A stretch of DNA of 64,000 nt from Lachnospiraceae bacterium UBA5902 (GTDB taxonomy: Bacteria > Bacillota > Clostridia > Lachnospirales > Lachnospiraceae). Location: positions 45,166 through 109,165 of the forward strand of contig DJEI01000072.1 of NCBI GenBank assembly GCA_002431865.1, in the 5' to 3' direction. The position numbers and the translations under genes are program-made. The notes under the pieces are model-generated. The model worked only from the letters and a program-made list of their open reading frames with translations, was not told where the DNA came from and made no database searches. Below, in pieces: positions 1 through 64,000 of this stretch. The number at the start of each line of letters is the position of its first letter. The first letter of the stretch is position 1.

Positions 1-1
1 G

Positions 2-730
2 ATCAATCAGTTTGAAGGTCCGCTTGACCTGCTGCTGCATCTGATCGATAAGAACAAATTTAATATATTTGATATTCCAATCGTCGAGATTACCGAGCAG
101 TATCTGGATTACCTGAATCGTATGCAGGAGGAAAATCTGGACGTGATGAGTGAATTTCTCGTGATGGCAGCGACATTGATTTCGATTAAGGCGAAGATGT
201 TACTGCCACGCGAGGAGAAGGAAGAGGAAGAAGAGGAGGATCCGCGTGCCGAGCTTGTGCGTCGTCTGTTGGAATACAAGATGTACAAATACGCATCGCT
301 CGAGCTGAAGGATATGAACCTCGATGCCGGAAGGAACTACTATAAGCCGGCGACGATTCCGAAGGAAGTTCTTGAATACAAAGAGGAGATTGATCCGGCA
401 GAGGTGGTCGGAGATGTGACGCTTGCGAAGTTAAATGAGATATTTACCCAGGTGATGATGCGGACCGTCGACCGTGTCGATCCGGTGCGTAGTAAATTCG
501 GAACGATCGAGAAGGACGAAGTGCGGATCGAGGATAAGATGGAGGATATCCGGTCGAGCATCCGTGGGCTGAAGGGCATCAACTTCAAGACACTGCTGGA
601 GATACAGGCGACGAAGATCAATATCATCGTAACCTTTATGGCAATCTTAGAGCTGATGAAGGTCGGCGATATCACGATCCGGCAGGATGAGCTGTTTGGA
701 GATATCATCATTGATTCGCTGGAAGCATAG
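2..730 (+). CDS. scpA: Segregation and condensation protein A (5' end cut off)
   Basis: ScpA is the kleisin of the bacterial SMC-ScpAB condensin; it bridges the SMC neck and head and helps compact and segregate newly replicated origins. The frame is open from the first bases of the window and begins INQFEGPLDLLLHLI, the conserved N-terminal kleisin motif, so only about ten residues are missing. Residues around 60-75 form a strongly acidic run after the conserved KAKMLLP, followed by the family's AELVRRLLEYKMYK helix. The C-terminus (about the last 60 residues) is a winged helix that caps the SMC head. An internal ATG at 122 is not the start because coding similarity continues upstream of it. 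scpB follows 36 bases later, presumably in one transcript. The SMC partner is at 35203-38760. Confidence 0.95.
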   Translation: MNQFEGPLDLLLHLIDKNKFNIFDIPIVEITEQYLDYLNRMQEENLDVMSEFLVMAATLISIKAKMLLPREEKEEEEEEDPRAELVRRLLEYKMYKYASLELKDMNLDAGRNYYKPATIPKEVLEYKEEIDPAEVVGDVTLAKLNEIFTQVMMRTVDRVDPVRSKFGTIEKDEVRIEDKMEDIRSSIRGLKGINFKTLLEIQATKINIIVTFMAILELMKVGDITIRQDELFGDIIIDSLEA

Positions 731-766
731 AGACAAAGAGATGGAAAGTGAGAGGAAGATACATAG

Positions 767-1342
767 ATGGAAGAAAGCGTAAAAAAGACAGAGGCTGCCA
801 TTGAGGCAATCCTTTTTTCCATGGGCGATGCAGTTGAGCTGAAGGATCTGGCAGATGTGCTGCAGATAGACGGAAAGACGGTACAGAAGATTCTGGACGA
901 TATGATGGTGCGTTACGAGGACGAGGATCGCGGCATTAAGATTGTGAAGCTGGAGAATGCATACCAGCTTTGTACGAAAAATGAATATTATGATATTTTA
1001 TCCAGTCTGGTGAATATCCCCAAGAAACATAGTCTGACGGATTCCCTGATGGAGACACTTTCCATCGTGGCATACAAACAGCCCGTCACAAGACAGGAGA
1101 TCGAAGCAATCCGTGGTGTATCATGCGTGCATGCGATCAATCGTCTGGTGGAATACAATCTGATTACAGAAGTAGGAAGACTGGATGCGGTCGGTCGACC
1201 AATCCTGTTTGGTACAACCGAGGATTTCTTAAGATGTTTTGGTGTTTCTTCGATGGACGAGCTTCCATCTATCACACCGGACAAGATCGAACGATTCCGT
1301 CAGGAGGCAATGGACGAAGTAAATATCAAGGTAGAAGTATAA
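767..1342 (+). CDS. scpB: Segregation and condensation protein B
   Basis: ScpB is the dimeric winged-helix partner that binds the centre of ScpA in the SMC-ScpAB complex. The 191-residue length is usual for the family. The hallmark ETLSIVAYKQPVTRQEIE, in the second winged-helix domain (residues about 90-125), is present and is followed by the conserved IRGV. The N-terminal domain begins EAAIEAILFSMGDAVELKDL, again typical. It directly follows scpA, the usual gene order. The ATG at 767 is chosen because residues 10-25 already match the family N-terminus and a GA-rich ribosome binding site (gagaggaag) lies just upstream. Transcription probably ends at the hairpin at 1360-1389. Confidence 0.95.
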   Translation: MEESVKKTEAAIEAILFSMGDAVELKDLADVLQIDGKTVQKILDDMMVRYEDEDRGIKIVKLENAYQLCTKNEYYDILSSLVNIPKKHSLTDSLMETLSIVAYKQPVTRQEIEAIRGVSCVHAINRLVEYNLITEVGRLDAVGRPILFGTTEDFLRCFGVSSMDELPSITPDKIERFRQEAMDEVNIKVEV

Positions 1343-1359
1343 AGTAAAGAATGATAGAA

Positions 1360-1389
1360 AAATGGGTATCTGCTTGCAGATACCCATTT
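1360..1389. terminator. Bidirectional terminator between scpB and the HD-GYP gene
   Basis: A 14-bp perfect inverted repeat (1360-1373 with 1376-1389, AAATGGGTATCTGC and its complement) lies between two convergent genes. On the minus strand it is followed by a good U-run (complement of agaaaaa). On the plus strand the tail is a weaker TTTAT. The stop codon of the minus-strand gene lies within the stem. Confidence 0.8.
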
Positions 1390-2473
1390 ATAATATACTG
1401 TCGATGTTGATGTCAGGCTGCTTCGATAGGTCGATAAAATGATTCTTTGTTTTTACCATCGGTTTGGAGAGACGGACTTTATTGATAAAGACGATGTCAC
1501 CTTCTTCACCGTTGCTTAAACGGACTTTACAATTCATGTAGCTGTTTACCACGTGCTCTAAGAAAGTAAGCAGGTATTTTGGATTGTATTTTTTCAGCCC
1601 ATCTTCCTCAAACATGTTGATGACCTTAAATGGACTGATTGGTCCGCGGTAGACACGTTTTGCCGTCATAGCCTCGTAGATATCCGCAATCGTGACGATC
1701 TGTGCACACCAGTCGATCTGATTGCCTTTTAATCCGATCGGGTAGCCGGAGCCGTCGCATTTTTCGTGATGCATCAGGGCGGCATATTGGATATGCGGAT
1801 CGAGCTTGTTCTTCTGCAATAACTGATATCCCTTGACCGGATGGGTTTTGATGATGTCAAACTCATCCTTCGTGAGCTTGCCCGGCTTTTTCAGGATTGC
1901 ATCCGGAATCAGCAGCTTGCCGATATCGTGAAATAGTCCACAGGCAGTGATAAGCTTCTTGTCCTCCTCGGACAGCCCCAGCCAGTCAGCAAAAATATTG
2001 CAGATAAGAGCTACATTCAACGAATGGTTAAATGTAGAATCATCATAATTTTTCATGGTTGAAAGCATCGTGAAAATGCTGAGCGGCGAATCATTTAATG
2101 CTTTCATGGTAGTCATTGTATTTTGAATCATCATATCGACGTCGATCGGGGCATTCTTGTAGACAATATCATTTAAATGACTTCCCATCTCGGAGATACT
2201 TTTCTCGTATCGGTGGACAAACTTTTTGTATTGTGGTTTTTCTTTGATTTTTTCTTCATCTAAGGCAAGGGACAAGTCGTTTTCCGGTTCCTTTCCGACC
2301 GGTTCTTCCAGATCGGAGACGTCAATAAACACAACATCATTGACAGAAAGCATCTGGATGATGCTCTTCGTAAGCACCGTATCCTTTGGTACGATCAGCC
2401 TGCCGCTGTTGGAATAGGTGTCGGTCAGTGTGACCATACCTTCCTCTAATTCCGATGTAAAAAGTGTTGCCAT
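1388..2473 (-). CDS. HD-GYP domain protein (predicted c-di-GMP phosphodiesterase)
   Basis: Predicted cytoplasmic HD-GYP enzyme of about 361 residues. HD-GYP proteins hydrolyse cyclic di-GMP using a bi- or tri-metal centre. Visible signatures are HSLNVALICNIFADWLGL, the HD motif HDIGKLLIPDAILKKPGKLT, HHEKCDGSGYP (the GYP loop, intact) and the trailing ADIYEAMTAKRVYRG. The roughly 130-residue N-terminus has no membrane segment and no recognisable sensor domain. An ATG at 2482 is in frame, but it abuts the AAGG sequence with no spacing. The ATG at 2473 has it about 9 bases upstream and gives MATLFTSEL, so it is preferred. The gene is monocistronic and convergent with scpB. The signal it responds to cannot be read from sequence. 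Confidence 0.88.
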   Translation of the reverse strand: MATLFTSELEEGMVTLTDTYSNSGRLIVPKDTVLTKSIIQMLSVNDVVFIDVSDLEEPVGKEPENDLSLALDEEKIKEKPQYKKFVHRYEKSISEMGSHLNDIVYKNAPIDVDMMIQNTMTTMKALNDSPLSIFTMLSTMKNYDDSTFNHSLNVALICNIFADWLGLSEEDKKLITACGLFHDIGKLLIPDAILKKPGKLTKDEFDIIKTHPVKGYQLLQKNKLDPHIQYAALMHHEKCDGSGYPIGLKGNQIDWCAQIVTIADIYEAMTAKRVYRGPISPFKVINMFEEDGLKKYNPKYLLTFLEHVVNSYMNCKVRLSNGEEGDIVFINKVRLSKPMVKTKNHFIDLSKQPDINIDSIL

Positions 2474-2610
2474 ACGCGTCATCCTTCGTTGAAAATTCTT
2501 CTACTTATTTTACAGGATTTCGGAAGCGATTTCAATTAGAAAGTCTAACTCGTCACAATTATCCATATAATGGAGTAGATGTCTGCGAAACGAGATAAGA
2601 AAGGAACAGC

Positions 2611-3771
2611 ATGAAGAATTATATTGTATATCTAATGGTTATGATCGTTATGATCTGTGCATGCCCGGTTCCGTCCTGTGCGGCGGAGGAGCCAAAGCTG
2701 TACGCGAAGGCGGCAGTGTTGATGGATGGAGATACCGGGCGGGTATTATATGGAAAGGCATCAGACGAGGTGCTGCCGATGGCGAGTACGACGAAGATTA
2801 TGACGTTGATTCTGGCACTGGAATATGGGACACCGGACGATATCGTGACTGTGAGCAGCTACGCGGCGAAAATGCCGGATGTAAAGCTTGGACTGCACGC
2901 CGGGGAGGACTACCGGCTTTCGGATCTTTTATATTCGATGATGCTGGAGAGCCACAATGACAGTGCCTGTGCGGTCGCAGAGCGTGTCGGCGGCAGCGTG
3001 CAGGGATTTGCTGCGATGATGAATCAGAAAGCGGCAGAAATCGGACTGACCTCGACATATTTTATCACGCCGAACGGACTGGATGCCGAGGATGCAGCCG
3101 GTGTGCACAGTACAACGGCGGAAGATCTGGCAAAGCTGATGCGGTACTGTGTATTCGTCTCCGAAGAAAAGGAGAAGTTTCAGGAGATCTGCCAGACACG
3201 GCAGTACACATTTACAAGCTGTGACGGAACACGGCAGTTTACCGTCTATAATAAGAATGCCCTGCTTAATCAGATGGATGGCGTGCTCGCAGGGAAGACC
3301 GGATTCACCGGAAATGCCGGGTATTGCTATGTATGTGCCGTGACCGTGCATGGAAAACATTTTATTGTGGCGCTGCTTGCATGTGGCTGGCCGCACAACA
3401 AGCATTACAAATGGGCGGATACAAAGGCCTTGCTTGCATATGGAGATGCAAATTATGAATACCGGGAGATCGGGCTTACCGGGACGCAGGTTCCGGCAGT
3501 TCCGGTCGCAGATGGCCTGGAAGCGGCCGTTGCCGGTACATGTGAGGGGAAGTTTACCGTTCTGCTTTCTGACACGGAAACGGTACAGCAGCGGTTCATC
3601 CCGGAAAGCGGACTGACCGCACCGGTTGCACGGGGAGACACGATCGGCTCTCTGCTGATATCTATCGGGGACACCCGGCTTGCCGGATATCCGGTGTATG
3701 CGGCAGAAACTGTAGACAAAAAGGATTTTTCTTATTATATTGGAACCGTATTCGATGCATTTTTTTATTGA
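2611..3771 (+). CDS. D-alanyl-D-alanine carboxypeptidase, DacF-like
   Basis: Low-molecular-weight penicillin-binding protein of the S11 peptidase family, trimming the terminal D-Ala of peptidoglycan pentapeptides. It has a signal peptide (residues 1-24, cleavage near SCAA) and all three catalytic motifs: S59-T-T-K62, S114-H-N116 and K229-T-G231. Residues from about 290 form the usual C-terminal beta domain; no clear amphipathic anchor helix is evident. The neighbouring genes dpaA and dpaB make spore dipicolinate. In Bacillus subtilis, DacF acts on spore cortex, so a sporulation role is plausible but inferred from context. A second DacF-like gene lies at 14228. The start has the ribosome binding site aagaaaggaac. 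Confidence 0.9.
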   Translation: MKNYIVYLMVMIVMICACPVPSCAAEEPKLYAKAAVLMDGDTGRVLYGKASDEVLPMASTTKIMTLILALEYGTPDDIVTVSSYAAKMPDVKLGLHAGEDYRLSDLLYSMMLESHNDSACAVAERVGGSVQGFAAMMNQKAAEIGLTSTYFITPNGLDAEDAAGVHSTTAEDLAKLMRYCVFVSEEKEKFQEICQTRQYTFTSCDGTRQFTVYNKNALLNQMDGVLAGKTGFTGNAGYCYVCAVTVHGKHFIVALLACGWPHNKHYKWADTKALLAYGDANYEYREIGLTGTQVPAVPVADGLEAAVAGTCEGKFTVLLSDTETVQQRFIPESGLTAPVARGDTIGSLLISIGDTRLAGYPVYAAETVDKKDFSYYIGTVFDAFFY

Positions 3772-3781
3772 GAAGCAAGAG

Positions 3782-3809
3782 ACCTTTCCTGATAGGCATG
3801 CATATAATA
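3782..3809 (+). promoter_or_regulatory. Possible sigma-K-type promoter of dpaA-dpaB
   Basis: CATATAATA at 3801-3809 fits the sporulation sigma-K minus-10 consensus CATAnnnTA, with AC at 3782-3783 seventeen bases upstream as the short minus-35. dpaAB of Bacillus subtilis is transcribed by sigma-K in the mother cell. The same bases contain a sigma-A-like TATAAT, so the assignment is tentative. Confidence 0.4.
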
Positions 3810-3837
3810 GAGTATCGTAAGGAGGATGTGGCAGAGT

Positions 3838-4620
3838 ATGCGAGATATCATTGTTTTTGGACACGATCCACGCATGGAGAGTGTCGCCGGATATTTTTAT
3901 CATCTTGGATATGATGTATATGAGAACCCGGAAGAACCGGTTGCGGATGCATGTGTGATCACCGCACCCAAGCTTTCGGAGGCAGAGGAGGACGCGTTAT
4001 GTGCGTACGTGACGGACGATCAGATCGTATATCACGGACTGCTGTCGGCGGCATGCCTGCAGAAACTGCAGGAAAACGGCATCACCTGTAAGCCATATCT
4101 GCAGTTAGAAAAGCTGGTGACGGAGAATGCACAGCTTACCGCACAGGGAATCCTGTCGATCGCCGGAAGAGATGCCGTGCTCTTGGAAAGTCACTGCCTT
4201 GTACTTGGATATGGGCATTGCGGAAAAGCAATCGCGGATGCGCTCTTAAAAGCCGGAGCACATGTGGATGTTGCAGTCAGACGGAGGGAACTGAAAGCCG
4301 AGATCGAGCAGCATGCATGTGGATACCTGAATCTTTCGCAGTGGGATCGATACGCCTATGACAAATACAGCTATGTGTTCAACACGATACCAGCGATGGT
4401 ACTCGACGCCGGGCATCTGCAATGGTTTTCCCCGTCAATTCTCATCTATGATATTGCGTCAAGTCCGGGTGGTACGGATTTTGCGTATTGTAAGGCGCGC
4501 GGCATCCGGGCAGATATCTATCCGGGTATCCCCGGAAAGCTGTATCCAAAGGAAGCAGGACGCGTGATTGCTTCCGGCATCTACGAGCATGCGCTCGCCA
4601 CGGAGACTCCTTCGGACTAA
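3838..4620 (+). CDS. dpaA: Dipicolinate synthase subunit A
   Basis: With DpaB, this oxidises dihydrodipicolinate to dipicolinic acid, the calcium chelator packed into the spore core. The N-terminal third is the DpaA-specific domain. From about residue 120 a Rossmann fold follows, with the NAD(P)-binding loop LVLGYGHCGKAIADAL and the later VFNTIPAMVLD and YDIASSPGGTDF motifs typical of the family. The ATG at 3826 directly abuts GGAGG (3821-3825) with no spacing. The ATG at 3838, giving MRDIIVFG, lies 12 bases from it and matches the family N-terminus, so it is chosen (260 residues). dpaB follows 19 bases downstream. The presence of the pair is strong evidence for a sporulating host. Confidence 0.94.
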   Translation: MRDIIVFGHDPRMESVAGYFYHLGYDVYENPEEPVADACVITAPKLSEAEEDALCAYVTDDQIVYHGLLSAACLQKLQENGITCKPYLQLEKLVTENAQLTAQGILSIAGRDAVLLESHCLVLGYGHCGKAIADALLKAGAHVDVAVRRRELKAEIEQHACGYLNLSQWDRYAYDKYSYVFNTIPAMVLDAGHLQWFSPSILIYDIASSPGGTDFAYCKARGIRADIYPGIPGKLYPKEAGRVIASGIYEHALATETPSD

Positions 4621-4639
4621 CAAAAAGGAGCCATAAGGT

Positions 4640-5215
4640 ATGCGGTCAGACTGTCATCTGGGATTTGCGATTACCGGATCATTTTGTACGTTCGAAAAGA
4701 TAAAAAAACAGATAGAGCTTCTACGGGATGAGGCGGCGAGTATCACGCCGATTTTTTCACAGCATGCCTATGAACTGGATACGCGGTTTGCAGAGGCGAA
4801 GTCCTTTGTGAAAGAGATCGAGACAATCACAGGAAAAAGCGCGATTCACACGATACAGGGCGCAGAACCGGTCGGACCGAAGAAGCTGTTCGATGCCCTT
4901 GTGATCGCACCCTGCACGGGAAACACAGCAGCAAAGCTTGCAAATGGAATCACGGATACTCCGGTTTTGATGGCGGCGAAGTCGCACTTTCGGAACGGGC
5001 GTCCCGTGATCATTGCTATTTCCACGAACGATGCGCTTGGCATCAATCTGCAGAACATCGGAAAGCTCATGGTGATGAAGCATATCTATTTCGTTCCGTT
5101 TGGACAGGACGACGCGGAGAAGAAACCGAATTCCTGTGTGGCGGATATGACAAAGATTGCAGAGACGGTAGAATATGCACTGGCAAAGGAGCAGATCCAG
5201 CCGGTATTATTATAA
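4640..5215 (+). CDS. dpaB: Dipicolinate synthase subunit B
   Basis: Flavoprotein-fold subunit of dipicolinate synthase, partner of DpaA in the mother-cell compartment. At 191 residues it has the usual length. It starts with the flavoprotein motif LGFAITGSFCTFEKI and carries the internal ALVIAPCTGNTAAKLANGIT and VIAISTNDALG motifs seen across the family. A ribosome binding site (aaaaaggagccataaggt) precedes the ATG. It is co-transcribed with dpaA and probably ends at the hairpin at 5301-5336. No asd, dapG or dapA gene accompanies the pair here, unlike the Bacillus spoVF arrangement. Confidence 0.94.
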   Translation: MRSDCHLGFAITGSFCTFEKIKKQIELLRDEAASITPIFSQHAYELDTRFAEAKSFVKEIETITGKSAIHTIQGAEPVGPKKLFDALVIAPCTGNTAAKLANGITDTPVLMAAKSHFRNGRPVIIAISTNDALGINLQNIGKLMVMKHIYFVPFGQDDAEKKPNSCVADMTKIAETVEYALAKEQIQPVLL

Positions 5216-5300
5216 AAAAATGGTCGATTTTGAACCGTTCGTCAAAGAAAAATGCATTTCGTCCCAGAAGGGTTGTCACAACAAGTAAAATATGTTACAA

Positions 5301-5336
5301 AAAAGCATGTTACTATCAGAGTAGCATGTTTTTTTG
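5301..5336 (+). terminator. Rho-independent terminator after dpaB
   Basis: A stem of about 14 bp (aaaagcatgttact pairing with agtagcatgtttt, two G-U pairs) with a 5-base loop runs directly into seven Ts. It lies 86 bases beyond the dpaB stop and before the surface-protein gene, insulating the two. Confidence 0.8.
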
Positions 5337-5435
5337 TTATGGAGACAAGGAATATGCATGCATTTATGCATTGCATTCGATCATCATGCAGAAATGATGA
5401 TTATATTTAACAGAGATAAGAAAGAGAGGGATCAT

Positions 5436-7529
5436 ATGCGAAAAAGAGAGGGAATGAAAAAACGAAGATCAAGGATACTGGCATGGCTGCTGGCGTGCTT
5501 TATGGTGCTGTCTGTGATACAGGGGACAGGCTGGGGCAGTCTCACCGTGCAGGCAGAGGAAGAAGTGAACAGACTTGTAGATCTTGAAATAGAGGGTGAC
5601 TGGGTTATAAATGATGGAACAGTAAAGAAGACGGAGGGGACTGGATGGAGCTATGATGCGGATACAAATGCCCTTACCCTGACGAATGCAAATTTAAAAT
5701 ATATTGGATATGATGGTGGAACTTTGAATTTGCAAATCAATGGCGAAAATACTATAAGTACCATTGATGCAAAAAAGAATAGCCTTTATATTACTGGTAC
5801 TAAAAAGGATAAATTGAATGGTAATTCATTTACGCACATAGTTTTTTTTACTGTAGAGAATATTGAGGTAAATGTTTCAGAATATACTGTAGCAAATATT
5901 ATAAAATTAAAAGATGTAAATTTAAGTTCTAATAATATAAGTGTAAAAACGTTTAGTTGCTCAGGATGTCTGATAAAAGCAACAGAATATTTAGGTATAG
6001 AAGAATTGTTTGATTGCTCAGATAGCGAATTTATATCAGCTGAGACGATATATGGTGATGAGGCAACAAAAAAATATACGAATTCCATTGAGGTAGATAA
6101 TAGCAACAATATTATGAGAATCTATGGAGCGGCGACCTTATGCCAGAATCTGACGATTCCAAGTAATTACACTATTTGGTTTGCGGAAGGTGCAAGCATT
6201 ACGAATCTGGATAAGCTTACTGTAAATGAAGGTGCAAATATTTATGTAAATTATAGAGTGAATGAGGATGGTTTCGATGATTATGATGTACATGAGCATA
6301 ACACCGATGGTGGCGTTACCTGCGAATGGAAGGACGCAGATACACATGTGAAAAAGAGTGTTTGTAAGGATTGCCCGGTTGCATATATAGCAGAAACTGA
6401 ACCAGAATCTCATCACTATAATGAACAGGGCTTTTGTACAGAATGTGATGCTTACCAGCCGGCAGTGCTTACGACAGACCAGTATGATATCAACGGAGAT
6501 AACAGTAAGGATAATGTATACGAAATCAGCAATGCCGGTCAGCTTTACTGGTTTGCGGGGCTTGTAAATGGTACACTTCCATGCGTAGATCAGAATACGT
6601 CCGCAAATGCAGTCCTGACAAATGATATCACAGTCAATGAAAATGTTTTGGTAGGTGGAAAACTTGCAGATGATCCAAGTGAATTCCGAAACTGGACACC
6701 GATAGCAGACAATCTAATAATAGATGGTACTCAATATGGATATAACGGAATATTTGATGGGCAAAATCATAGTATCAGTGGTATATATTGCGATAGTCCA
6801 TATAGAAAAGGTAGTGAATGTGGATTTTTTGTGTATATAGATCTTAAATCTATAGTGAGAGATTTCTCTGTGAAGGATAGTTATATTACAAGTGATGCTT
6901 GTAATATGTTAGGAGGAATTACTGGTCTAAATAACGGGAAGATCCAAGGCTGTTCTTTTGATGGATTAATAACTGGTAATTCCTACATCGGAGGAATATG
7001 CGGAAGAAATGAACGTTATGGCAATATTACAGAATGCTATAATTATGGGGAGCTTATAGCTGCCACAGAAGGTGGTGTAACTGTAGCTGGCGGTATATGT
7101 GCTGAGAACCATTCAACAGTTACAAAGAGTGGGAATTATGGAAATGTCAAAGCGGATCAGTCTGTAGGTGGTATAACAGGAGATAATGGCGGCAGTATTG
7201 TAGATTGTTATAATCAAGGAAATGTCAATATGTCATCAGGTGGCTATTGGGTTGGTGGAATATGTGGATGCATGGATGATGCATCCATTACGAATGGTTA
7301 CAATGTAGGGAATGTAACAGGAAGTGGGGAGCGAGGAGAAATTTATGGGTACCTACAAGGAAATAATATAGTAACGAATTGTTATTATTTGTCTGATACA
7401 GAAATTGATGATAACAAGGATATGGCTGGCAAGACAAAGGAACAGTCTGCAAGTGGTAAGGTTGCCTATCTCTTACAGGAAAAGTGTAAGGATGCAGTCT
7501 GGGGACAGACACTTTCCGAAGAAGGCTGA
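5436..7529 (+). CDS. Large secreted protein, N-terminal part (signal peptide and GLUG-like repeats), ending at an in-frame TGA
   Basis: First segment of a very large extracellular protein. The start at 5436 (MRKREGMKKRRS) follows agagaggg and begins a long signal peptide (basic to residue 13, hydrophobic 14-28, cleavage near VQA at 40). Upstream in-frame codons back to 5334 overlap the terminator and are not used. Residues about 50-330 are unfamiliar, with pectate-lyase-like short beta repeats. Residues about 460-640 are GLUG-like repeats with phrases such as IGGICGRN, VGGITGDN and VGGICGCM. The frame stops at TGA (7527-7529) in the middle of a conserved transition (WGQTLSEE.. PYPVLDGKKVY), and similarity continues in the same frame after it. 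This stretch is visibly richer in AT than its neighbours. Function is unknown; adhesin or polymer binding is inferred. Confidence 0.7.
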   Translation: MRKREGMKKRRSRILAWLLACFMVLSVIQGTGWGSLTVQAEEEVNRLVDLEIEGDWVINDGTVKKTEGTGWSYDADTNALTLTNANLKYIGYDGGTLNLQINGENTISTIDAKKNSLYITGTKKDKLNGNSFTHIVFFTVENIEVNVSEYTVANIIKLKDVNLSSNNISVKTFSCSGCLIKATEYLGIEELFDCSDSEFISAETIYGDEATKKYTNSIEVDNSNNIMRIYGAATLCQNLTIPSNYTIWFAEGASITNLDKLTVNEGANIYVNYRVNEDGFDDYDVHEHNTDGGVTCEWKDADTHVKKSVCKDCPVAYIAETEPESHHYNEQGFCTECDAYQPAVLTTDQYDINGDNSKDNVYEISNAGQLYWFAGLVNGTLPCVDQNTSANAVLTNDITVNENVLVGGKLADDPSEFRNWTPIADNLIIDGTQYGYNGIFDGQNHSISGIYCDSPYRKGSECGFFVYIDLKSIVRDFSVKDSYITSDACNMLGGITGLNNGKIQGCSFDGLITGNSYIGGICGRNERYGNITECYNYGELIAATEGGVTVAGGICAENHSTVTKSGNYGNVKADQSVGGITGDNGGSIVDCYNQGNVNMSSGGYWVGGICGCMDDASITNGYNVGNVTGSGERGEIYGYLQGNNIVTNCYYLSDTEIDDNKDMAGKTKEQSASGKVAYLLQEKCKDAVWGQTLSEEG

Positions 7530-7664
7530 GAGCCATATCCGGTTCTTGATGGCAAAAAGGTTTACCAGAACATATCCTATGATAGCTGTGTCGAGGATAA
7601 GAATAAGATTGTCTATACCTATTCAAATGAGGCAAAGAAGACAACGACATTAGGACATGATTAT

Positions 7665-10214
7665 GTGGTGTCTGAGAAAAAATCGGAGGATGGTACAAGC
7701 GTAACGCTGACAGTTGCCTGTCAGAGAGAGGGCTGCACAGAGCAGACTGACAAGCACGGGGGAACTGTGACATTGACTGTACCAGATTCTCTTACCTATG
7801 ATGGAACTGAAAAGGAAGTAACTGTGAGACAGTCACCGGAGGATGCGTTTGATTCGGTAAAAGTAAGCTATGAGTATGCTTGGGATGGTGATTCCGCATA
7901 TGACAAGCCGGTTTATGCTGGCGATTATACAGCGACTGTGACGGTTCGATTAGGCGAGGAAGAGGCAAGTGCTTCGATTGATTATACGATACAGAAAGCA
8001 AAGCTTTCGGTTGTGAATGCGGAAGCAGCTGAAAAAACATATGATGGTACGACAAAGGTACAGATCACGAATGTATTATTAGACGGCGCATTAAAAAACG
8101 ATGAGGTTGAAGTTGATACAACCGATCTGTATGGCGATCTTTCCGACAAGAATGCCGGTACATATTCAGAGATTACACTGCCAGAAATGGAATTGGTTGG
8201 AGCTGAAGCGGATAATTACGAACTGATCCATCCGACCAATCCGGTAGAATTAGCTACGGATGTGACAATTGACAAGGCATCTATGAACTTAGAGGATGTA
8301 TTTTTGACAAGTGTTTATACAGGTCAGAAGCTGCGGGTCGATCTGGATGCGCTGCTGCCAGCGGATTGCGGAGCGATTACATATGGCAATGCAAAGTGCA
8401 CTGGAGTTATTAGTTATGAGGGAAAACCAGTCATTTCGGACGATGATTTCCTGACATTTGTTACCAAGAGTGGCAATATTGAAGATGCCGGAAGAATTGC
8501 AATCGATGTATCCACAACCAATTATACGGATAATACGATAATTATAGATATCGAATTAGTTGAGAAAATTCCGGTATGCGTTAAAGATGGATATGCGGTT
8601 TCGGTGAAGAACGCATCGCTTACATACGGACAGACCCTTTCCATTCTGAAATTTGAGGATGTTGTGTTTGAAAATGAAGAAGGAAATGTTGTAAAAGGAA
8701 CACTTACATGGAAGAATCCAGATAAAGTACCAGAATATGGAACCCATAGTGAGGAATGGATATTTACACCAGAAGATTCAATTTATGGTACAGCAGAGGG
8801 TACGATATCCGTCAGCGTGGAGAAGGCAATGCCGGAAGTAACAGAGCTTCCAACGGTAACGGATCGTGTGTATCATCCGGGAACCAAGTTGGAGAACAGT
8901 GATTTGATCGGCGGAAAGGTGCTTCATGTAGATGGTACAGAAATGCCTGGTAGCTGGTGGGTAATTGACAAGAGCGTTTTGACGGTGGATAAGCAGGAAT
9001 ATCAGGTACGATTCCAGCCGTCAGATCTGATGGATAAGACCAATTATATTTATCCAGACAGAATGATCACTGTAAATGTTACAAAGGCAACGCCATATAT
9101 CACAGAGATTCCGACCGCAGAAACGCTTACTTATGGAGAGACCTTGAAGGATGTTGCACTGACAGGCGGAAAAGTACAGTACAGCGCGGATGAGGCAATT
9201 GAAGTGGCTGGAATCTTTACATGGAAGCTTGCAGATACGAAACCAACCGTTGCAGACAGTGACAGCACGAATTATATCGTTGTGTTTACACCGGATGACA
9301 GTGTGAATTACGCGACTGTTGAAACACAGGTTTGTGTAACTGTACAGAAAGCGCCAAAGGTTCCAAATATGCCAGAGGCATCTATGGATGTAGATTATAC
9401 GAAGACTACAGTTGGTTCAGTGTCACTTCCGACAGGCTGGAAGTTTGAGAATACGAAGTTGGATACTGCGCTGGAGATCGACAAGCCAGTGACAGTCACA
9501 GCAAACTATGTTGGCGAAGATGCAGGCAACTACGAGGTAGAAAGTGTAGAAATCACACTGACACGGAAGGCATGCACACATTCATCGACCAAGTGGATCG
9601 TCGATAAAGAAGCGACCGTTGATGCAGAGGGAAGCAGACACAAGGAATGTACGGTCTGCAAGACAGTTCTTGCGACAGAGACGATTGCAAAACTTGAAGC
9701 ACCAACACCGGATGTGAGCATCCGCTATACCACACATGTACAGACCTACGGCTGGCAGGGCTGGAAGTACAACGGACAGATGAGTGGAACTTCTGGACAG
9801 GCGAAGCGGCTCGAAGGAATCAATATCAAATTAACAAACAAGCCATACAGCGGAAGCATTGTCTACACAACGCATGTACAGACCTATGGCTGGCAGGGCA
9901 ATGAGAACAATCCAGACACATGGTTCCGTGACGGCGCGATGGCAGGAACTTCTGGACAGGCAAAACGGCTCGAAGCAATCCGTATCGCACTAACTGGCGA
10001 GATGGCAGAGCATTACGACGTGTACTACCGTGTCCATGCACAGTCTTACGGCTGGCTTGGCTGGACGAAGAATGGCGAAGCTGCCGGAACAGCAGGACTT
10101 GCAAAGCGACTCGAAGGAATCCAGATCGTGCTTGTACCGAAGGACGGTAAAGCACCAGCGAATAACTATGGCGGTGTCGTGACGACGAACAGACAAGCGT
10201 ATATAAAGAAATAA
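7665..10214 (+). CDS. Large secreted protein, C-terminal part (YDG/Ig-like domains and three ChW repeats), same frame as the preceding gene
   Basis: This open frame is in phase with 5436-7529 and is separated from it only by the TGA at 7527. The codons 7530-7664 (EPYPVLDGKKVYQNISYDS and on) are also coding-like, so the GTG at 7665 is only a nominal start. Modules in order: an Ig-like segment ending in YTIQKAKL; a YDG-type domain (about 8037-8255, TYDGTTKVQI to NYELIHP); several beta-sandwich repeats starting with SLTYGQTL or TLTYGETL; a Cys/His segment near 9570-9690; and three ChW repeats. It has no signal peptide of its own, so it could be exported only as part of the full-length product. 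This suggests a nonsense mutation, a sequencing error or read-through. No sortase motif is present. Confidence 0.6.
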   Translation: MVSEKKSEDGTSVTLTVACQREGCTEQTDKHGGTVTLTVPDSLTYDGTEKEVTVRQSPEDAFDSVKVSYEYAWDGDSAYDKPVYAGDYTATVTVRLGEEEASASIDYTIQKAKLSVVNAEAAEKTYDGTTKVQITNVLLDGALKNDEVEVDTTDLYGDLSDKNAGTYSEITLPEMELVGAEADNYELIHPTNPVELATDVTIDKASMNLEDVFLTSVYTGQKLRVDLDALLPADCGAITYGNAKCTGVISYEGKPVISDDDFLTFVTKSGNIEDAGRIAIDVSTTNYTDNTIIIDIELVEKIPVCVKDGYAVSVKNASLTYGQTLSILKFEDVVFENEEGNVVKGTLTWKNPDKVPEYGTHSEEWIFTPEDSIYGTAEGTISVSVEKAMPEVTELPTVTDRVYHPGTKLENSDLIGGKVLHVDGTEMPGSWWVIDKSVLTVDKQEYQVRFQPSDLMDKTNYIYPDRMITVNVTKATPYITEIPTAETLTYGETLKDVALTGGKVQYSADEAIEVAGIFTWKLADTKPTVADSDSTNYIVVFTPDDSVNYATVETQVCVTVQKAPKVPNMPEASMDVDYTKTTVGSVSLPTGWKFENTKLDTALEIDKPVTVTANYVGEDAGNYEVESVEITLTRKACTHSSTKWIVDKEATVDAEGSRHKECTVCKTVLATETIAKLEAPTPDVSIRYTTHVQTYGWQGWKYNGQMSGTSGQAKRLEGINIKLTNKPYSGSIVYTTHVQTYGWQGNENNPDTWFRDGAMAGTSGQAKRLEAIRIALTGEMAEHYDVYYRVHAQSYGWLGWTKNGEAAGTAGLAKRLEGIQIVLVPKDGKAPANNYGGVVTTNRQAYIKK
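9720..10133 (+). repeat. Three ChW (clostridial hydrophobic W) repeats inside the surface protein
   Basis: Three tandem copies of about 40 residues share the pattern Y-x2-H-x-Q-x-Y-G-W ... G-x2-(A/S)-G-T-x-G-x-A-K-R-L-E-(A/G)-I-x-I. They lie at about 9720-9834, 9858-9992 and 10020-10133. The second carries a short insertion (NENNPDTWFRDG). ChW repeats occur in secreted clostridial proteins and are thought to mediate wall association or ligand binding. Here they are the only candidate anchor, as no LPxTG or transmembrane segment follows. Confidence 0.85.
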
Positions 10215-10220
10215 CATTTT

Positions 10221-10320
10221 TACACCCGATAAGGTATAATTCAGAAGAAAAACACACAGAATATACCTTATCGGGTGTATTTTATATATAAAACATTGCA
10301 TTTATACCCGATAAGGTGTA
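10221..10320. promoter_or_regulatory. Three copies of a palindromic operator upstream of the hip module
   Basis: An 18-bp site, TAYACC-N6-GGTRTA with spacer CGATAA, occurs three times: 10221-10238 (direct), 10262-10279 (inverted) and 10303-10320 (direct). The half-sites are mirror-symmetric, as expected for a dimeric helix-turn-helix repressor. The third copy ends 30 bases before the hipB start. This fits autoregulation by the HipB-like protein. The first two copies also form a perfect 18-bp inverted repeat around a 23-base loop, flanked by TTTT and TTTTAT, which might double as a terminator for the upstream gene. Confidence 0.8.
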
Positions 10321-10350
10321 AAATGTACAAAAATGACAGGTGGTGATCGT

Positions 10351-10551
10351 ATGAATCAGATTGCAGAATTTATAAAAAAGAATCGTAAAGCAGCGGGACT
10401 GACGCAGGAGCAATTTGCCATGCGGGCGGGGCTTGGCTTGCGTTTTGTACGTGAACTGGAGCAGGGAAAAGAAACAGTGCGCATGGACAAGGTAAACATC
10501 GCACTTGGAATGTTCGGGATGGAGGCAGTTCCGGGAAGGCAGGTTGATTAG
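10351..10551 (+). CDS. hipB: HipB-like XRE-family antitoxin/repressor
   Basis: Small DNA-binding protein (66 residues) consisting almost only of an XRE-type helix-turn-helix: KNRKAAGLTQEQFAMRAGLG followed by recognition helix LRFVRELEQGKETVRMDKV. It begins the gene trio hipB-hipS-hipT and almost certainly binds the three palindromes at 10221-10320. In HipBA/HipBST systems the HTH protein represses the operon and forms part of the neutralising complex. The ATG at 10351 is used: aggtggtg lies 7 bases upstream, while the in-frame ATG at 10333 has no ribosome binding site. It lacks the C-terminal tail of Escherichia coli HipB. The next gene starts 2 bases after its stop. Confidence 0.85.
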   Translation: MNQIAEFIKKNRKAAGLTQEQFAMRAGLGLRFVRELEQGKETVRMDKVNIALGMFGMEAVPGRQVD

Positions 10552-10553
10552 GC

Positions 10554-10886
10554 ATGGATACGATTTTTCGAACGGCATATGTATATGTGCGGAATGTATT
10601 TGCGGGAACACTGTTGGAAACAGACGAGGGATATTCATTTTCCTACGATCAGACATATCTGAAAGATGCGCAAGCAAGTGCTGTATCGTTGACATTGCCT
10701 TTGACGGACAAGGTGTATGAGTCGAAAACGATGTTTCCTTTTTTTGATGGATTGATTCCAGAGGGCTGGCTGCTGGGCGTTGTAAGCAGGAATTGGAAGA
10801 TTGATGTTAAAGATCGGTTTGGACTTTTGCTGGTTGCCTGTAAGGATGCAATCGGAAATGTCAGCATAAGGGAGGAACGTGTATGA
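10554..10886 (+). CDS. hipS: HipS-like protein (stand-alone HipA N-terminal domain)
   Basis: A 110-residue protein equivalent to the N-terminal subdomain of HipA (couple_hipA family), encoded as a separate gene. Visible markers are the beta-strand start AYVYVRNVFAGTLLE, the SVSLTLPL-like segment (here AVSLTLPLTDKVYES) and the conserved FFDGLIPEGWLL before a helical end. In the Escherichia coli O127 HipBST system the corresponding HipS is the antitoxin that inhibits the HipT kinase; by analogy this protein may act the same way. Its last codon overlaps the hipT start (ATGA at 10883-10886), implying translational coupling. The separation is not a frameshift: both parts have their own start, and HipT begins with an extra Cys/His motif. 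Confidence 0.85.
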   Translation: MDTIFRTAYVYVRNVFAGTLLETDEGYSFSYDQTYLKDAQASAVSLTLPLTDKVYESKTMFPFFDGLIPEGWLLGVVSRNWKIDVKDRFGLLLVACKDAIGNVSIREERV

Positions 10887-11851
10887 ATTGTCTATGCTGT
10901 GGAAAACCATTGAAGAAGGAAACGAAATCGGGTTGGCATGCATCATGTATAAAGCATTTTTTTGGCACGGATATGATACCGGAAATAGATATCAAAGAAC
11001 AGACGTTGATGACGATTGCGGTGGAATCAATTCAAAAAGGTTTTACGGTTCCGGGGGTACAAAAGAAATTATCGCTGCATTTGCTGTCAGAAAAAAATAA
11101 GCCGCGTCTCACACTTGTGAATTATCCGACGGGGTATATCCTGAAACCACAGGTGGAGCAGTTCGAAGCATTGCCAGAGGCGGAACAACTGGTTATGACA
11201 ATGGCAGATACAATCGGGATTGCAACGGTTCCGCATGCCTTGATGAAGGGAGATGGAGATCTGGCATATATAACGCGACGCGTTGACCGGGTGCCGGATG
11301 GTGAATATATGAAGATGCTTGCGATGGAAGACTTCTGTCAGCTTGATCTGCGTCTGACACAGGACAAATACAAAGGTTCTTATGAGCGATGTGCGAAAAT
11401 AATAGAACGGTACTCTTGTCGAAAAGGCTTGGATATGGCGGAATTATTTATGAGACTGGTTTTTTGCTTTGTGGTTGGAAATTCGGATATGCATTTGAAG
11501 AATTTCTCGTTGCTTGAAACTGGAGAGGGCACTGGCACATACAGTTTGTCACCTGCGTATGATCTGCTTCCGGTGAATGTAATCATGCCGGAGGATAAGG
11601 AACAGTTTGCACTGGCGATGAATGGAAAGAAACGGAATCTTCATAGAAAGGACTTTTTGGTTTATGCAGATGTATGTGGAATATCCAGAGTGTCCGCAGA
11701 GAAGATGCTGGATGCGGTGATAGAGCAACGTGAGAGGTTTGTTGCAATGTGCGAAGCGTCGTTGCTTCCGAAACATCTAAAAGAGCGGTTTGAGAAGCTG
11801 ATACAGGAACGATGCGATGCAATCATGAAAAGAACGCAGAGGGAGGAGTAA
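10883..11851 (+). CDS. hipT: HipT-like serine/threonine kinase toxin
   Basis: HipA-fold kinase of 322 residues. Its N-terminus carries a zinc-ribbon-like C3-x2-C6 ... H19-x2-C22. The Gly-rich loop follows (residues 53-64, GFTVPGVQKKLS). Next come the ATP lysine in YILKPQ (K88), the catalytic N200-S-D202-M-H-L-K-N207 and the metal aspartate in SPAYDLLP (D227). HipA/HipT kinases phosphorylate aminoacyl-tRNA synthetases (GltX for HipA, TrpS for Escherichia coli HipT) and stop growth; the target here is unknown. Where HipT normally has an autophosphorylated S-x-S before GxQ, this protein has T55-V-P57. It is the last gene of the trio and ends inside the terminator at 11836-11875. It could be inactive, but every core kinase residue is present. 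Confidence 0.88.
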   Translation: MNCLCCGKPLKKETKSGWHASCIKHFFGTDMIPEIDIKEQTLMTIAVESIQKGFTVPGVQKKLSLHLLSEKNKPRLTLVNYPTGYILKPQVEQFEALPEAEQLVMTMADTIGIATVPHALMKGDGDLAYITRRVDRVPDGEYMKMLAMEDFCQLDLRLTQDKYKGSYERCAKIIERYSCRKGLDMAELFMRLVFCFVVGNSDMHLKNFSLLETGEGTGTYSLSPAYDLLPVNVIMPEDKEQFALAMNGKKRNLHRKDFLVYADVCGISRVSAEKMLDAVIEQRERFVAMCEASLLPKHLKERFEKLIQERCDAIMKRTQREE

Positions 11852-11875
11852 ATTGCTCCAACCTCTGCATTTTTT
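11836..11875. terminator. Terminator between hipT and asnB
   Basis: GCAGAGG (11836-11842) pairs with CCTCTGC (11862-11868), extended inward by GGAG/CTCC, and is followed by six Ts on the plus strand. The complement of the upstream bases (gttctttt on the minus strand) gives asnB a modest U-run too, so it may serve both convergent genes. The hipT stop lies in the stem-loop. Confidence 0.8.
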
Positions 11876-11885
11876 ATGCAATGAG

Positions 11886-13724
11886 CTATAACATATATTT
11901 CCGCATCCAGTAGTCGACCTGAAGCAGGTAGGCGATCATCTGCGGCCCGGCCATGAGCTGACCGAACCAAGGCTTTCCGTATTCTTTTGGCTCGTCGAGG
12001 AACTTTAGCACCGCAGGGATGTTCAGGTAGCTCCGGAGCGGAGATGCGGTGTCGGTGACGACTTCGCGCAGGCGGTTTGCAAGCACGCGTTCGTATTCCG
12101 GGTGATAGGTCTTCGGATAAGGGCTTTTTGGACGGTGCATGATCGTGTCCGGCAGGTATTTGGCGGCACAGGCACGGAGCAGACTCTTCGGAATACCGTC
12201 CTTGGCTTTGATCGACCAAGGAATATTGAATACATAGTCGACGACACGGTAATCGGCGAATGGCACTCTGGCTTCGAGTCCGTGCTGCATGGATGTGCGA
12301 TCCATGCGGTCAAGCAGTGTCTGCATGAACCAGCGGATATTCAGATAGGCAATCTGCCGTTTCTTCGTATCGAGCGGCGATTCCTCCGGCAGGATATTGA
12401 CCTCGGAGAGTGTCGCGCGGTATGCTCTGGCGATATATTTTTCCATCTGCATGCTGGCGGCAAATTCCGGGTGGAGCAGGGATTTGCGGAAGGAGATATC
12501 CATCGTCCACGGGAAGGTGTTCGATTGCAGCATGGCGTCACGGTGGAACCATGGATAGCCGCCGAAAATTTCGTCGGCACATTCGCCGGTCAATGTGACC
12601 TTGTGGTGCTTCGCAACTTCTCCACAGAAATACAACAGTGACGAATCGACATCCGCCATTGTTGGCAGACACCGACTGTCGACGGACGCTTCAAGCAGAT
12701 CAGCAAGCTGCGTGTAAGAACATGTCAGGTAGATGTGGTCGGAATGCAGATAGTCCTTCATAATATCAACGTAAGGACGGTCTTCACTCGGCTGGAAGCT
12801 GTTCGCCTGAAAATAAACGGCATTGTCGGTGTAGTCGAAGGAGTACGTGGTAAGCGGTGTATCATTTGGCAGAAAATGATGGCACACAGCGGATACATAC
12901 GAGGAGTCCACGCCGCCGGAGAGCAGGGTGGAGATCGGAACATCGGACACCATCTGCATACGGATACTGTCTTCGAGCAAATAAGAGGTTTTTTCTATCG
13001 TTTCCTCGTAGCTGTCGGTGTGTGGATGACTCTCAATCCGGTAGTATAGCCGGGAAGTCATATACTGCGGCGAGTAGGTCAGATATTCGCCGGGCTTGAT
13101 CTCTTTGATCCCGGAGAATACACCTTTGCCGTACGTCTTTGCCGGTCCGAGGGAGAAGATCTCGTTGAAGCTGTTCATGTCGATGCATGGACGGACGCGC
13201 GGATATTCAAACAGCGTATCAATTCTCGATGCGAACACGAGCGTATCTCCGGTTTTCGTATAATAAAGCGGTTTGACACCGAAACGGTCACGGTAGAGGT
13301 AGAGTGTATTTCGCATGCTGTCGTAGATGGCAATTGCGAAGATACCGTTTAATTCTTTGACAAAGCCCGGTCCGTAATGACAGAACGCGGCGATGATGAC
13401 TTCGGTATCGGAGTTGGTTTCAAAGGTATAGTTTTTCTGGAGCAATGTTTTCTTTACTTCTTTGTAGTTGTAGATTTCGCCATTGTATACGATATAGTAG
13501 GTGTTTCCATCCTTCGTATAAGACATGGGCTGTCTGCCGTTTTCGAGATCAATGATAGACAGGCGTGTGTGCGCAAGGCAGCACGAATTTATGATGGTAT
13601 GACCGTAGGTGTCCGGCCCGCGGTGGTTCATCGTATTGATCATACGGGAAAGCGTATGAAAGTTTTGCTTGGGATTTTCCGCATAGTTCTGGTCTGGGTT
13701 AAAGTAGCCCGCAATGCCACACAT
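11886..13724 (-). CDS. asnB: Asparagine synthase (glutamine-hydrolysing)
   Basis: Makes asparagine from aspartate, glutamine and ATP. The class II glutaminase domain comes first: C2 is the nucleophile exposed after Met removal (MCGIAGYF), and conserved RLSIIDLENGRQPM and YNGEIYNYKEV follow. The synthetase domain carries the PP-loop ATP motif STLLSGGVDSSYVSAV and LTGECADEIFGGYPWF. Its 612 residues are the usual length. RFGVKPLYY in the linker is conserved. The gene is monocistronic and minus-strand, between the hip module and the inverted-repeat element, with no obvious T-box leader. The ATG at 13724 is fixed by the requirement for Cys2. Confidence 0.95.
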   Translation of the reverse strand: MCGIAGYFNPDQNYAENPKQNFHTLSRMINTMNHRGPDTYGHTIINSCCLAHTRLSIIDLENGRQPMSYTKDGNTYYIVYNGEIYNYKEVKKTLLQKNYTFETNSDTEVIIAAFCHYGPGFVKELNGIFAIAIYDSMRNTLYLYRDRFGVKPLYYTKTGDTLVFASRIDTLFEYPRVRPCIDMNSFNEIFSLGPAKTYGKGVFSGIKEIKPGEYLTYSPQYMTSRLYYRIESHPHTDSYEETIEKTSYLLEDSIRMQMVSDVPISTLLSGGVDSSYVSAVCHHFLPNDTPLTTYSFDYTDNAVYFQANSFQPSEDRPYVDIMKDYLHSDHIYLTCSYTQLADLLEASVDSRCLPTMADVDSSLLYFCGEVAKHHKVTLTGECADEIFGGYPWFHRDAMLQSNTFPWTMDISFRKSLLHPEFAASMQMEKYIARAYRATLSEVNILPEESPLDTKKRQIAYLNIRWFMQTLLDRMDRTSMQHGLEARVPFADYRVVDYVFNIPWSIKAKDGIPKSLLRACAAKYLPDTIMHRPKSPYPKTYHPEYERVLANRLREVVTDTASPLRSYLNIPAVLKFLDEPKEYGKPWFGQLMAGPQMIAYLLQVDYWMRKYML

Positions 13725-13804
13725 ACAGATGCTCCTTCACACTTTTTCTTATTATATTCATTTTCTGCAAGGTTGTTTCGTATAATGTACAAATTGGAGA
13801 CGGA

Positions 13805-14178
13805 CGGAAATTGTAAATATACAGTTTGATATTCATATATTTTATACGAATTCATGAAATATACGATGTATTGTATCTAAGAAGTTCTACAATGTTCTGA
13901 TAAATATAATGTAGTAGTACGCAACCACCGGATTGGTATTGCCCCCTCGCGTTGCTCGGCGGCAGATTGTCGGGCGCATCCTAAATATGAACTCCGTTCA
14001 TATGCGCCCTCCGCTTGCCATCCATGGCTCAGTGGCAGTTTGTTTGAACATCGTGTTCAAACATTGCTGGTGTTTGTACAGAACATTAAGAACTTCTAAG
14101 ATACAAACATATGCATATTTCATGAATTTGTATAAAAATATATGAATTATCTACGACTGTATATTGTTACAATTTCCG
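13805..14178. repeat. MITE-like element with ~100-bp imperfect terminal inverted repeats (gene-free)
   Basis: This stretch between asnB and the second dacF has no credible gene. Its outer arms (about 13805-13910 and 14080-14178) are inverted copies of each other. Both begin CGGAAATTGTAA and share, in order, ATACAGT, TTCATATATTTT, AATTCATGAAATAT, GTATCT and AGAAGTTCT, with scattered mismatches and small gaps. Between the AT-rich arms is a GC-richer core with further hairpins: GGGCGCAT (13972-13979) with ATGCGCCC (14002-14009) enclosing ATGAAC/GTTCAT, and GTTTGAACA-tcg-TGTTCAAAC (14042-14062). No target-site duplication is evident. A miniature transposable element or a long structured RNA are the readings considered. 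Confidence 0.7.
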
Positions 14179-14227
14179 GTGTATTCTATCTGGGTTGTAA
14201 GAGATAGAAATGCAGGAAGGAGAGAAA

Positions 14228-15400
14228 ATGAAGAAAAAGATAATATGTGCGATTCTAATACTGATCATGATGCTTTGTGTAGTTTGTCCAGTTGCATATG
14301 CGAACACGGAGGATGCACTTCAAATTCAGTCGAAATCGGTGCTTTTGATGGAGTTAGAGAGTGGGACGGTACTCTACGAGAAGAATGCGGATGAGATGCT
14401 GCGTCCGGCATCGGTGACGAAGGTCATGACACTGCTTTTGATCTTCGAGGCACTGGAACGCGGCGATATCGCGCTGGACGATACGGTTGTCGTAACCGAG
14501 CATGCGGCGTCAATGGGTGGCTCGCAGTGCTTCTTCGAGGCAGGCGAGGAACAGACAGTGCAGGATATGATCAAATGCATCGAGGTTGCTTCCGGTAACG
14601 ACGCGGCAGTGGCAATGGCGGAGCATCTGGCAGGCTCGGAGGCGGCATTTGTCCAGAAGATGAATGGGCGGGCGAAGGAGCTTGGCATGGAGCATACACA
14701 TTTTGATAATGCGTGCGGGCTGGAGGTGGAAACACATCTGACTTCGGCGCGGGATATCGCGATCATGTCCAGACAGCTTTTGCTTTATCATCCGGATATC
14801 CTTATATATTCGACGATCTGGATGGATTCCATCACACATAAGACCCGACGGGGCGAGTCGCGGTTTGACCTTGCAAATACAAACAAATTCCTGAATCTTT
14901 ACACAGGGGCGAATGGACTGAAAACCGGATATACTTCGCAGGCAAAATACTGCATGTCGGCAACGGCAACGCGTGATGGCGTGACCTTGATCGCTGTCGT
15001 GATGGGTGCGGAGACAAAGGAAATCCGAAACAGCGAGGCAATGAAGCTGCTTGATTATGGATTCGCACAGTGTCGTCCGTATGTGGATACTGAAGTCGTT
15101 CCAGAGGATCTGCAGATCCCGGTACAGAATGGTACCTGCAAATCGGTGACGGTGAAGCCGGTGGAACAGCACACGATTACGCTTGTGGCGGCGAATCCGG
15201 ATCAGATCGAGAAGCAGGTGATCGCTTACGAGAACCTGAAAGCACCGATTCACGAGGGTGATGCGGTCGGTGTTGTGCAGTATTCCTGCAACGGTACCTG
15301 TATCAGCGAGGTGATCCTGTATGCAGAGCAGTCAGTACCGAAGCTTGATATGAAATACAGCTTATCAGAGATTGCAGGAAGAATATTTATGGCGAAATAA
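14228..15400 (+). CDS. D-alanyl-D-alanine carboxypeptidase, DacF-like (second copy)
   Basis: S11-family penicillin-binding protein of 390 residues. The signal peptide spans residues 1-26 (cleavage near VAYA). The catalytic triad is complete: S62-V-T-K65, S122-G-N124 and K232-T-G234. The C-terminal beta domain runs from about residue 280. The likely final helix (LSEIAGRIFMAK) could anchor the protein at the membrane, as in DacA/DacF enzymes. The ATG at 14228 (MKKKIICAIL) is chosen because GGAAGGAG lies 6 bases upstream; an in-frame ATG at 14210 precedes that site. It is only distantly similar to the copy at 2611, so the two are paralogs rather than a recent duplication. The structured element ends 49 bases upstream. 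Confidence 0.9.
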   Translation: MKKKIICAILILIMMLCVVCPVAYANTEDALQIQSKSVLLMELESGTVLYEKNADEMLRPASVTKVMTLLLIFEALERGDIALDDTVVVTEHAASMGGSQCFFEAGEEQTVQDMIKCIEVASGNDAAVAMAEHLAGSEAAFVQKMNGRAKELGMEHTHFDNACGLEVETHLTSARDIAIMSRQLLLYHPDILIYSTIWMDSITHKTRRGESRFDLANTNKFLNLYTGANGLKTGYTSQAKYCMSATATRDGVTLIAVVMGAETKEIRNSEAMKLLDYGFAQCRPYVDTEVVPEDLQIPVQNGTCKSVTVKPVEQHTITLVAANPDQIEKQVIAYENLKAPIHEGDAVGVVQYSCNGTCISEVILYAEQSVPKLDMKYSLSEIAGRIFMAK

Positions 15401-15424
15401 CCGAAGATAGGGTATAATAGAGCC

Positions 15425-16228
15425 ATGAGTATGAATTTTCAGATAGTGCGTTACAATTTTATCAGTCAGAAAGTCCGGAAATCATTACGCATTGTGATGA
15501 TTGCTGATCTGCATAATCAGGTATATGGCCTGGAGAACACGGATCTGCTTTCGGCAATTGATGCAGAACAGCCGGATCTGATTCTGCTTCCCGGTGATAT
15601 GATTGTCTGCCGGAAGAGCGAACGGAAGAATAACCGGGTCACAGCGGATACGATCCGGAAGATGACCGAAATCGCGCCGGTCTATTATTCTTATGGAAAT
15701 CATGAGCGCGGGCTGCTCGAAGATGTGCGGCAGACTGATGGTATCTGGCAGGAGTACAGCCAGTATCTCGAAGGCGTGCATCATCTGCATATGCTTGTGA
15801 ATGCACATGAATTTTTAGATCCTTGGAATGTCTGTGTGTATGGACTGGATCTTCCACGGGCGTATTACAAGCGGCTCATCAAGAAACCACTCCGGGAAGA
15901 TGTGCTGACCGGCATGCTTGGAACGATGCAGCCCGATCGCTGCAATGTGCTGCTTGCACACAATCCGGATTATTTCCGGTCGTATTGCACACTGCATCCA
16001 GATCTGATCGTGTCCGGGCATAATCATGGCGGTATGATACGGATACCGGGGCTTGGCGGAGTAATCTCTCCACGGTTACATCCATTTCCGAAGTATGATT
16101 ATGGCGTGTATGGCAGTGAGGATTCTTATACGAAGATGGTTGTGACTGCGGGCTGCGGCATGCATTCCATCCATATTCGGATCAACAACCCGCCGGAGAT
16201 GGTTGTGATCGATGTAAATAAGATGTAA
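15425..16228 (+). CDS. Metallophosphoesterase, YkuE-like
   Basis: Calcineurin-like metallophosphoesterase of 267 residues. The metal-binding set is visible in order: IADLHNQVYG (residue about 26), LLPGDMI, YGNHERG, LLAHNPDYF and SGHNHGGMIRIPG. The last (GHNHGG) and the overall size match the YkuE/YaeI type. The substrate is unknown; related proteins have been linked to envelope or nucleotide phosphates. Unlike Bacillus YkuE there is no twin-arginine signal or leading membrane segment. It lies 24 bases downstream of dacF and may share its transcript. The ATG at 15425 lacks a strong ribosome binding site, so the ATG at 15431 is also possible. Confidence 0.85.
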   Translation: MSMNFQIVRYNFISQKVRKSLRIVMIADLHNQVYGLENTDLLSAIDAEQPDLILLPGDMIVCRKSERKNNRVTADTIRKMTEIAPVYYSYGNHERGLLEDVRQTDGIWQEYSQYLEGVHHLHMLVNAHEFLDPWNVCVYGLDLPRAYYKRLIKKPLREDVLTGMLGTMQPDRCNVLLAHNPDYFRSYCTLHPDLIVSGHNHGGMIRIPGLGGVISPRLHPFPKYDYGVYGSEDSYTKMVVTAGCGMHSIHIRINNPPEMVVIDVNKM

Positions 16229-16243
16229 AATTTCCACATTTGG

Positions 16244-16272
16244 TTGCAATCATGCGGTCTATGGGATATGAT
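16244..16272 (+). promoter_or_regulatory. Sigma-A-type promoter upstream of the L,D-transpeptidase gene
   Basis: TTGCAA (16244-16249) and TATGAT (16267-16272) are separated by 17 bases, about 60 bases before the start codon. It is the best vegetative promoter candidate for the transpeptidase-punA-metH group. Confidence 0.5.
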
Positions 16273-16331
16273 ACGAACGTATCAACGATACAGAAACACA
16301 GATCTGTATACTAAATAAAAAGGACGTAACT

Positions 16332-17924
16332 ATGAGCAGGGGAAAAAAGGACAGGGAAGAAATAACGAATACAGAAGAAGTCAAAGAGACGGAAGTATCA
16401 GACGAGATGGAGAAAGCGGAGGATTCGGAGAAACCAGAGGACGGAAAGAAGCCGGAAGAAACGGACGACAAGCCCGTGAGTCTCTACGTGCAGGAGCCAT
16501 TTATTGATCCTTCGGTGTATCGGCAGCGCAGAAAGAAACGGATCATCCGCACGGTGACGATTGCGGTTGTTGCAGCATTACTTGCGGTATATATCGGAGG
16601 TGTGATCTTCCATATGCACCGTTTCGGGGCAAATACGACAATCAACGGCAGAAATGTCGCAGGGAAATCTGTGCAGTCTGTGGAGGATATGCTGCTTTTG
16701 GATGCACGGAAATATACACTGGATATCAAGTTCAAGGACAGCGATTTTACTTTCGTACTGGGGGATGCGGACTCCGATGCTGCACTCACGGAGTCTGTGG
16801 ATGCACTGTTAAAGAAGCATTCACCGTTTGTGTGGTTTGTAAACACCTTTCACAGCTATGATTATAAGATTGATTATACGGTAAACTGTGATAAGGAAAA
16901 GCTGGAAGCCTGTCTGCAGACATCCCCTGCACTGGATCGGGCGTCTATGACAGAGTCGAAGGATGCGAAGGTTGTTTTGGAGGATGGCGAGGCGAAGGTG
17001 ATTCCGGAGGAGACCGGAACGAAGCTTGACACGGCAAAGCTATATGACAAAGTGTTAAATGCACTGAAAAATTACGATACAACTTTGGATGTGGAAGCGG
17101 AAGAGTGCTATATTCCGGCACACATCTTATCGGATTCGGAGTCTATTCTTAAAACAAAGGAAGAAGCAGATGCATTTGTCAATATTGAAGCCGTGTATGA
17201 TTTTGGTTCGTATACATATACCATTCCAAAGGAAGAGCTTACGAAGATGGCATATGTCAGCTCGGACGGAAGTATCCAGATCAGCAGAAGCAATGTGGAA
17301 GCGTATGTCCAGAAGTTCAAGGAGCAGTTCACGACGGCAGATACGGACCGGGAATTTACGACACATGACAAGAAGACGGTTCTCGTGCATGGCGGGTATT
17401 ATGGCTGGGTGATCGATGCGGAGACAGAGGCGGAGGAGTTGTACGATCTTCTGTCAAAGAAGAAAAGCTTCACGAAGGAACCGGCATGTAGGCGCCGTGG
17501 CTATGCAATGTGTGCGCAGAATGATATCGGTTCGACCTATGTGGAGATTGATCTGACAAACCAGCATGTATATTATTATCAAAATGGCAGATTGAAATGG
17601 GACAGCGACTGTGTATCCGGACAGACACCGGGACACAAGACGCCGGGTGGTCTGTATGGTCTTACCTATAAGAAGATGCATGCGACGCTGATCGGGGAGG
17701 ACTACGAGACACCGGTCACATACTGGATGCCGTTTAACGGCGGTATCGGTCTGCACGATGCAAACTGGCGTGGCAAATTTGGCGGAGAAATCTACACATA
17801 CAACGGTTCGCATGGCTGCGTGAATCTGCCCCCATCAAAAGCAGGCGAGTTATATGAGTATATCGAAGCAGGCATGCCGATCGTGTGCTATTGGAGAGAT
17901 GAAGTTACTTTTGTAAATAAATAG
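16332..17924 (+). CDS. L,D-transpeptidase with peptidoglycan-binding domain
   Basis: Membrane-anchored YkuD-type L,D-transpeptidase (530 residues), forming or editing 3-3 cross-links in peptidoglycan. The N-terminus (1-50) is cytoplasmic and extremely rich in Glu/Lys/Asp. One membrane helix (about 72-94, TVTIAVVAALLAVYIGGVIF) follows. Residues about 110-390 resemble the putative peptidoglycan-binding (PG_binding_4) repeats common in clostridial enzymes of this class. The catalytic domain is C-terminal: VEIDLTNQHVYYYQNGRL, the LTYKKM segment and the active-site S-H494-G-C496-VNLP. The cysteine and histidine are intact. Such enzymes resist most penicillins but are inhibited by carbapenems. punA follows 24 bases later. 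Confidence 0.92.
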   Translation: MSRGKKDREEITNTEEVKETEVSDEMEKAEDSEKPEDGKKPEETDDKPVSLYVQEPFIDPSVYRQRRKKRIIRTVTIAVVAALLAVYIGGVIFHMHRFGANTTINGRNVAGKSVQSVEDMLLLDARKYTLDIKFKDSDFTFVLGDADSDAALTESVDALLKKHSPFVWFVNTFHSYDYKIDYTVNCDKEKLEACLQTSPALDRASMTESKDAKVVLEDGEAKVIPEETGTKLDTAKLYDKVLNALKNYDTTLDVEAEECYIPAHILSDSESILKTKEEADAFVNIEAVYDFGSYTYTIPKEELTKMAYVSSDGSIQISRSNVEAYVQKFKEQFTTADTDREFTTHDKKTVLVHGGYYGWVIDAETEAEELYDLLSKKKSFTKEPACRRRGYAMCAQNDIGSTYVEIDLTNQHVYYYQNGRLKWDSDCVSGQTPGHKTPGGLYGLTYKKMHATLIGEDYETPVTYWMPFNGGIGLHDANWRGKFGGEIYTYNGSHGCVNLPPSKAGELYEYIEAGMPIVCYWRDEVTFVNK

Positions 17925-17947
17925 TTTGATTTGCAGGAGGATACGGA

Positions 17948-18778
17948 ATGAAAAAAGAGATAACTTATGAGGAGCTGCAGGCGGCAGCTTCCGATGTGCA
18001 GGCACGTCTGCCATACACGCCAAAGATAGCGCTCGTGCTCGGCTCGGGACTTGGCGATTTTGCAGACCGCCTGACGATTGATGCGAAGATCCCCTATGGT
18101 GAAATACCACATTTCCCGGTATCGACAGTGGCAGGGCATGATGGATGTTTCCTACTTGGAAAAGTTGGGGATTGTCCAGTGCTGATCATGAAGGGACGTG
18201 TGCATTATTACGAAGGGTATTCGATGCAGGAGGTTGTGATGCCGGTGCGTGTGATGCGGATGCTTGGTGTCGAAACTTTGATCCTGACGAATGCGGCAGG
18301 CGGTATGAACCCATCGTACAAGCCAGGAACACTGGTGCGGATCACGGATCAGATCACATCGTTTGTGCCATCCCCACTGATCGGAGCAAATATTGAAGCA
18401 CTTGGTACGCGGTTCCCGGATATGAGCCATGTATACGATGCAGAGCTTGGGGAACGCCTGGATGCGGTTGCAAAGGAACAGGGAATCGAACTTGAAGATG
18501 GCATTTATCTGCAGACAACCGGACCGAATTATGAGACACCGGCGGAGATACGCATGTATCGGACGTTTGGTGCAGATCTGGTTGGAATGAGTACCGCGTG
18601 TGAGGCGATGGCGGCACGGCATGCCGGTATGAAGATCGTCGGCGTATCATGTGTGACGAATATGGCGGCAGGCATGAGCAACGGAGAATTAAACCACAGG
18701 GAAGTGCAGGAAACTGCGAATAAGATTGCAGAAGATTTTCAGACACTGATATACAAATTTATTGCAGAAATAGGATAA
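17948..18778 (+). CDS. punA: Purine-nucleoside phosphorylase
   Basis: Trimeric-type purine nucleoside phosphorylase: (deoxy)inosine or guanosine plus phosphate gives free base plus (deoxy)ribose-1-phosphate, for purine salvage. It has the full set of family signatures: LVLGSGLGDFAD, TVAGHDGC, GRVHYYEGYS (phosphate site), TNAAGGMNPS, TTGPNYETPAEIRM (base site) and VSCVTNMAAGMS. The 276 residues are normal. A strong GCAGGAGG ribosome binding site precedes the ATG. It lies between the L,D-transpeptidase (24 bases upstream) and metH (9 bases downstream), so it is probably part of one transcript, a grouping without an obvious biochemical logic. Confidence 0.95.
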   Translation: MKKEITYEELQAAASDVQARLPYTPKIALVLGSGLGDFADRLTIDAKIPYGEIPHFPVSTVAGHDGCFLLGKVGDCPVLIMKGRVHYYEGYSMQEVVMPVRVMRMLGVETLILTNAAGGMNPSYKPGTLVRITDQITSFVPSPLIGANIEALGTRFPDMSHVYDAELGERLDAVAKEQGIELEDGIYLQTTGPNYETPAEIRMYRTFGADLVGMSTACEAMAARHAGMKIVGVSCVTNMAAGMSNGELNHREVQETANKIAEDFQTLIYKFIAEIG

Positions 18779-18787
18779 GACAAGATT

Positions 18788-21211
18788 ATGGATAGAAAGA
18801 TTTTTCACAGATTATTTGAAGAGCGAATTATTATGTTAGATGGTGCGACCGGAAGTAACCTGATGCAGGCAGGTATGCCGGTTGGCATATGCCCGGAGAA
18901 ATGGATTCTTGAGCATCCGCAGCATCTGGTCAAGCTGCAGCGCGCATATATTCAGGCAGGTACGAATATTCTGCTTGCACCGACCTTTACGGCGAACCGG
19001 ATCAAGCTTGCCGAATATCACCTTGAGGATAAGATTCAAGAGATGAACATGCAGTTGGTTGACCTGACACGGACAGCAATCGCACAGGAGAACCACCGCG
19101 GATTTATCGCTGGAGATATGACGATGACTGGCAGACAGCTCCAGCCGGTCGGTGATCTGGCGTTTGAGGAACTGGTAGATGTATATAAGGAACAGGCACA
19201 GATCCTCGTGGAGGCAGGTGTCGATCTGTTCTTTGTAGAGACGATGATGAGCCTTGCGGAGGCGCGTGCATGCGTGATTGCTATCAAGGAGGTCTGTGAT
19301 CTGCCAATCATGGTCAGCATGACCTTCAACAGTGATGGAAAGACATTGTTCGGTTCGACACCGGAGGCATCTGTGATCGTGCTGCAGTCGCTTGGTGTTG
19401 ATGCGGTCGGTATCAACTGTTCGACCGGACCGAAGGAGATGGAAGCATTGATCAAGCGTATGGTGCGGTACGCAACGGTTCCGGTATTTGCAAAACCGAA
19501 CAATGGCATGCCGGAGCTGATCGATGGCGAGACGAAATATACAATGACACCGGAAACGTTTGCCGAGTATGGACGCGCTTTGGTGGAAGCCGGAGCGAGA
19601 GCCGTGGGCGGCTGTTGTGGTTCGACACCGAAGCATATCGAGATGCTGAAGAAGGCAGTCCGTTCGGTGGAGCCGGAAACGACGAAACCAGTCTGTACAC
19701 GTGTATTATCCAGTGAGAGTGCAGTACAGGAAATCCATCTCGATGGCAATTTCTTAGTCGTTGGTGAGCGTATCAATCCGACTGGAAAGAAAAAACTGCA
19801 GGAGATGCTTCGTGCAGGAAACATGGATCTGGTCGTACAGATGGCAGAAGAACAGACGGAACATGGGGCGAAGATTCTCGATATTAACATGGGTATGAAC
19901 GGCATTGACGAGCTGGAAATGATGAAGCGTGCTGTCTACGAAGTGATTTCTGTGACGAATCTTCCGCTGTGTATTGATTCGAGTCATGTCGAGATTATCG
20001 AGGCGGCACTCCGTATTTATCCGGGACGTGCACTTATTAACTCGATTTCATTAGAAGAAAAAAAATGCCGTCCGCTTATGCGGATTGCAAAGAAATATGG
20101 TGCGATGGCGATTTTGCTCCCGCTTTCGGACAAGGGACTGCCGGAGAATCTCGATGAGAAGAAAGAGATTATCCGACGCCTGTTAGAGATTGCAGACGAG
20201 GAAGGCTTGTCACGCGATTCACTGATTATTGATGGTCTGGTTGCAACCGTCGGCGCAAACCGGTTGGCGGCACTCGAAACGCTTGATACGATCGCGTATT
20301 GTAAGAATGAACTGCAGATCCCGACGATTTGCGGCCTGTCCAATATTTCCTTCGGACTGCCAGAGCGAATCAATGTCAATACGGCATTTCTGACGATGGC
20401 AATCGCAAACGGTCTGACAATGGCAATCTGTAATCCGGGACAGGCAATGCTTGTGAATGCGAGTCTTGCGGCAGACCTGCTACTTGCCAAGGAGGATTCG
20501 GATAATATTTATGTGGAAAATGTAGTCGCTTTATCCCAGACCGAACAGACGGCTGCCAAGAATGTGGCAGGAGTATCCGAGGAAGGAAGCCGTGTCTATC
20601 ACGATGTTGTAAAGGGTAACAAAGGCAGTATCGTGGAGAATGTAAAGAAGGAATTAGAGGCGGGCAAGGATCCGCAGACGATCATCGATGAAGATCTGAT
20701 TCCGGCAGTTAATAAGGTTGGCGAGCTGTTTGAGCAGAAGAAATATTTCCTGCCACAGTTGATTGCTGGTGCGACAGCGATGGATCTTGCTATCGAATAC
20801 ATCACACCGCTGCTTCATATCGAAGAGAATGCAAAGCCGAAGGGTACTGTCATCATGGCGACAGTGGAGGGCGATATCCACGATATCGGTAAAAACCTTG
20901 TTGTACTGATGCTGAAGAACTATGGATATAAGGTTGTAGATTTAGGAAAAGATGTGCCGCTAGACAGGATCATTGCGGCAGCGAAGGAAGAGCGTGCTGA
21001 TATCATTGGGTTATCCGCACTGATGACAACGACGATGATGCGGATGAAGGATGCCGTTGAGTATGTCCGTGCAAATAACCTTCCTTATAAGGTCATCATC
21101 GGAGGTGCCGTTGTATCACAGAATTTTGCAGATGAGATCGGGGCAGATGGTTACTCCAAGGATGCAAACGAGGCGGTAAAGCTTGTTGACAAACTATTGA
21201 CAGACAAGTGA
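18788..21211 (+). CDS. metH: Methionine synthase, cobalamin-dependent, lacking the reactivation domain
   Basis: Transfers a methyl group from 5-methyltetrahydrofolate to homocysteine via cobalamin. Domains in order: homocysteine-binding barrel (about 1-290) with zinc cysteines in GINCSTGP and VGGCCGSTP; pterin-binding barrel (about 320-580, VVGERINPTGKKKL); B12 cap helices (about 600-680); and the Rossmann cobalamin domain (about 690-805) with the base-off histidine in GDIHDIGKNLV. At 807 residues it ends right after the cobalamin domain, whereas the Escherichia coli enzyme (about 1200) adds an AdoMet-binding reactivation domain. Reactivation must come from a separate protein. It is common for Clostridia and not a truncation. 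It is nine bases from punA. Confidence 0.95.
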   Translation: MDRKIFHRLFEERIIMLDGATGSNLMQAGMPVGICPEKWILEHPQHLVKLQRAYIQAGTNILLAPTFTANRIKLAEYHLEDKIQEMNMQLVDLTRTAIAQENHRGFIAGDMTMTGRQLQPVGDLAFEELVDVYKEQAQILVEAGVDLFFVETMMSLAEARACVIAIKEVCDLPIMVSMTFNSDGKTLFGSTPEASVIVLQSLGVDAVGINCSTGPKEMEALIKRMVRYATVPVFAKPNNGMPELIDGETKYTMTPETFAEYGRALVEAGARAVGGCCGSTPKHIEMLKKAVRSVEPETTKPVCTRVLSSESAVQEIHLDGNFLVVGERINPTGKKKLQEMLRAGNMDLVVQMAEEQTEHGAKILDINMGMNGIDELEMMKRAVYEVISVTNLPLCIDSSHVEIIEAALRIYPGRALINSISLEEKKCRPLMRIAKKYGAMAILLPLSDKGLPENLDEKKEIIRRLLEIADEEGLSRDSLIIDGLVATVGANRLAALETLDTIAYCKNELQIPTICGLSNISFGLPERINVNTAFLTMAIANGLTMAICNPGQAMLVNASLAADLLLAKEDSDNIYVENVVALSQTEQTAAKNVAGVSEEGSRVYHDVVKGNKGSIVENVKKELEAGKDPQTIIDEDLIPAVNKVGELFEQKKYFLPQLIAGATAMDLAIEYITPLLHIEENAKPKGTVIMATVEGDIHDIGKNLVVLMLKNYGYKVVDLGKDVPLDRIIAAAKEERADIIGLSALMTTTMMRMKDAVEYVRANNLPYKVIIGGAVVSQNFADEIGADGYSKDANEAVKLVDKLLTDK

Positions 21212-21225
21212 CAAAGGGTTAAAAT
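21197..21225 (+). promoter_or_regulatory. Promoter of ilvN-ilvC
   Basis: TTGACA (21197-21202) and TAAAAT (21220-21225) are separated by exactly 17 bases. The minus-35 box lies inside the last codons of metH and the start codon of ilvN is 50 bases downstream, so the branched-chain genes can be expressed independently of metH. No T-box leader fits in this gap. Confidence 0.65.
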
Positions 21226-21274
21226 AGCAGATAATGATTTTTGACGAAATAATATGAGAAAGGTGGAACATTTT

Positions 21275-21766
21275 ATGAAAAAAATGGTCTTATCCCTTTT
21301 GGTAGATAATACATCCGGTGTACTGAGCCGTGTGTCCGGAATGTTTAGCCGTAGAGGATATAATATTGACAGCTTATCAGTTGGCGTGACAGAGAATCCA
21401 AGATATTCCCGCATGACAGTAGCCGTAAGCGGTGATGATCGTATTTTAACCCAGATAAAAAAACAGCTTCTGAAGCTGGAGGATGTCTGTGAAATTACAG
21501 AACTGAAGGATGGGGAGTCTGTATGCCGCGAGCTTCTGCTTGTCAAGATCAAGGCAAGCCTGGAAGAGAGACAGCAGATTATTTCCCTGACGGATGTATT
21601 CCGTGCGAAGGTCGTTGATGTATCAACGGATTCCGTTATGATAGAGATCACAGGAAATGTCAACAAGATTGAAGCGTTTATCTCGCTTCTGGATGGATTT
21701 GAGATTTCTGAGATGGTACGTACAGGCTTGACAGGTCTTACAAGAGGCGCTGTAAGCGGAAACTAA
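21275..21766 (+). CDS. ilvN: Acetolactate synthase small (regulatory) subunit
   Basis: Regulatory subunit of acetohydroxyacid synthase; it binds valine and tunes the catalytic subunit IlvB. The N-terminal ACT domain is clear (LSLLVDNTSGVLSRVSGMFS, then RRGYNIDSLSVGVTE), and the C-terminal ACT-like domain carries MIEITGNVNKIEAFI and the ending RTGLTGLTRG. The ATG at 21275 (MKKMVLS) is preferred over the one at 21254, since AAAGGTGGA sits 8 bases upstream of it and lies within the longer frame. The protein is 163 residues. The catalytic gene ilvB is not in the window; the usual ilvB-ilvN-ilvC order is broken here, with metH in its place. Confidence 0.92.
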   Translation: MKKMVLSLLVDNTSGVLSRVSGMFSRRGYNIDSLSVGVTENPRYSRMTVAVSGDDRILTQIKKQLLKLEDVCEITELKDGESVCRELLLVKIKASLEERQQIISLTDVFRAKVVDVSTDSVMIEITGNVNKIEAFISLLDGFEISEMVRTGLTGLTRGAVSGN

Positions 21767-21798
21767 GGTCATTACTTACGATTAAGTAATAACGATAA

Positions 21799-22848
<1,050 letters not shown>

Positions 22849-22861
22849 GATACACATTTTG

Positions 22862-22902
22862 AAGAACCTAGATCCGTTTCGATCTAGGTTCTTTGTTTTT
22901 TT
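22862..22902 (+). terminator. Strong Rho-independent terminator after ilvC
   Basis: A 13-bp perfect stem, AAGAACCTAGATC (22862-22874) with its complement (22881-22893), has a 6-base loop and is followed by GTTTTTTT. It starts 14 bases after the ilvC stop. Confidence 0.92.
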
Positions 22903-22988
22903 GATAATGAAGCATGCTGATGCGTGTGCGGGTCGTCATGCTGCCGCGTGGTGACATATGACAGAAATTATGACAGGTGGTGTAAGTT

Positions 22989-23528
22989 ATGACATGTTTG
23001 GAAGCGCAATCAAATATTATGGCATTCATAGAGAAGAAACTTCCGGACGATGTGATCCCGGATTTTGTAAAGCATATGCGGTACTGCAAGAATTGCAGGG
23101 AAGAGCTGGAGATTTATTATACGTTGATCGTTGGAATGCATCAGGTAGATAACAACCAGGAACTGTCACAGAATTTTGCAAAGGATCTGGAGAATGAACT
23201 GAATCGTCTGGAACACCGTGTAAAGCAGGCGAAACGTTTCAAGTTTTCTACATTTGGACTTGTGTTTGGAGTGGCAGTCGTATTTTTGTTTTTTGTATAT
23301 AATCAGTGCCTGGACAAGGTATATAATATCGAACAGCGGATGAAACTGGAAGCACAGGGGGATACTTATTTTTACGATACATTTGGTTCTGAGATGTCTG
23401 TCTGCTTAAATGATATTGTACAGGAAGTGCAGAATGCACAGAAACCGAAGGAATCAACCTTTTATGAGAAACTACGTGAATATCAATTAACCCACCCGGA
23501 AGGTGAGGAGAAGGAGAGCGATGAATAA
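22989..23528 (+). CDS. Zinc-finger (zf-HC2-like) membrane protein
   Basis: A 179-residue protein with an anti-sigma-type zinc finger at its N-terminus: C3 ... H29-x3-C33-x2-C36 in the context HMRYCKNCREEL. A single membrane helix spans residues 87-106 (FSTFGLVFGVAVVFLFFVYN), and an acidic, charged tail follows, placing the finger in the cytoplasm. This layout resembles anti-sigma factors, but no sigma factor gene is adjacent, so regulation of a sigma factor is only a possibility. It overlaps the polA start by 8 bases, which suggests co-translation. The start has AGGTGGTG 6-7 bases upstream. Confidence 0.7.
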   Translation: MTCLEAQSNIMAFIEKKLPDDVIPDFVKHMRYCKNCREELEIYYTLIVGMHQVDNNQELSQNFAKDLENELNRLEHRVKQAKRFKFSTFGLVFGVAVVFLFFVYNQCLDKVYNIEQRMKLEAQGDTYFYDTFGSEMSVCLNDIVQEVQNAQKPKESTFYEKLREYQLTHPEGEEKESDE

Positions 23529-26151
23529 ATTATTACTGATTGACGGAAACAGCATCATGAATCGTGCGTTTTACGGAATCCCGGATATGACAACGAATGA
23601 TGGGAGACATACCAACGCGATTTATGGTTTTTTAAATATAATCTTAAAGGTAATCGAGGAAGAACAGGCAACACATATTTGTGTTGCTTTTGATTTAAAG
23701 AAGAAAACATTTCGCCATGAGATGTATGAGGCGTACAAGGGAACGCGAAAGGGTATGCCAGAGGAACTGCATGAGCAGATGCCGAGAATCAAGGAAATCT
23801 TACGCGCAATGCATATCCGGATTGTAGAGCAGGAAGGCTTTGAAGCGGATGATCTGATTGGTACGCTCTCCAAGAAGGGGGAACGCGAAGGCTTTGCCGT
23901 AACGATTCTGTCTGGTGACCGCGATCTGCTACAGCTTGCAACTGATACCGTGCTCGTACGCATCCCGAAGACAAAGCATGGTAAGACTGAGATCGAGGAT
24001 TATTATGCAAAAGATGTGGTGGAAGCCTATGGAGTAACACCACTGATTTTTATAGATATGAAAGGCCTGATGGGTGATACATCCGATAATATTCCGGGTG
24101 TGCCGGGAATCGGTGAGAAGACAGCGGCAAAGCTGCTTGCGGAGTATGGTGACTTAGATGGTGTCTATGAGGCAGTGGACAACATGAAAGCAAGCAAGAT
24201 GAAACAGAACCTGATTGAGAACAAAGATCTGGCATATCTGTCCAGGACGCTTGCAACGATCAAGCTGGACTGCCCGATTCCGTTTGAGTTTTCAGAGGCA
24301 GTGTATCACGACCCATTTAATGCAGAGGCGTATACGTTATTTGAGGATCTGGAGTTGAAGAGTTTTTATAAGCGTTTTTCTGTGGAAAAGAAGGAAAAAC
24401 TGATTTTTGAAACCGTATTGATCGATGAGATTGACGGCTACAACGCCTTGCTTGCAAAGCTGCAAAAGGCGAAGGAGGTTTCTTTTGCGTGGATCACACA
24501 GGAGGAAGAAGCGCTTGGCGCTGCGGTATGTATGGATTTGGAGCATGTCTATCTGATTCGGTTTACAATGTTTATCACGGAGGCGATGGTAGCAGACAAT
24601 CTCCTTGTATTGAGCCGGGATTATCAGGTGCAGTTATCATGTATGCACGTGAAAAAGCTGCTTTCATTTTTGGATTTTCATGAGAAAGATGCAGTATTTG
24701 ACGCTGGACTTGCGGCATACCTGTTACAGCCAAATCAGTCGGAGTATGAATACGATACACTTGCAAAGGTGTATCTGGACGTGACGCTGCCGTCAGAGAA
24801 GGAAGTGCTTGGCAGGGAAAAGCTGGGATATTGTTCCTTCGAAGATGAAAAAGTACAAAAATGGATGGCATATCAGGCAATCGTTCCGTACAAGGTAAAG
24901 GCAATTCTGCGAGAGAAATTAAAAGAGACAGGAATGGAAGCTCTCTATGATGAGATGGAGCTTCCGTGTCTGTATGCGTTATATGAGATGGAGAAAAATG
25001 GTATCCGTGTCGATGGTGAGGCATTGCATCAGTATGGGGAAAAGCTCCGCACACGGATTGAGGAGCTTACCGCAGAAATTCATGCAATGGCGGGGGAAGA
25101 ATTTAATATCAATTCTCCGAAGAAGCTTGGCGAAATCTTATTCGAAAAGCTGGGATTAAAAAATGGAAAGAAAACAAAGACCGGATATTCGACGAGCGCA
25201 GAAGTATTAGAGAAGCTTTCAAATGCACATCCGATCATACCGAAGATATTAGAATACCGTCAGCTCACGAAGTTAAATTCCACCTATGCAGAGGGACTGG
25301 CTGGTTATATCCGTGCAGATGGAAGAATTCATGGAAAGTTCCATCAGACTGTCACGGTGACGGGACGTATCAGCTCAGCAGATCCGAACCTGCAGAATAT
25401 CCCGACGCGTATGCCGCTTGGCAGGGAAATCCGTAAGGTATTTATCCCAGAGGAAGGATCGGTGTTTGTCGATGCCGACTATTCCCAGATTGAGCTGCGT
25501 GTGCTCGCGCATATGTCCGGGGATGCGGCTTTGATTGCAGCATATCAGGCGAATGAGGATATCCATGCAATTACGGCATCGCAAGTATTTGACGTGCCGC
25601 TTGATCAGGTGGACAGCACCCTTCGCCGGAAGGCAAAGGCGGTAAATTTTGGAATTGTTTATGGCATCAGCTCTTTTGGATTAGGACAGGATCTTGATAT
25701 CTCCAGAAAGGAAGCGGAGGGTTATATCGAGAAATATTTTGCAACCTACAGAAAAGTCAAAGAATTTTTAGACCGCACCGTGGAGGATGCAAAGAAAAAC
25801 GGCTATACTGTTACGATGTTTGGACGGAGACGCCCGATTCCGGAGCTCGCTTCTTCCAATTTTATGACACGGAGCTTTGGTGAGCGTGCGGCGATGAATG
25901 CTCCGGTACAGGGAACCGCGGCAGATATCATCAAGATTGCTATGGTACATGTCAATCGCCGGCTCAAAGAAGAACATTTGCAGTCGAAGCTTGTGCTTCA
26001 GATCCATGATGAGCTGATCATCGAGACAAAAAAAGAAGAGTTGGAGACTGTACAGAAGCTGCTTGTGGAAGAAATGATGCATGCAGCAGATCTTTCCGTG
26101 CCGCTTCTTGTAGATGCAAATGTCGGAAACAGCTGGTATGATGCGAAATAA
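23521..26151 (+). CDS. polA: DNA polymerase I (proofreading site degenerate)
   Basis: Family A polymerase for Okazaki fragment maturation and repair. The N-terminal 5'-nuclease (about 1-290) is intact (LLIDGNSIMNRAFYG, GFEADDLIGTL, MGDTSDNIPGVPGIGEKTA). The middle 3'-5' exonuclease-like domain (about 295-470) has lost the DEDD chemistry: where motif I should read DTET, the sequence is FAWITQEEE. The polymerase domain has motif A (DADYSQIELRVLAH), motif B (RRKAKAVNFGIVYG) and motif C (QIHDELIIET). So it should polymerise and remove flaps but not proofread, as in several Firmicute PolA proteins. The ATG at 23521 (MNKLLLIDG) with GAAGGAGAG upstream is chosen over a start 18 bases earlier. Confidence 0.95.
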   Translation: MNKLLLIDGNSIMNRAFYGIPDMTTNDGRHTNAIYGFLNIILKVIEEEQATHICVAFDLKKKTFRHEMYEAYKGTRKGMPEELHEQMPRIKEILRAMHIRIVEQEGFEADDLIGTLSKKGEREGFAVTILSGDRDLLQLATDTVLVRIPKTKHGKTEIEDYYAKDVVEAYGVTPLIFIDMKGLMGDTSDNIPGVPGIGEKTAAKLLAEYGDLDGVYEAVDNMKASKMKQNLIENKDLAYLSRTLATIKLDCPIPFEFSEAVYHDPFNAEAYTLFEDLELKSFYKRFSVEKKEKLIFETVLIDEIDGYNALLAKLQKAKEVSFAWITQEEEALGAAVCMDLEHVYLIRFTMFITEAMVADNLLVLSRDYQVQLSCMHVKKLLSFLDFHEKDAVFDAGLAAYLLQPNQSEYEYDTLAKVYLDVTLPSEKEVLGREKLGYCSFEDEKVQKWMAYQAIVPYKVKAILREKLKETGMEALYDEMELPCLYALYEMEKNGIRVDGEALHQYGEKLRTRIEELTAEIHAMAGEEFNINSPKKLGEILFEKLGLKNGKKTKTGYSTSAEVLEKLSNAHPIIPKILEYRQLTKLNSTYAEGLAGYIRADGRIHGKFHQTVTVTGRISSADPNLQNIPTRMPLGREIRKVFIPEEGSVFVDADYSQIELRVLAHMSGDAALIAAYQANEDIHAITASQVFDVPLDQVDSTLRRKAKAVNFGIVYGISSFGLGQDLDISRKEAEGYIEKYFATYRKVKEFLDRTVEDAKKNGYTVTMFGRRRPIPELASSNFMTRSFGERAAMNAPVQGTAADIIKIAMVHVNRRLKEEHLQSKLVLQIHDELIIETKKEELETVQKLLVEEMMHAADLSVPLLVDANVGNSWYDAK

Positions 26152-26216
26152 AGCCAATGACCTTGTGAGCGGGAGATAAATCAAAATAAAACACAGATGT
26201 AGCAGGGAGATTCAGA

Positions 26217-26855
26217 ATGCTGATATTAGGAATTACCGGAGGCGTTGGCTCTGGAAAAAGTAAAATATTATATGACCTGTCCAATTTATATGGGGCATAT
26301 ATTGTGGAGACCGATAAGCTTGCCCATACACTGATGGAACCGGGGCAACCGGTGTATCAGGCGATTGTGGATACATTTGGCACGGAGATTCTCCAGATGG
26401 AGGCACCATATGCGATCGACCGTGCGAAGTTTGCGCAGATTGTATTTGCAGACAAACAAAAGCTTGCACAGTTGAATGCGCTTACCCATCCGGCAGTAAA
26501 ATCCTGGATTCGGAATGATATCGAGGAGAAGCGAAAGCAGGGCGTGAAAATTTACGTGATCGAGGCGGCACTTCTGATTCAGGATGGATATAAGGAAATC
26601 TGTGATGAAATCTGGTATATCTATGTCGATGAGGAGACGCGGATCAAACGACTGATGAAACAGCGTGGCTACACGGAGGAACGCTGCCGTGTGATGTTCC
26701 GCAGTCAGGAACCGGAATCGTATTATAGAAAATATGCAGATTTCACTATAAATAATCAATTAGACTATCAAAATTCATCAAAACAACTAAAAGATAGGTT
26801 GAATATCTTACTTGGAGATGCTATAATTTTAACTAATCATGGGAAGACAGACTAA
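26217..26855 (+). CDS. coaE: Dephospho-CoA kinase
   Basis: Last step of coenzyme A synthesis: ATP-dependent phosphorylation of the dephospho-CoA ribose 3'-OH. The P-loop GITGGVGSGKSKIL is at residues 5-18, followed by the expected VETDKLAHTLMEPG and later YVIEAALLIQDGY and YVDEETRIKRLMKQRGYT lid segments. The usual H-P at the CoA site (LTHPAVKSWI) is present. At 212 residues it is of usual size. It follows polA by 65 bases and precedes the FtsA-like gene by 18 bases; the polA-coaE pair is a common neighbourhood in Firmicutes. The first half of the protein aligns best with other clostridial CoaE. Confidence 0.92.
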   Translation: MLILGITGGVGSGKSKILYDLSNLYGAYIVETDKLAHTLMEPGQPVYQAIVDTFGTEILQMEAPYAIDRAKFAQIVFADKQKLAQLNALTHPAVKSWIRNDIEEKRKQGVKIYVIEAALLIQDGYKEICDEIWYIYVDEETRIKRLMKQRGYTEERCRVMFRSQEPESYYRKYADFTINNQLDYQNSSKQLKDRLNILLGDAIILTNHGKTD

Positions 26856-26873
26856 TTTCAGGAGGAAACAGGC

Positions 26874-28973
26874 GTGGCAACAGTGAAATATCCGGAACCT
26901 TTAATATTTGGACTGGACATCGGTACGCGGAGTATCGTTGGTACGGTCGGATACAGAGAACAGGAGCGGTTTCATGTAGTTGCGATGGCTGTCAAATACC
27001 ATGATACCCGTTCGATGATCGACGGACAGATTCATGATATTGCGAAGGTCAGTCAGGATATTGTCGAAGTAAAACAGCAGTTAGAGAAACAGTTAGGAGG
27101 GCGCAAATTACATGATGTATGCATTGCGGCGGCTGGTCGTGTTTTAAAGACTGCAATTGGACACGGGGAGTATGAATTCTCTGAGAATACAGTTATTACA
27201 CAGGAATACATCCATTCGATTGATCTGATCGGTGTGGAGCAGGCGCATAATGAGATCCTGCAGGAATTAAATGAGAGTCATGAGACAACAAAATATTTCT
27301 GCGTTGGCTATACCGTTGTGAAATATTTCCTGAACAATTACGAGATTACGAATCTGGAAGGACACAAGGGAACGCAGATTGCAGCCGATGTGCTTGCAAC
27401 ATTTCTCCCGGAAGAGGTTGTGGACAGTCTGTATGCGGCTGTGGAGCAGGCTGGATTGTATGTGACAAACCTTACATTGGAACCAATCGCGGCGATGACG
27501 GTAGCGATTCCGGAGCAGTACCGCCTTTTGAACATTGCACTGATCGATATCGGGGCCGGAACGTCCGATATCTGTATTACAAAAGATGGAAGTGTGATCG
27601 CGTATGGTATGATCCCGGCGGCCGGAGACGAGCTGACCGAGGCACTGGTAAAGAAATATCTGATTGATTTCCAGACTGCGGAGAAGTTAAAGATGGTCAG
27701 TGCACGCCGGAAATCAGTTACATATAAAGATATTATGGGAATATCCCACAAGATCACTCCGGAGGAAATCTATCAGACGACGGAGGAAGTAAAAGAGGGG
27801 ATTTCAAAGAAGATTGCGGATAAGATCATCGAATTGAACGGCGGAACAAGCGTCAGTGCGGTGTTTGTAGTTGGCGGTGGTGGAAAGCTGCCCGGATTTA
27901 CGGATACATTGGCGGAGAATCTGGATCTTCCGGCAGAGCGTGTGGCTCTGCGTGGCGAAGAAGTCATGAATACGATTGATTTTCAGGTGGAGGGTATCAA
28001 GAAAGACCCGCTCTATGTGACACCAATCGGTATCTGTCTGAACTTCTTTGACCAGAAGAACAACTTCATCTTTGTCAACGTAAACGGTGAACGTGTGAAG
28101 CTGTATAACAATGATAAGCTGACGATCTTTGATGCGGCAGTACAGTATGGTATTCCAAACGAAGATATCTTCCCGAAGCGTGGCGATGATATCACATTTA
28201 AGATAAATGAAAAGACACGGATTGTGCGTGGGTACAGCGGAGAGGCTGCGGTGATCACCCAGAACGGAAGGACTTCCGGTATGAATGCAGTGATCGAGGC
28301 AAATGATAACATTAGGATTCAGCCATCCACAAAGGGCAGATCTGCGGAGATCGAGTTATCGACACTTCCGGAATATGCGGGCATGCTGACCTTTAAGGTG
28401 AATGGAAATGAGGTATCCTGTCCGAAATTTGCAACGGTAAATGGTGAATTTGCATCGTCCATGTACCAGATTCAGGATGGGGATGATGTTTGTATGCGGA
28501 ATTATTATACCGTGGGACAGTTGCGCACATTTATGGATCTGACAACGGATTTTTATGCGTATGTCAATCATCAGATTGCCGATGAAGATGAGAAAATCTA
28601 TGAAAATTTTGAGGTGGAGTTTGTCACACGGAAGGAAGAGACGCCAATTATCCCGGATGATGAAATCGTGGAAGCTGCAGACGAAGCAGCTGTCACGGAA
28701 GAAATTGGTAAAACAGTGGAGGAGCAGAATATAGTACCGCAGTCACAGCCGGTATCGGATGCAGCCCGGATGATTACCGTTGTGGTAAATAAAACACCTG
28801 TCACTCTTACAGGAAAGCAGAATTATACATTTGTGGATATTCTGGATGTATATCCGTTTGATCTCTCTACGATGCGTGGAAAGCGTCTCGTCACAAATGT
28901 AAATGGCATACATGCAGAATTTATACAGCCAATTGATGAAGGGGCTGTGATCGATATTTATTGGGAGAACTAG
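26874..28973 (+). CDS. Large FtsA-like ATPase with repetitive C-terminal half
   Basis: A 699-residue actin-fold (ASKHA) protein. The first 390 residues resemble FtsA/PilM: phosphate-1 loop FGLDIGTRSIVGTVG (about 12-26), phosphate-2 loop ALIDIGAGTSDICIT (about 222-236) and adenosine motif VFVVGGGGKLPGF (about 328-340). FtsA itself is about 420 residues; the remaining 300 residues here are unlike FtsA. They contain three segments starting with a VNG-type strand (about 398, 503 and 632) that I read as ubiquitin-like beta-grasp units. There is no C-terminal amphipathic membrane helix. Start is GTG at 26874, 8 bases after AGGAGG. A role in cell division is suggested by the fold only; partners are unknown. 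It directly precedes a GGDEF gene. Confidence 0.75.
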   Translation: MATVKYPEPLIFGLDIGTRSIVGTVGYREQERFHVVAMAVKYHDTRSMIDGQIHDIAKVSQDIVEVKQQLEKQLGGRKLHDVCIAAAGRVLKTAIGHGEYEFSENTVITQEYIHSIDLIGVEQAHNEILQELNESHETTKYFCVGYTVVKYFLNNYEITNLEGHKGTQIAADVLATFLPEEVVDSLYAAVEQAGLYVTNLTLEPIAAMTVAIPEQYRLLNIALIDIGAGTSDICITKDGSVIAYGMIPAAGDELTEALVKKYLIDFQTAEKLKMVSARRKSVTYKDIMGISHKITPEEIYQTTEEVKEGISKKIADKIIELNGGTSVSAVFVVGGGGKLPGFTDTLAENLDLPAERVALRGEEVMNTIDFQVEGIKKDPLYVTPIGICLNFFDQKNNFIFVNVNGERVKLYNNDKLTIFDAAVQYGIPNEDIFPKRGDDITFKINEKTRIVRGYSGEAAVITQNGRTSGMNAVIEANDNIRIQPSTKGRSAEIELSTLPEYAGMLTFKVNGNEVSCPKFATVNGEFASSMYQIQDGDDVCMRNYYTVGQLRTFMDLTTDFYAYVNHQIADEDEKIYENFEVEFVTRKEETPIIPDDEIVEAADEAAVTEEIGKTVEEQNIVPQSQPVSDAARMITVVVNKTPVTLTGKQNYTFVDILDVYPFDLSTMRGKRLVTNVNGIHAEFIQPIDEGAVIDIYWEN

Positions 28974-28975
28974 AC

Positions 28976-30673
28976 ATGCAGGATATTACGGAAAAGCTCA
29001 TTAAAAATTACACAGTATATCATAAGATTTTTTATATTTTTATGGTTTTGCTCACTGTGCTGTCACGCGTTATGAAGTTCACCGACAACACACCGGTCTG
29101 CGTGACATTTGCGACTGTTGTGTTTGTGTTTGCACTGTTTGACAGTGTGTTTTACCACATGGGTGTGTTCAGGAACATGAAGGTTTTGACGGCCTTTCGG
29201 TTGATTGAGATTACTACATACAGCATTTTCGTATCATTTGTTCCGTATGAGGGCGTACTGCTTGTTGGTATGTTTATGGTCCTGTTCCTGCTCGCATTGG
29301 AATTTATCATTCTTGGTTCACACTATGACAAGGGAACGATTTTAGTCCGCAAGATGATGCTGCTTATACCGATGTTTATCAATCTGTGCCTGTCATTGCA
29401 GTTTCGGAGAGAGACTTTCTGGTTCTGTTATGTGCTTGTGCTTGCAATCTTTGTTGTGACATTGTTGTTCGTGACGGAACTTCTGGAGTACTCGAACGAT
29501 GCATATGAGGCGTATTATACGCAGCTTGTATTAGAGCGGAATGACATACAGGATAAAAATGCAAAACTGGAAGAATATCAGGAAAAAGTAAAGACTGTAA
29601 ATGAACGTGTGAATTATCAGAAGATTGAGCTGGCACGCGTGGTAAATGATCTGGAACAGGCAAATCGGGAGATTGAGTCCCAGACTGAAATCATGCGTTA
29701 TATGGCGTCTTCGTTTGATATCAACAAGAATATCAATGTGATCGTGGATGCAATCATGGATGTAAAGAATCCAAAGCTCTGTGCGGTGTATATGGATGGC
29801 GCGGTTAATTCGGACAATCGCGGACTCTGTATCATCAAGACGGATTATGCTTCGATGGAACGCCGTCTGCGCAAGGATTTTCAGAAGATTTATTCGGATT
29901 TTGCCGAAAGCCGGAAGACGACGGAGCTGCTTGTCGGCGATGAATTAAAGGAACTGCGTTTTATCGGCGAGACAAGCATCAAAAGTCTGGTGAAGCTTGC
30001 AATGATCGACGACAACAAGCAGTATGGTATGATGCTGATCGCATCCGATGAGGAGAATTTCTTCGAGAAGGGAATCTCGTACTATGAAACCTGCCTGGTG
30101 GAATATAATGTATCTGTCAAGAGTACAAAGCTGTATTTACAGACACAGGATATGGCGCGCAAGGACGGCCTGACACAGATTTATAACCGTGTTTACTTTG
30201 GACAGTTGTTTGCAGCGGCGGCAGAGGAAGCGACGAAAAAACAGCAACCGTTATCTGTGGCACTGTTTGACATTGATAAGTTTAAGAATATTAATGATAC
30301 ATATGGACATCTTGCCGGTGATAAGGTTATCAAGATGGTGGCATCCATTGACGATAAATTTGCAAGGGCACATGGGGGATTTGCCTGTCGGTATGGCGGT
30401 GAGGAATTCCTGCTTGTATTGCCGGGTTACGATGAGACGCAGGCATTGCCGATCCTAGAGGAAATGCATAAGGAGATCCAGACAACGATCGTACAGTACG
30501 ATGACAAGAAAATTCCGGTCAATGTATGTATTGGTCTGTCAGCATATCCGACGATCTGTAGGGATACCAATATCCTTGTAAACCGCGCAGATAAGTCGAT
30601 GTACTATGGGAAAAAGCATGGACGTGGCAGACTGGTCGTTGACAATCCGGCGGTGGATGATATGCAGTCTTGA
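28976..30673 (+). CDS. Membrane GGDEF protein (predicted diguanylate cyclase)
   Basis: Predicted c-di-GMP synthase of 565 residues. About six membrane helices (residues 15-185) are followed by a coiled coil (about 195-240), a GAF-like region (about 245-390) and a C-terminal GGDEF domain. The active site is intact: RYGGEEFLLVLPG, with the upstream DGLTQIYNRVYFG and FDIDKFKNINDTYGHLAGD. The inhibitory RxxD site expected just before GGEEF is not conserved (RAHGG instead), so product inhibition may be absent. The ATG at 28976 has GGGAGAA upstream; a TTG at 28961 in the FtsA-like gene is less likely. It starts 2 bases after the FtsA-like stop, implying coupling. Two HD-GYP genes elsewhere in the window could degrade its product. 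Confidence 0.9.
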   Translation: MQDITEKLIKNYTVYHKIFYIFMVLLTVLSRVMKFTDNTPVCVTFATVVFVFALFDSVFYHMGVFRNMKVLTAFRLIEITTYSIFVSFVPYEGVLLVGMFMVLFLLALEFIILGSHYDKGTILVRKMMLLIPMFINLCLSLQFRRETFWFCYVLVLAIFVVTLLFVTELLEYSNDAYEAYYTQLVLERNDIQDKNAKLEEYQEKVKTVNERVNYQKIELARVVNDLEQANREIESQTEIMRYMASSFDINKNINVIVDAIMDVKNPKLCAVYMDGAVNSDNRGLCIIKTDYASMERRLRKDFQKIYSDFAESRKTTELLVGDELKELRFIGETSIKSLVKLAMIDDNKQYGMMLIASDEENFFEKGISYYETCLVEYNVSVKSTKLYLQTQDMARKDGLTQIYNRVYFGQLFAAAAEEATKKQQPLSVALFDIDKFKNINDTYGHLAGDKVIKMVASIDDKFARAHGGFACRYGGEEFLLVLPGYDETQALPILEEMHKEIQTTIVQYDDKKIPVNVCIGLSAYPTICRDTNILVNRADKSMYYGKKHGRGRLVVDNPAVDDMQS

Positions 30674-30733
30674 GATTCTGAAACAAAGTTTAAAATTGTA
30701 TTGGAAAAAAGACATTTATTTACAGATTTTTGG

Positions 30734-30762
30734 TTGTATACAAACCTTGATTTGTTTATAAT
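30734..30762 (+). promoter_or_regulatory. Promoter of pta-ackA
   Basis: TTGTAT (30734-30739) and a perfect TATAAT (30757-30762) are separated by 17 bases, ending 45 bases before the pta start codon. This is the only good vegetative promoter in the 134-base gap after the GGDEF gene. Confidence 0.7.
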
Positions 30763-30807
30763 GTAAAAAGATGTGAGTTGAAACTATAAAAGCAGAGGAG
30801 AAGAACA

Positions 30808-31824
30808 GTGGCATTTATTGATTCAATTAAAAAAAGAGCAAAACAAAACAAGAAAACAATTGTATTACCGGAAACTGCCGATATGCGTACATTAGAGGCG
30901 GCGCATAAGATTTTGCAGGAAGAAATTGCCGACATAATTTTAGTTGGTGACAAACAGACGATTATAAAGAAAGCAAATGGACTGGATCTGACAGGCGCGA
31001 AATTCGTAGATCCATATGACTGCGACAAGTTAAACGACTATGTATCAATTTTGGTAGAGCTTCGTAAGAAGAAGGGTATGACACCGGAAGAGGCAAAGGA
31101 ACTGCTTTTAACAAACGTCCTGTATTTTGGCTGCATCATGGTAAAGGCAGGCGATGCAGATGGAATGGTTGCAGGAGCTGTGAACTCTTCTGCAAATGTA
31201 TTGCGTGCAGCATTGCAGATTTTAAAGACTGCACCAGATACAAAGCTGGTATCCGCATTCTTCTTAGTGGTAGTACCAAACTGTGAGATGGGTGAGCATG
31301 GAACATTCATTTTCTCAGATGCAGGATTAAATCAGTTTCCGGATGCGAGAGAGCTTGCGGCAATCGCAGAGAGCTCTGCGAAGTCATTTGAGCTTCTGGT
31401 AGAGGCAGAACCAATTGTTGCGATGTTATCCTATTCTACAAAGGGAAGTGCACATCATCCGGAGATCGATAAGGTGATCGAGGCATGTAAGATTGTAAAT
31501 GAGGAATGTCCGGATCTGAAGTGCGATGGTGAATTGCAGAGTGATGCGGCAATTGTGCCGGAAGTAGCTGCTTCCAAGGCACCGGGCAGTGTTGTAGCCG
31601 GAAAGGCAAATGTATTGATCTTCCCGGATCTGGATGCCGGAAATATCAGTTATAAACTTGTTCAGCGTCTGGCAAAGGCAGATGCATATGGACCAATTAC
31701 ACAAGGTATTGCAAAGCCGGTTAACGATCTGTCCAGAGGATGTTCAGCAGATGATATCGTTGGTGTCGTTGCGATTACAGCTGTTCAGGCGCAGGCACTT
31801 GACAAAGAACAGATAAAAAGATAG
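30808..31824 (+). CDS. pta: Phosphate acetyltransferase
   Basis: Converts acetyl-CoA and phosphate to acetyl phosphate and CoA, first step of acetate formation. Short-form enzyme (338 residues) without the N-terminal regulatory domain of the Escherichia coli protein. Signatures are IVLPETADMRTLEAAHKI at the start, DGMVAGAVNSSANVLRAALQ, MLSYSTKGSAHHPEIDKV, DGELQSDAAIVPEVAASKAP and ANVLIFPDLDAGNISYKLVQ. Translation starts at GTG 30808 after AGAGGAG. ackA follows 15 bases later: together they give one ATP per acetate, a central fermentation route, reversible for acetate uptake. Confidence 0.96.
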   Translation: MAFIDSIKKRAKQNKKTIVLPETADMRTLEAAHKILQEEIADIILVGDKQTIIKKANGLDLTGAKFVDPYDCDKLNDYVSILVELRKKKGMTPEEAKELLLTNVLYFGCIMVKAGDADGMVAGAVNSSANVLRAALQILKTAPDTKLVSAFFLVVVPNCEMGEHGTFIFSDAGLNQFPDARELAAIAESSAKSFELLVEAEPIVAMLSYSTKGSAHHPEIDKVIEACKIVNEECPDLKCDGELQSDAAIVPEVAASKAPGSVVAGKANVLIFPDLDAGNISYKLVQRLAKADAYGPITQGIAKPVNDLSRGCSADDIVGVVAITAVQAQALDKEQIKR

Positions 31825-31839
31825 AGAAAGTGTGGATAT

Positions 31840-33030
31840 ATGAAGGTATTAGTAATTAATTGTGGTAGTTCTTCCCTTAAGTACCAGTTGATCGACTCGG
31901 ACACAGAGCAGGTACTGGCAAAGGGAATCTGTGAAAGAATCAAATTAGATGGTTCATTGACACATCAGGCAACTGGTAAGGAAAAGATACAGATTGAGGC
32001 ACCGATGCCGGATCATAGCGCAGCTGTAAAGCTTGTGCTGCAGTATCTGCTGGATGAGAAGTTTGGTGCAATCAAAAATCTGGATGAGATTGCAGCAGTT
32101 GGACATCGTGTGGTACATGGCGGCGAGAAGTTTTCTTCTGCAGTTCTGATCGATGAGGAAGTAATTGCAGCAATTGAGGAGTGCAGTGATTTAGCTCCGC
32201 TTCATAACCCAGCCAATCTGATTGGCATCCGCGCATGTCAGGAACTGATGCCGGGTGTTCCACAGGCTGCAGTGTTTGATACGGCATTCCATCAGACTAT
32301 GCCGGATTATGCATATACATATGGTATTCCATATGAGTATTATGAAAAATACAAGGTTCGTCGTTACGGCTTCCATGGAACGAGTCACAGCTTTGTATCT
32401 AAACGTACAGCCGAATTGCTTGGAAAGGATATCAAAGATACGAAGATTATCGTATGTCATCTTGGCGGTGGCGCGAGCATCTGTGCAGTCGAGGGTGGAA
32501 AATCAATTGATACAACCATGGGGCTCACACCACTCGAAGGTATCACGATGGGAACAAGAAGCGGAAATATTGATCCCGCGATTATCGAATATATTGCGAA
32601 CAAGGAAGGAAAGACAATTACAGAGATTATCAGCATGCTCAACAAGGAGTCTGGTGTTTATGGTATCTCTGGAAAGTCCAGTGATTTCCGTGACCTGAAC
32701 AAGGGCATTGCGGAAGGTGATAAGCGCTGTGAGATCGCAATGAATGTATTTACTTACCAGGCAGCAAAGTTTATCGGTGGTTATGTGGCAGCGATGAACG
32801 GTGTGGATGCGATTGTATTTACGGCCGGCGTCGGTGAGAATGATCCAAAGGTAAGAAAGGATACGTGCAGCCATCTTGGATATCTGGGTGTGGAGATTGA
32901 TGATGAAGCAAATAAGCTCCGTGGAGAAGAGTTAAAGATCTCAACAGATAATTCTAAGGTGCCAGTGTATGTTGTACCGACAAACGAGGAGCTTGCAATC
33001 GCAAGAGAGACTGTTGCACTTGCGAAATAA
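31840..33030 (+). CDS. ackA: Acetate kinase
   Basis: Phosphorylates ADP from acetyl phosphate, releasing acetate. It is an ASKHA-fold kinase of 396 residues with both PROSITE regions: VLVINCGSSSLKYQLID at the N-terminus and the central RRYGFHGTSHSFVSKRTAEL. Other active-site segments are GHRVVHGGEKFSS, FDTAFHQTMPDYAYTY, HLGGGASICAVEGGKS and the C-terminal VFTAGVGENDPKVRK. It is encoded immediately after pta. No clear terminator follows; the rpmF promoter begins 27 bases after its stop. Confidence 0.97.
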   Translation: MKVLVINCGSSSLKYQLIDSDTEQVLAKGICERIKLDGSLTHQATGKEKIQIEAPMPDHSAAVKLVLQYLLDEKFGAIKNLDEIAAVGHRVVHGGEKFSSAVLIDEEVIAAIEECSDLAPLHNPANLIGIRACQELMPGVPQAAVFDTAFHQTMPDYAYTYGIPYEYYEKYKVRRYGFHGTSHSFVSKRTAELLGKDIKDTKIIVCHLGGGASICAVEGGKSIDTTMGLTPLEGITMGTRSGNIDPAIIEYIANKEGKTITEIISMLNKESGVYGISGKSSDFRDLNKGIAEGDKRCEIAMNVFTYQAAKFIGGYVAAMNGVDAIVFTAGVGENDPKVRKDTCSHLGYLGVEIDDEANKLRGEELKISTDNSKVPVYVVPTNEELAIARETVALAK

Positions 33031-33057
33031 ATATTTTATAAAAAATGAAAAATACCG

Positions 33058-33086
33058 TTGACATCAGATAGATTTGTTTGTATAAT
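33058..33086 (+). promoter_or_regulatory. Consensus promoter of rpmF
   Basis: A textbook sigma-A promoter: TTGACA (33058-33063), 17-base spacer, TATAAT (33081-33086). It lies 45 bases upstream of the L32 start codon and fits strong ribosomal-protein expression. Confidence 0.85.
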
Positions 33087-33130
33087 GAGCAAAGTGTGAT
33101 TTTAAGTGTATTCTTGAAGGAGGTGTAAGG

Positions 33131-33310
33131 ATGTCCATTTGTCCTAAGAATAAAAGTTCAAAAGCAAGACGTGACAAGCGTAGAGCAAACTGGAAGATGA
33201 CAGTTCCTGGCTTGGTAAAGTGCAGCAAGTGTGGAGCGCTTATGATGCCACACAGAGTATGCAAGGCTTGCGGTTCCTATAATAAGAAAGAAATCATCTC
33301 TGCTGAGTAA
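33131..33310 (+). CDS. rpmF: 50S ribosomal protein L32
   Basis: Small ribosomal protein (59 residues). It begins MSICPKNKSSKARRDKRRAN and carries a complete zinc ribbon, C-SKC-G ... C-KAC-G (cysteines near 31, 34, 45 and 48), so it is the zinc-binding (C+) form. AGGAGGTG lies 6-8 bases before the ATG. In most Firmicutes rpmF follows a yceD (DUF177) gene; here only 100 bases separate it from ackA, so yceD is absent. It is bounded by its own consensus promoter and a strong terminator, so it forms a single-gene unit just ahead of plsX. Confidence 0.96.
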   Translation: MSICPKNKSSKARRDKRRANWKMTVPGLVKCSKCGALMMPHRVCKACGSYNKKEIISAE

Positions 33311-33327
33311 TTCACTGAAATGAAAGA

Positions 33328-33371
33328 AAAAGACTTTTCATCGAGAGGTTCTCGTTGAAAAGTCTTTTTTT
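33328..33371 (+). terminator. Terminator after rpmF
   Basis: AGACTTTTCA (33331-33340) pairs with TGAAAAGTCT (33356-33365), extended inward by CGAG/CTCG with a 5-base loop and outward by A-T pairs, then a run of seven Ts. It begins about 18 bases after the L32 stop. Confidence 0.9.
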
Positions 33372-33384
33372 GTGTCTTGATTTC

Positions 33385-33413
33385 TTGACGAAAGAAAAGG
33401 ATACATCTATAAT
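33385..33413 (+). promoter_or_regulatory. Promoter of plsX-rnc-smc
   Basis: TTGACG (33385-33390) and TATAAT (33408-33413) with a 17-base spacer, 56 bases before the plsX start and directly after the rpmF terminator. It shows that plsX and the following genes are transcribed separately from rpmF. Confidence 0.75.
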
Positions 33414-33468
33414 ATATAGGATTATGTGGTCTATCATGTTGTATAACAAGGAAGGGTTCAGATAAAGA

Positions 33469-34491
33469 ATGGAAAATATTGTAATAGCAATTGATACAAT
33501 GGGTACGGATAATGGAAGTGCATATTTTATACAGGGCATTGCAGAGGCGATGGATCAGTATGATGACCTTTCCTTTATCGTAACTGGAAAAGAAGAGGAA
33601 TTAAAAACGTATATTGATCAGTATGGATGTGATAAGACACGGATCGAGATCATCAATGCAACCGAGGAAATCACCTGTCATGACGCACCGGTTGATGCAA
33701 TTCGCCGTAAGAAGAATTCTTCTATGGTATTGGCATTAAATGCTGTGAAGGAAGGTAAAGCAGCGGCCTGTATTTCCGGTGGTAATTCCGGCGCACTGCT
33801 TGCCGGTGGACAGTTCCTCGTTGGCAGAGCCAAGGGCGTAAAACGGACACCGTTAGCACCGCTGATTCCACACAGGTATGGTTCTTCGCTGCTGATCGAC
33901 TGTGGCGCAAATGTCGATGCAAAACCGGAAAATCTGGTACAGTTTGCAAAGATGGGTTCCATCTATATGAAGAACATTGAGGGTATTGAGAATCCGCGAG
34001 TTGGTATCATTAATATCGGTGCAGAGGATGAAAAGGGAAACGAGCTTGTGAAATCCACAATTCCGCTGCTGCGTGAATGTAAGGATATCAACTTTATTGG
34101 CAGTGTGGAATCCCGTGATATCCCGAACGGTCCGGCAGATGTGTTAGTCTGTGAGGCGTTTGTCGGAAATGTCCTGCTCAAATTCTTTGAGGGACTTGGC
34201 AAAATGTTTATGGCAGAGATCAAGGATACATTAAAGAGCAGTGTCAAGACAAAAATCGGTGGTGCACTCATCTACAAGCCGATCAAGAAGACATTTAAAC
34301 GGTACATGGCGGATGATAAGGGTGGTGCACCATTGCTCGGCTTAAAAGGTCTGGTTGTAAAAATACATGGTAACTGCAAAGATACAGAGGTGCGTTCTGC
34401 CATCGAGCAGTGTCGTAACTTTGTGAAAAAAGATGTTACAAATCAGATCATTCGTACATTTGTAGAGGAAGAAAACAAAGGGGAGAACTAA
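33469..34491 (+). CDS. plsX: Phosphate acyltransferase PlsX (divergent)
   Basis: PlsX makes acyl-phosphate from acyl-ACP for phosphatidic acid synthesis at the membrane. The 340 residues align over the whole family: CISGGNSGALLAGGQFLVGR, RTPLAPLIP, LIDCGANVDAKPENLVQFAK and INIGAEDEKGNELVK. The N-terminal signature, however, is IAIDTMGTDNGS where the family normally has DAMGGDxxP, and the C-terminal KVHGSS reads KIHGNC. It is thus an unusual member, although its place between rpmF and rnc is canonical. The acpP gene that usually follows is missing. The rnc start codon is 2 bases after its stop, so translation is probably coupled. Confidence 0.85.
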   Translation: MENIVIAIDTMGTDNGSAYFIQGIAEAMDQYDDLSFIVTGKEEELKTYIDQYGCDKTRIEIINATEEITCHDAPVDAIRRKKNSSMVLALNAVKEGKAAACISGGNSGALLAGGQFLVGRAKGVKRTPLAPLIPHRYGSSLLIDCGANVDAKPENLVQFAKMGSIYMKNIEGIENPRVGIINIGAEDEKGNELVKSTIPLLRECKDINFIGSVESRDIPNGPADVLVCEAFVGNVLLKFFEGLGKMFMAEIKDTLKSSVKTKIGGALIYKPIKKTFKRYMADDKGGAPLLGLKGLVVKIHGNCKDTEVRSAIEQCRNFVKKDVTNQIIRTFVEEENKGEN

Positions 34492-34492
34492 A

Positions 34493-35194
34493 ATGGAGAA
34501 GGAAGGATCACTCAGTGAGCTGGAAGCACTGATCGGATATACCTTTCAGGATATCAAACATTTGGAGACTGCAATCACACACAAGTCCTTCGTCAACGAG
34601 AAAATGGTTGGACGTTATATGTCGTATGAACGGTACGAGTTTCTCGGTGATGCGATTCTGGAGTTTATTGTGAGCAAGTATCTGTTTGAAAATTATCAGA
34701 CGATGCCGGAGGGCGATTTGTCGAAGCTTCGTTCAAGTCTTGTCTGCGAGTTCACGTTGTCCAAGATTTCGCGGGATCTGCGGTTTGGTGAGTTTGCCCG
34801 ATTTAGTAAGGGAGAGAGACAGACGGGCGGAGCCAACCGGGATTCGATTTTGTGTGATATGTTTGAGTCTGTGCTTGGTGCAATTTATCTGGATGGTGGT
34901 ATGGAATGTGCAACCGCATATGTGGAGCGGTTTCTGCTGCAGGATATCGAACATAAACAGCGCTTCCATGATGCAAAGTCCAAGCTGCAGGAATATGTGC
35001 AGAAGCATAAGATCAACCTGAAATATGAACTGCTGGCAGAGGAAGGCCCTGACCACAACAAGCAGTTTACCGTGCGCGTCGTGTTAGACGGCAAAGAGAT
35101 GGCACGGAGGGTGGCGCATTCAAAGAAAACAGCAGAGCAGTACGCAGCGTTTGAAACATTAGAGCTGCTGCATCAGCCAACTGGAAAAAGGTAA
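34493..35194 (+). CDS. rnc: Ribonuclease III
   Basis: Double-strand-specific endoribonuclease for rRNA processing and RNA turnover. The nuclease signature YERYEFLGDAILEFIVSKYL (residues about 44-63) carries the metal-binding Glu and Asp, and the second acidic set is in DMFESVLGAIYLDGG. The C-terminal double-stranded RNA-binding domain spans about 160-230 (DAKSKLQEYVQKHKINLKYE, then HNKQFTVRV and KKTAEQYAAFETLELL). The 233 residues are standard. It is coupled to plsX upstream and followed by smc after 8 bases, the usual rnc-smc-ftsY order. Confidence 0.96.
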   Translation: MEKEGSLSELEALIGYTFQDIKHLETAITHKSFVNEKMVGRYMSYERYEFLGDAILEFIVSKYLFENYQTMPEGDLSKLRSSLVCEFTLSKISRDLRFGEFARFSKGERQTGGANRDSILCDMFESVLGAIYLDGGMECATAYVERFLLQDIEHKQRFHDAKSKLQEYVQKHKINLKYELLAEEGPDHNKQFTVRVVLDGKEMARRVAHSKKTAEQYAAFETLELLHQPTGKR

Positions 35195-35202
35195 GGTAAC
35201 GT

Positions 35203-38200
35203 ATGTATTTAAAAAGCATAGAAATATATGGATTTAAGTCCTTTGCAAATAAAATTATTTTCAAATTCAACAATGGTATCACTGGTATCGTCGGACCGAA
35301 CGGTTCCGGCAAGAGTAATGTCGGCGATGCCGTGCGCTGGGTGCTTGGTGAGCAGAGTGCGAAGCAGTTACGTGGTTCCAAGATGGAGGATGTTATTTTC
35401 TCCGGTACAGAGCTTCGAAAACCGCAGGGCTCGGCATATGTGGCAATCACACTTGATAACAGCGATCACAGCCTGCCGATTGATTACAATGAGGTAACGG
35501 TTGCAAGACGTGTGTATCGTTCTGGTGAGAGTGAGTATCTGATCAATGGCGTTGTCAGCCGTTTGAAGGATGTCAATTCCCTGTTCTTTGATACTGGTAT
35601 CGGTAAAGAGGGATATTCGATTATCGGACAGGGACAGATTGAGCGGATTCTGTCGGGAAAGCCGGAGGAACGCCGGGAGCTGTTCGATGAGGCGGCAGGA
35701 ATTGTAAAATATAAGAAGAATAAGGCGGCAACAGAAAAGTCACTGGAGAATGAGCGGGCAAATCTTTCCCGTGTGAAGGATATTCTCGGGGAACTGGAAA
35801 AACAGGTTGGTCCTTTGAAGGAACAGTCAGAGACGGCACGGAAGTATCTGATCTTCAAGGACGAGCTGAAGAAGCTGGATATCAATGCATTTCTTTTGGA
35901 CGTCGATGATACGCAGGTAAAGCTGGAATCCTACGAGGAAAAGCTTTCCATCGTGGAAACTGATGCATCCAGACTGAAAGATGAGTTTGATGCGGCGAAG
36001 GAAGAGTACGAGCGTATCGAGCAGCAGCTGGAATCTTATAATGAGAAGATTGATTCGTCGAAAAATGAGATTCATGAGAAGAAGCTGCAGAACCAGCGGC
36101 TGGAAGGCGAGATGAACGTCATCAACCAGCAGATTCTCTCGTATCAGCAAAGTGATGCGGGGCTGCTGGAACAGATCGAGAAGGAAACGAAAAATCTGGA
36201 AAAGCACAAAGCCGATCTTACTGGATTGTATGAGGACAAATCCCAGCTCGATGAGAAGCTGGATCAGGCAGATGATGTGCTTGATGAGGCAAAAAAACAG
36301 TATCAGGATCTGGAACAGGATATTACCGCGAAGGAACAGGCGATTGAGGATGCCAAAGCGGATATTATCGAATATTTAAATGAAGGCGGTACGTTAAAGG
36401 CAAAGGTCGGCAGATACGATACGATGCTGGAAAACATCAACCTTCGTAAGACAGAGCTTAAGAAACGACTGCTGGAATATACGAGCGAAGAGGAAAAGAC
36501 GAAGACGGAGGAAGCACAGCTTGCCTCCGGAATCAAAGAGTTAGAAAGTGAATTGCAGAAAAAAAATGGACAGTTTATGGCTGTTCAGAACCTGATTGCA
36601 GATCATAGCCAGAAGCTTGAAGAAAACCGGCGTGGCGTCACAGAGACAAGTAACCAGATTGTCAGCCTGAAATCCAAGAAGGAAGCGTTGCGCAACCTGA
36701 CCGAACGCTACGAGGGATACGGAAACAGCATCCGTCGTGTCATGGAGCACAAGATGAAGAATCCGAAGATTGTTGGCGTTGTTGCAGATATCATACAGGT
36801 AGATAAGCGGTATGAGACAGCCATCGAGACAGCGCTTGGTGGAAGTATCCAGAACATTGTCACAGAGGATGATGCAACGGCCAAGAACATGATCGCATAT
36901 TTGAAGCAGAACCGGTTTGGACGTGCGACGTTCCTTCCAATTCAGTCAATCGTCGATCGTTCCGGTGTGAGCAACGATGTGAAGCGGGAACCGGGTGTTG
37001 TTGGTACCGCATCTGAGCTGGTTGGATATGATAAGAAATTCCAGTCAATTATTGGACATCTGCTTGGACGAATCGTAGTCGTCGATCATATCGACCATGC
37101 GATGGCACTTGCAAAGAAGTATAAACAGAGCCTGCGTATCGTCACGCTCGAAGGTGAACTGATCAATCCGGGTGGTGCGCTGACCGGTGGTGCATTTAAG
37201 AATACATCAAATCTGCTTGGACGAAAGCGAGAGCTTGAGGAAATTGATGAACAGATCGGGAAGCTTTCCGTGAAGCTGGAAGAGCATAAGAAACAGATTA
37301 CATTCCTGACGGAGGATCGTGAGAAACAAAAGGGTATCCGTGACGAGTTAAATACGGTGATCCAGAATATGAACATCCGTATGAATACATATACCCTGAA
37401 CCTTGAACAGGTGCAGACAAAGCTGACTGAGGTGGAACGCGGATTTGCCAGTATCAACCGCGAGAATGGTGAGCTTGCAGCGCAGATCGACGAGATTAAT
37501 GCAAACAAGCAGGAATTAAAGGATAACAACCGGAAGCAGGAGGAAGCCATTCATGAGCTTGAAGCAGAGATTGCGAAGCTTGAACAGGCAGTGACTGAGG
37601 AAAAAGGCAGACTGCAGGGCGCTTCGGATTCAATTAATAAGCTGAATCTGGAGTTCAATACCGTACAGCAGCAATATGAGTTCCTGATGCAGAATATCCA
37701 TCGTATCAAAACAGAGGAACAGGCGGCAAAGGAGAACCTGCAGACGCTGAATCTGAAGCGGAACAATGGAAATGAAGAGGTTACGACGCTCACGAAGCGG
37801 ACAGACAGCTTAAAACAGCAGTTCGATGAGAATATCCGTATGATCGCGATTAAGGAGAAGAAGCTGGAAGAACTGATTTCAGGCAAAGATGCTTTGAATG
37901 AGAGTCACAAAGAATTTTTCCATAAACGTGAGGAATTGTCGGAGCAGATCAATGGACTGGATAAATCGGCATTCAAGATCAACGCGTCAATCGAGAAGTT
38001 GTCCGAACAGGCGGAAAGTCTGAATAATTATATGTGGGAAGAATATGAGCTGACCTATAATTTGGCACTGGATTATAAGGATGCCGGATTCGATGATATC
38101 TCATCACTCAAGCGGGAGATTTCCGCAGTGAAAAATAAAATCAAACAGCTCGGCGATGTCAATGTCAATGCCATCGAGGATTACAAGCAGGTATCCGAGC

Positions 38201-38760
38201 GATACGAGTTCTTAAAGGGACAGCATGATGATATCTGTAAGGCAGAGGAGAATCTTATAAATATTATTGCAGAGCTTGACCGTGCCATGCGTGAACAGTT
38301 TGCGGAGAAATTCAAGGAGATCCGCGTCATGTTTTCGAAGGTATTTAAGGAGTTGTTCGGCGGTGGTAAAGCGGACCTCGAGCTTGTCGATGAGGAAGAT
38401 CTGCTGGAAACAGGAATCAAAATCATCGCACAGCCGCCAGGAAAGAAACTGCAGAACATGATGCAGCTTTCCGGTGGAGAGAAGAGTTTGACGGCGATTT
38501 CTCTGCTTTTTGCAATCCAGAGTTTAAAACCGTCACCATTCTGTCTGCTGGATGAGATTGAGGCGGCACTCGATGATTCGAACGTCAAACGATTTGCCAA
38601 ATATTTGTCCAAGCTGACAAAGGACACACAGTTTATCGTTATTACTCACCGTAAAGGTACGATGGAAGCTGCAGATATCCTGTATGGTATCACGATGCAG
38701 GAAAAGGGTGTTTCGACACTCGTATCGGTGAATATGATAGAGAACGAATTGGATGATTAA
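35203..38760 (+). CDS. smc: Chromosome segregation protein SMC
   Basis: Long-armed ATPase of the SMC-ScpAB condensin that extrudes and compacts DNA. The 1185 residues show the full architecture: Walker A GIVGPNGSGKSNVGDAVRW at about 26-44; the first coiled coil (about 170-500) rich in Glu, Lys and Gln; the hinge (about 510-670, including GVVADIIQVDKRYETAIETAL and LEGELINPGGALTGGA); the return coiled coil (about 675-1020); and the C-terminal head with signature MQLSGGEKSLTAISLLFAI and Walker B PSPFCLLDEIEAALDD. Its partners ScpA and ScpB are encoded at the left edge of the window. ftsY follows 13 bases later. Confidence 0.97.
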   Translation: MYLKSIEIYGFKSFANKIIFKFNNGITGIVGPNGSGKSNVGDAVRWVLGEQSAKQLRGSKMEDVIFSGTELRKPQGSAYVAITLDNSDHSLPIDYNEVTVARRVYRSGESEYLINGVVSRLKDVNSLFFDTGIGKEGYSIIGQGQIERILSGKPEERRELFDEAAGIVKYKKNKAATEKSLENERANLSRVKDILGELEKQVGPLKEQSETARKYLIFKDELKKLDINAFLLDVDDTQVKLESYEEKLSIVETDASRLKDEFDAAKEEYERIEQQLESYNEKIDSSKNEIHEKKLQNQRLEGEMNVINQQILSYQQSDAGLLEQIEKETKNLEKHKADLTGLYEDKSQLDEKLDQADDVLDEAKKQYQDLEQDITAKEQAIEDAKADIIEYLNEGGTLKAKVGRYDTMLENINLRKTELKKRLLEYTSEEEKTKTEEAQLASGIKELESELQKKNGQFMAVQNLIADHSQKLEENRRGVTETSNQIVSLKSKKEALRNLTERYEGYGNSIRRVMEHKMKNPKIVGVVADIIQVDKRYETAIETALGGSIQNIVTEDDATAKNMIAYLKQNRFGRATFLPIQSIVDRSGVSNDVKREPGVVGTASELVGYDKKFQSIIGHLLGRIVVVDHIDHAMALAKKYKQSLRIVTLEGELINPGGALTGGAFKNTSNLLGRKRELEEIDEQIGKLSVKLEEHKKQITFLTEDREKQKGIRDELNTVIQNMNIRMNTYTLNLEQVQTKLTEVERGFASINRENGELAAQIDEINANKQELKDNNRKQEEAIHELEAEIAKLEQAVTEEKGRLQGASDSINKLNLEFNTVQQQYEFLMQNIHRIKTEEQAAKENLQTLNLKRNNGNEEVTTLTKRTDSLKQQFDENIRMIAIKEKKLEELISGKDALNESHKEFFHKREELSEQINGLDKSAFKINASIEKLSEQAESLNNYMWEEYELTYNLALDYKDAGFDDISSLKREISAVKNKIKQLGDVNVNAIEDYKQVSERYEFLKGQHDDICKAEENLINIIAELDRAMREQFAEKFKEIRVMFSKVFKELFGGGKADLELVDEEDLLETGIKIIAQPPGKKLQNMMQLSGGEKSLTAISLLFAIQSLKPSPFCLLDEIEAALDDSNVKRFAKYLSKLTKDTQFIVITHRKGTMEAADILYGITMQEKGVSTLVSVNMIENELDD

Positions 38761-38773
38761 GGAGGTGTAAGAT

Positions 38774-39973
38774 ATGGGTTGGTTTACCAAGAAGAAAAAA
38801 GGGGAAACTACAGAAGAGGAACAGGTGATACAGACACAGGCGGAATCGAATGAGGAACAGGCAGAGACAGAATCAGTGCCGGTAGAAGAAGAGACACCTG
38901 AGGTCCCTGTGGAGACAACAGATACAGAGAATTCGGCAGAGATACCAGATGAACCGGAAGAAACACCGGCTCCACAGAAAAAAGGCTTTTTCGCAAGATT
39001 AAAGGAAGGACTTACGAAGACACGAAACAGCATCTCGGATAGTTTTAACAATCTGTTTAAGGCAAGCGAGTTAGATGATGATTTCTATGATGAGCTCGAA
39101 GAGACACTCGTTATGTCCGATATGGGTTATGAGACGACGGAACGTATCGTGGAAGATCTGAAAGCGCGTGTTAAGGAAGAACATATCAAGGAAGCACAGG
39201 CGTGCCGGGATCTGGTGATCAACATTATACGGGATCAGATGCAGGTGGATGAGACAGCGTATGATTTTGAGAATAAGAAAACAGTTGTGCTGGTAATCGG
39301 TGTGAATGGAGTTGGAAAGACGACGTCCATCGGAAAGCTGGCAGCCCAGTACAAGGCACGTGGCAAGAAGGTGCTGATGGCGGCGGCAGATACATTTCGT
39401 GCAGCGGCAATCGACCAGTTAAAGACATGGGCAAACCGTGCCGGTGTGGATATCATCGCACAAAACGAGGGCGCAGACCCATCGGCGGTTGTCTATGATG
39501 CAGTTGCGGCAGCGAAGAGCCGGAATACAGATATCCTGCTGATCGATACAGCCGGACGTCTGCACAACAAGAAGAACCTGATGGATGAGCTTACGAAGAT
39601 GCGCCGCATTATCACAAGAGAGTATCCAGAGGCAAATGTGGAATCATTGATCGTGCTCGATGGTACGACCGGACAGAATGCACTGGAGCAGGCAAGACAG
39701 TTCAGCTCTGTGACAGAAATCAATGGTATTATCATTACGAAGCTTGATGGGACAGCGAAGGGCGGTATTGCGATTGCAATTCAGTCGGAGCTTAATGTTC
39801 CGGTTAAATACATTGGTATCGGGGAGCAGATTGACGATCTGCAGAAGTTTGATCCGAACAGCTATGTGAATGCATTGTTTGCGGATTTTGATATGCGTTC
39901 AGATGTGGAGATTCTTGTCGATGAGAATATCGAGAACATCCCGAAGGACGATGATTTATTTGATATGAAATAA
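38774..39973 (+). CDS. ftsY: Signal recognition particle receptor FtsY
   Basis: SRP-receptor GTPase that docks ribosome-nascent chain complexes at the membrane. The N-terminal A domain (about 1-75) is acidic and low in complexity, then the N domain (about 80-165) and the G domain follow. The G domain has G1 [16 protein letters not shown], the insertion-box region [14 protein letters not shown]3 [17 protein letters not shown]4 [10 protein letters not shown] and closing [16 protein letters not shown]. No membrane segment is present. An AGGAGGTG ribosome binding site precedes the ATG. It closes the rnc-smc-ftsY cluster; no ylxM/ffh pair follows here. Confidence 0.97.
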
Positions 39974-40019
39974 ACAGAGTTTGGCTTAAAAGAAACTTAC
40001 AGGAAAGAAGGATAAAAAT

Positions 40020-41264
40020 ATGGCAGAAAAAGCGCAGACAGAACAGAAGCTTACACTCGAGAAATTCGAGCAGGCATATGAGATCGTGAAGAAAGTGACA
40101 AAGCCAACCGGACTGATCGAGAGTGAGTTTTTCTCACAGTCCTGTGGCAATAAAGTATATTTGAAGCCGGAGAACATGCAGGTAACAGGTGCTTACAAGA
40201 TTCGTGGCGCGTATTACAAGATCAGCACGTTATCTGACGCAGACCGCAAGAAGGGACTGATCACAGCGTCCGCTGGAAACCATGCACAGGGTGTTGCATA
40301 TGCAGCAAAGGCATATGGCGTGAAGGCAACAATCGTTATGCCAACATCCACACCACTCATCAAGGTAAATCGTACAAAGTCGTATGGTGCCGAGGTAGTA
40401 CTGTATGGCGATGTCTATGATGATGCCTGCCAGTTTGCATTGAAGCTTGCGGAGGAAAAGGGATATACCTTTATCCATCCATTTGATGATTTGGATGTTG
40501 CAACGGGACAGAGTACGGTGGCGATGGAAATTTTAAAGGATCTTCCGTTTGTAGATATTATCTTAGTGCCAGTCGGTGGCGGCGGACTTGCCACAGGTGT
40601 ATCAACACTTGCCAAGATGCTCAATCCAAACATCAAGGTAATTGGCGTGGAGCCAGCAGGTGCAGCCTGCCTCAAAGCATCCCTTGCCAATGATAAAGTA
40701 ACGACACTGCCAAAGGTTGATACAATCGCAGATGGTACTGCCGTTAAGACGCCGGGAACAAAGATCTTCCCATATCTGAAGGAGAATCTGGACGATATCA
40801 TTACGGTAGAGGACAGCGAACTGATCGTATCTTTCTTAGATATGTTAGAGAATCATAAGATGCTTGTCGAAAACAGTGGTCTGCTTACCGTTGCAGCGCT
40901 GAAGCATCTCGAGCCAAAGGGACAGAAGGTTGTCAGCATCTTGAGTGGTGGTAATATGGATGTGATCACATTCTCTTCTGTTGTACAGCATGGCCTGATT
41001 GCAAGAAGCCGTATCTTCACTGTATCGGTGCTGCTTCCGGATAAGCCGGGTGAACTGCAGCGTGTCGCAGGTGTGATTGCTGGTGAAAACGGAAACATCA
41101 TCAAGCTTGAGCATAATCAGTTTGTAACGATCAACCGTAATTCTGCTGTGGAACTTGTAATTACGATTGAGGCATTTGGACCGGAACACAAGGAGCAGAT
41201 CCTGCGTGTACTTTCCGAGCAGGGATATCGCCCAATCGAGAAGAAACCGAAGGCGATCTTCTAA
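40020..41264 (+). CDS. ilvA: Threonine ammonia-lyase
   Basis: PLP enzyme deaminating threonine to 2-oxobutyrate. The PLP lysine lies in VTGAYKIRGAYYKIS (residues about 61-75), the substrate loop is SAGNHAQGVAYA and the phosphate-binding loop VPVGGGGLATGVSTL. The C-terminal 80 residues form one ACT domain (VSVLLPDKPGELQRVAGVIA). One ACT-like domain and 414 residues correspond to the shorter TdcB/IlvA type found in Clostridia, so it may be catabolic or biosynthetic. With ilvN-ilvC elsewhere in the window, an isoleucine role is plausible. The next gene begins 1 base after its stop. Confidence 0.93.
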   Translation: MAEKAQTEQKLTLEKFEQAYEIVKKVTKPTGLIESEFFSQSCGNKVYLKPENMQVTGAYKIRGAYYKISTLSDADRKKGLITASAGNHAQGVAYAAKAYGVKATIVMPTSTPLIKVNRTKSYGAEVVLYGDVYDDACQFALKLAEEKGYTFIHPFDDLDVATGQSTVAMEILKDLPFVDIILVPVGGGGLATGVSTLAKMLNPNIKVIGVEPAGAACLKASLANDKVTTLPKVDTIADGTAVKTPGTKIFPYLKENLDDIITVEDSELIVSFLDMLENHKMLVENSGLLTVAALKHLEPKGQKVVSILSGGNMDVITFSSVVQHGLIARSRIFTVSVLLPDKPGELQRVAGVIAGENGNIIKLEHNQFVTINRNSAVELVITIEAFGPEHKEQILRVLSEQGYRPIEKKPKAIF

Positions 41265-41265
41265 C

Positions 41266-42453
41266 ATGCGACACATATATATGGCGGTAGACCTTGGTTC
41301 TACCATGATTGACAGCTGCCTGATCGATGCGGAGGAAAAAGACGTGCTTGCACAGCGGAGTACGAAGAATCCACAGCGCCTGTATGGCAGCGACGTGATA
41401 AACCGGATTTTGACCGTGAAGCGGGATGTGAGCTTTCTTGTGAAAATGCGCGATCAGGCAGTTACTGCAATCGTGGAGCTGCTGCAGGAAATGCTTGCAG
41501 ATACAAAAAAACAGGTGGAGCATACCGAGCGGGAACATGAGCTTGTGAAATTAGATGCTGTTGCAATCACGGGAAATACGACGATGATCTCCATCCTGCT
41601 TGGGTACGATATTTCAGATATGGGCGAGGCTCCGTTTCCGACGACACTGCATGGCAGCGTGATTGTGCCGGGGCAGGAGATATTTGCGAAAGAACAGATG
41701 GCAGTTGTCGAGAAAGAATATCCGGAGATCATAGAAGAGGACTGCAATGTGTTCTTATCCGGATGCAGCAGTGCGTTTCTTGGCGGCGATGTCATTGCGG
41801 GTGTGATGCATATCGAGAAAAGCCGGAATACGGAAGTGCCGGAGCGGTATATGTTCTTAGACCTTGGTACAAATGGCGAGATGGTTTTAAAGGATGGCGA
41901 GCGGTATTTCGCGACGAGTACCGCCTGCGGACCGGCATTTGAGGGATGTGCAAGAAAACAGCATGCGTATGGCAACAGCCTGCTTGAAGCGATTGCACTC
42001 GGCAGAAGACTGGAAAAGATTCATGCAAACGGCACACTGGCAGAGGAGTTTCTGGATGGTGGTATTGTGATCCACGGAATCAGCATCAATTCGGAAATCC
42101 TGCAGTCTATTATGCTTGCAAAGGCGGCTGTGTATGCCGGAATCAAATGTCTGCTTAAAACAGCAGGCCTGCATGCAAGAGATATTGACAAAGTATATGT
42201 TGCCGGTGGCTTTGGCTTTTATTTGAATGCGCGGGATGCCATTGATCTTGGTATGCTGCCACAGGATTTCATGGATAAGCTGGAAGTCGTTGGAAATACA
42301 TCACTTGCCGGTGCCACAGACCTTCTGATCCATGGTCCACTGAGCAGGGATTTTGAAATGTACCGGGAGAAGCTTCAGGTGATTGACCTGACGCAGACGG
42401 AAGGCTTTCAGGACAGTCTGATCGACGCCTGCAGCTTTGTGAGACTTACATAA
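41266..42453 (+). CDS. RACo-like ATPase domain protein (DUF4445 type), without ferredoxin domain
   Basis: A 395-residue ASKHA-fold protein similar to the C-terminal part of reductive activators of corrinoid proteins (RACo/RamA, DUF4445). Motifs are MAVDLGSTMIDSCLID at the start, AITGNTTMISILLG, FLDLGTNGEMVLKDGE, STACGPAFEGCARKQ and VYVAGGFGFYLNARDAI. Full RACo proteins carry an N-terminal [2Fe-2S] ferredoxin domain and linker; here the protein starts directly at the ASKHA fold, so the electron donor would have to be another protein. The start at 41266 (MRHIYMAVD) is one base after the ilvA stop; a longer frame would overlap ilvA by 98 bases. A role in reviving cobalamin enzymes is a family-based guess; MetH in this window lacks its own reactivation domain. 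Confidence 0.72.
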   Translation: MRHIYMAVDLGSTMIDSCLIDAEEKDVLAQRSTKNPQRLYGSDVINRILTVKRDVSFLVKMRDQAVTAIVELLQEMLADTKKQVEHTEREHELVKLDAVAITGNTTMISILLGYDISDMGEAPFPTTLHGSVIVPGQEIFAKEQMAVVEKEYPEIIEEDCNVFLSGCSSAFLGGDVIAGVMHIEKSRNTEVPERYMFLDLGTNGEMVLKDGERYFATSTACGPAFEGCARKQHAYGNSLLEAIALGRRLEKIHANGTLAEEFLDGGIVIHGISINSEILQSIMLAKAAVYAGIKCLLKTAGLHARDIDKVYVAGGFGFYLNARDAIDLGMLPQDFMDKLEVVGNTSLAGATDLLIHGPLSRDFEMYREKLQVIDLTQTEGFQDSLIDACSFVRLT

Positions 42454-42472
42454 CCAAAATGGGGGATTGCCG

Positions 42473-44209
42473 ATGGAACAACACAGTTTGAAATTAAAGT
42501 TACTGGATTCCTTTTATGATATGGTGACGACGAAAAAGTCGAATCTGCCGATCTATCATGGAAATGACAGCAAGGAATTTGTACCTGCCTACACCGCAGG
42601 AAATAAAAAAGTCTGCAATCCACTTATAGCAAATATTAATCTGCCGAACGTCCATGATTTTATCCATACGCTGTCTGAGGATAAAAAGGTGGGACTTGCC
42701 GGAATTGCAGTCTTAAAGGACGGAAAGCTGGTGGCAGAGCATTATGTGCCGCCATATAGTGCAGAATACAGACATGTATCCTTTTCCATGTGCAAATCTG
42801 TCACATCGATGGCAGTTGGATTGGCGATGGAAGAGGGATTGTTATCACTGGATGAAAAGCTGGTTGATATCTTCTCGGAGTATACAGGGATTTTTACGAA
42901 GAAAGCAATGAAGGAAGTTACGGTGAAGCATCTGCTTACGATGACTGCCGGCGTGAAATTTGACGAGGTAAGCTCGTATTTTGCAGAGGATTGGCGAAAG
43001 GCATTTATTGGCAGTGATGTTAGCTTTGCACCGGGGACAGATTTCACATACAACAGTTTAAATACTTATATGCTTGCGGCAATCGTGACGAAACGGGCAG
43101 GCTGTTCACTGCTTGCTTATTTAAAATCCCGTCTATTCCGCCCACTCGGTATCCATAATATCACATGGGACTGCTGCCCGCAGGGCATCGAACGCGGTGG
43201 CTGGGGCATGAAGCTTTCCCTGCAGGATATGGTAAAGCTCGGTGAACTTTACTTGAATGATGGTGCAATCATCCGGAATGGAAAACGTATTCAGCTTATA
43301 AGCCGGGCATGGATCTGCGAATCGACACAGACGCACGTGGAGTTTGAGGATACAACACTCACGAAGGGGTACGGATACCAGATCTGGTGCCTTAAGGATG
43401 GTGCGTGGCTGTTCAATGGTGTATTTGGACAAAATGTCTACATTAATCAGAGAAAGAATCTGGTGATTGCCTGTACTGCAGGCGGCTACGAAGTTTTCCC
43501 GGAGGGACATCTGGTTGCCAGAATCTGTAAGTTTGTGGCAGACGAGGAAAATTTCATCCGTAAGCCGCTTGCCACGATCGGCGACACACTGCAAAACTAT
43601 ATTGCAGAAAAACGGTATCAAAAAAATGCGAAGCAGCTTGATCCAATGTTTGCAGCTTATATGGAACGTGTGGTAAAACCATATACAGGTAGAACTTACG
43701 ATGTGACCGATTATGCGTCAAGCATCCTGCCGAATGCGAATCAGATGCTTTATTCACTCTATATGACGGGTATCGAGCAACTGGGTATTTCGTATAAAAA
43801 GGAATATCTTGTACTGCATGTGCGGGATGGAAAAAAAGTGTATCATATCCGCGTCGGGTATCTTTCGGCACATCCATATATCTATCAGATCTTAGATATC
43901 GGCGGAAAGAAGCTTCCGGTTGCAGCGGGCTGCGAGCTAATGGATCGGACGGAGAAAGGATTCGGACTGAAGATTCGGCTTTACTATCTCGAAGAGGTTG
44001 CGAACAAGGTGATCAATCTGCAGTTTGAAGGAAACAAGGTGAAGATCCGGGCAGTTGGCACGCCGAACCTTGTCAAATTCATGGAGAAACTGTTTGGTGA
44101 GGCAATGATGCAGCGCACAAAGAAGCTGGGACGATGGAAGGATTCCACATTTTTAAAAGAAAAAATGAAGAAAGTGTTATTCCCGGAGAGTGAGGGAATC
44201 GCGAGATAA
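42473..44209 (+). CDS. Serine hydrolase of the beta-lactamase/PBP4* family
   Basis: Cytoplasmic-looking serine hydrolase (about 578 residues, no signal peptide). The beta-lactamase-type domain spans about 60-360: nucleophile S105-M-C-K108 in RHVSFSMCKSVTSM, HLLTMTAGVKFDE, the Tyr motif in FTYNSLNTYML, and the conserved GGWGMKLSLQDMVKLGELYL plus GYGYQIWCL. The last 200 residues form a separate domain not recognised with confidence. These proteins are esterases, peptidases or D-amino acid hydrolases rather than true beta-lactamases; the substrate here is unknown. The ATG at 42473 follows a G-run (gggggattgccg); a TTG six bases upstream is unlikely. Confidence 0.8.
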   Translation: MEQHSLKLKLLDSFYDMVTTKKSNLPIYHGNDSKEFVPAYTAGNKKVCNPLIANINLPNVHDFIHTLSEDKKVGLAGIAVLKDGKLVAEHYVPPYSAEYRHVSFSMCKSVTSMAVGLAMEEGLLSLDEKLVDIFSEYTGIFTKKAMKEVTVKHLLTMTAGVKFDEVSSYFAEDWRKAFIGSDVSFAPGTDFTYNSLNTYMLAAIVTKRAGCSLLAYLKSRLFRPLGIHNITWDCCPQGIERGGWGMKLSLQDMVKLGELYLNDGAIIRNGKRIQLISRAWICESTQTHVEFEDTTLTKGYGYQIWCLKDGAWLFNGVFGQNVYINQRKNLVIACTAGGYEVFPEGHLVARICKFVADEENFIRKPLATIGDTLQNYIAEKRYQKNAKQLDPMFAAYMERVVKPYTGRTYDVTDYASSILPNANQMLYSLYMTGIEQLGISYKKEYLVLHVRDGKKVYHIRVGYLSAHPYIYQILDIGGKKLPVAAGCELMDRTEKGFGLKIRLYYLEEVANKVINLQFEGNKVKIRAVGTPNLVKFMEKLFGEAMMQRTKKLGRWKDSTFLKEKMKKVLFPESEGIAR

Positions 44210-44212
44210 ACT

Positions 44213-45010
44213 ATGAAGATGATGACGATTGCCAGCGGAAGCAGTGGAAATTGTACGTACGTTGGCAGTGAAAATACAGGGATATTAGTGGATGTCGGTG
44301 TCAGCAAGAAAAAAATACTGGATGCGTTACAGGACGTAGACCGGACGTTTGCGGACATTAACGGCATCGTGATCACGCATGAACATATTGACCATATACG
44401 CGGTCTCGGTGTAATATCAAGAGCGTATGGCATTCCGATCTATGCGACAGAGGCGACGATAGAAGAGATTAAATACACGACGAGCCTTGGAACGCTTGAC
44501 TATGGGCTGTTCCATAGCATCAAGCCGGACGAGCCATTTATGGTTGGAAATATCGAAGTCCGGGCGCACAGCACTTGGCATGATGCAGCCGATCCGGTCT
44601 GTTATAGCCTTCTGTGCGGGGAGAACAAGATTGCCGTCGCGACCGATATGGGTGGTTATGATGGATATATGATACAGGCGCTCAAGGACGCGGATGCGCT
44701 TTTGGTTGAAGCAAATCATGATATCCGTATGCTGCAGGTAGGACCATACCCGTATTCAACCAAGCAGCGAATTTTAAGCAGTTATGGACATTTGTGCAAC
44801 GAGGCGGGCGGAAAGCTGATCCGCGAGGTGCTCAATGATCATATAAAAACTATTTTTCTTGGGCATTTGTCAAAGGAAAATAACCTGCCGGAACTTGCCT
44901 ATGCGGCGGTAGCGGCGGAGTTAGAAGGAAATCCGTTTACAGAGGATGTGCGGGATTTCCATTTGCAGGTGGCAAACAGAGATACACACAGTGCGCTGCT
45001 TGATATTTAG
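44213..45010 (+). CDS. MBL-fold metallo-hydrolase, YycJ/WalJ type
   Basis: Metallo-beta-lactamase-fold hydrolase of 265 residues with the metal motif ITHEHIDHIRGL (H-x-H-x-D-H). The N-terminal MTIASGSSGNCTYVG is characteristic of YycJ/WalJ, a putative 5'-3' exonuclease linked in Bacilli to the WalRK two-component operon and to cell-division/replication coordination. ATDMGGYDGYM and VEANHDIRMLQVGPY provide further ligands. Here walRK genes are not adjacent, so the assignment rests on sequence only. The ATG is 3 bases after the preceding stop, suggesting co-transcription with the serine hydrolase. Confidence 0.88.
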   Translation: MKMMTIASGSSGNCTYVGSENTGILVDVGVSKKKILDALQDVDRTFADINGIVITHEHIDHIRGLGVISRAYGIPIYATEATIEEIKYTTSLGTLDYGLFHSIKPDEPFMVGNIEVRAHSTWHDAADPVCYSLLCGENKIAVATDMGGYDGYMIQALKDADALLVEANHDIRMLQVGPYPYSTKQRILSSYGHLCNEAGGKLIREVLNDHIKTIFLGHLSKENNLPELAYAAVAAELEGNPFTEDVRDFHLQVANRDTHSALLDI

Positions 45011-45040
45011 TATATTTTCAATACACGGAGGAAGAGTAAG

Positions 45041-45313
45041 ATGAAGAAAACAATTATCACGGTAGTAGGAAAAGACAGAGTCGGTATTATTGCAAAAGTG
45101 TGTGTATACCTTGCCGAGAACAATATCAATATTCTTGACATTGCCCAGACAATCGTAGACGGCTATTTCAACATGATGATGGTTGTCAATGCAGAAGCTG
45201 CATCCAAGGATCATGACCGTATTGCTGAGGAGCTTGCAGCAATCGGAGAGGAACTTGGCGTACAGATCAAGGCTCAGCATGAAGAAATCTTTGATATGAT
45301 GCACAGACTGTAA
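45041..45313 (+). CDS. ACT domain protein (UPF0237 family)
   Basis: A 90-residue stand-alone ACT domain, [20 protein letters not shown] followed by [21 protein letters not shown], the pattern of the UPF0237/GcvR-like family. ACT domains usually sense amino acids; the ligand here is unknown. It is preceded by a CGGAGGAAG ribosome binding site and followed after 17 bases by the DUF711 gene, a pairing widely conserved across bacteria and archaea, which suggests joint function. Confidence 0.92.
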
Positions 45314-45330
45314 TTGATGGAGGAAAGCAA

Positions 45331-46695
45331 ATGATTAGCATAAATGAAGTAATCGAAACCAATGCAATGATCTCCCAGATGAATCTGGATGTTCGTACGA
45401 TCACAATGGGTATCAGCCTGCTTGACTGTGTGGGCGGTACACTCAGGGAAACCTGTGATAATATCTATAAAAAGATCACAACGAAGGCAAAGGATCTGGT
45501 TTATACCGGTGAGGAGATCTCCAAGAAATATGGTATTCCAATCGTAAATAAGCGTATTTCCGTTACACCGATCGCGCTGGTCGGTGGCAGTGTCTGCAAG
45601 ACAAGTGATGATTTCGTAGAGATCGCAAAGACACTTGACCGTGCGGCTGATACGGTAGGTGTTAACTTTATCGGTGGATATTCCGCACTTGTCTGTAAGA
45701 GCATGACGAAGGCTGATGAGCTTTTGATCCGTTCGATTCCAAAGGCGCTGGCGGTGACTGGAAAGGTTTGTTCTTCTGTGAATACCGGTTCTACAAAGAC
45801 GGGTATCAATATGGATGCGGTCAAGCTGATCGGTGAGATCGTATTGGAGACTGCCGAACTTACGAAGGATGAGGATTCCATCGGCTGTGCAAAGTTCGTT
45901 GTATTCTGTAATGCACCAGATGACAACCCATTTATGGCTGGGGCGTTCCATGGTGTGACAGAGGCAGATTGTGTCATCAACGTCGGTGTCAGTGGACCGG
46001 GCGTTGTAAAGGCAGCGCTTGAGTCCGTGCGTGGCGAGAATTTTGAGGTACTCTGTGAGACGATTAAGAAAACAGCATTTAAAATCACAAGAGTCGGTCA
46101 GCTTGTAGCGAAGGAAGCTTCTGCGAGACTTGGTGTACCATTTGGGATTATTGATCTTTCTCTTGCTCCAACGCCGGCTGTTGGTGACAGTGTTGGTGAG
46201 ATCTTAGAGGAGATCGGTCTGGAGTTTTCCGGCGCGCCTGGTACGACAGCGGCACTTGCCATGCTGAATGACCAGGTGAAGAAGGGTGGCGTCATGGCAT
46301 CCTCTTATGTCGGTGGACTTTCGGGTGCATTTATCCCGGTCAGTGAGGATCAGCGTATGATCGATGCGGTAGAGGCAGGTGCCCTTACAATCGAGAAGCT
46401 TGAGGCGATGACCTGTGTCTGCTCCGTTGGTCTGGATATGCTCGCCATCCCTGGTGATACGAAGGCAACAACAATCTCCGGTATTATCGCAGATGAGATG
46501 GCACTTGGTATGGTAAACCAGAAGACAACAGCTGTCCGTATCATCCCGGTAATCGGAAAGACGGTAGGCGATAAGGCAGAGTTTGGTGGACTGCTCGGTT
46601 ATGCGCCAATTATGCCGGTGAACCAGTATTCCTGCGATGCATTTATCAATCGTGGAGGAAGAATCCCAGCGCCAATCCACAGCTTCAAGAACTAA
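45331..46695 (+). CDS. DUF711 family protein (UPF0210, PFL-like)
   Basis: A 454-residue member of the DUF711/UPF0210 family, whose fold is related to pyruvate formate-lyase but which lacks the glycyl-radical loop. Family phrases include [39 protein letters not shown] [19 protein letters not shown] and [20 protein letters not shown]. No activity has been firmly established for this family to my knowledge. It is always found with the small ACT protein upstream, as here (17 bases). The start at 45331 has TGGAGGAAAG just upstream. Confidence 0.9.
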
Positions 46696-46718
46696 TATTA
46701 AAATAAAGGTTAAATTGA

Positions 46719-48590
46719 ATGGAACAGAAATTAGCACTTCCGGAACGGGTTTTAATGCAGATTGAAAAACCGGCCCGTTATATCGGAAATGAAGTAAATA
46801 TGGTTCGTAAGAACTTGGATGATGTAGACGTCCGGATTGCCATGTGCTTTCCGGATGTTTATGAAATTGGCATGTCTTATTTGGGAATCCAGATCTTGTA
46901 TGACATGTTTAACCGCAGAGAGGACGTGTACTGCGAACGTGTGTACAGCCCGTGGCCGGATTTGGATGCGATCATGCGGAAGGAAAGCATTCCGCTTTTT
47001 TCGTTGGAGACACAGATGAACATCTCGGAGTTTGACTGGCTTGCAATTACGATCCAGTACGAGATGTGTTACACGAATATATTACAGGTGATTGATTTAG
47101 CGGGCATCCCATTGCTTGCGAAGGATCGTACGAAGGAGCATCCGATCGTAATCGGTGGCGGACCTTGTACAGTGAATCCGGAGCCGATGGCAGATTTCTT
47201 CGATATTTTCTATATCGGAGAGGGCGAGACAAGCTACGATGCACTGCTGGATGTGTACAAACAGTATAAACATTCGGATATGAGCCGGGGAGATTTTTTG
47301 AGGAAGGCATCTTCGATTCCGGGTATTTATGTGCCATCGATGTATGAGGTTTCGTATCAGGAAGATGGAACGATTGAGAAGGTTGTGCCGAAATATGAGG
47401 ATGTACCGGCAAAGGTAAAACGTCAGGTTGTCGTAGATTTTGAGAACGTATCGTACCCGATGAAGCCGGTTGTACCATATATCCGGGCAACACAGGATCG
47501 TGTCTGCCTCGAAATCATGCGTGGCTGTATCCGTGGCTGCCGGTTCTGTCAGGCTGGGATGATTTACCGTCCAACGAGACAGAAGAATGTTGAGATGCTC
47601 AAAAAATATGCCCGGACAATGCTGGACAATACCGGATATGAAGAAATTTCATTAAGCTCACTCAGTTCCAGCGATTATGAGAGTCTGGATGTGCTGCTCA
47701 ATTATCTGATCACGCTGCGTGATACCGATCATGTGAATGTGTCACTGCCATCACTTCGTATTGATGCATTTTCCCTCGATGTTATGAGTAAGGTGCAGGA
47801 TATTAAGAAGTCCTCCCTGACATTTGCGTCGGAGGCAGGTACCCAGCGTCTGCGGGATGTCATCAATAAGGGAATCACAGACGAGAATCTGTTAGAGGGA
47901 AGCAGACAGGCGTTCCTAGGTGGCTGGGATAAGGTCAAGCTTTATTTCATGCTCGGACTTCCGACTGAGACGGACGAGGATCTGTATGGAATTGCAGATC
48001 TGGCAGAGCGTATTTCAGAGGTGTATTTTGACAATGTGCCGAAGGAGAAACGAAATGGTCGCGTCATGATCAATGCGTCGGCATCGTATTTTGTGCCGAA
48101 GCCGTTCACACCGTTCCAGTGGGCACCGATGATCCTGCCGGACGAATTTACACGCCGGGCAAGATACGTGAAGGATTCCTTCCGCGCACAGCGTAACCAG
48201 AAGAGTCTGAAGTTTTCGTATCATGATGCTGGAATCTCAATCTTAGAAGGCGTCCTTGCAAGAGGTGACCGGAGACTGGGGGCTGCAATCTTAGATGTGT
48301 ATGAGCAGGGCGGAATCTTTGATGCGTGGACAGAGTTTTTTGAGATGCAGCGCTATGGGAATGCATTCGCAAACCATCATGTCGATATCGAATTTTATAC
48401 GGCAAGAAGAAGACCGGATGATGAAGTGTTCCCGTGGGAGCATTTAGACGTCGGTGTGAGCCGCCGTTTCCTGTTACAGGAGTGGCATAAAGCGCAGGAA
48501 GGAAAGACGACCGGAAACTGCCGGATGCAGTGTTCGGGCTGTGGTTCTGCCGTATATGGAGGAGGTGTCTGCTTTGAAGCTAAGAATTAA
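46719..48590 (+). CDS. B12-binding-type radical SAM protein (TIGR03960 family)
   Basis: Radical SAM enzyme of 623 residues. The cluster-binding motif C-x3-C-x2-C is in LEIMRGCIRGCRFCQAG. The N-terminal 200 residues (RIAMCFPDVYEIGMSYLGI and later VIGGGPCTVNPEPMADF) resemble B12-binding Rossmann folds but lack the DxHxxG histidine. The C-terminus ends in a Cys-rich tail (CRMQCSGCGSAVYGGGVCF). Family members always sit next to the TIGR03936-type gene and often RNase E/G, suggesting RNA modification or processing; the reaction is unknown. The ribosome binding site is weak (aaaggtt). The next gene starts inside its last codons. Confidence 0.88.
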   Translation: MEQKLALPERVLMQIEKPARYIGNEVNMVRKNLDDVDVRIAMCFPDVYEIGMSYLGIQILYDMFNRREDVYCERVYSPWPDLDAIMRKESIPLFSLETQMNISEFDWLAITIQYEMCYTNILQVIDLAGIPLLAKDRTKEHPIVIGGGPCTVNPEPMADFFDIFYIGEGETSYDALLDVYKQYKHSDMSRGDFLRKASSIPGIYVPSMYEVSYQEDGTIEKVVPKYEDVPAKVKRQVVVDFENVSYPMKPVVPYIRATQDRVCLEIMRGCIRGCRFCQAGMIYRPTRQKNVEMLKKYARTMLDNTGYEEISLSSLSSSDYESLDVLLNYLITLRDTDHVNVSLPSLRIDAFSLDVMSKVQDIKKSSLTFASEAGTQRLRDVINKGITDENLLEGSRQAFLGGWDKVKLYFMLGLPTETDEDLYGIADLAERISEVYFDNVPKEKRNGRVMINASASYFVPKPFTPFQWAPMILPDEFTRRARYVKDSFRAQRNQKSLKFSYHDAGISILEGVLARGDRRLGAAILDVYEQGGIFDAWTEFFEMQRYGNAFANHHVDIEFYTARRRPDDEVFPWEHLDVGVSRRFLLQEWHKAQEGKTTGNCRMQCSGCGSAVYGGGVCFEAKN

Positions 48591-49269
48591 ATACACCAAG
48601 CTTGGAAGCCTTCGTTTCATCGGACATCTGGATATTATGCGTTTTTTTCAGAAAGCAATACGTCGGGCAAAACTGGATGTCTCGTATTCCAAGGGATTTT
48701 CACCACATCAGATGATCTCCTTTGCGGCACCGATGCCGCTTGGTATGACGTCGGAGGGCGAGTATTTTGACGGAGAATTTGAGAGTGTGACAACGACCGA
48801 GGATATGATGGCACGTCTGAATGCAACGATGCCACCGGAGATACAGGTGTCAGATATCATTGAGCTTCCGGAAAATGCGAAGCCGTCGATGGCAATCGTG
48901 ACGGCGTCCGATTATTATATCTATAAAAACGAAGAATGCGAGAATGATACAATGCCAGCACTTTTACAGGCATTGCCTGCATTTGCGGGAAAAGAGAAGG
49001 TCGAGATCGTCAAGAAGACAAAGTCCAGGGAGGAACTGACGGATATCCGTCCGCTCATCTATGGAGTCAGGGAATATAAGGATGGCATCTATATGCTGCT
49101 TGCATCCGGAAGTAAGGATAATTTAAAACCGGAGCTTGTCGTGGAGGCAATGTGTGAGACGGCTGGTGTGCCATTTAACCGGTATGATTACCGGATTCAC
49201 CGGCTGGAAACCTACATGGGAGAGAAAGAGAAATTGCAGCCACTTTCTGCAAGTGGAACGAGATTTTGA
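48574..49269 (+). CDS. Radical SAM-associated protein (TIGR03936/DUF2344 family)
   Basis: A 231-residue protein of the DUF2344 family, the constant companion of TIGR03960 radical SAM proteins and sometimes fused to them. Conserved start KLRIKYTKLGSLRFIGHLDI, then FFQKAIRRAKLDVSYSKGFSPH and FAAPMPLGMTSEGEYFDGEF. The predicted start is TTG at 48574: the GGAGGAGG at 48558-48565 is 7-8 bases upstream and the residues from it match the family N-terminus. The in-frame ATG at 48556 lies before that site. It overlaps the radical SAM gene by 17 bases. The function is unknown but its pairing with rng downstream suggests tRNA or rRNA work. Confidence 0.87.
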   Translation: MKLRIKYTKLGSLRFIGHLDIMRFFQKAIRRAKLDVSYSKGFSPHQMISFAAPMPLGMTSEGEYFDGEFESVTTTEDMMARLNATMPPEIQVSDIIELPENAKPSMAIVTASDYYIYKNEECENDTMPALLQALPAFAGKEKVEIVKKTKSREELTDIRPLIYGVREYKDGIYMLLASGSKDNLKPELVVEAMCETAGVPFNRYDYRIHRLETYMGEKEKLQPLSASGTRF

Positions 49270-49309
49270 TGGATGGGCTGCATGATGTGGGATGCAGATA
49301 AGAGAGAGT

Positions 49310-50530
49310 ATGAAACAGTTTGTGTTTACAGAATGGAATAAGAAAAAACTCGGAATTCTGTTCGAGGACGGAAAGGCAATGGAGATCCGTTGTTACGAGG
49401 ATGGAAGTATCCTCGGAAATGTCTACCGGGCGAGAGTCTCGAATCTGTCGCCGAACATCAATGCGGCGTTCGTGGATATCCAAAAGGGCGAGAGCTGTTA
49501 TCTGTCGATGGACGATTACCATGGAGAAAAGTTAAAGGTTGGTGATCTGGTGACGGTGCAGGTCGTGCGCGATAAGATCAAGACGAAACGCTATGCGGTA
49601 ACGACGGATATCTCCCTGCAGGGAAGCTTGGCGGTGACAACGCTATATACACCGGTTGGTGTATCCTCCAAGATTGCAGAGAATGCGAGAAAAAAAGAAC
49701 TGAAAGCACTCATGCAGGAGGTGCTTGCCGCAGAGCAGGATGCACAGCTCTATCTGGCAAAAGGGAATGCGGCAGAGCAGGATGCACAACTCTATCTGGC
49801 AGAAGGGAATGCGGCAGAGGTTGAACGGATAAAAGCCCTGACATTGGGCGGAATTATCCGGACACAGGCAGAGCATGCAGAAAATGCAGCGATTGAACGG
49901 GAGATTGAGGGACAGGCGAGACTGCTATATTCCATCATGAAAAAGGCGGAATATGCAACACAATATACGTGCCTGTATCACACAGAGGTTGAATATATCG
50001 AGGATATCCGACGGCTGCAGGCGTTGCAGGACGTGGAGATCGTGACCGATATTCCGGAGGTGACAGAAGCAATCCCGGAGATCCCTCTTTATACAGATGA
50101 ATATACACTGACACTCCGGTATTCGCTTACAAGCCTGCTTGAGAAGACACTTTCGAAACGGGCATACTTAAAGTCAGGGGCATATCTGGTGATTGAACCG
50201 ACGGAAGCGATGACGGTAATCGATGTCAACAGCGGAAAGTCAATCAAAGGAAAAAATGCGGAGGAGCAGTTTCTGAAGATTAATATGGAAGCAGCAAAGG
50301 AAATTGCAAGGCAGCTCCGCCTGCGGAACATTTCCGGCATTGTAATGATTGATTTCATTAACATGAAAGAAGAGGCGCACAATCAGGAGCTTATGAAGAA
50401 GCTGACAGAATATGTGCGTACCGATCCGGTCCGCACAACCGTGGTAGATATGACACGGCTTGGACTTGTTGAGCTGACAAGACAAAAAGGAAAACGTGCA
50501 CTGCACGAGGTATTTTCAAAAATCAAATAG
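49310..50530 (+). CDS. rng: Ribonuclease E/G (RNase G type)
   Basis: Single-strand endoribonuclease of about 406 residues. The S1-like domain (about 30-125, GNVYRARVSNLSPNINAAFV and GDLVTVQVVRDKIKTKRY) is followed by the catalytic domain with metal aspartates in TVIDVNSGKSIKG and GIVMIDFINMKEE. The protein stops soon after VDMTRLGLVELTRQ, without the zinc-link cysteines of Escherichia coli RNase E/G, which is the usual short clostridial form. A 14-residue unit, AEQDAQLYLAKGNA, is duplicated in tandem near residues 141-168 (see the repeat entry). The ATG at 49310 (MKQFVFTEW) follows agagagag; an ATG 18 bases upstream is less likely. Confidence 0.9.
   Translation: MKQFVFTEWNKKKLGILFEDGKAMEIRCYEDGSILGNVYRARVSNLSPNINAAFVDIQKGESCYLSMDDYHGEKLKVGDLVTVQVVRDKIKTKRYAVTTDISLQGSLAVTTLYTPVGVSSKIAENARKKELKALMQEVLAAEQDAQLYLAKGNAAEQDAQLYLAEGNAAEVERIKALTLGGIIRTQAEHAENAAIEREIEGQARLLYSIMKKAEYATQYTCLYHTEVEYIEDIRRLQALQDVEIVTDIPEVTEAIPEIPLYTDEYTLTLRYSLTSLLEKTLSKRAYLKSGAYLVIEPTEAMTVIDVNSGKSIKGKNAEEQFLKINMEAAKEIARQLRLRNISGIVMIDFINMKEEAHNQELMKKLTEYVRTDPVRTTVVDMTRLGLVELTRQKGKRALHEVFSKIK
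49730..49813 (+). repeat. 42-bp tandem duplication within rng
   Basis: Two adjacent 42-bp copies (49730-49771 and 49772-49813) encode AEQDAQLYLAKGNA and AEQDAQLYLAEGNA. They differ at only two visible bases (CAG/CAA and AAA/GAA), and a third copy begins with GCAGAGG but diverges. The length is a multiple of three, so the frame is kept. High identity implies a recent duplication. Confidence 0.9.
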
Positions 50531-50568
50531 GTTAACATAAAAAAATATAAAATATTATATTTTTGGTG

Positions 50569-50597
50569 TTGACAAGCATACAATCAGATGCTAATAT
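50569..50597 (+). promoter_or_regulatory. Promoter of rplU
   Basis: TTGACA (50569-50574), 17 bases, TAATAT (50592-50597). It sits between rng and rplU and implies a leader of about 80 bases before the L21 start codon. Confidence 0.65.
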
Positions 50598-50602
50598 ATA
50601 CG

Positions 50603-50681
50603 AGTGTGCCGCACAGTGGGGTACAAGTCTGCAATCATGCAGCACCGAAACTGGCGAGTAATGATAATAGGAGGAAACCAT
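50603..50681 (+). promoter_or_regulatory. Candidate ribosomal protein L21 leader RNA
   Basis: The 80-base 5' leader of rplU-prp-rpmA contains a CTGC-aatcat-GCAG hairpin and the segment caccgaaactggcgagta just before the ribosome binding site aggagga. The layout resembles the autoregulatory L21 leader known in Firmicutes. I could not verify the full consensus, so this is a recognition-based call. Confidence 0.5.
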
Positions 50682-50987
50682 ATGTACGCAATTATAGCAA
50701 CAGGCGGAAAGCAGTACAAGGTAGCTGAAGGAGATATCATTAAGGTAGAAAAGCTTAATGCTGAGGAAGGCTCAGAGGTATCATTCGACGTAGTTGCAGT
50801 GAATACTGACAAAGATGTACTTTGTGGAGATGCTTGCAAGAGCGCTTCTGTAAAGGCAACTGTTCTTGGCGAAGGTAAGGGTAAGAAGGTTGTTGTTTAC
50901 AAGTACAAGAGAAAGACTGGCTATCATAAGAAGCAGGGTCACAGACAGCCGTTTACTCAGGTTAAGATTGAAGCAATCAACGCTTAA
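50682..50987 (+). CDS. rplU: 50S ribosomal protein L21
   Basis: L21 binds 23S rRNA in the large subunit. The 101 residues run MYAIIATGGKQYKVAEGDI to GHRQPFTQVKIEAI, the family pattern including KYKRKTGYHKKQGHR. The ATG at 50682 is 7 bases after TAGGAGG and matches the universal N-terminus; a longer frame from 50604 runs through the leader and is not used. The next genes encode the L27-processing protease and L27, the standard rplU-prp-rpmA order in Firmicutes. Confidence 0.97.
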   Translation: MYAIIATGGKQYKVAEGDIIKVEKLNAEEGSEVSFDVVAVNTDKDVLCGDACKSASVKATVLGEGKGKKVVVYKYKRKTGYHKKQGHRQPFTQVKIEAINA

Positions 50988-50995
50988 TTGGAACT

Positions 50996-51322
50996 ATGAT
51001 ACAGGCAGTGTTTTATATGTATCCGGACAAGACTTATCGTGGATTTTCGGTAAGCGGACATGCAGGCTATGAGAACGCAGGCAGAGATATTATCTGTGCT
51101 TCGGTATCAGCACTTGTCATTAATACCGTGAATTCGGTGGATGCACTCACAGCGAATGCGTGTGCATGCGAGCAGGATTCTTCCGGATGCATAAAATTTA
51201 AGTTTTCATCGAATGGCGATGAACAAGGACAATTATTGATCCGTGCCTTAGATATGGGACTTTCTAATATCGAGAAGGAATACGGAAAGAAGTATTTGCA
51301 AGTACACTACAAGGAGGTGTAA
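50996..51322 (+). CDS. prp: Ribosomal-processing cysteine protease Prp
   Basis: Prp removes the N-terminal extension of L27 in Firmicutes and related phyla, essential for ribosome function where studied (Staphylococcus aureus). The catalytic dyad H22 ([13 protein letters not shown]) and C34 ([10 protein letters not shown]) matches the known residues exactly. The 108-residue length is usual. It lies between rplU and rpmA, 5 bases before the L27 start, so enzyme and substrate are made together. The ribosome binding site is weak, perhaps keeping its level below that of the ribosomal proteins. Confidence 0.94.
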
Positions 51323-51327
51323 CGACT

Positions 51328-51618
51328 ATGTTAAGAATGAATTTACAGTTCTTTGCTCATAAGAAGGGTGTTGGTTCTACTAAGAACGGTAGAGATTCAG
51401 AGTCTAAGAGACTTGGCGCCAAGAGAGCAGACGGACAGTTTGTAAAGGCTGGTAATATTTTATTCAGACAGCGTGGAACTAAGATTCATCCTGGTGTAAA
51501 CGTTGGTATCGGCGGAGACGACACATTATTTGCACTTGTAGATGGTGTTTTACGTTTCGAGAGAAAGGGTAGAGATAAGAAGCAGGCTTCTGTATACCCT
51601 GTTGAGTCAGCTGAGTAA
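51328..51618 (+). CDS. rpmA: 50S ribosomal protein L27 with cleavable N-terminal extension
   Basis: L27 reaches the peptidyl-transferase centre with its N-terminus. The 96-residue precursor begins [19 protein letters not shown]: the first nine residues are the Firmicute extension removed by Prp after the F-F pair, exposing the AHKKG tail. The remaining sequence ([37 protein letters not shown]) is canonical. AAGGAGGTG precedes the ATG. It is followed by a strong terminator. Confidence 0.97.
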
Positions 51619-51630
51619 GAAAGTACTAGA

Positions 51631-51658
51631 AGAGCCGGGAGTTATATCCCGGCTTTTT
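51631..51658 (+). terminator. Terminator after rpmA
   Basis: AGCCGGGA (51633-51640) pairs with TCCCGGCT (51647-51654) around a 6-base loop, followed by five Ts. It lies 14 bases after the L27 stop and separates it from obg. Confidence 0.88.
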
Positions 51659-51708
51659 CTGGATTTAAGAGTGAATTTGGTAATCGTATTTATGAGGGAG
51701 GGCGTCCC

Positions 51709-53001
51709 ATGTTTGCAGATAGAGCGAAAATATTTATAAGATCAGGAAAAGGCGGCGACGGACATGTGTCATTTCGCCGGGAATTATATGTTCCGGATGG
51801 CGGTCCGGACGGTGGCGACGGCGGCGATGGCGGAGATGTTATCTTTGTGGTAGATCCCGGATTAAATACGCTTACGGATTTCCGTCATGTGCGTAAATAT
51901 GTGGCACAGGATGGTGAGGAAGGCGGAAAGCGAAACTGCCATGGTGCCAATGGAAAGGATATTATCCTGAAAGTTCCGGCAGGCACAGTCGTAAAGGATG
52001 CAGAAACCGGAAAAGTTATCCTCGATATGTCGAACAAGACAGAGCCTGTGACTCTGTTAAAGGGCGGCAGAGGCGGCAAAGGGAACCGTCAGTATGTGAC
52101 ATCAGTCATGCAGGCACCAAAGTATGCACAGCCGGGGAAACCGGCGAAGGAGCTCTGGGTAACCTTAGAGCTTAAGATGATTGCAGATGTCGGACTGGTC
52201 GGATTCCCGAATGTCGGTAAATCCACATTCCTGTCCCGTGTGACGAATGCAAAGCCGAAGATCGCAAATTACCATTTCACAACGCTCAATCCGAATCTTG
52301 GTGTGGTAGATCTCGGAGAGAAGCAGGGCTTTGTGATTGCAGATATTCCGGGTATTATCGAGGGCGCATCGGAAGGCGTTGGCCTTGGAATCGAATTCTT
52401 ACGTCATATCGAGCGTACAAAGGTGCTGATCCATATTGTCGATGCGGCATCGACCGAGGGCAGAGATCCGATCGTGGATATCGAGGCAATCAACAAGGAG
52501 CTGCGTCAGTACAATGAAGCGCTGGCAAGCCGCCCGATGGTGATTGCAGCGAATAAGTGTGATGCGCTGTATGGTGAGGATTACGAGACCGTGATCCAGT
52601 TATTGAAGGATGAATATGAACCAAAGGGAATCAAAGTATTCCCGATATCAGCAGTATCCGGCAAGGGTGTCGAAGAGCTGCTGTGGTATGTAAATAAATT
52701 AGTGAAGGAAGCACCGGATGAAGTAATTGAGTTCGCTCCGGAGATGGATGTTGAGTTCATGGATGATCCGGAACTGCCATTCGAAGTGACAAAGTCCGAG
52801 GAAGAAGAGCATGTTTTCCTTGTGGAAGGTCCTCGGATCGAGAAGATGCTTGGTTATACGAATCTGGAGTCTGAGAAGGGCTTTGCGTTCTTCCAGAGAT
52901 TCCTGAAGGACAATGGAATCTTACAGATGCTCGAAGATCTTGGTATCGAAGAGGGAGACACTGTAAGATTGTATGGTCTGGAGTTTGATTATTATCGTTA
53001 A
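51709..53001 (+). CDS. obg: GTPase Obg/CgtA
   Basis: Essential GTPase in 50S assembly and stress signalling. The glycine-rich Obg fold occupies the first 158 residues (RSGKGGDGHVSFRRELYVP, GGDGGDGGDVIFVVD). The G domain has G1 GFPNVGKSTFLSRVTNAKPK, switch I ANYHFTTLNPNLGVV, G3 ADIPGIIEGASEG and G4 NKCD. The C-terminal OCT domain (about 345-425) is present (VFLVEGPRIEKMLGYTNLES), as in most Firmicutes. The ATG at 51709 follows GAGGGAGGG. It is the first gene of a run obg-yhbY-nadD-yqeK-rsfS linked to ribosome assembly and growth. Confidence 0.97.
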   Translation: MFADRAKIFIRSGKGGDGHVSFRRELYVPDGGPDGGDGGDGGDVIFVVDPGLNTLTDFRHVRKYVAQDGEEGGKRNCHGANGKDIILKVPAGTVVKDAETGKVILDMSNKTEPVTLLKGGRGGKGNRQYVTSVMQAPKYAQPGKPAKELWVTLELKMIADVGLVGFPNVGKSTFLSRVTNAKPKIANYHFTTLNPNLGVVDLGEKQGFVIADIPGIIEGASEGVGLGIEFLRHIERTKVLIHIVDAASTEGRDPIVDIEAINKELRQYNEALASRPMVIAANKCDALYGEDYETVIQLLKDEYEPKGIKVFPISAVSGKGVEELLWYVNKLVKEAPDEVIEFAPEMDVEFMDDPELPFEVTKSEEEEHVFLVEGPRIEKMLGYTNLESEKGFAFFQRFLKDNGILQMLEDLGIEEGDTVRLYGLEFDYYR

Positions 53002-53027
53002 ATCGTTAAAAGGAAAGAGGAAAGAAT

Positions 53028-53318
53028 ATGACAAGTAAGCAGAGAGCTTATCTGAAGAGTCTGGCAATGAATGCCGATACGATTATGAACATTGGAAAAT
53101 CCAGCCTGACACCGGAGGTCTGCACAGCAGTCAGCGAGGCGCTGGAGAAGCGGGAACTGGTGAAGATCGGTGTGTTGAAGAACTGTCTTGATGATCCGAA
53201 GGAAATTGCGGCTGTGATGGCTGAGCGTACGCACAGCCAGGTCGTACAGGTCATCGGCAAGAAGATCGTATTGTATAAGAAGAGAAAGAAAGATCCGAAG
53301 ATCGTTCTCCCGGAATAA
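53028..53318 (+). CDS. yhbY: YhbY-type CRM-domain RNA-binding protein
   Basis: A 96-residue CRM (YhbY) protein associated with pre-50S particles. It begins MTSKQRAYLKSLAMNADTIM, has the GxxG RNA-binding loop (NIGKSSLTPEV) and the conserved RELVKIGVLKNCLDDPKEIA and QVIGKKIVLYKKRK. It sits 26 bases after obg and 1 base before nadD, as in Bacillus (yqeI). GGAAAGAGGAAAG provides the ribosome binding site. Confidence 0.94.
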   Translation: MTSKQRAYLKSLAMNADTIMNIGKSSLTPEVCTAVSEALEKRELVKIGVLKNCLDDPKEIAAVMAERTHSQVVQVIGKKIVLYKKRKKDPKIVLPE

Positions 53319-53319
53319 G

Positions 53320-53973
53320 ATGGCAGATGTGAAATTCGAACAATTTCATACGATCGCGATTCTCGGAGGGACGTTTAACCCGGTACATGCCGGTCATGTG
53401 GCGATTGCACGGGCAGTCTTAAATGCGCGGACGGAGGTAGAACAGCTTGTCTGTATGCCGAATCATATTCCGGCATACAAGGAGAAAGATGAGATTGTGG
53501 ATGGAAGCATACGGATGGATATGCTGCGGCTGGCGATGGCACAGATTCCAAAGGTGTCGGTCAGCGATTTTGAATTAAAACGGGATGGGTATACGTATAC
53601 GGTGGATACATTTACACGGTTAAAGCAACTGTACCCGAAGCTTGCAATTGAATTTGTGATTGGCGATGATTCGCTGTTTCAGTTACACAAGTGGTATGCG
53701 TTTGAACGATTGTCGGATCTCTGCGAGATATTGATTGTCGCAAGAGGGGAACAGCGGGATACGATTGAGGCATATATCCGGGAATTTTGTACAAAGTATC
53801 CGGCGTTCCGTATCTCCTATGTGGAGATGCCACACGTTCCGGTTTCATCAAGCGAGATACGGGCGCGGATTGCACGGAAACAATCGGTACAGGGACTTGT
53901 GCCGGATGAGGTATTACAGTATATAGAAGCGCATGCACTTTATAAGCAGGAAACTGGGAGAAAACAGATATGA
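53320..53973 (+). CDS. nadD: Nicotinate-nucleotide adenylyltransferase
   Basis: Joins NaMN and ATP to make deamido-NAD, an essential step in NAD synthesis. The nucleotidyltransferase motif GGTFNPVHAGHVAIAR (H-x-G-H) lies at about residues 16-31, and the second motif SSSEIRARIARKQS near residue 170 (normally ISSTxIR). Substrate residues MPNHIPAYKEK and EFVIGDDSLFQLHKW are conserved. The C-terminus overlaps the start of yqeK by 4 bases. The ATG at 53320 is 1 base after the yhbY stop with GATCGTTCTCCCGG upstream, a weak ribosome binding site, consistent with coupling to yhbY. Confidence 0.95.
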   Translation: MADVKFEQFHTIAILGGTFNPVHAGHVAIARAVLNARTEVEQLVCMPNHIPAYKEKDEIVDGSIRMDMLRLAMAQIPKVSVSDFELKRDGYTYTVDTFTRLKQLYPKLAIEFVIGDDSLFQLHKWYAFERLSDLCEILIVARGEQRDTIEAYIREFCTKYPAFRISYVEMPHVPVSSSEIRARIARKQSVQGLVPDEVLQYIEAHALYKQETGRKQI

Positions 53974-54548
53974 TGACAAGAGACAAAATGATAACAAGAT
54001 TGAAGGGCAAGATCAGCGCGACCAGACTGACACATTCCTTTGGTGTCGAGTATACAGCTGCCTGTCTGGCGATGGTGCATGGAGAAGATGTGGAAAAGGC
54101 ACGTGTGGCAGGATTGCTGCATGACTGTGCGAAGGGATTGCCGACAAAGACAAAGCTGGAAAAGGCGAGAAAGCATGGACTTCCGGTCAGTAAGTATGAG
54201 GAGAAAAATCCGGATATGCTTCATGCAAAGCTCGGTGCATATTATGCACGATATAAATATGATGTGGTTGACCAGGTGATTTTAGACGCGATCACGTATC
54301 ACACAACCGGCCGGCCGAACATGACGCTGATGGATAAGATTATCTTCGTTGCTGATTATATTGAGCCGAACCGCAAGATGCTTCCGGAGATGGAGGAGAT
54401 CCGGAAGGAGGCATTTACGGATCTGGATGCCTGTGTGATTCATATATTGAAGAACACATTGGATTATCTGAGCAGGACAACGACAGAGATGGACTATATG
54501 ACACAGAAAACCTATGATTTTTATGTTGTGCACAACATGGAACTGTAA
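53970..54548 (+). CDS. yqeK: YqeK-type HD hydrolase (symmetrical Ap4A hydrolase)
   Basis: HD-domain phosphohydrolase of 192 residues; YqeK proteins split diadenosine tetraphosphate symmetrically into two ADP. Metal ligands are H19 region (LTHSFGVEYTAACLAMVHG), HD in VAGLLHDCAKGLPTK and the later YHTTGRPNMTLMDKIIFVADY. The start overlaps the nadD stop (ATGATGA). It sits between nadD and rsfS, the same order as in Bacillus subtilis. Confidence 0.93.
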   Translation: MMTRDKMITRLKGKISATRLTHSFGVEYTAACLAMVHGEDVEKARVAGLLHDCAKGLPTKTKLEKARKHGLPVSKYEEKNPDMLHAKLGAYYARYKYDVVDQVILDAITYHTTGRPNMTLMDKIIFVADYIEPNRKMLPEMEEIRKEAFTDLDACVIHILKNTLDYLSRTTTEMDYMTQKTYDFYVVHNMEL

Positions 54549-54559
54549 GGAGACAGGGT

Positions 54560-54907
54560 ATGAGCGATAACAAATATCTGAGAACAATTGTAAAGGCACT
54601 GGACGATAAAAAGGGGAATGATATCCATGTGATCCGGATATCAGAGATCTCTTCCATGTGTGATTATCTGGTGATTGCGGACGGTTCAAACCGCAATCAG
54701 GTGCAGGCGATGTGCAACAATGTGGAACATGCAATGCGGGAAGCCGGAGCTGAAATGAAAAACCGGGAAGGATATGCAAATGGAGGATGGATTTTGCTGG
54801 ATTATTATGATATAATTATTCATGTATTTTCGGAAAAAGAGAGATCCTTCTATGATTTAGATCATATCTGGAGGGATGGAGAGTTTTTACAACCGGGGGA
54901 ATATTAA
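54560..54907 (+). CDS. rsfS: Ribosomal silencing factor RsfS
   Basis: RsfS binds L14 and blocks joining of the ribosomal subunits in starved cells. The 115 residues show the family core: ALDDKKGNDIHVIRISEISS, CDYLVIADGSNRNQVQAMCN and the C-terminal WILLDYYDIIIHVFSEKER followed by FYDLDHIWRDG. The start has AAGGAGACAGGG upstream. It closes the obg to rsfS series. The start codon of the next gene appears to lie 1 base after its stop. Confidence 0.95.
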   Translation: MSDNKYLRTIVKALDDKKGNDIHVIRISEISSMCDYLVIADGSNRNQVQAMCNNVEHAMREAGAEMKNREGYANGGWILLDYYDIIIHVFSEKERSFYDLDHIWRDGEFLQPGEY

Positions 54908-54908
54908 T

Positions 54909-56099
54909 TTGAATAATAAGGAAAAACTGATCCAGGATAATTATAGTAAAGTTAATCAGATTTCTGCCAGATGTATGCGTGTGATCGTGGCGATTCTTGC
55001 GCTTGCGTTTGTTTATTGTTATTTTGGTACGGATATGGATGAATCTGTACTGATCGTTTTCTTTGCGTCTGCAATATTTATTGCGTTGATTCCAACGCTG
55101 ATCATAAATATTTTAAAATTCGATCATGCACCTGTGACGAAGCATATTGTTATTATCTGTGTCTGTCTGATCGCGACACTGATGCTGACACTTTTATCGA
55201 CGTATGCGTATCCGATCATGTTATTCCCGATCCTTCTGGCATCGCTTTATTATAATCAGACGTTGGTACTGTTTGCATCGCTTCTGATGTCGTGTGGCAT
55301 TGTTGGTTCCAATTATTTTGCATTCCGGTTTTCGGATGTATTTATCGGATTTCCATGTGAGTCATTTGAAGAGGCTATGATGTCTTATGTAGTGCCACAG
55401 ATCGTGGTTGTATTCGGACTTTCGGTTGCGGCATATTTCATCGTACAGCGAAATTCCATGATGATTAACTCTGCGATCAACATGGCAGTCACGATGCAGG
55501 ATAACCAGACAGGACTGATTTTCTCATTTGCGGAGATTAGCGAGAGTAAATCAAAATTCACCGGAGAGCATATCAAGCGAGTGGCAGCCTATATGCGTGT
55601 TCTGGCGAAAGCGTCAGGATTTGATGATGAATATGTGGAGATGGTATCGACAGCATCAATGATGCATGACATTGGAAAGCTGATGATCAGTGAGGAGATT
55701 CTGGACAAACCGGATAAGCTGACCGATGAGGAATACCAGATCATGAAGAACCATGTATTATATGGTGAGGCACTTCTGGAGAAATGTCCGGGTGAGTTGA
55801 TGCATCTGGCTTGTATTCTGGCAAAAGAGCATCATGAGCGCTGGGATGGTACCGGATATCTTGGTATGAAAGGCGAAGAGATTGCCTATATCAGCCGTTT
55901 GATGGCGGTGTGTGATGTGTTTGATGCACTTACTTCTGACCGGTATTATAAGAAGGGATGGTCGTTGGAAGATACGTTTGATGAGATTATCCGGTTATCT
56001 GGAAAGAGCTTTGATCCGAAGGTCGTCAAATTATTTATCCAGCATTTTGATGAGTTCAAAGAGATACATAACCGTATACCGGACAAGCAAAAATACTAG
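54909..56099 (+). CDS. Membrane HD-GYP domain protein
   Basis: About 396 residues. Six or so hydrophobic helices occupy residues 20-185, followed by an HD-GYP domain: EHIKRVAAYMRVLAKASGF, MHDIGKLMISEEILDKPDKL, KNHVLYGEALL, HHERWDGTGYLGMKGEEI and VCDVFDALTSDRYYKKGW. The GYP loop reads GYL, a tolerated variant. It is a predicted c-di-GMP phosphodiesterase reporting through an unknown membrane sensor. The start is judged to be TTG at 54909, one base after the rsfS stop with GGGGGAA about 8 bases upstream; the ATG at 54876 abuts GGAGGG without spacing and would overlap rsfS by 32 bases. The next small gene starts 18 bases after the stop. Confidence 0.85.
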   Translation: MNNKEKLIQDNYSKVNQISARCMRVIVAILALAFVYCYFGTDMDESVLIVFFASAIFIALIPTLIINILKFDHAPVTKHIVIICVCLIATLMLTLLSTYAYPIMLFPILLASLYYNQTLVLFASLLMSCGIVGSNYFAFRFSDVFIGFPCESFEEAMMSYVVPQIVVVFGLSVAAYFIVQRNSMMINSAINMAVTMQDNQTGLIFSFAEISESKSKFTGEHIKRVAAYMRVLAKASGFDDEYVEMVSTASMMHDIGKLMISEEILDKPDKLTDEEYQIMKNHVLYGEALLEKCPGELMHLACILAKEHHERWDGTGYLGMKGEEIAYISRLMAVCDVFDALTSDRYYKKGWSLEDTFDEIIRLSGKSFDPKVVKLFIQHFDEFKEIHNRIPDKQKY

Positions 56100-56117
56100 A
56101 GAAATGGAGTACCTGCT

Positions 56118-56447
56118 ATGTATAAGATTATGAATGCATACATGAGCAAGGTTCAGCTACAATCAGGACCGGAACTGCAGCAAAGACTTTGTGATATTGT
56201 GAATAGTATAAAAGAAATTAAGAGTTTTTCGGTCACAGAACATTTCAAACAATTTGCGATTGACATGAAATTAGAGTCGTTTTCCGTGGATCGTGCAGCG
56301 GTAGTCTTTCATGAATTACAGGGAAAGATTGCAAATCCATATTCATCCTTTTATGTGCGTTTTAACGAGGGTCGGTGTGTACGATACCGGTTCATTACAT
56401 GCAAGGAAGATAAGCACGGGATCTACTGTGACTTCATATTCAGTTAA
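56118..56447 (+). CDS. Unknown small protein, 109 residues
   Basis: I do not recognise this protein. It begins MYKIMNAYMSKVQLQSGPEL, has no signal peptide or membrane segment, and is mixed helical with a likely beta-strand end (SFYVRFNEGRCVRYRFITC). It contains two cysteines near the C-terminus. The frame has a weak ribosome binding site (gaaatggag) and normal codon use. It follows the membrane HD-GYP gene by 18 bases and ends 20 bases before a strong bidirectional terminator, so it is probably the last gene of that transcript. Whether it partners the HD-GYP protein is unknown. Confidence 0.6.
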   Translation: MYKIMNAYMSKVQLQSGPELQQRLCDIVNSIKEIKSFSVTEHFKQFAIDMKLESFSVDRAAVVFHELQGKIANPYSSFYVRFNEGRCVRYRFITCKEDKHGIYCDFIFS

Positions 56448-56466
56448 AAGGTCAAACAGACATATG

Positions 56467-56523
56467 AAAAGACAGGTTCTGGAATATTGAGGTGCCCCTC
56501 GATATTTCAGAACCTGTCTTTTC
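56467..56523. terminator. Bidirectional terminator between the orphan gene and lexA
   Basis: A long hairpin: AAAAGACAGGTTCTG (56467-56481) pairs perfectly with CAGAACCTGTCTTTT (56508-56522), with inner pairs AATAT/ATATT and GAGG/CCTC. T-rich on one side and A-rich on the other, so it can serve both convergent genes. Confidence 0.9.
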
Positions 56524-56571
56524 GTGTAAAATGGAAATGATATTAAATATCGGTTTTCTCAGGAAAAATTC

Positions 56572-57198
56572 CTAGAATGTACGGAACAGACCGATGACTT
56601 TTCCGAGAATCTGAAGCTCTCCGTCCTGTACAATAATCGGATCCATCGTGTCATTCTCCGGCTGTAACCGGTAGTAACCGGCTTCCTTGTAATAGGTCTT
56701 TACGGTTGCGGAATCATCAATCAGAGCAACGACCATCTCGGCATTTCTTGCTGTCTGTGCTTCTTCACACATCACTAAGTCACCATCAAAGATACCGGCA
56801 TTGATCATACTGTCACCTTTAACCTTCAGCATGAAGGTATTCTTTCCGTTTGCATGCAGATACTCTGGTGGGATCGGAAAGTACCCCTGAATATTCTGTT
56901 CAGCCAGGATTGGTTCACCACAGGTAACGGTACCAACGATCGGTACATTTACAACCTCTCTGCGGGCGAGATTAAACTCGTCATCTAAGATTTCAATTGC
57001 ACGTGGCTTGGTTGGGTCCTTGCGGATATATCCTTTTTCCTCCAGTGATTCCAGATGTGCATGAACAGAAGAGGTGGATTTTAAATGAACTGCCTCGCAG
57101 ATTTCGCGCACGGCAGGTGGATACCCTTTTTGTAAAATACATTCTTTCAGATAATCGAGAATTTCTTTCTGCTTATCTGTCAGTTTTCGATTTGCCAT
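56572..57198 (-). CDS. lexA: LexA repressor (Cys-Gly cleavage site)
   Basis: SOS-response repressor of 208 residues. The winged helix-turn-helix domain (1-65) has YPPAVREICEAVHLKSTSSV as the recognition part. The S24 peptidase-like C-terminal domain has catalytic S130 (KVKGDSMINAGIFDGD) and K167 (DDSATVKTYYKE). The self-cleavage bond is C93-G94 (GTVTCGEPILAE), where Escherichia coli and Bacillus LexA have Ala-Gly; Cys-Gly is used by UmuD and some related repressors, so function is expected to persist. It is divergent from hisZ. A LexA-box-like sequence lies in the shared upstream region. Confidence 0.95.
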   Translation of the reverse strand: MANRKLTDKQKEILDYLKECILQKGYPPAVREICEAVHLKSTSSVHAHLESLEEKGYIRKDPTKPRAIEILDDEFNLARREVVNVPIVGTVTCGEPILAEQNIQGYFPIPPEYLHANGKNTFMLKVKGDSMINAGIFDGDLVMCEEAQTARNAEMVVALIDDSATVKTYYKEAGYYRLQPENDTMDPIIVQDGELQILGKVIGLFRTF

Positions 57199-57263
57199 AA
57201 CATATCCCCTTTCTTATGATTTAAAAACTATATTTATGATAGCATAGAATACAGAAAAATGCA

Positions 57264-57275
57264 AACAAATGTTCT
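57264..57275. promoter_or_regulatory. Candidate LexA box
   Basis: AACAAATGTTCT (minus strand AGAACATTTGTT) is an imperfect match to the Firmicute SOS box GAACnnnnGTTC. It lies about 66 bases upstream of the lexA start, which is consistent with autoregulation, and 37 bases before the hisZ minus-35 element. Confidence 0.5.
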
Positions 57276-57311
57276 GTTTTTCTTATCAGATGAAAAAACA
57301 TTGGAAAAACT

Positions 57312-57340
57312 TTGAATTTTCGATAGAAATGCAGTATAAT
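57312..57340 (+). promoter_or_regulatory. Promoter of the his cluster
   Basis: TTGAAT (57312-57317) and TATAAT (57335-57340) with 17-base spacing, 50 bases before the hisZ start. The short leader leaves no room for a histidine T-box. Confidence 0.65.
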
Positions 57341-57389
57341 ATCCTAGACTTTGTATGTCGTTAGAAATGATATAAAAGGAGAGCTGGTT

Positions 57390-58598
57390 TTGAACGAAAA
57401 GTTATTACATACACCCGAAGGCGTCCGGGATATCTATGATGCCGAGTGTAAGAAGAAAAAGAAAGTGATTTCACAGATCCATCATGTGTTAGAACTTTAC
57501 GGTTATCAGGATATTGATACACCAAGCTTTGAATATTTTGATATTTTCAATATGGATAAGGGGTCTGCGGCATCAAACGAAATGTATAAATTCTTTGACC
57601 GCAACAATAACACTTTGGTGTTACGCCCGGATATCACACCGAGTATTGCCCGCTGTGTGGCAAAATATTATCCGGAGGAACAGCTTCCAATCCGTCTGTG
57701 TTATGCAGGAAATACTTTTTTAAATACGCACCAGCATCAGGGAAAGCTTTCTGAGTTTACACAGATTGGTGGAGAATTGATCAACGATGACAGTTCTGCT
57801 GCCGATGCGGAGATTATCGCCTGTGTGATTCATTGTCTGCTTGCAGCGGGCTTGAAGGAGTTCCAGATTGAGATTGGTGAAGTCGAGTTCTTCAAGGGTA
57901 TGATCGAAGAGGCTGGTCTGGATGATGAGACAGAACAGCGTATCAAAGAGTACATTCATTCAAAGAATTTTTTTGGACTCACAGAGTTTGTGAATACACT
58001 GGACATTCCAGAGGAACGCAAGGCTGCACTGAAAAGTTTTGAGAGTCTGTTTGGCGGGTTGGATATGCTTGACCATGCAGAAAAGCTTGTGACAAATGCG
58101 GCATCGTTAGAGGCGATTGCCCGTATGCGGAAGGTATATACCGCACTTACAAGCTATGGATATGAAAAATATGTGAGCTTTGATCTGTCCATGATCAACC
58201 GATTTAATTATTATACTGGAATCGTGTTTCGCGGTTATACATATGGAACGGGAGATGCAATCGTGAAAGGTGGCCGTTATAACAACCTGATGGAGAAGTT
58301 CGGCAAGAAGGCTCCATCCGTTGGATTCGCGATTTATGTCGATGATCTGATGAGCGCGATCGCCAGAAATAAGATTGACGTTGCACTTGATTATTCCAAT
58401 GTACTTGTCCTGTACAGGGAGGAAGACCAGAAAGAAGCAATCGCATATGCATGTAAGCTGCGTGCGGAGAATCACAAGGTAGAGCTTGTTCGGATGTCCA
58501 GACGACATGATCTGCAGGAATATATTGATTATGCACATAAGATGCATTTTGCAAAATTGTGCTATTTTGAGGCTGCGGACAAGATTACAGAATATTAA
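57390..58598 (+). CDS. hisZ: ATP phosphoribosyltransferase regulatory subunit HisZ
   Basis: HisZ is a catalytically dead histidyl-tRNA synthetase paralog that forms a complex with short HisG and confers histidine feedback. Class II core motifs are visible: PEGVRDIYDAEC, LRPDITPSIARCVA (motif 2 region), RLCYAGNTF and YTGIVFRGYTYGTGDAIVKG. It lacks the anticodon-binding domain fully typical of HisS, ending with a short Rossmann-like segment. The start is TTG at 57390, 5 bases after AAGGAGAG, giving 402 residues; an upstream ATG at 57351 precedes that site and overlaps the promoter region. It begins the his gene series. Confidence 0.93.
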   Translation: MNEKLLHTPEGVRDIYDAECKKKKKVISQIHHVLELYGYQDIDTPSFEYFDIFNMDKGSAASNEMYKFFDRNNNTLVLRPDITPSIARCVAKYYPEEQLPIRLCYAGNTFLNTHQHQGKLSEFTQIGGELINDDSSAADAEIIACVIHCLLAAGLKEFQIEIGEVEFFKGMIEEAGLDDETEQRIKEYIHSKNFFGLTEFVNTLDIPEERKAALKSFESLFGGLDMLDHAEKLVTNAASLEAIARMRKVYTALTSYGYEKYVSFDLSMINRFNYYTGIVFRGYTYGTGDAIVKGGRYNNLMEKFGKKAPSVGFAIYVDDLMSAIARNKIDVALDYSNVLVLYREEDQKEAIAYACKLRAENHKVELVRMSRRHDLQEYIDYAHKMHFAKLCYFEAADKITEY

Positions 58599-58607
58599 GG
58601 AGAGACT

Positions 58608-59246
58608 ATGCGTTATTTAACATTTGCACTGGCAAAGGGACGTCTTGCAAAGAAAACACTTGCGATGTTTGAACAGATGGACATCACTTGTGAGGAGGCA
58701 AAGGACCCGGATACAAGAAAATTGATTTTTACAAATGAGGAGTACAAAATCCGCTTTTTCTTAGCGAAGGCATCGGATGTACCAACATATGTGGAGTATG
58801 GCGCGGCGGATATCGGTGTGGTTGGCAAGGATACGATTATGGAGGAAGGCCGTAATCTGTACGAGGTTATGGATCTTGGCTTTGGCAAGTGCCGGATGTG
58901 CGTATGCGGACCGGCATCTGCGCGGGAACTGCTTTCCAAAAACGAAATTATCCGTGTAGCGAGTAAATATCCGAATATTGCAAAGAATTATTTTAGTGAG
59001 AAGAAAAATCAGACAGTTGAGATTATCAAACTGAACGGTTCGGTGGAGCTGGCACCGCTTGTAGATTTGTCCGAGGTGATCGTCGATATCGTGGAGACCG
59101 GTTCTACATTGCGTGAAAATGGACTGGAGGTCTTAGAAGAGATCTGTCCGCTTTCTGCGCGCGTGGTTGTCAATCAGGTGAGTCTCAAGATGGAGCATGA
59201 GAGAATCCGGAAGCTGTTAAATGATTTAAATGAGATTATTCACTAG
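58608..59246 (+). CDS. hisG: ATP phosphoribosyltransferase, short form
   Basis: First enzyme of histidine synthesis (PRPP plus ATP). The 212 residues lack the C-terminal ACT-like regulatory domain of long HisG, so it requires HisZ, encoded just upstream. Motifs: [38 protein letters not shown], the AP-type periplasmic-fold residues [14 protein letters not shown] and the PRPP loop [15 protein letters not shown] ribosome binding site (aaggagaga) precedes the ATG at 58608, 9 bases after the hisZ stop. Confidence 0.97.
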
Positions 59247-59291
59247 AAAATAGTGCTGTAAGTATATGTAGTACATAAGGAGGCTTTTAAG

Positions 59292-60584
59292 ATGCGTATT
59301 GTAAAGTTGACAGAAGATACCAAGAAGGACATTTTGACCAATCTCTTAAAGCGTAGCCCGGATAGTTACGGAGGCTATGAGGAGACCGTTAAGAATATTG
59401 TTTCTGATATTCATGACAGAAGAGATGCGGCGTTATTTGAATATACCGAGAAGTTTGATCATGCAAAGATTAATGCAGACAATGTCCGTGTGACAGATGA
59501 AGAGATCGAGGAGGCATATACCCAGGTAGATGCGAAACTTTTAGAGACGATCCGCAAAGCAATTGTGAATATCCGTACCTATCATGAAAAGCAGAAGCAA
59601 TATAGCTGGTTTGATTCTGAAAACAACGGCACTCTGCTTGGCCAGAAGGTAACACCACTTGCGAAGGTTGGTGTGTACGTACCAGGAGGTAAGGCTGCAT
59701 ATCCATCCTCCGTGCTTATGAATGTAATCCCAGCCAAGGTTGCATGTGTTGGTAAGATCGTAATGACAACACCATGTAATGCAGAGGGAAAGGTTTATTC
59801 AACAACATTGGTTGCAGCGAAGGAAGCCGGTGTGGATGAGGTCTATAAGGCTGGTGGCGCACAGGCGGTCGCTGCGCTTGCCTATGGAACAGAATCCATT
59901 CCGAAGGTAGATAAGATCGTCGGACCTGGAAATATCTTCGTAGCACTTGCAAAGCGTTGTGTATTCGGACATGTCAGCATCGATTCCGTTGCCGGACCAA
60001 GTGAAATCATGGTACTTGCTGATGAAACGGCAAATGCAAGATATGTAGCGGCAGATCTGTTGTCTCAGGCAGAGCATGATGAGATGGCATCTGCAATTTT
60101 AGTTACAACTTCTGAGGAGCTTGCGAGGAAGGTCAGTGAGGAAGTGGATGGATTCGTAAAGGAATTATCCAGAAAGGATATCATCCAGAAATCCCTGGAT
60201 AATTATGGCTATATTCTGGTTGCGGATACGATGCAGGATGCCATTGACACGGTCAATGAAATTGCAAGTGAGCATCTGGAGGTTGTCACAGCAAATCCAT
60301 TTGATACAATGACACGGATTCAGAATGCAGGAGCAATCTTCCTTGGAAGCTATTCTTCCGAGCCGCTTGGAGATTATTTCGCCGGACCAAACCATGTACT
60401 TCCGACGAACGGAACTGCAAAGTTCTTCTCACCGCTTTCTGTGGATGACTTTATTAAGAAGTCCAGCATTATTTACTACTCCAGAGAAGCGTTAGAGGAG
60501 GTTCATCAGGATATCATTGATTTTGCAGAGGCAGAGTATCTGACTGCACATGCAAATTCAATCAAGGTACGATTTGAGAAATAA
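59292..60584 (+). CDS. hisD: Histidinol dehydrogenase
   Basis: Zinc-dependent NAD enzyme converting histidinol to histidine in two steps. Signatures are VGVYVPGGKAAYPSSVLMN, the catalytic DEVYKAGGAQAVAALAYG, GPGNIFVALAKRCVFG, DSVAGPSEIMVLADE and GPNHVLPTNGTAKFFSPLSV; the zinc-binding Gln/His pair is in DLLSQAEHDEMASAILV. The 430 residues are standard. An AAGGAGG lies 9 bases upstream of the ATG. It follows hisG by 45 bases and precedes hisB by 15. Confidence 0.97.
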   Translation: MRIVKLTEDTKKDILTNLLKRSPDSYGGYEETVKNIVSDIHDRRDAALFEYTEKFDHAKINADNVRVTDEEIEEAYTQVDAKLLETIRKAIVNIRTYHEKQKQYSWFDSENNGTLLGQKVTPLAKVGVYVPGGKAAYPSSVLMNVIPAKVACVGKIVMTTPCNAEGKVYSTTLVAAKEAGVDEVYKAGGAQAVAALAYGTESIPKVDKIVGPGNIFVALAKRCVFGHVSIDSVAGPSEIMVLADETANARYVAADLLSQAEHDEMASAILVTTSEELARKVSEEVDGFVKELSRKDIIQKSLDNYGYILVADTMQDAIDTVNEIASEHLEVVTANPFDTMTRIQNAGAIFLGSYSSEPLGDYFAGPNHVLPTNGTAKFFSPLSVDDFIKKSSIIYYSREALEEVHQDIIDFAEAEYLTAHANSIKVRFEK

Positions 60585-60599
60585 CAGGGGGGATCGCAT

Positions 60600-61193
60600 A
60601 TGGCAAATCGCGTAGGCGTTGTATCAAGAAAAACAAATGAGACGGATATCCAGATGGAATTAAATCTGGATGGAAGCGGTTATGCAAAGGTAGATACAGG
60701 AATTGGATTTTTTGATCATATGCTGGCAAGCTTTGCAAAGCATGGATTCTTCGATCTGAATTGCAAAGTGACCGGAGATTTATTCGTGGACAGCCACCAT
60801 ACGATCGAGGATACCGGAATCGTGCTTGGACAGGCAATTGCAAAGGCAGTCGGAGATAAGCAGGGAATCAAGCGGTTTGGTTCGTTCATGCTTCCGATGG
60901 ATGAAACACTGGTGCTTTCTGCACTGGATTTGTCCGGACGTCCGTATCTGGTGTATGATCTGAATCTTTCGACACCGCAGGTTGGATACTTTGATACACA
61001 GATGGTGAAAGAGTTCTTCTATGCTGTATCATATTCAGCGATGATGAACCTGCATATCAAACAGCTTGCCGGATCCAATGACCATCATATCATTGAAGCT
61101 GCATTTAAGGCATTTGCAAAGGCACTTGACGAGGCGACACAGTTTGACAGCCGGCTTTCCGGCCAGGTGCTTTCAACCAAGGGAAGCTTATAG
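60600..61193 (+). CDS. hisB: Imidazoleglycerol-phosphate dehydratase
   Basis: Mn-dependent dehydratase forming imidazole acetol phosphate. Monofunctional form (197 residues), without a histidinol phosphatase domain. Metal motifs are VDSHHTIEDTGIVLGQA and SNDHHIIEAAFKAFAKALD, as a tandem repeat of HHxxE. RKTNETDIQMELNLDG and TGIGFFDHMLASFAKHG are conserved. It is preceded by GGGGGGATCG, a rather unusual but workable ribosome binding site. The next gene, hisI, starts 27 bases later. Confidence 0.96.
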   Translation: MANRVGVVSRKTNETDIQMELNLDGSGYAKVDTGIGFFDHMLASFAKHGFFDLNCKVTGDLFVDSHHTIEDTGIVLGQAIAKAVGDKQGIKRFGSFMLPMDETLVLSALDLSGRPYLVYDLNLSTPQVGYFDTQMVKEFFYAVSYSAMMNLHIKQLAGSNDHHIIEAAFKAFAKALDEATQFDSRLSGQVLSTKGSL

Positions 61194-61220
61194 AAATATG
61201 CAGCAGGAGGGTACGAATAA

Positions 61221-61589
61221 ATGGAGGACAAGAAGATTGGTTACAAGCCGCTTACAGCCGCGATTCCTTTTTCGGAGTTTAAGTTAAATGAAGCGGGACT
61301 GATTCCGGCGATCGTGCAGGATGATGCGACGGGAGATGTACTGATGCTTGCATATATGAATGAAGCATCTTATAATAAAACATTAGAGACCGGACTTATG
61401 ACATATTTTAGCCGGAGCAGACAGAACCTGTGGTTAAAAGGCGAGACAAGTGGACATTATCAATATGTGAAGAGTCTGTATCTCGACTGCGATAACGATA
61501 CGATTCTTGCACGTGTGGAGCAGATTGGGGCTGCCTGTCATACAGGAAGCCGGAGCTGCTTTTTCAAAAATATGTTGAAGGATGACTAA
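61221..61589 (+). CDS. hisI: Phosphoribosyl-AMP cyclohydrolase
   Basis: Opens the adenine ring of PR-AMP. It is the monofunctional form (122 residues), without the HisE pyrophosphohydrolase domain that is fused in many bacteria. Zinc and Mg ligands are in [20 protein letters not shown] and [31 protein letters not shown] and [18 protein letters not shown] are conserved. hisA, hisC, hisF and hisH, as well as a hisE gene, are not in the window, so the pathway is only partly encoded here. AGCAGGAGGG precedes the ATG. Confidence 0.95.
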
Positions 61590-61603
61590 GTGGAGGGTAA
61601 ACT

Positions 61604-61738
61604 ATGATACATGTATGGAGTGAGTTACTGGTTTATGTGATTAAGTTCCTGTCAATGCTTGTATGTGCAGGCCTTGGAATTATGGTAGGAAAGAAAATCC
61701 GTAAGAATAAAGATGCGAAAAATCAGGAGGAAATTTGA
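61604..61738 (+). CDS. Small single-pass membrane protein, 44 residues
   Basis: A short frame, MIHVWSELLVYVIKFLSMLV and onward, with one hydrophobic segment (residues 8-28, ending CAGLGIMVG) followed by a strongly basic tail (KKIRKNKDAKNQ) that would stay in the cytoplasm. GTGGAGGG stands 6 bases before the ATG, and a normal stop follows. The last codons contain the AGGAGG that serves as the ribosome binding site of alaS, so translation of both may be coupled. It sits in the his-alaS gap, 14 bases after hisI. I do not know its function; the good ribosome binding site and coding-like composition are the only evidence. Confidence 0.7.
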   Translation: MIHVWSELLVYVIKFLSMLVCAGLGIMVGKKIRKNKDAKNQEEI

Positions 61739-61740
61739 CG

Positions 61741-64000
61741 TGAAAAATTACGGCGTGAATGAATTGCGTAAGATGTTTTTGGAGTTTTTTGAGAGCAAGG
61801 GACATTTGAAAATGAACAGTTTTTCGCTGATCCCACATAATGACAACAGTCTGCTTTTGATCAACTCCGGTATGGCACCGTTAAAGCCTTATTTTACAGG
61901 ACAGGAGATTCCGCCACGCAGACGTGTGACAACCTGTCAGAAGTGTATTCGTACTGGCGACATCGAGAACGTAGGTAAGACAGCCAGACATGGTACATTT
62001 TTTGAAATGCTTGGTAACTTCTCATTTGGTGATTATTTCAAGCATGATGCAATTCATTGGACATGGGAGTTTTTGACAGAGGTTGTCGGACTCGATAAGA
62101 ACCGTCTGTATCCATCAGTTTATCTTGAGGATGATGAGGCGTTTGATATCTGGAACAAGGAGATCGGCGTAGACAAAGACCGTATCTTCCGTTTTGGCAA
62201 AGAAGATAACTTCTGGGAGCACGGCGCAGGTCCTTGCGGTCCATGTTCAGAAGTTTATTATGACCGTGGAGAAAAGTATGGCTGTGGTAAGCCAGGCTGT
62301 ACAGTCGGTTGTGATTGTGACCGTTATATGGAAGTATGGAACAACGTTTTCACACAGTTTGATAATGATGGTCATAACAACTATACAGAGCTTGAGCAGA
62401 AGAATATCGATACAGGTATGGGTCTGGAGCGTCTGGCAGTTGTTGTACAGGATGTGGATTCTATCTTCGATGTAGACACGATTAAGGCACTCCGTGACAA
62501 GGTCTGCGAGATGGCAGGTGTTACATATGAAGAGGACGCAAATACAGACGTCAGCATCCGTGTCATCACGGATCATATCCGTTCGGTTACTTTTATGACA
62601 TCCGATGGTATCCTTCCATCCAACGAAGGTCGTGGATATGTGCTTCGGCGCCTGCTCCGCCGTGCAGCAAGACATGGCAGACTGCTTGGCATCAAGGGCG
62701 CTTTCTTAGCAGAGCTTTCAAAGACCGTGATCGAAGTATCCAAGGATGCTTATCCGGAGCTTGCAGAAAAGCAGGAGCATATTTTTGCAACTTTAAATAC
62801 AGAGGAAGAAAATTTCAATAAGACGATCGATCAGGGACTTTCTATCCTGAATGGTTATGTAGACGATATGAAGGCAAAGGGAGAGAAAACTCTTTCGGGC
62901 GAGCATGCATTTAAGCTGTATGATACCTATGGATTTCCACTTGATCTGACTGTCGAGATTCTGGAAGAGTCAGGATTTTCAGCAGATGAGGAAGGATTTA
63001 AGGCTTGCATGCAGGAACAGCGGGAACGCGCAAGAAAGGCGAGAAAAACAACGAACTATATGGGTGCCGATGCGACAGTCTATGAGCAGATTGATGTCGC
63101 AATCACAACCGAATTTGTCGGTTATGATAGACTGACACATGAGTCTGAAATCGTGGCAATCGCAGGTGAAGATGCAGTGGCAGACATCCTTTCCGAAGGT
63201 GATAATGGTTCCATTCTTGTTAAAGAGACACCATTTTATGCGACCATGGGTGGTCAGTGTGGTGATGCCGGTGTGATCGAGACAGCAACCGGTAAATTCA
63301 TCGTCAAAGATACGATCAAGGTTGTTGGTGGCAAGATCGCACATATCGGTTATGTAGAAAATGGCGAGATCAAGCTTCATGATACAGCAAAGCTTTCTGT
63401 CGATGCAGATAAGCGTCTGCATACCTGTATGAACCATTCTGCAACACATTTGCTGCAGAAGGCATTAAAGATGGTTCTCGGTGGACATGTGGAACAGGCA
63501 GGTTCCTATGTAGATCAGGATCGTCTCCGGTTTGACTTTACACATAATCAGGCACTCTCGAAAGAAGAAATCGAGCAGGTAGAGGCAATCGTCAATGAGA
63601 AGATCGCCGAGGATCTTCCGGTTGTAACAAAGGTTATGGGACTGGAGGAAGCAAAGAAGACAGGCGCGATGGCACTTTTTGGTGAGAAGTATGGCGAGAC
63701 GGTACGAGTTGTCAATATGGGCGATTTCTCCATCGAGCTTTGCGGTGGTACACACGTAGAAAAGACGGGTGTGATTGCAACCTTTAAGATTGTATCTGAG
63801 ACAGGTGTCGCCGCTGGCGTCCGCCGTATTGAGGCGCTTACTTCCCGCGGTGCATTTGCATATTATCATAATCTGGAGAATACATTGAAACAGGCAAGTG
63901 CTGCTGCAAAGGCAGAGCCTGCAAATCTTGTAGAGAAGATTGAGGGCATGCTTGCAGAGATCAAACAGTTACAGTCTGAGAACCAGAAACTTAAAGACAA
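61741..64000 (+). CDS. alaS: Alanine-tRNA ligase (3' end cut off)
   Basis: Charges tRNA-Ala; 753 residues are visible and the frame remains open at the window edge (the full protein is usually about 880). Start is GTG at 61741 (VKNYGVNELRKMFLEFFESKGH), 10 bases after AGGAGG. The class II catalytic core has TTCQKCIRTGDIENVGKTAR and HGTFFEMLGNFSFGDYFK, with FWEHGAGPCGPCSEVYYD and LRRLLRRAARHGR. A Cys-rich insertion, CGKPGCTVGCDCD, lies in the core. The editing domain has the metal set HSATHLLQ and CGGTHVEKTG. The C-Ala domain begins at the edge (LKQASAAAKAEP). Confidence 0.97.

What the first reader, a model, noticed from the sequence alone, without database searches (positions are those of the whole stretch)
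10351..11851. Tripartite HipBST-like toxin-antitoxin module with variant Gly-rich loop
hipA is encoded here as two separate proteins: a 110-residue HipS-like N-terminal domain and a 322-residue HipT-like kinase, behind a 66-residue HTH repressor. The genes are tightly coupled (ATGA overlap at 10883). This is the layout of Escherichia coli HipBST, in which HipS is the antitoxin and HipT phosphorylates TrpS. The kinase shows two oddities: a C3-x2-C6/H19-x2-C22 zinc-finger-like N-terminus, and T55-V-P57 in the Gly-rich loop where HipT has the regulatory S-x-S. All catalytic residues are kept.
Basis: partly seen in the sequence, partly recalled or inferred. Interest (0 to 1): 0.75.

Follow-up and report, generated by a model that had tools for sequence, protein, structure and literature searches.

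The report
Ordinary three-gene HipBST toxin-antitoxin module
This looks like a normal member of a known, widespread three-gene bacterial toxin-antitoxin family; the two features that seemed odd are usual among its relatives, while its zinc-finger-like tip and evenly spaced control sites look little studied.

Summary
In detail: hipB (10351-10551), hipS (10554-10886) and hipT (10883-11851, ATGA overlap) form an intact tripartite operon. It is a HipBST-type toxin-antitoxin module, but neither unique nor especially E. coli-like. HipT and HipS match the Legionella pair best (149 and 76 bits; E. coli HipBST 62 and 45); TrpS did not rescue Legionella HipT toxicity (PMC10653801), so TrpS should not be assumed. 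Both 'oddities' are usual in this branch: T-[VI]-P in 120 of the 120 listed nearest clusters, C-x2-C/[HC]-x2-C in 119; in 82 fetched loci plus the window, C3/C6/C22 are kept in 83 of 83 and H19 in 82. T[IV][TP] loops are in print (PMC10627512). The split is real: hipS is separate in 82 of 82 loci.

Not found in my paper searches: (i) the N-terminal HipT 'mini-domain of unknown significance' is here a conserved zinc-knuckle-like element, degenerate in E. coli; (ii) three 18-bp operators at 41-bp pitch, the nearest filling the -35/-10 spacer, recurring across phyla. The module lies in a 6.7-kb segment absent from two close relatives. Verdict: new member of a known kind.

The parts
10221..10238 (.). 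distal operator-like 18-bp site TAYACC-N6-GGTRTA
   Evidence: with the pattern TAYACCNNATMNGGTRTA the genome holds 3 exact sites, all here
10262..10279 (.). middle operator-like site, 41 bp from each neighbour, opposite orientation
10303..10320 (.). proximal operator-like site, filling the spacer of the predicted promoter
10296..10324 (+). predicted promoter: -35 TTGCAT (10296-10301; consensus of relatives TTGACA), 17-nt spacer, -10 TAAAAT (10319-10324)
   Evidence: letters; consensus over 73 proximal sites; not found by the generic promoter scan
10351..10551 (+). hipB: 66-aa HTH protein, predicted autorepressor
   Evidence: TIGR03070 couple_hipB 75.5 bits, HTH_3
10554..10886 (+). hipS: 110-aa HipA N-subdomain-1 protein, predicted antitoxin; E70 and W72 lie where E. 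coli HipS has E63 and W65
   Evidence: PF13657 84.1 bits; HipS(Lp) 75.7 bits, HipS(Ec) 44.6; E70 and W72 in 83 of 83
10883..11851 (+). hipT: 322-aa HipA-type kinase, predicted toxin
10889..10948 (+). codons for HipT residues C3-C22: zinc-knuckle-like mini-domain C-x2-C ... H-x2-C
   Evidence: C3, C6, C22 in 83 of 83, H19 in 82 of 83; pLDDT 87-90 for residues 1-30
11042..11068 (+). codons for F54-K62: Gly-rich loop F-T55-V-P57-G-V-Q-K-K
5218..11887 (.). segment absent from relatives G035 and G006 (about 60 and 78 bp there instead); carries a secreted-protein gene region plus hipBST

Best explanation
An intact, patchily inherited HipBST-type toxin-antitoxin module. HipT is a HipA-fold Ser/Thr kinase that, when free, would arrest growth by phosphorylating a host protein, most likely in translation (perhaps an aminoacyl-tRNA synthetase, not necessarily TrpS). 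HipS sits where the HipA N-subdomain-1 would sit, pushes its Glu70/Trp72 into the active site and holds the Gly-rich loop out, so ATP cannot bind. HipB dimers, carrying HipT-HipS, bind three 18-bp operators 41 bp (about four DNA turns) apart, the nearest lying between -35 and -10, and so shut off the operon. Thr55 is the single likely autophosphorylation site, as Ser54 is in Legionella HipT. The N-terminal Cys3-Cys6-His19-Cys22 element probably binds zinc and shapes the segment leading into the Gly-rich loop. Shown: gene anatomy, conservation, predicted fold, recurring operator-like array, segment absent from two relatives. Inferred: toxicity, neutralisation by HipS, repression by HipB, zinc binding, autophosphorylation, target.
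Against: Every step beyond sequence and predicted fold is untested for this locus. The target is unknown. The -35 in the window is poor (TTGCAT) and the generic scan did not find this promoter; it found fewer promoter-like sites than its shuffles (2 against a mean of 4.3). Foldseek on the mini-domain alone gave nothing significant, and Pfam gave no zinc family above cut-off in 5 mini-domains scanned. 5 of 77 loci have fewer than two operator sites. Two loci (L054, L084) have hipB about 450 bp from hipS and one (L055) has none found, so the three-gene block is not absolute. The loci were chosen by likeness to HipT (best 80 of at least 571).
Confidence: 0.85

Rival explanations
1. HipS is needed for HipT activity (a split enzyme whose two parts must reassemble) rather than being an inhibitor.
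For: HipS is the HipA N-subdomain-1, which is part of the toxin in HipA; the two were co-encoded in 82 of 82 loci.
Against: In the E. coli and Legionella systems HipS neutralises HipT; HipS abolishes ATP binding in Legionella and the loop is held out in the E. coli structure (PMC9325769, PMC10627512). The inhibitory Trp is kept here in 83 of 83.
Confidence: 0.06
2. Inactive remnant, or a regulatory kinase domesticated for a host function and no longer a toxin.
For: It is the only HipA_C and the only Couple_hipA found in the genome; the nearest database cluster (96% identity, clustered at 90%) has 365 member sequences (P0001).
Against: Catalytic residues intact, three exact operator sites. Patchy: matches with E below 1e-100 in 3 of 37 genomes of the genus, the window's own included, and in 2 of 299 drawn from the phylum, again with the own; segment absent from two relatives; the two same-genus HipTs are not nearest in the tree.
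Confidence: 0.08
3. Apparent split from a sequencing or assembly frameshift in a fused hipA.
For: None beyond the tight overlap.
Against: Separate hipS in 82 of 82 loci, 4-nt overlap in 63 of 81, and a conserved Cys-rich N-terminus on the kinase.
Confidence: 0.01

Closest known systems
HipBST of Legionella pneumophila (Lpg2368-2370; PMC9325769, PMC10653801)
   Same: Gene order; highest sequence and fold scores for HipT and highest sequence score for HipS; a single hydroxyl residue at the two regulatory loop positions; three evenly spaced 18-nt operators, the nearest overlapping the predicted promoter.
   Different: Loop T-V-P instead of S-V-Q; HipS has Trp where Legionella has Ile; operator gaps 23 bp (41-bp pitch) instead of 53 bp. 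Whether the Legionella protein has the four Cys/His was not looked up.
HipBST of E. coli O127:H6 (PMC6581861, PMC10627512)
   Same: Gene order, HipS Glu/Trp plug, kinase residues, an N-terminal mini-domain before the Gly-rich loop.
   Different: 62 against 149 bits for HipT; S-I-S loop; in the alignment its mini-domain keeps only the first of the four Cys/His; TrpS is its published target.
HipBA of E. coli K-12
   Same: Kinase fold and HTH partner.
   Different: N-subdomain-1 fused; about 27 bits at best; outside the split HipTs in the tree, on a very long branch.
Split hipA modules of Bacteroidota (for example the Bacteroides finegoldii plasmid, H1/L148)
   Same: Same three genes, same Cys/His element.
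   Different: About 42-44% identity; loop T-x-T or S-x-T.

Membership tests
HipBST toxin-antitoxin modules | three adjacent genes in order HTH protein, HipA N-subdomain-1 protein, kinase | tested here: met
   hipS separate in 82 of 82 and hipB found in 79 of 82 relatives
HipBST toxin-antitoxin modules | kinase lacks N-subdomain-1 but keeps the Hip kinase motifs | tested here: met
HipBST toxin-antitoxin modules | HipT arrests growth and HipS, not HipB, neutralises it | not testable with these tools
   needs expression in a laboratory strain
HipBST toxin-antitoxin modules | operators in the promoter bound by HipB | tested here: inconclusive
   operator-like array present; binding not tested
E. 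coli-type HipBST (S-aliphatic-S group) | two serines in the Gly-rich loop | tested here: not met
   T55-V-P57; position 57 is P or A in 72 of 83
E. coli-type HipBST (S-aliphatic-S group) | phosphorylates TrpS | not testable with these tools
   needs phosphoproteomics
Legionella-type HipBST subclade | groups with HipT(Lp) in a tree | tested here: inconclusive
   best scoring solved relative, but Legionella proteins were left out of the tree on purpose
HipBA | toxin with fused N-subdomain-1 | tested here: not met
zinc-binding domains | four conserved Cys/His ligands | tested here: met
   C3, C6, C22 83 of 83; H19 82 of 83
zinc-binding domains | recognised zinc-finger fold or family | tested here: inconclusive
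zinc-binding domains | binds a metal | not testable with these tools
   needs ICP-MS or a crystal structure

The most novel reading that the evidence does not exclude
In this mainly anaerobe branch of HipBST the zinc-knuckle mini-domain, which leads into the Gly-rich loop, is a metal- or redox-responsive switch: loss or oxidation of the metal site unlocks the loop or releases HipS and turns the kinase on, so that the module senses oxidative or metal stress directly in the toxin instead of by antitoxin degradation.
Probability: 0.1. Interest if true: 0.65.

Novelty: new member of a known kind. Interest (0 to 1): 0.3.

Why it matters
The HipBST studies I saw rest on a few proteobacterial systems, while thousands of related kinases exist (7,700 matches among 7,998 scored candidates) and the 80 named loci fetched come mostly from Bacillota, with Bacteroidota and Spirochaetota. 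This locus shows that the mini-domain called 'of unknown significance' in E. coli HipT is a near-invariant Cys3His element in that branch, and that an operator-like array of fixed 41-bp pitch inside the promoter recurs across phyla. Both give direct, cheap tests (metal content, Cys mutants, HipB footprinting).

Tried and rejected
Frameshift artefact: rejected (82 of 82 loci split). T-V-P as a unique variant: rejected. TrpS as the expected target: not carried over, because TrpS did not rescue the best-scoring studied relative. Defence system: PADLOC gave only weak partial matches (HipT to PDC-M03A, best E 1.5e-5; HipS to PDC-M03B, best E 5.5e-6; HipB to HTH models, best E 3.1e-6), not pursued. 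Phage carriage: 1 partial hit in 50,697 phage records and 7 loci in the viral contigs from two short peptide patterns, not read further. Plasmids: 1,386 records with a match, none of 60% identity or more; two stretches opened. Rfam: one match in the window, not at the module. Fold of the mini-domain alone: 5 Foldseek hits, three LIM chains, one RING chain and one E. coli ribosome chain, all at E 3.5 or worse, no VIA match, so no fold is claimed. Paper searches for a zinc element in Hip kinases and for operators of non-Legionella HipBST listed nothing on either; the single listing (PMC12482156, a Naegleria/Legionella genomics paper) was not opened, nor were the lesser listings. The library lacks most subscription journals, and only passages or named sections of five papers were read. 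Tree: quick search with SH-aLRT only, 66 of the 82 split-HipT loci and 12 of the genus HipA rows used, no Legionella row; the tool warned of long branches among the HipA rows and E. coli HipA, so only the nesting of the window among split HipTs is used. The script, a first look for any palindrome, found three copies in 34 loci and is superseded by the pattern scan. The distances from operator to hipB start depend on a guessed start codon and are not used.

Full report
1. The observation. The window holds three tightly packed genes on the + strand: hipB 10351-10551 (66 aa), hipS 10554-10886 (110 aa) and hipT 10883-11851 (322 aa), the last two overlapping by ATGA. Family scans give couple_hipB for the first, Couple_hipA (HipA N-terminal domain) for the second and HipA_C for the third. 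In the genome, 87.7% complete, one HipA_C and one Couple_hipA match were found, these two.

3. The split is real. In these 82, hipS is a separate ORF in 82, and hipB was found in 79 (two of the three misses lie at a contig edge). Of 81 loci where the kinase start could be set from its Cys motif, 63 have the same 4-nt overlap. The sample was chosen by similarity to HipT, so it says nothing on how common fused forms are elsewhere.

4. The two 'oddities' are standard here. Of the 120 nearest protein clusters listed (of 7,700 matches among the 7,998 candidates scored), 119 have C-x2-C...[HC]-x2-C at the N-terminus and 120 have T-[VI]-P. Over 82 loci plus the window, C3, C6 and C22 are kept in 83 of 83 and H19 in 82; position 55 is T in 75, A in 4, S in 3, L in 1; position 57 is P in 68, T in 10, A in 4, S in 1. 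A 2023 paper (PMC10627512; passages read) already lists (S/T)-aliphatic-P loops among 48 HipT orthologues and names a T[IV][TP] group, and calls residues 1-41 of E. coli HipT a mini-domain of unknown significance. In the alignment E. coli HipT keeps C3 but has Leu, Ser and Gly at the positions of C6, H19 and C22. So the likely story is a zinc-knuckle-like element that the E. coli branch has lost or never had. That it binds zinc is inference: Pfam and Foldseek on the element alone were not significant.

5. How it probably works. In E. [quoted passage not shown] in Legionella, HipS turns the loop into a helix and ends ATP binding (PMC9325769; passages). Here the Trp (HipS W72) and the Glu (E70) are present in 83 of 83 sequences, while Legionella has Ile at the Trp position. 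The kinase residues are kept. T55 stands at the place of the autophosphorylated serine, and the second site is absent, as in Legionella. The target cannot be told from sequence: TrpS is the target of E. coli HipT, but neither TrpS nor GltX rescued Legionella HipT toxicity (PMC10653801; passages and sections 6 and 9 read).

6. The operators. Upstream of hipB lie three 18-bp sites TAYACC-N6-GGTRTA at 10221, 10262 and 10303, exactly 41 bp apart; the window has no other exact one. With the slightly stricter pattern TAYACCNNATMNGGTRTA the genome holds three exact sites, all here; one mismatch adds one site elsewhere, while the reversed control pattern gives 0 and 3 hits on the two strands at that setting. 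With the window's pattern (up to 2 mismatches in 12 positions) the 220 bp upstream of hipB were scanned in 77 of the 82 loci (3 lack hipB, 2 have too little upstream): 207 sites in 16,882 bp, against 52 in 452,285 bp of the rest of these loci and 4 in one shuffle of the upstream DNA. 56 loci have three sites, 14 two, 2 four, 3 one, 2 none; 124 of 132 spacings are 40-42 bp and 6 more are 80-82. Loci with two or more sites by phylum: Bacillota 55 of 59, Bacteroidota 5 of 5, Spirochaetota 5 of 5, Mycoplasmatota 1 of 2, Chloroflexota 1 of 1, Lentisphaerota 1 of 1, same genus or unassigned 4 of 4 (many are metagenome bins, so single-locus phyla are unsure). Aligned on the proximal site of 73 loci (window included), the consensus is TTGACA, then a 17-nt spacer filled by the operator, then TAaaAT; the leading TA of the -10 is partly demanded by the search pattern, the TTGACA and the final AT are not. 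The window fits the spacing with a weaker -35, TTGCAT, and TAAAAT; the generic promoter scan does not list it. Three evenly spaced operators are known for Legionella HipBST, with 53-bp gaps; I found no description of the 41-bp array.

7. Spread. Homologues with E below 1e-100 occur in 3 of 37 genomes of the genus, the own included, and in 2 of 299 genomes drawn from the phylum, the own and one same-genus genome; weaker matches in 14 more same-genus genomes are to other HipA-type kinases or fragments. In a quick tree of 83 kinases the window groups with an Eisenbergiella and a Eubacterium sequence (support 80), while the two same-genus copies fall outside a 38-row set around the window (support 97); the split HipTs exclude an Aliivibrio fischeri pair, one of which is 49% identical to E. 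coli HipT over the 235-residue stretch compared, and the HipA rows, but the HipA branches are long. In the two close relatives whose fetched regions hold both flanks (of five regions fetched), the sequence from about 5218 to 11887 is replaced by about 60 and 78 bp. I saw no clear target-site duplication in the junctions (by eye only) and made no search for an integrase beyond the Pfam scan of the two long ORFs of the segment. Gain of a 6.7-kb segment, or its loss in relatives, both fit; the tree leans to gain.

8. Verdict. An intact HipBST-type module, a new member of a known kind. The parts worth a specialist's time are the conserved Cys3His element of HipT and the phased operator array, both properties of the branch and not of this locus.

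Noticed in passing
window 10221-10320: Three 18-bp operator-like palindromes at exact 41-bp pitch upstream of hipB; the array and its promoter overlap recur in relatives from several phyla.
   Followed up: yes
window 5218-11887: A 6.7-kb segment (secreted-protein gene region plus hipBST) is absent from two close relatives at the same place between a flavoprotein gene (PF02441) and an asnB-like gene (name recalled from its sequence, not scanned).
   Followed up: partly
window 5334-7529 and 7665-10214: Two long ORFs in different frames (a sub-threshold GLUG motif in the first; YDG and ChW domains in the second) look like one secreted-protein gene that is interrupted.
   Followed up: no
window 13931-14016 (- strand): GA-cis RNA (RF02987, 81.9 bits) lies about 200 nt upstream of the asnB-like gene 11886-13724 (-).
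   Followed up: no
P0002: A 413-aa relative seems to repeat its first ~100 residues in tandem, by duplication or misassembly.
   Followed up: no
L147 3765-4802: An Aliivibrio fischeri plasmid has a second HipT-like gene directly after a hipBST set.
   Followed up: no
L054, L084: hipB lies about 450 bp upstream of hipS, so the block is interrupted.
   Followed up: no
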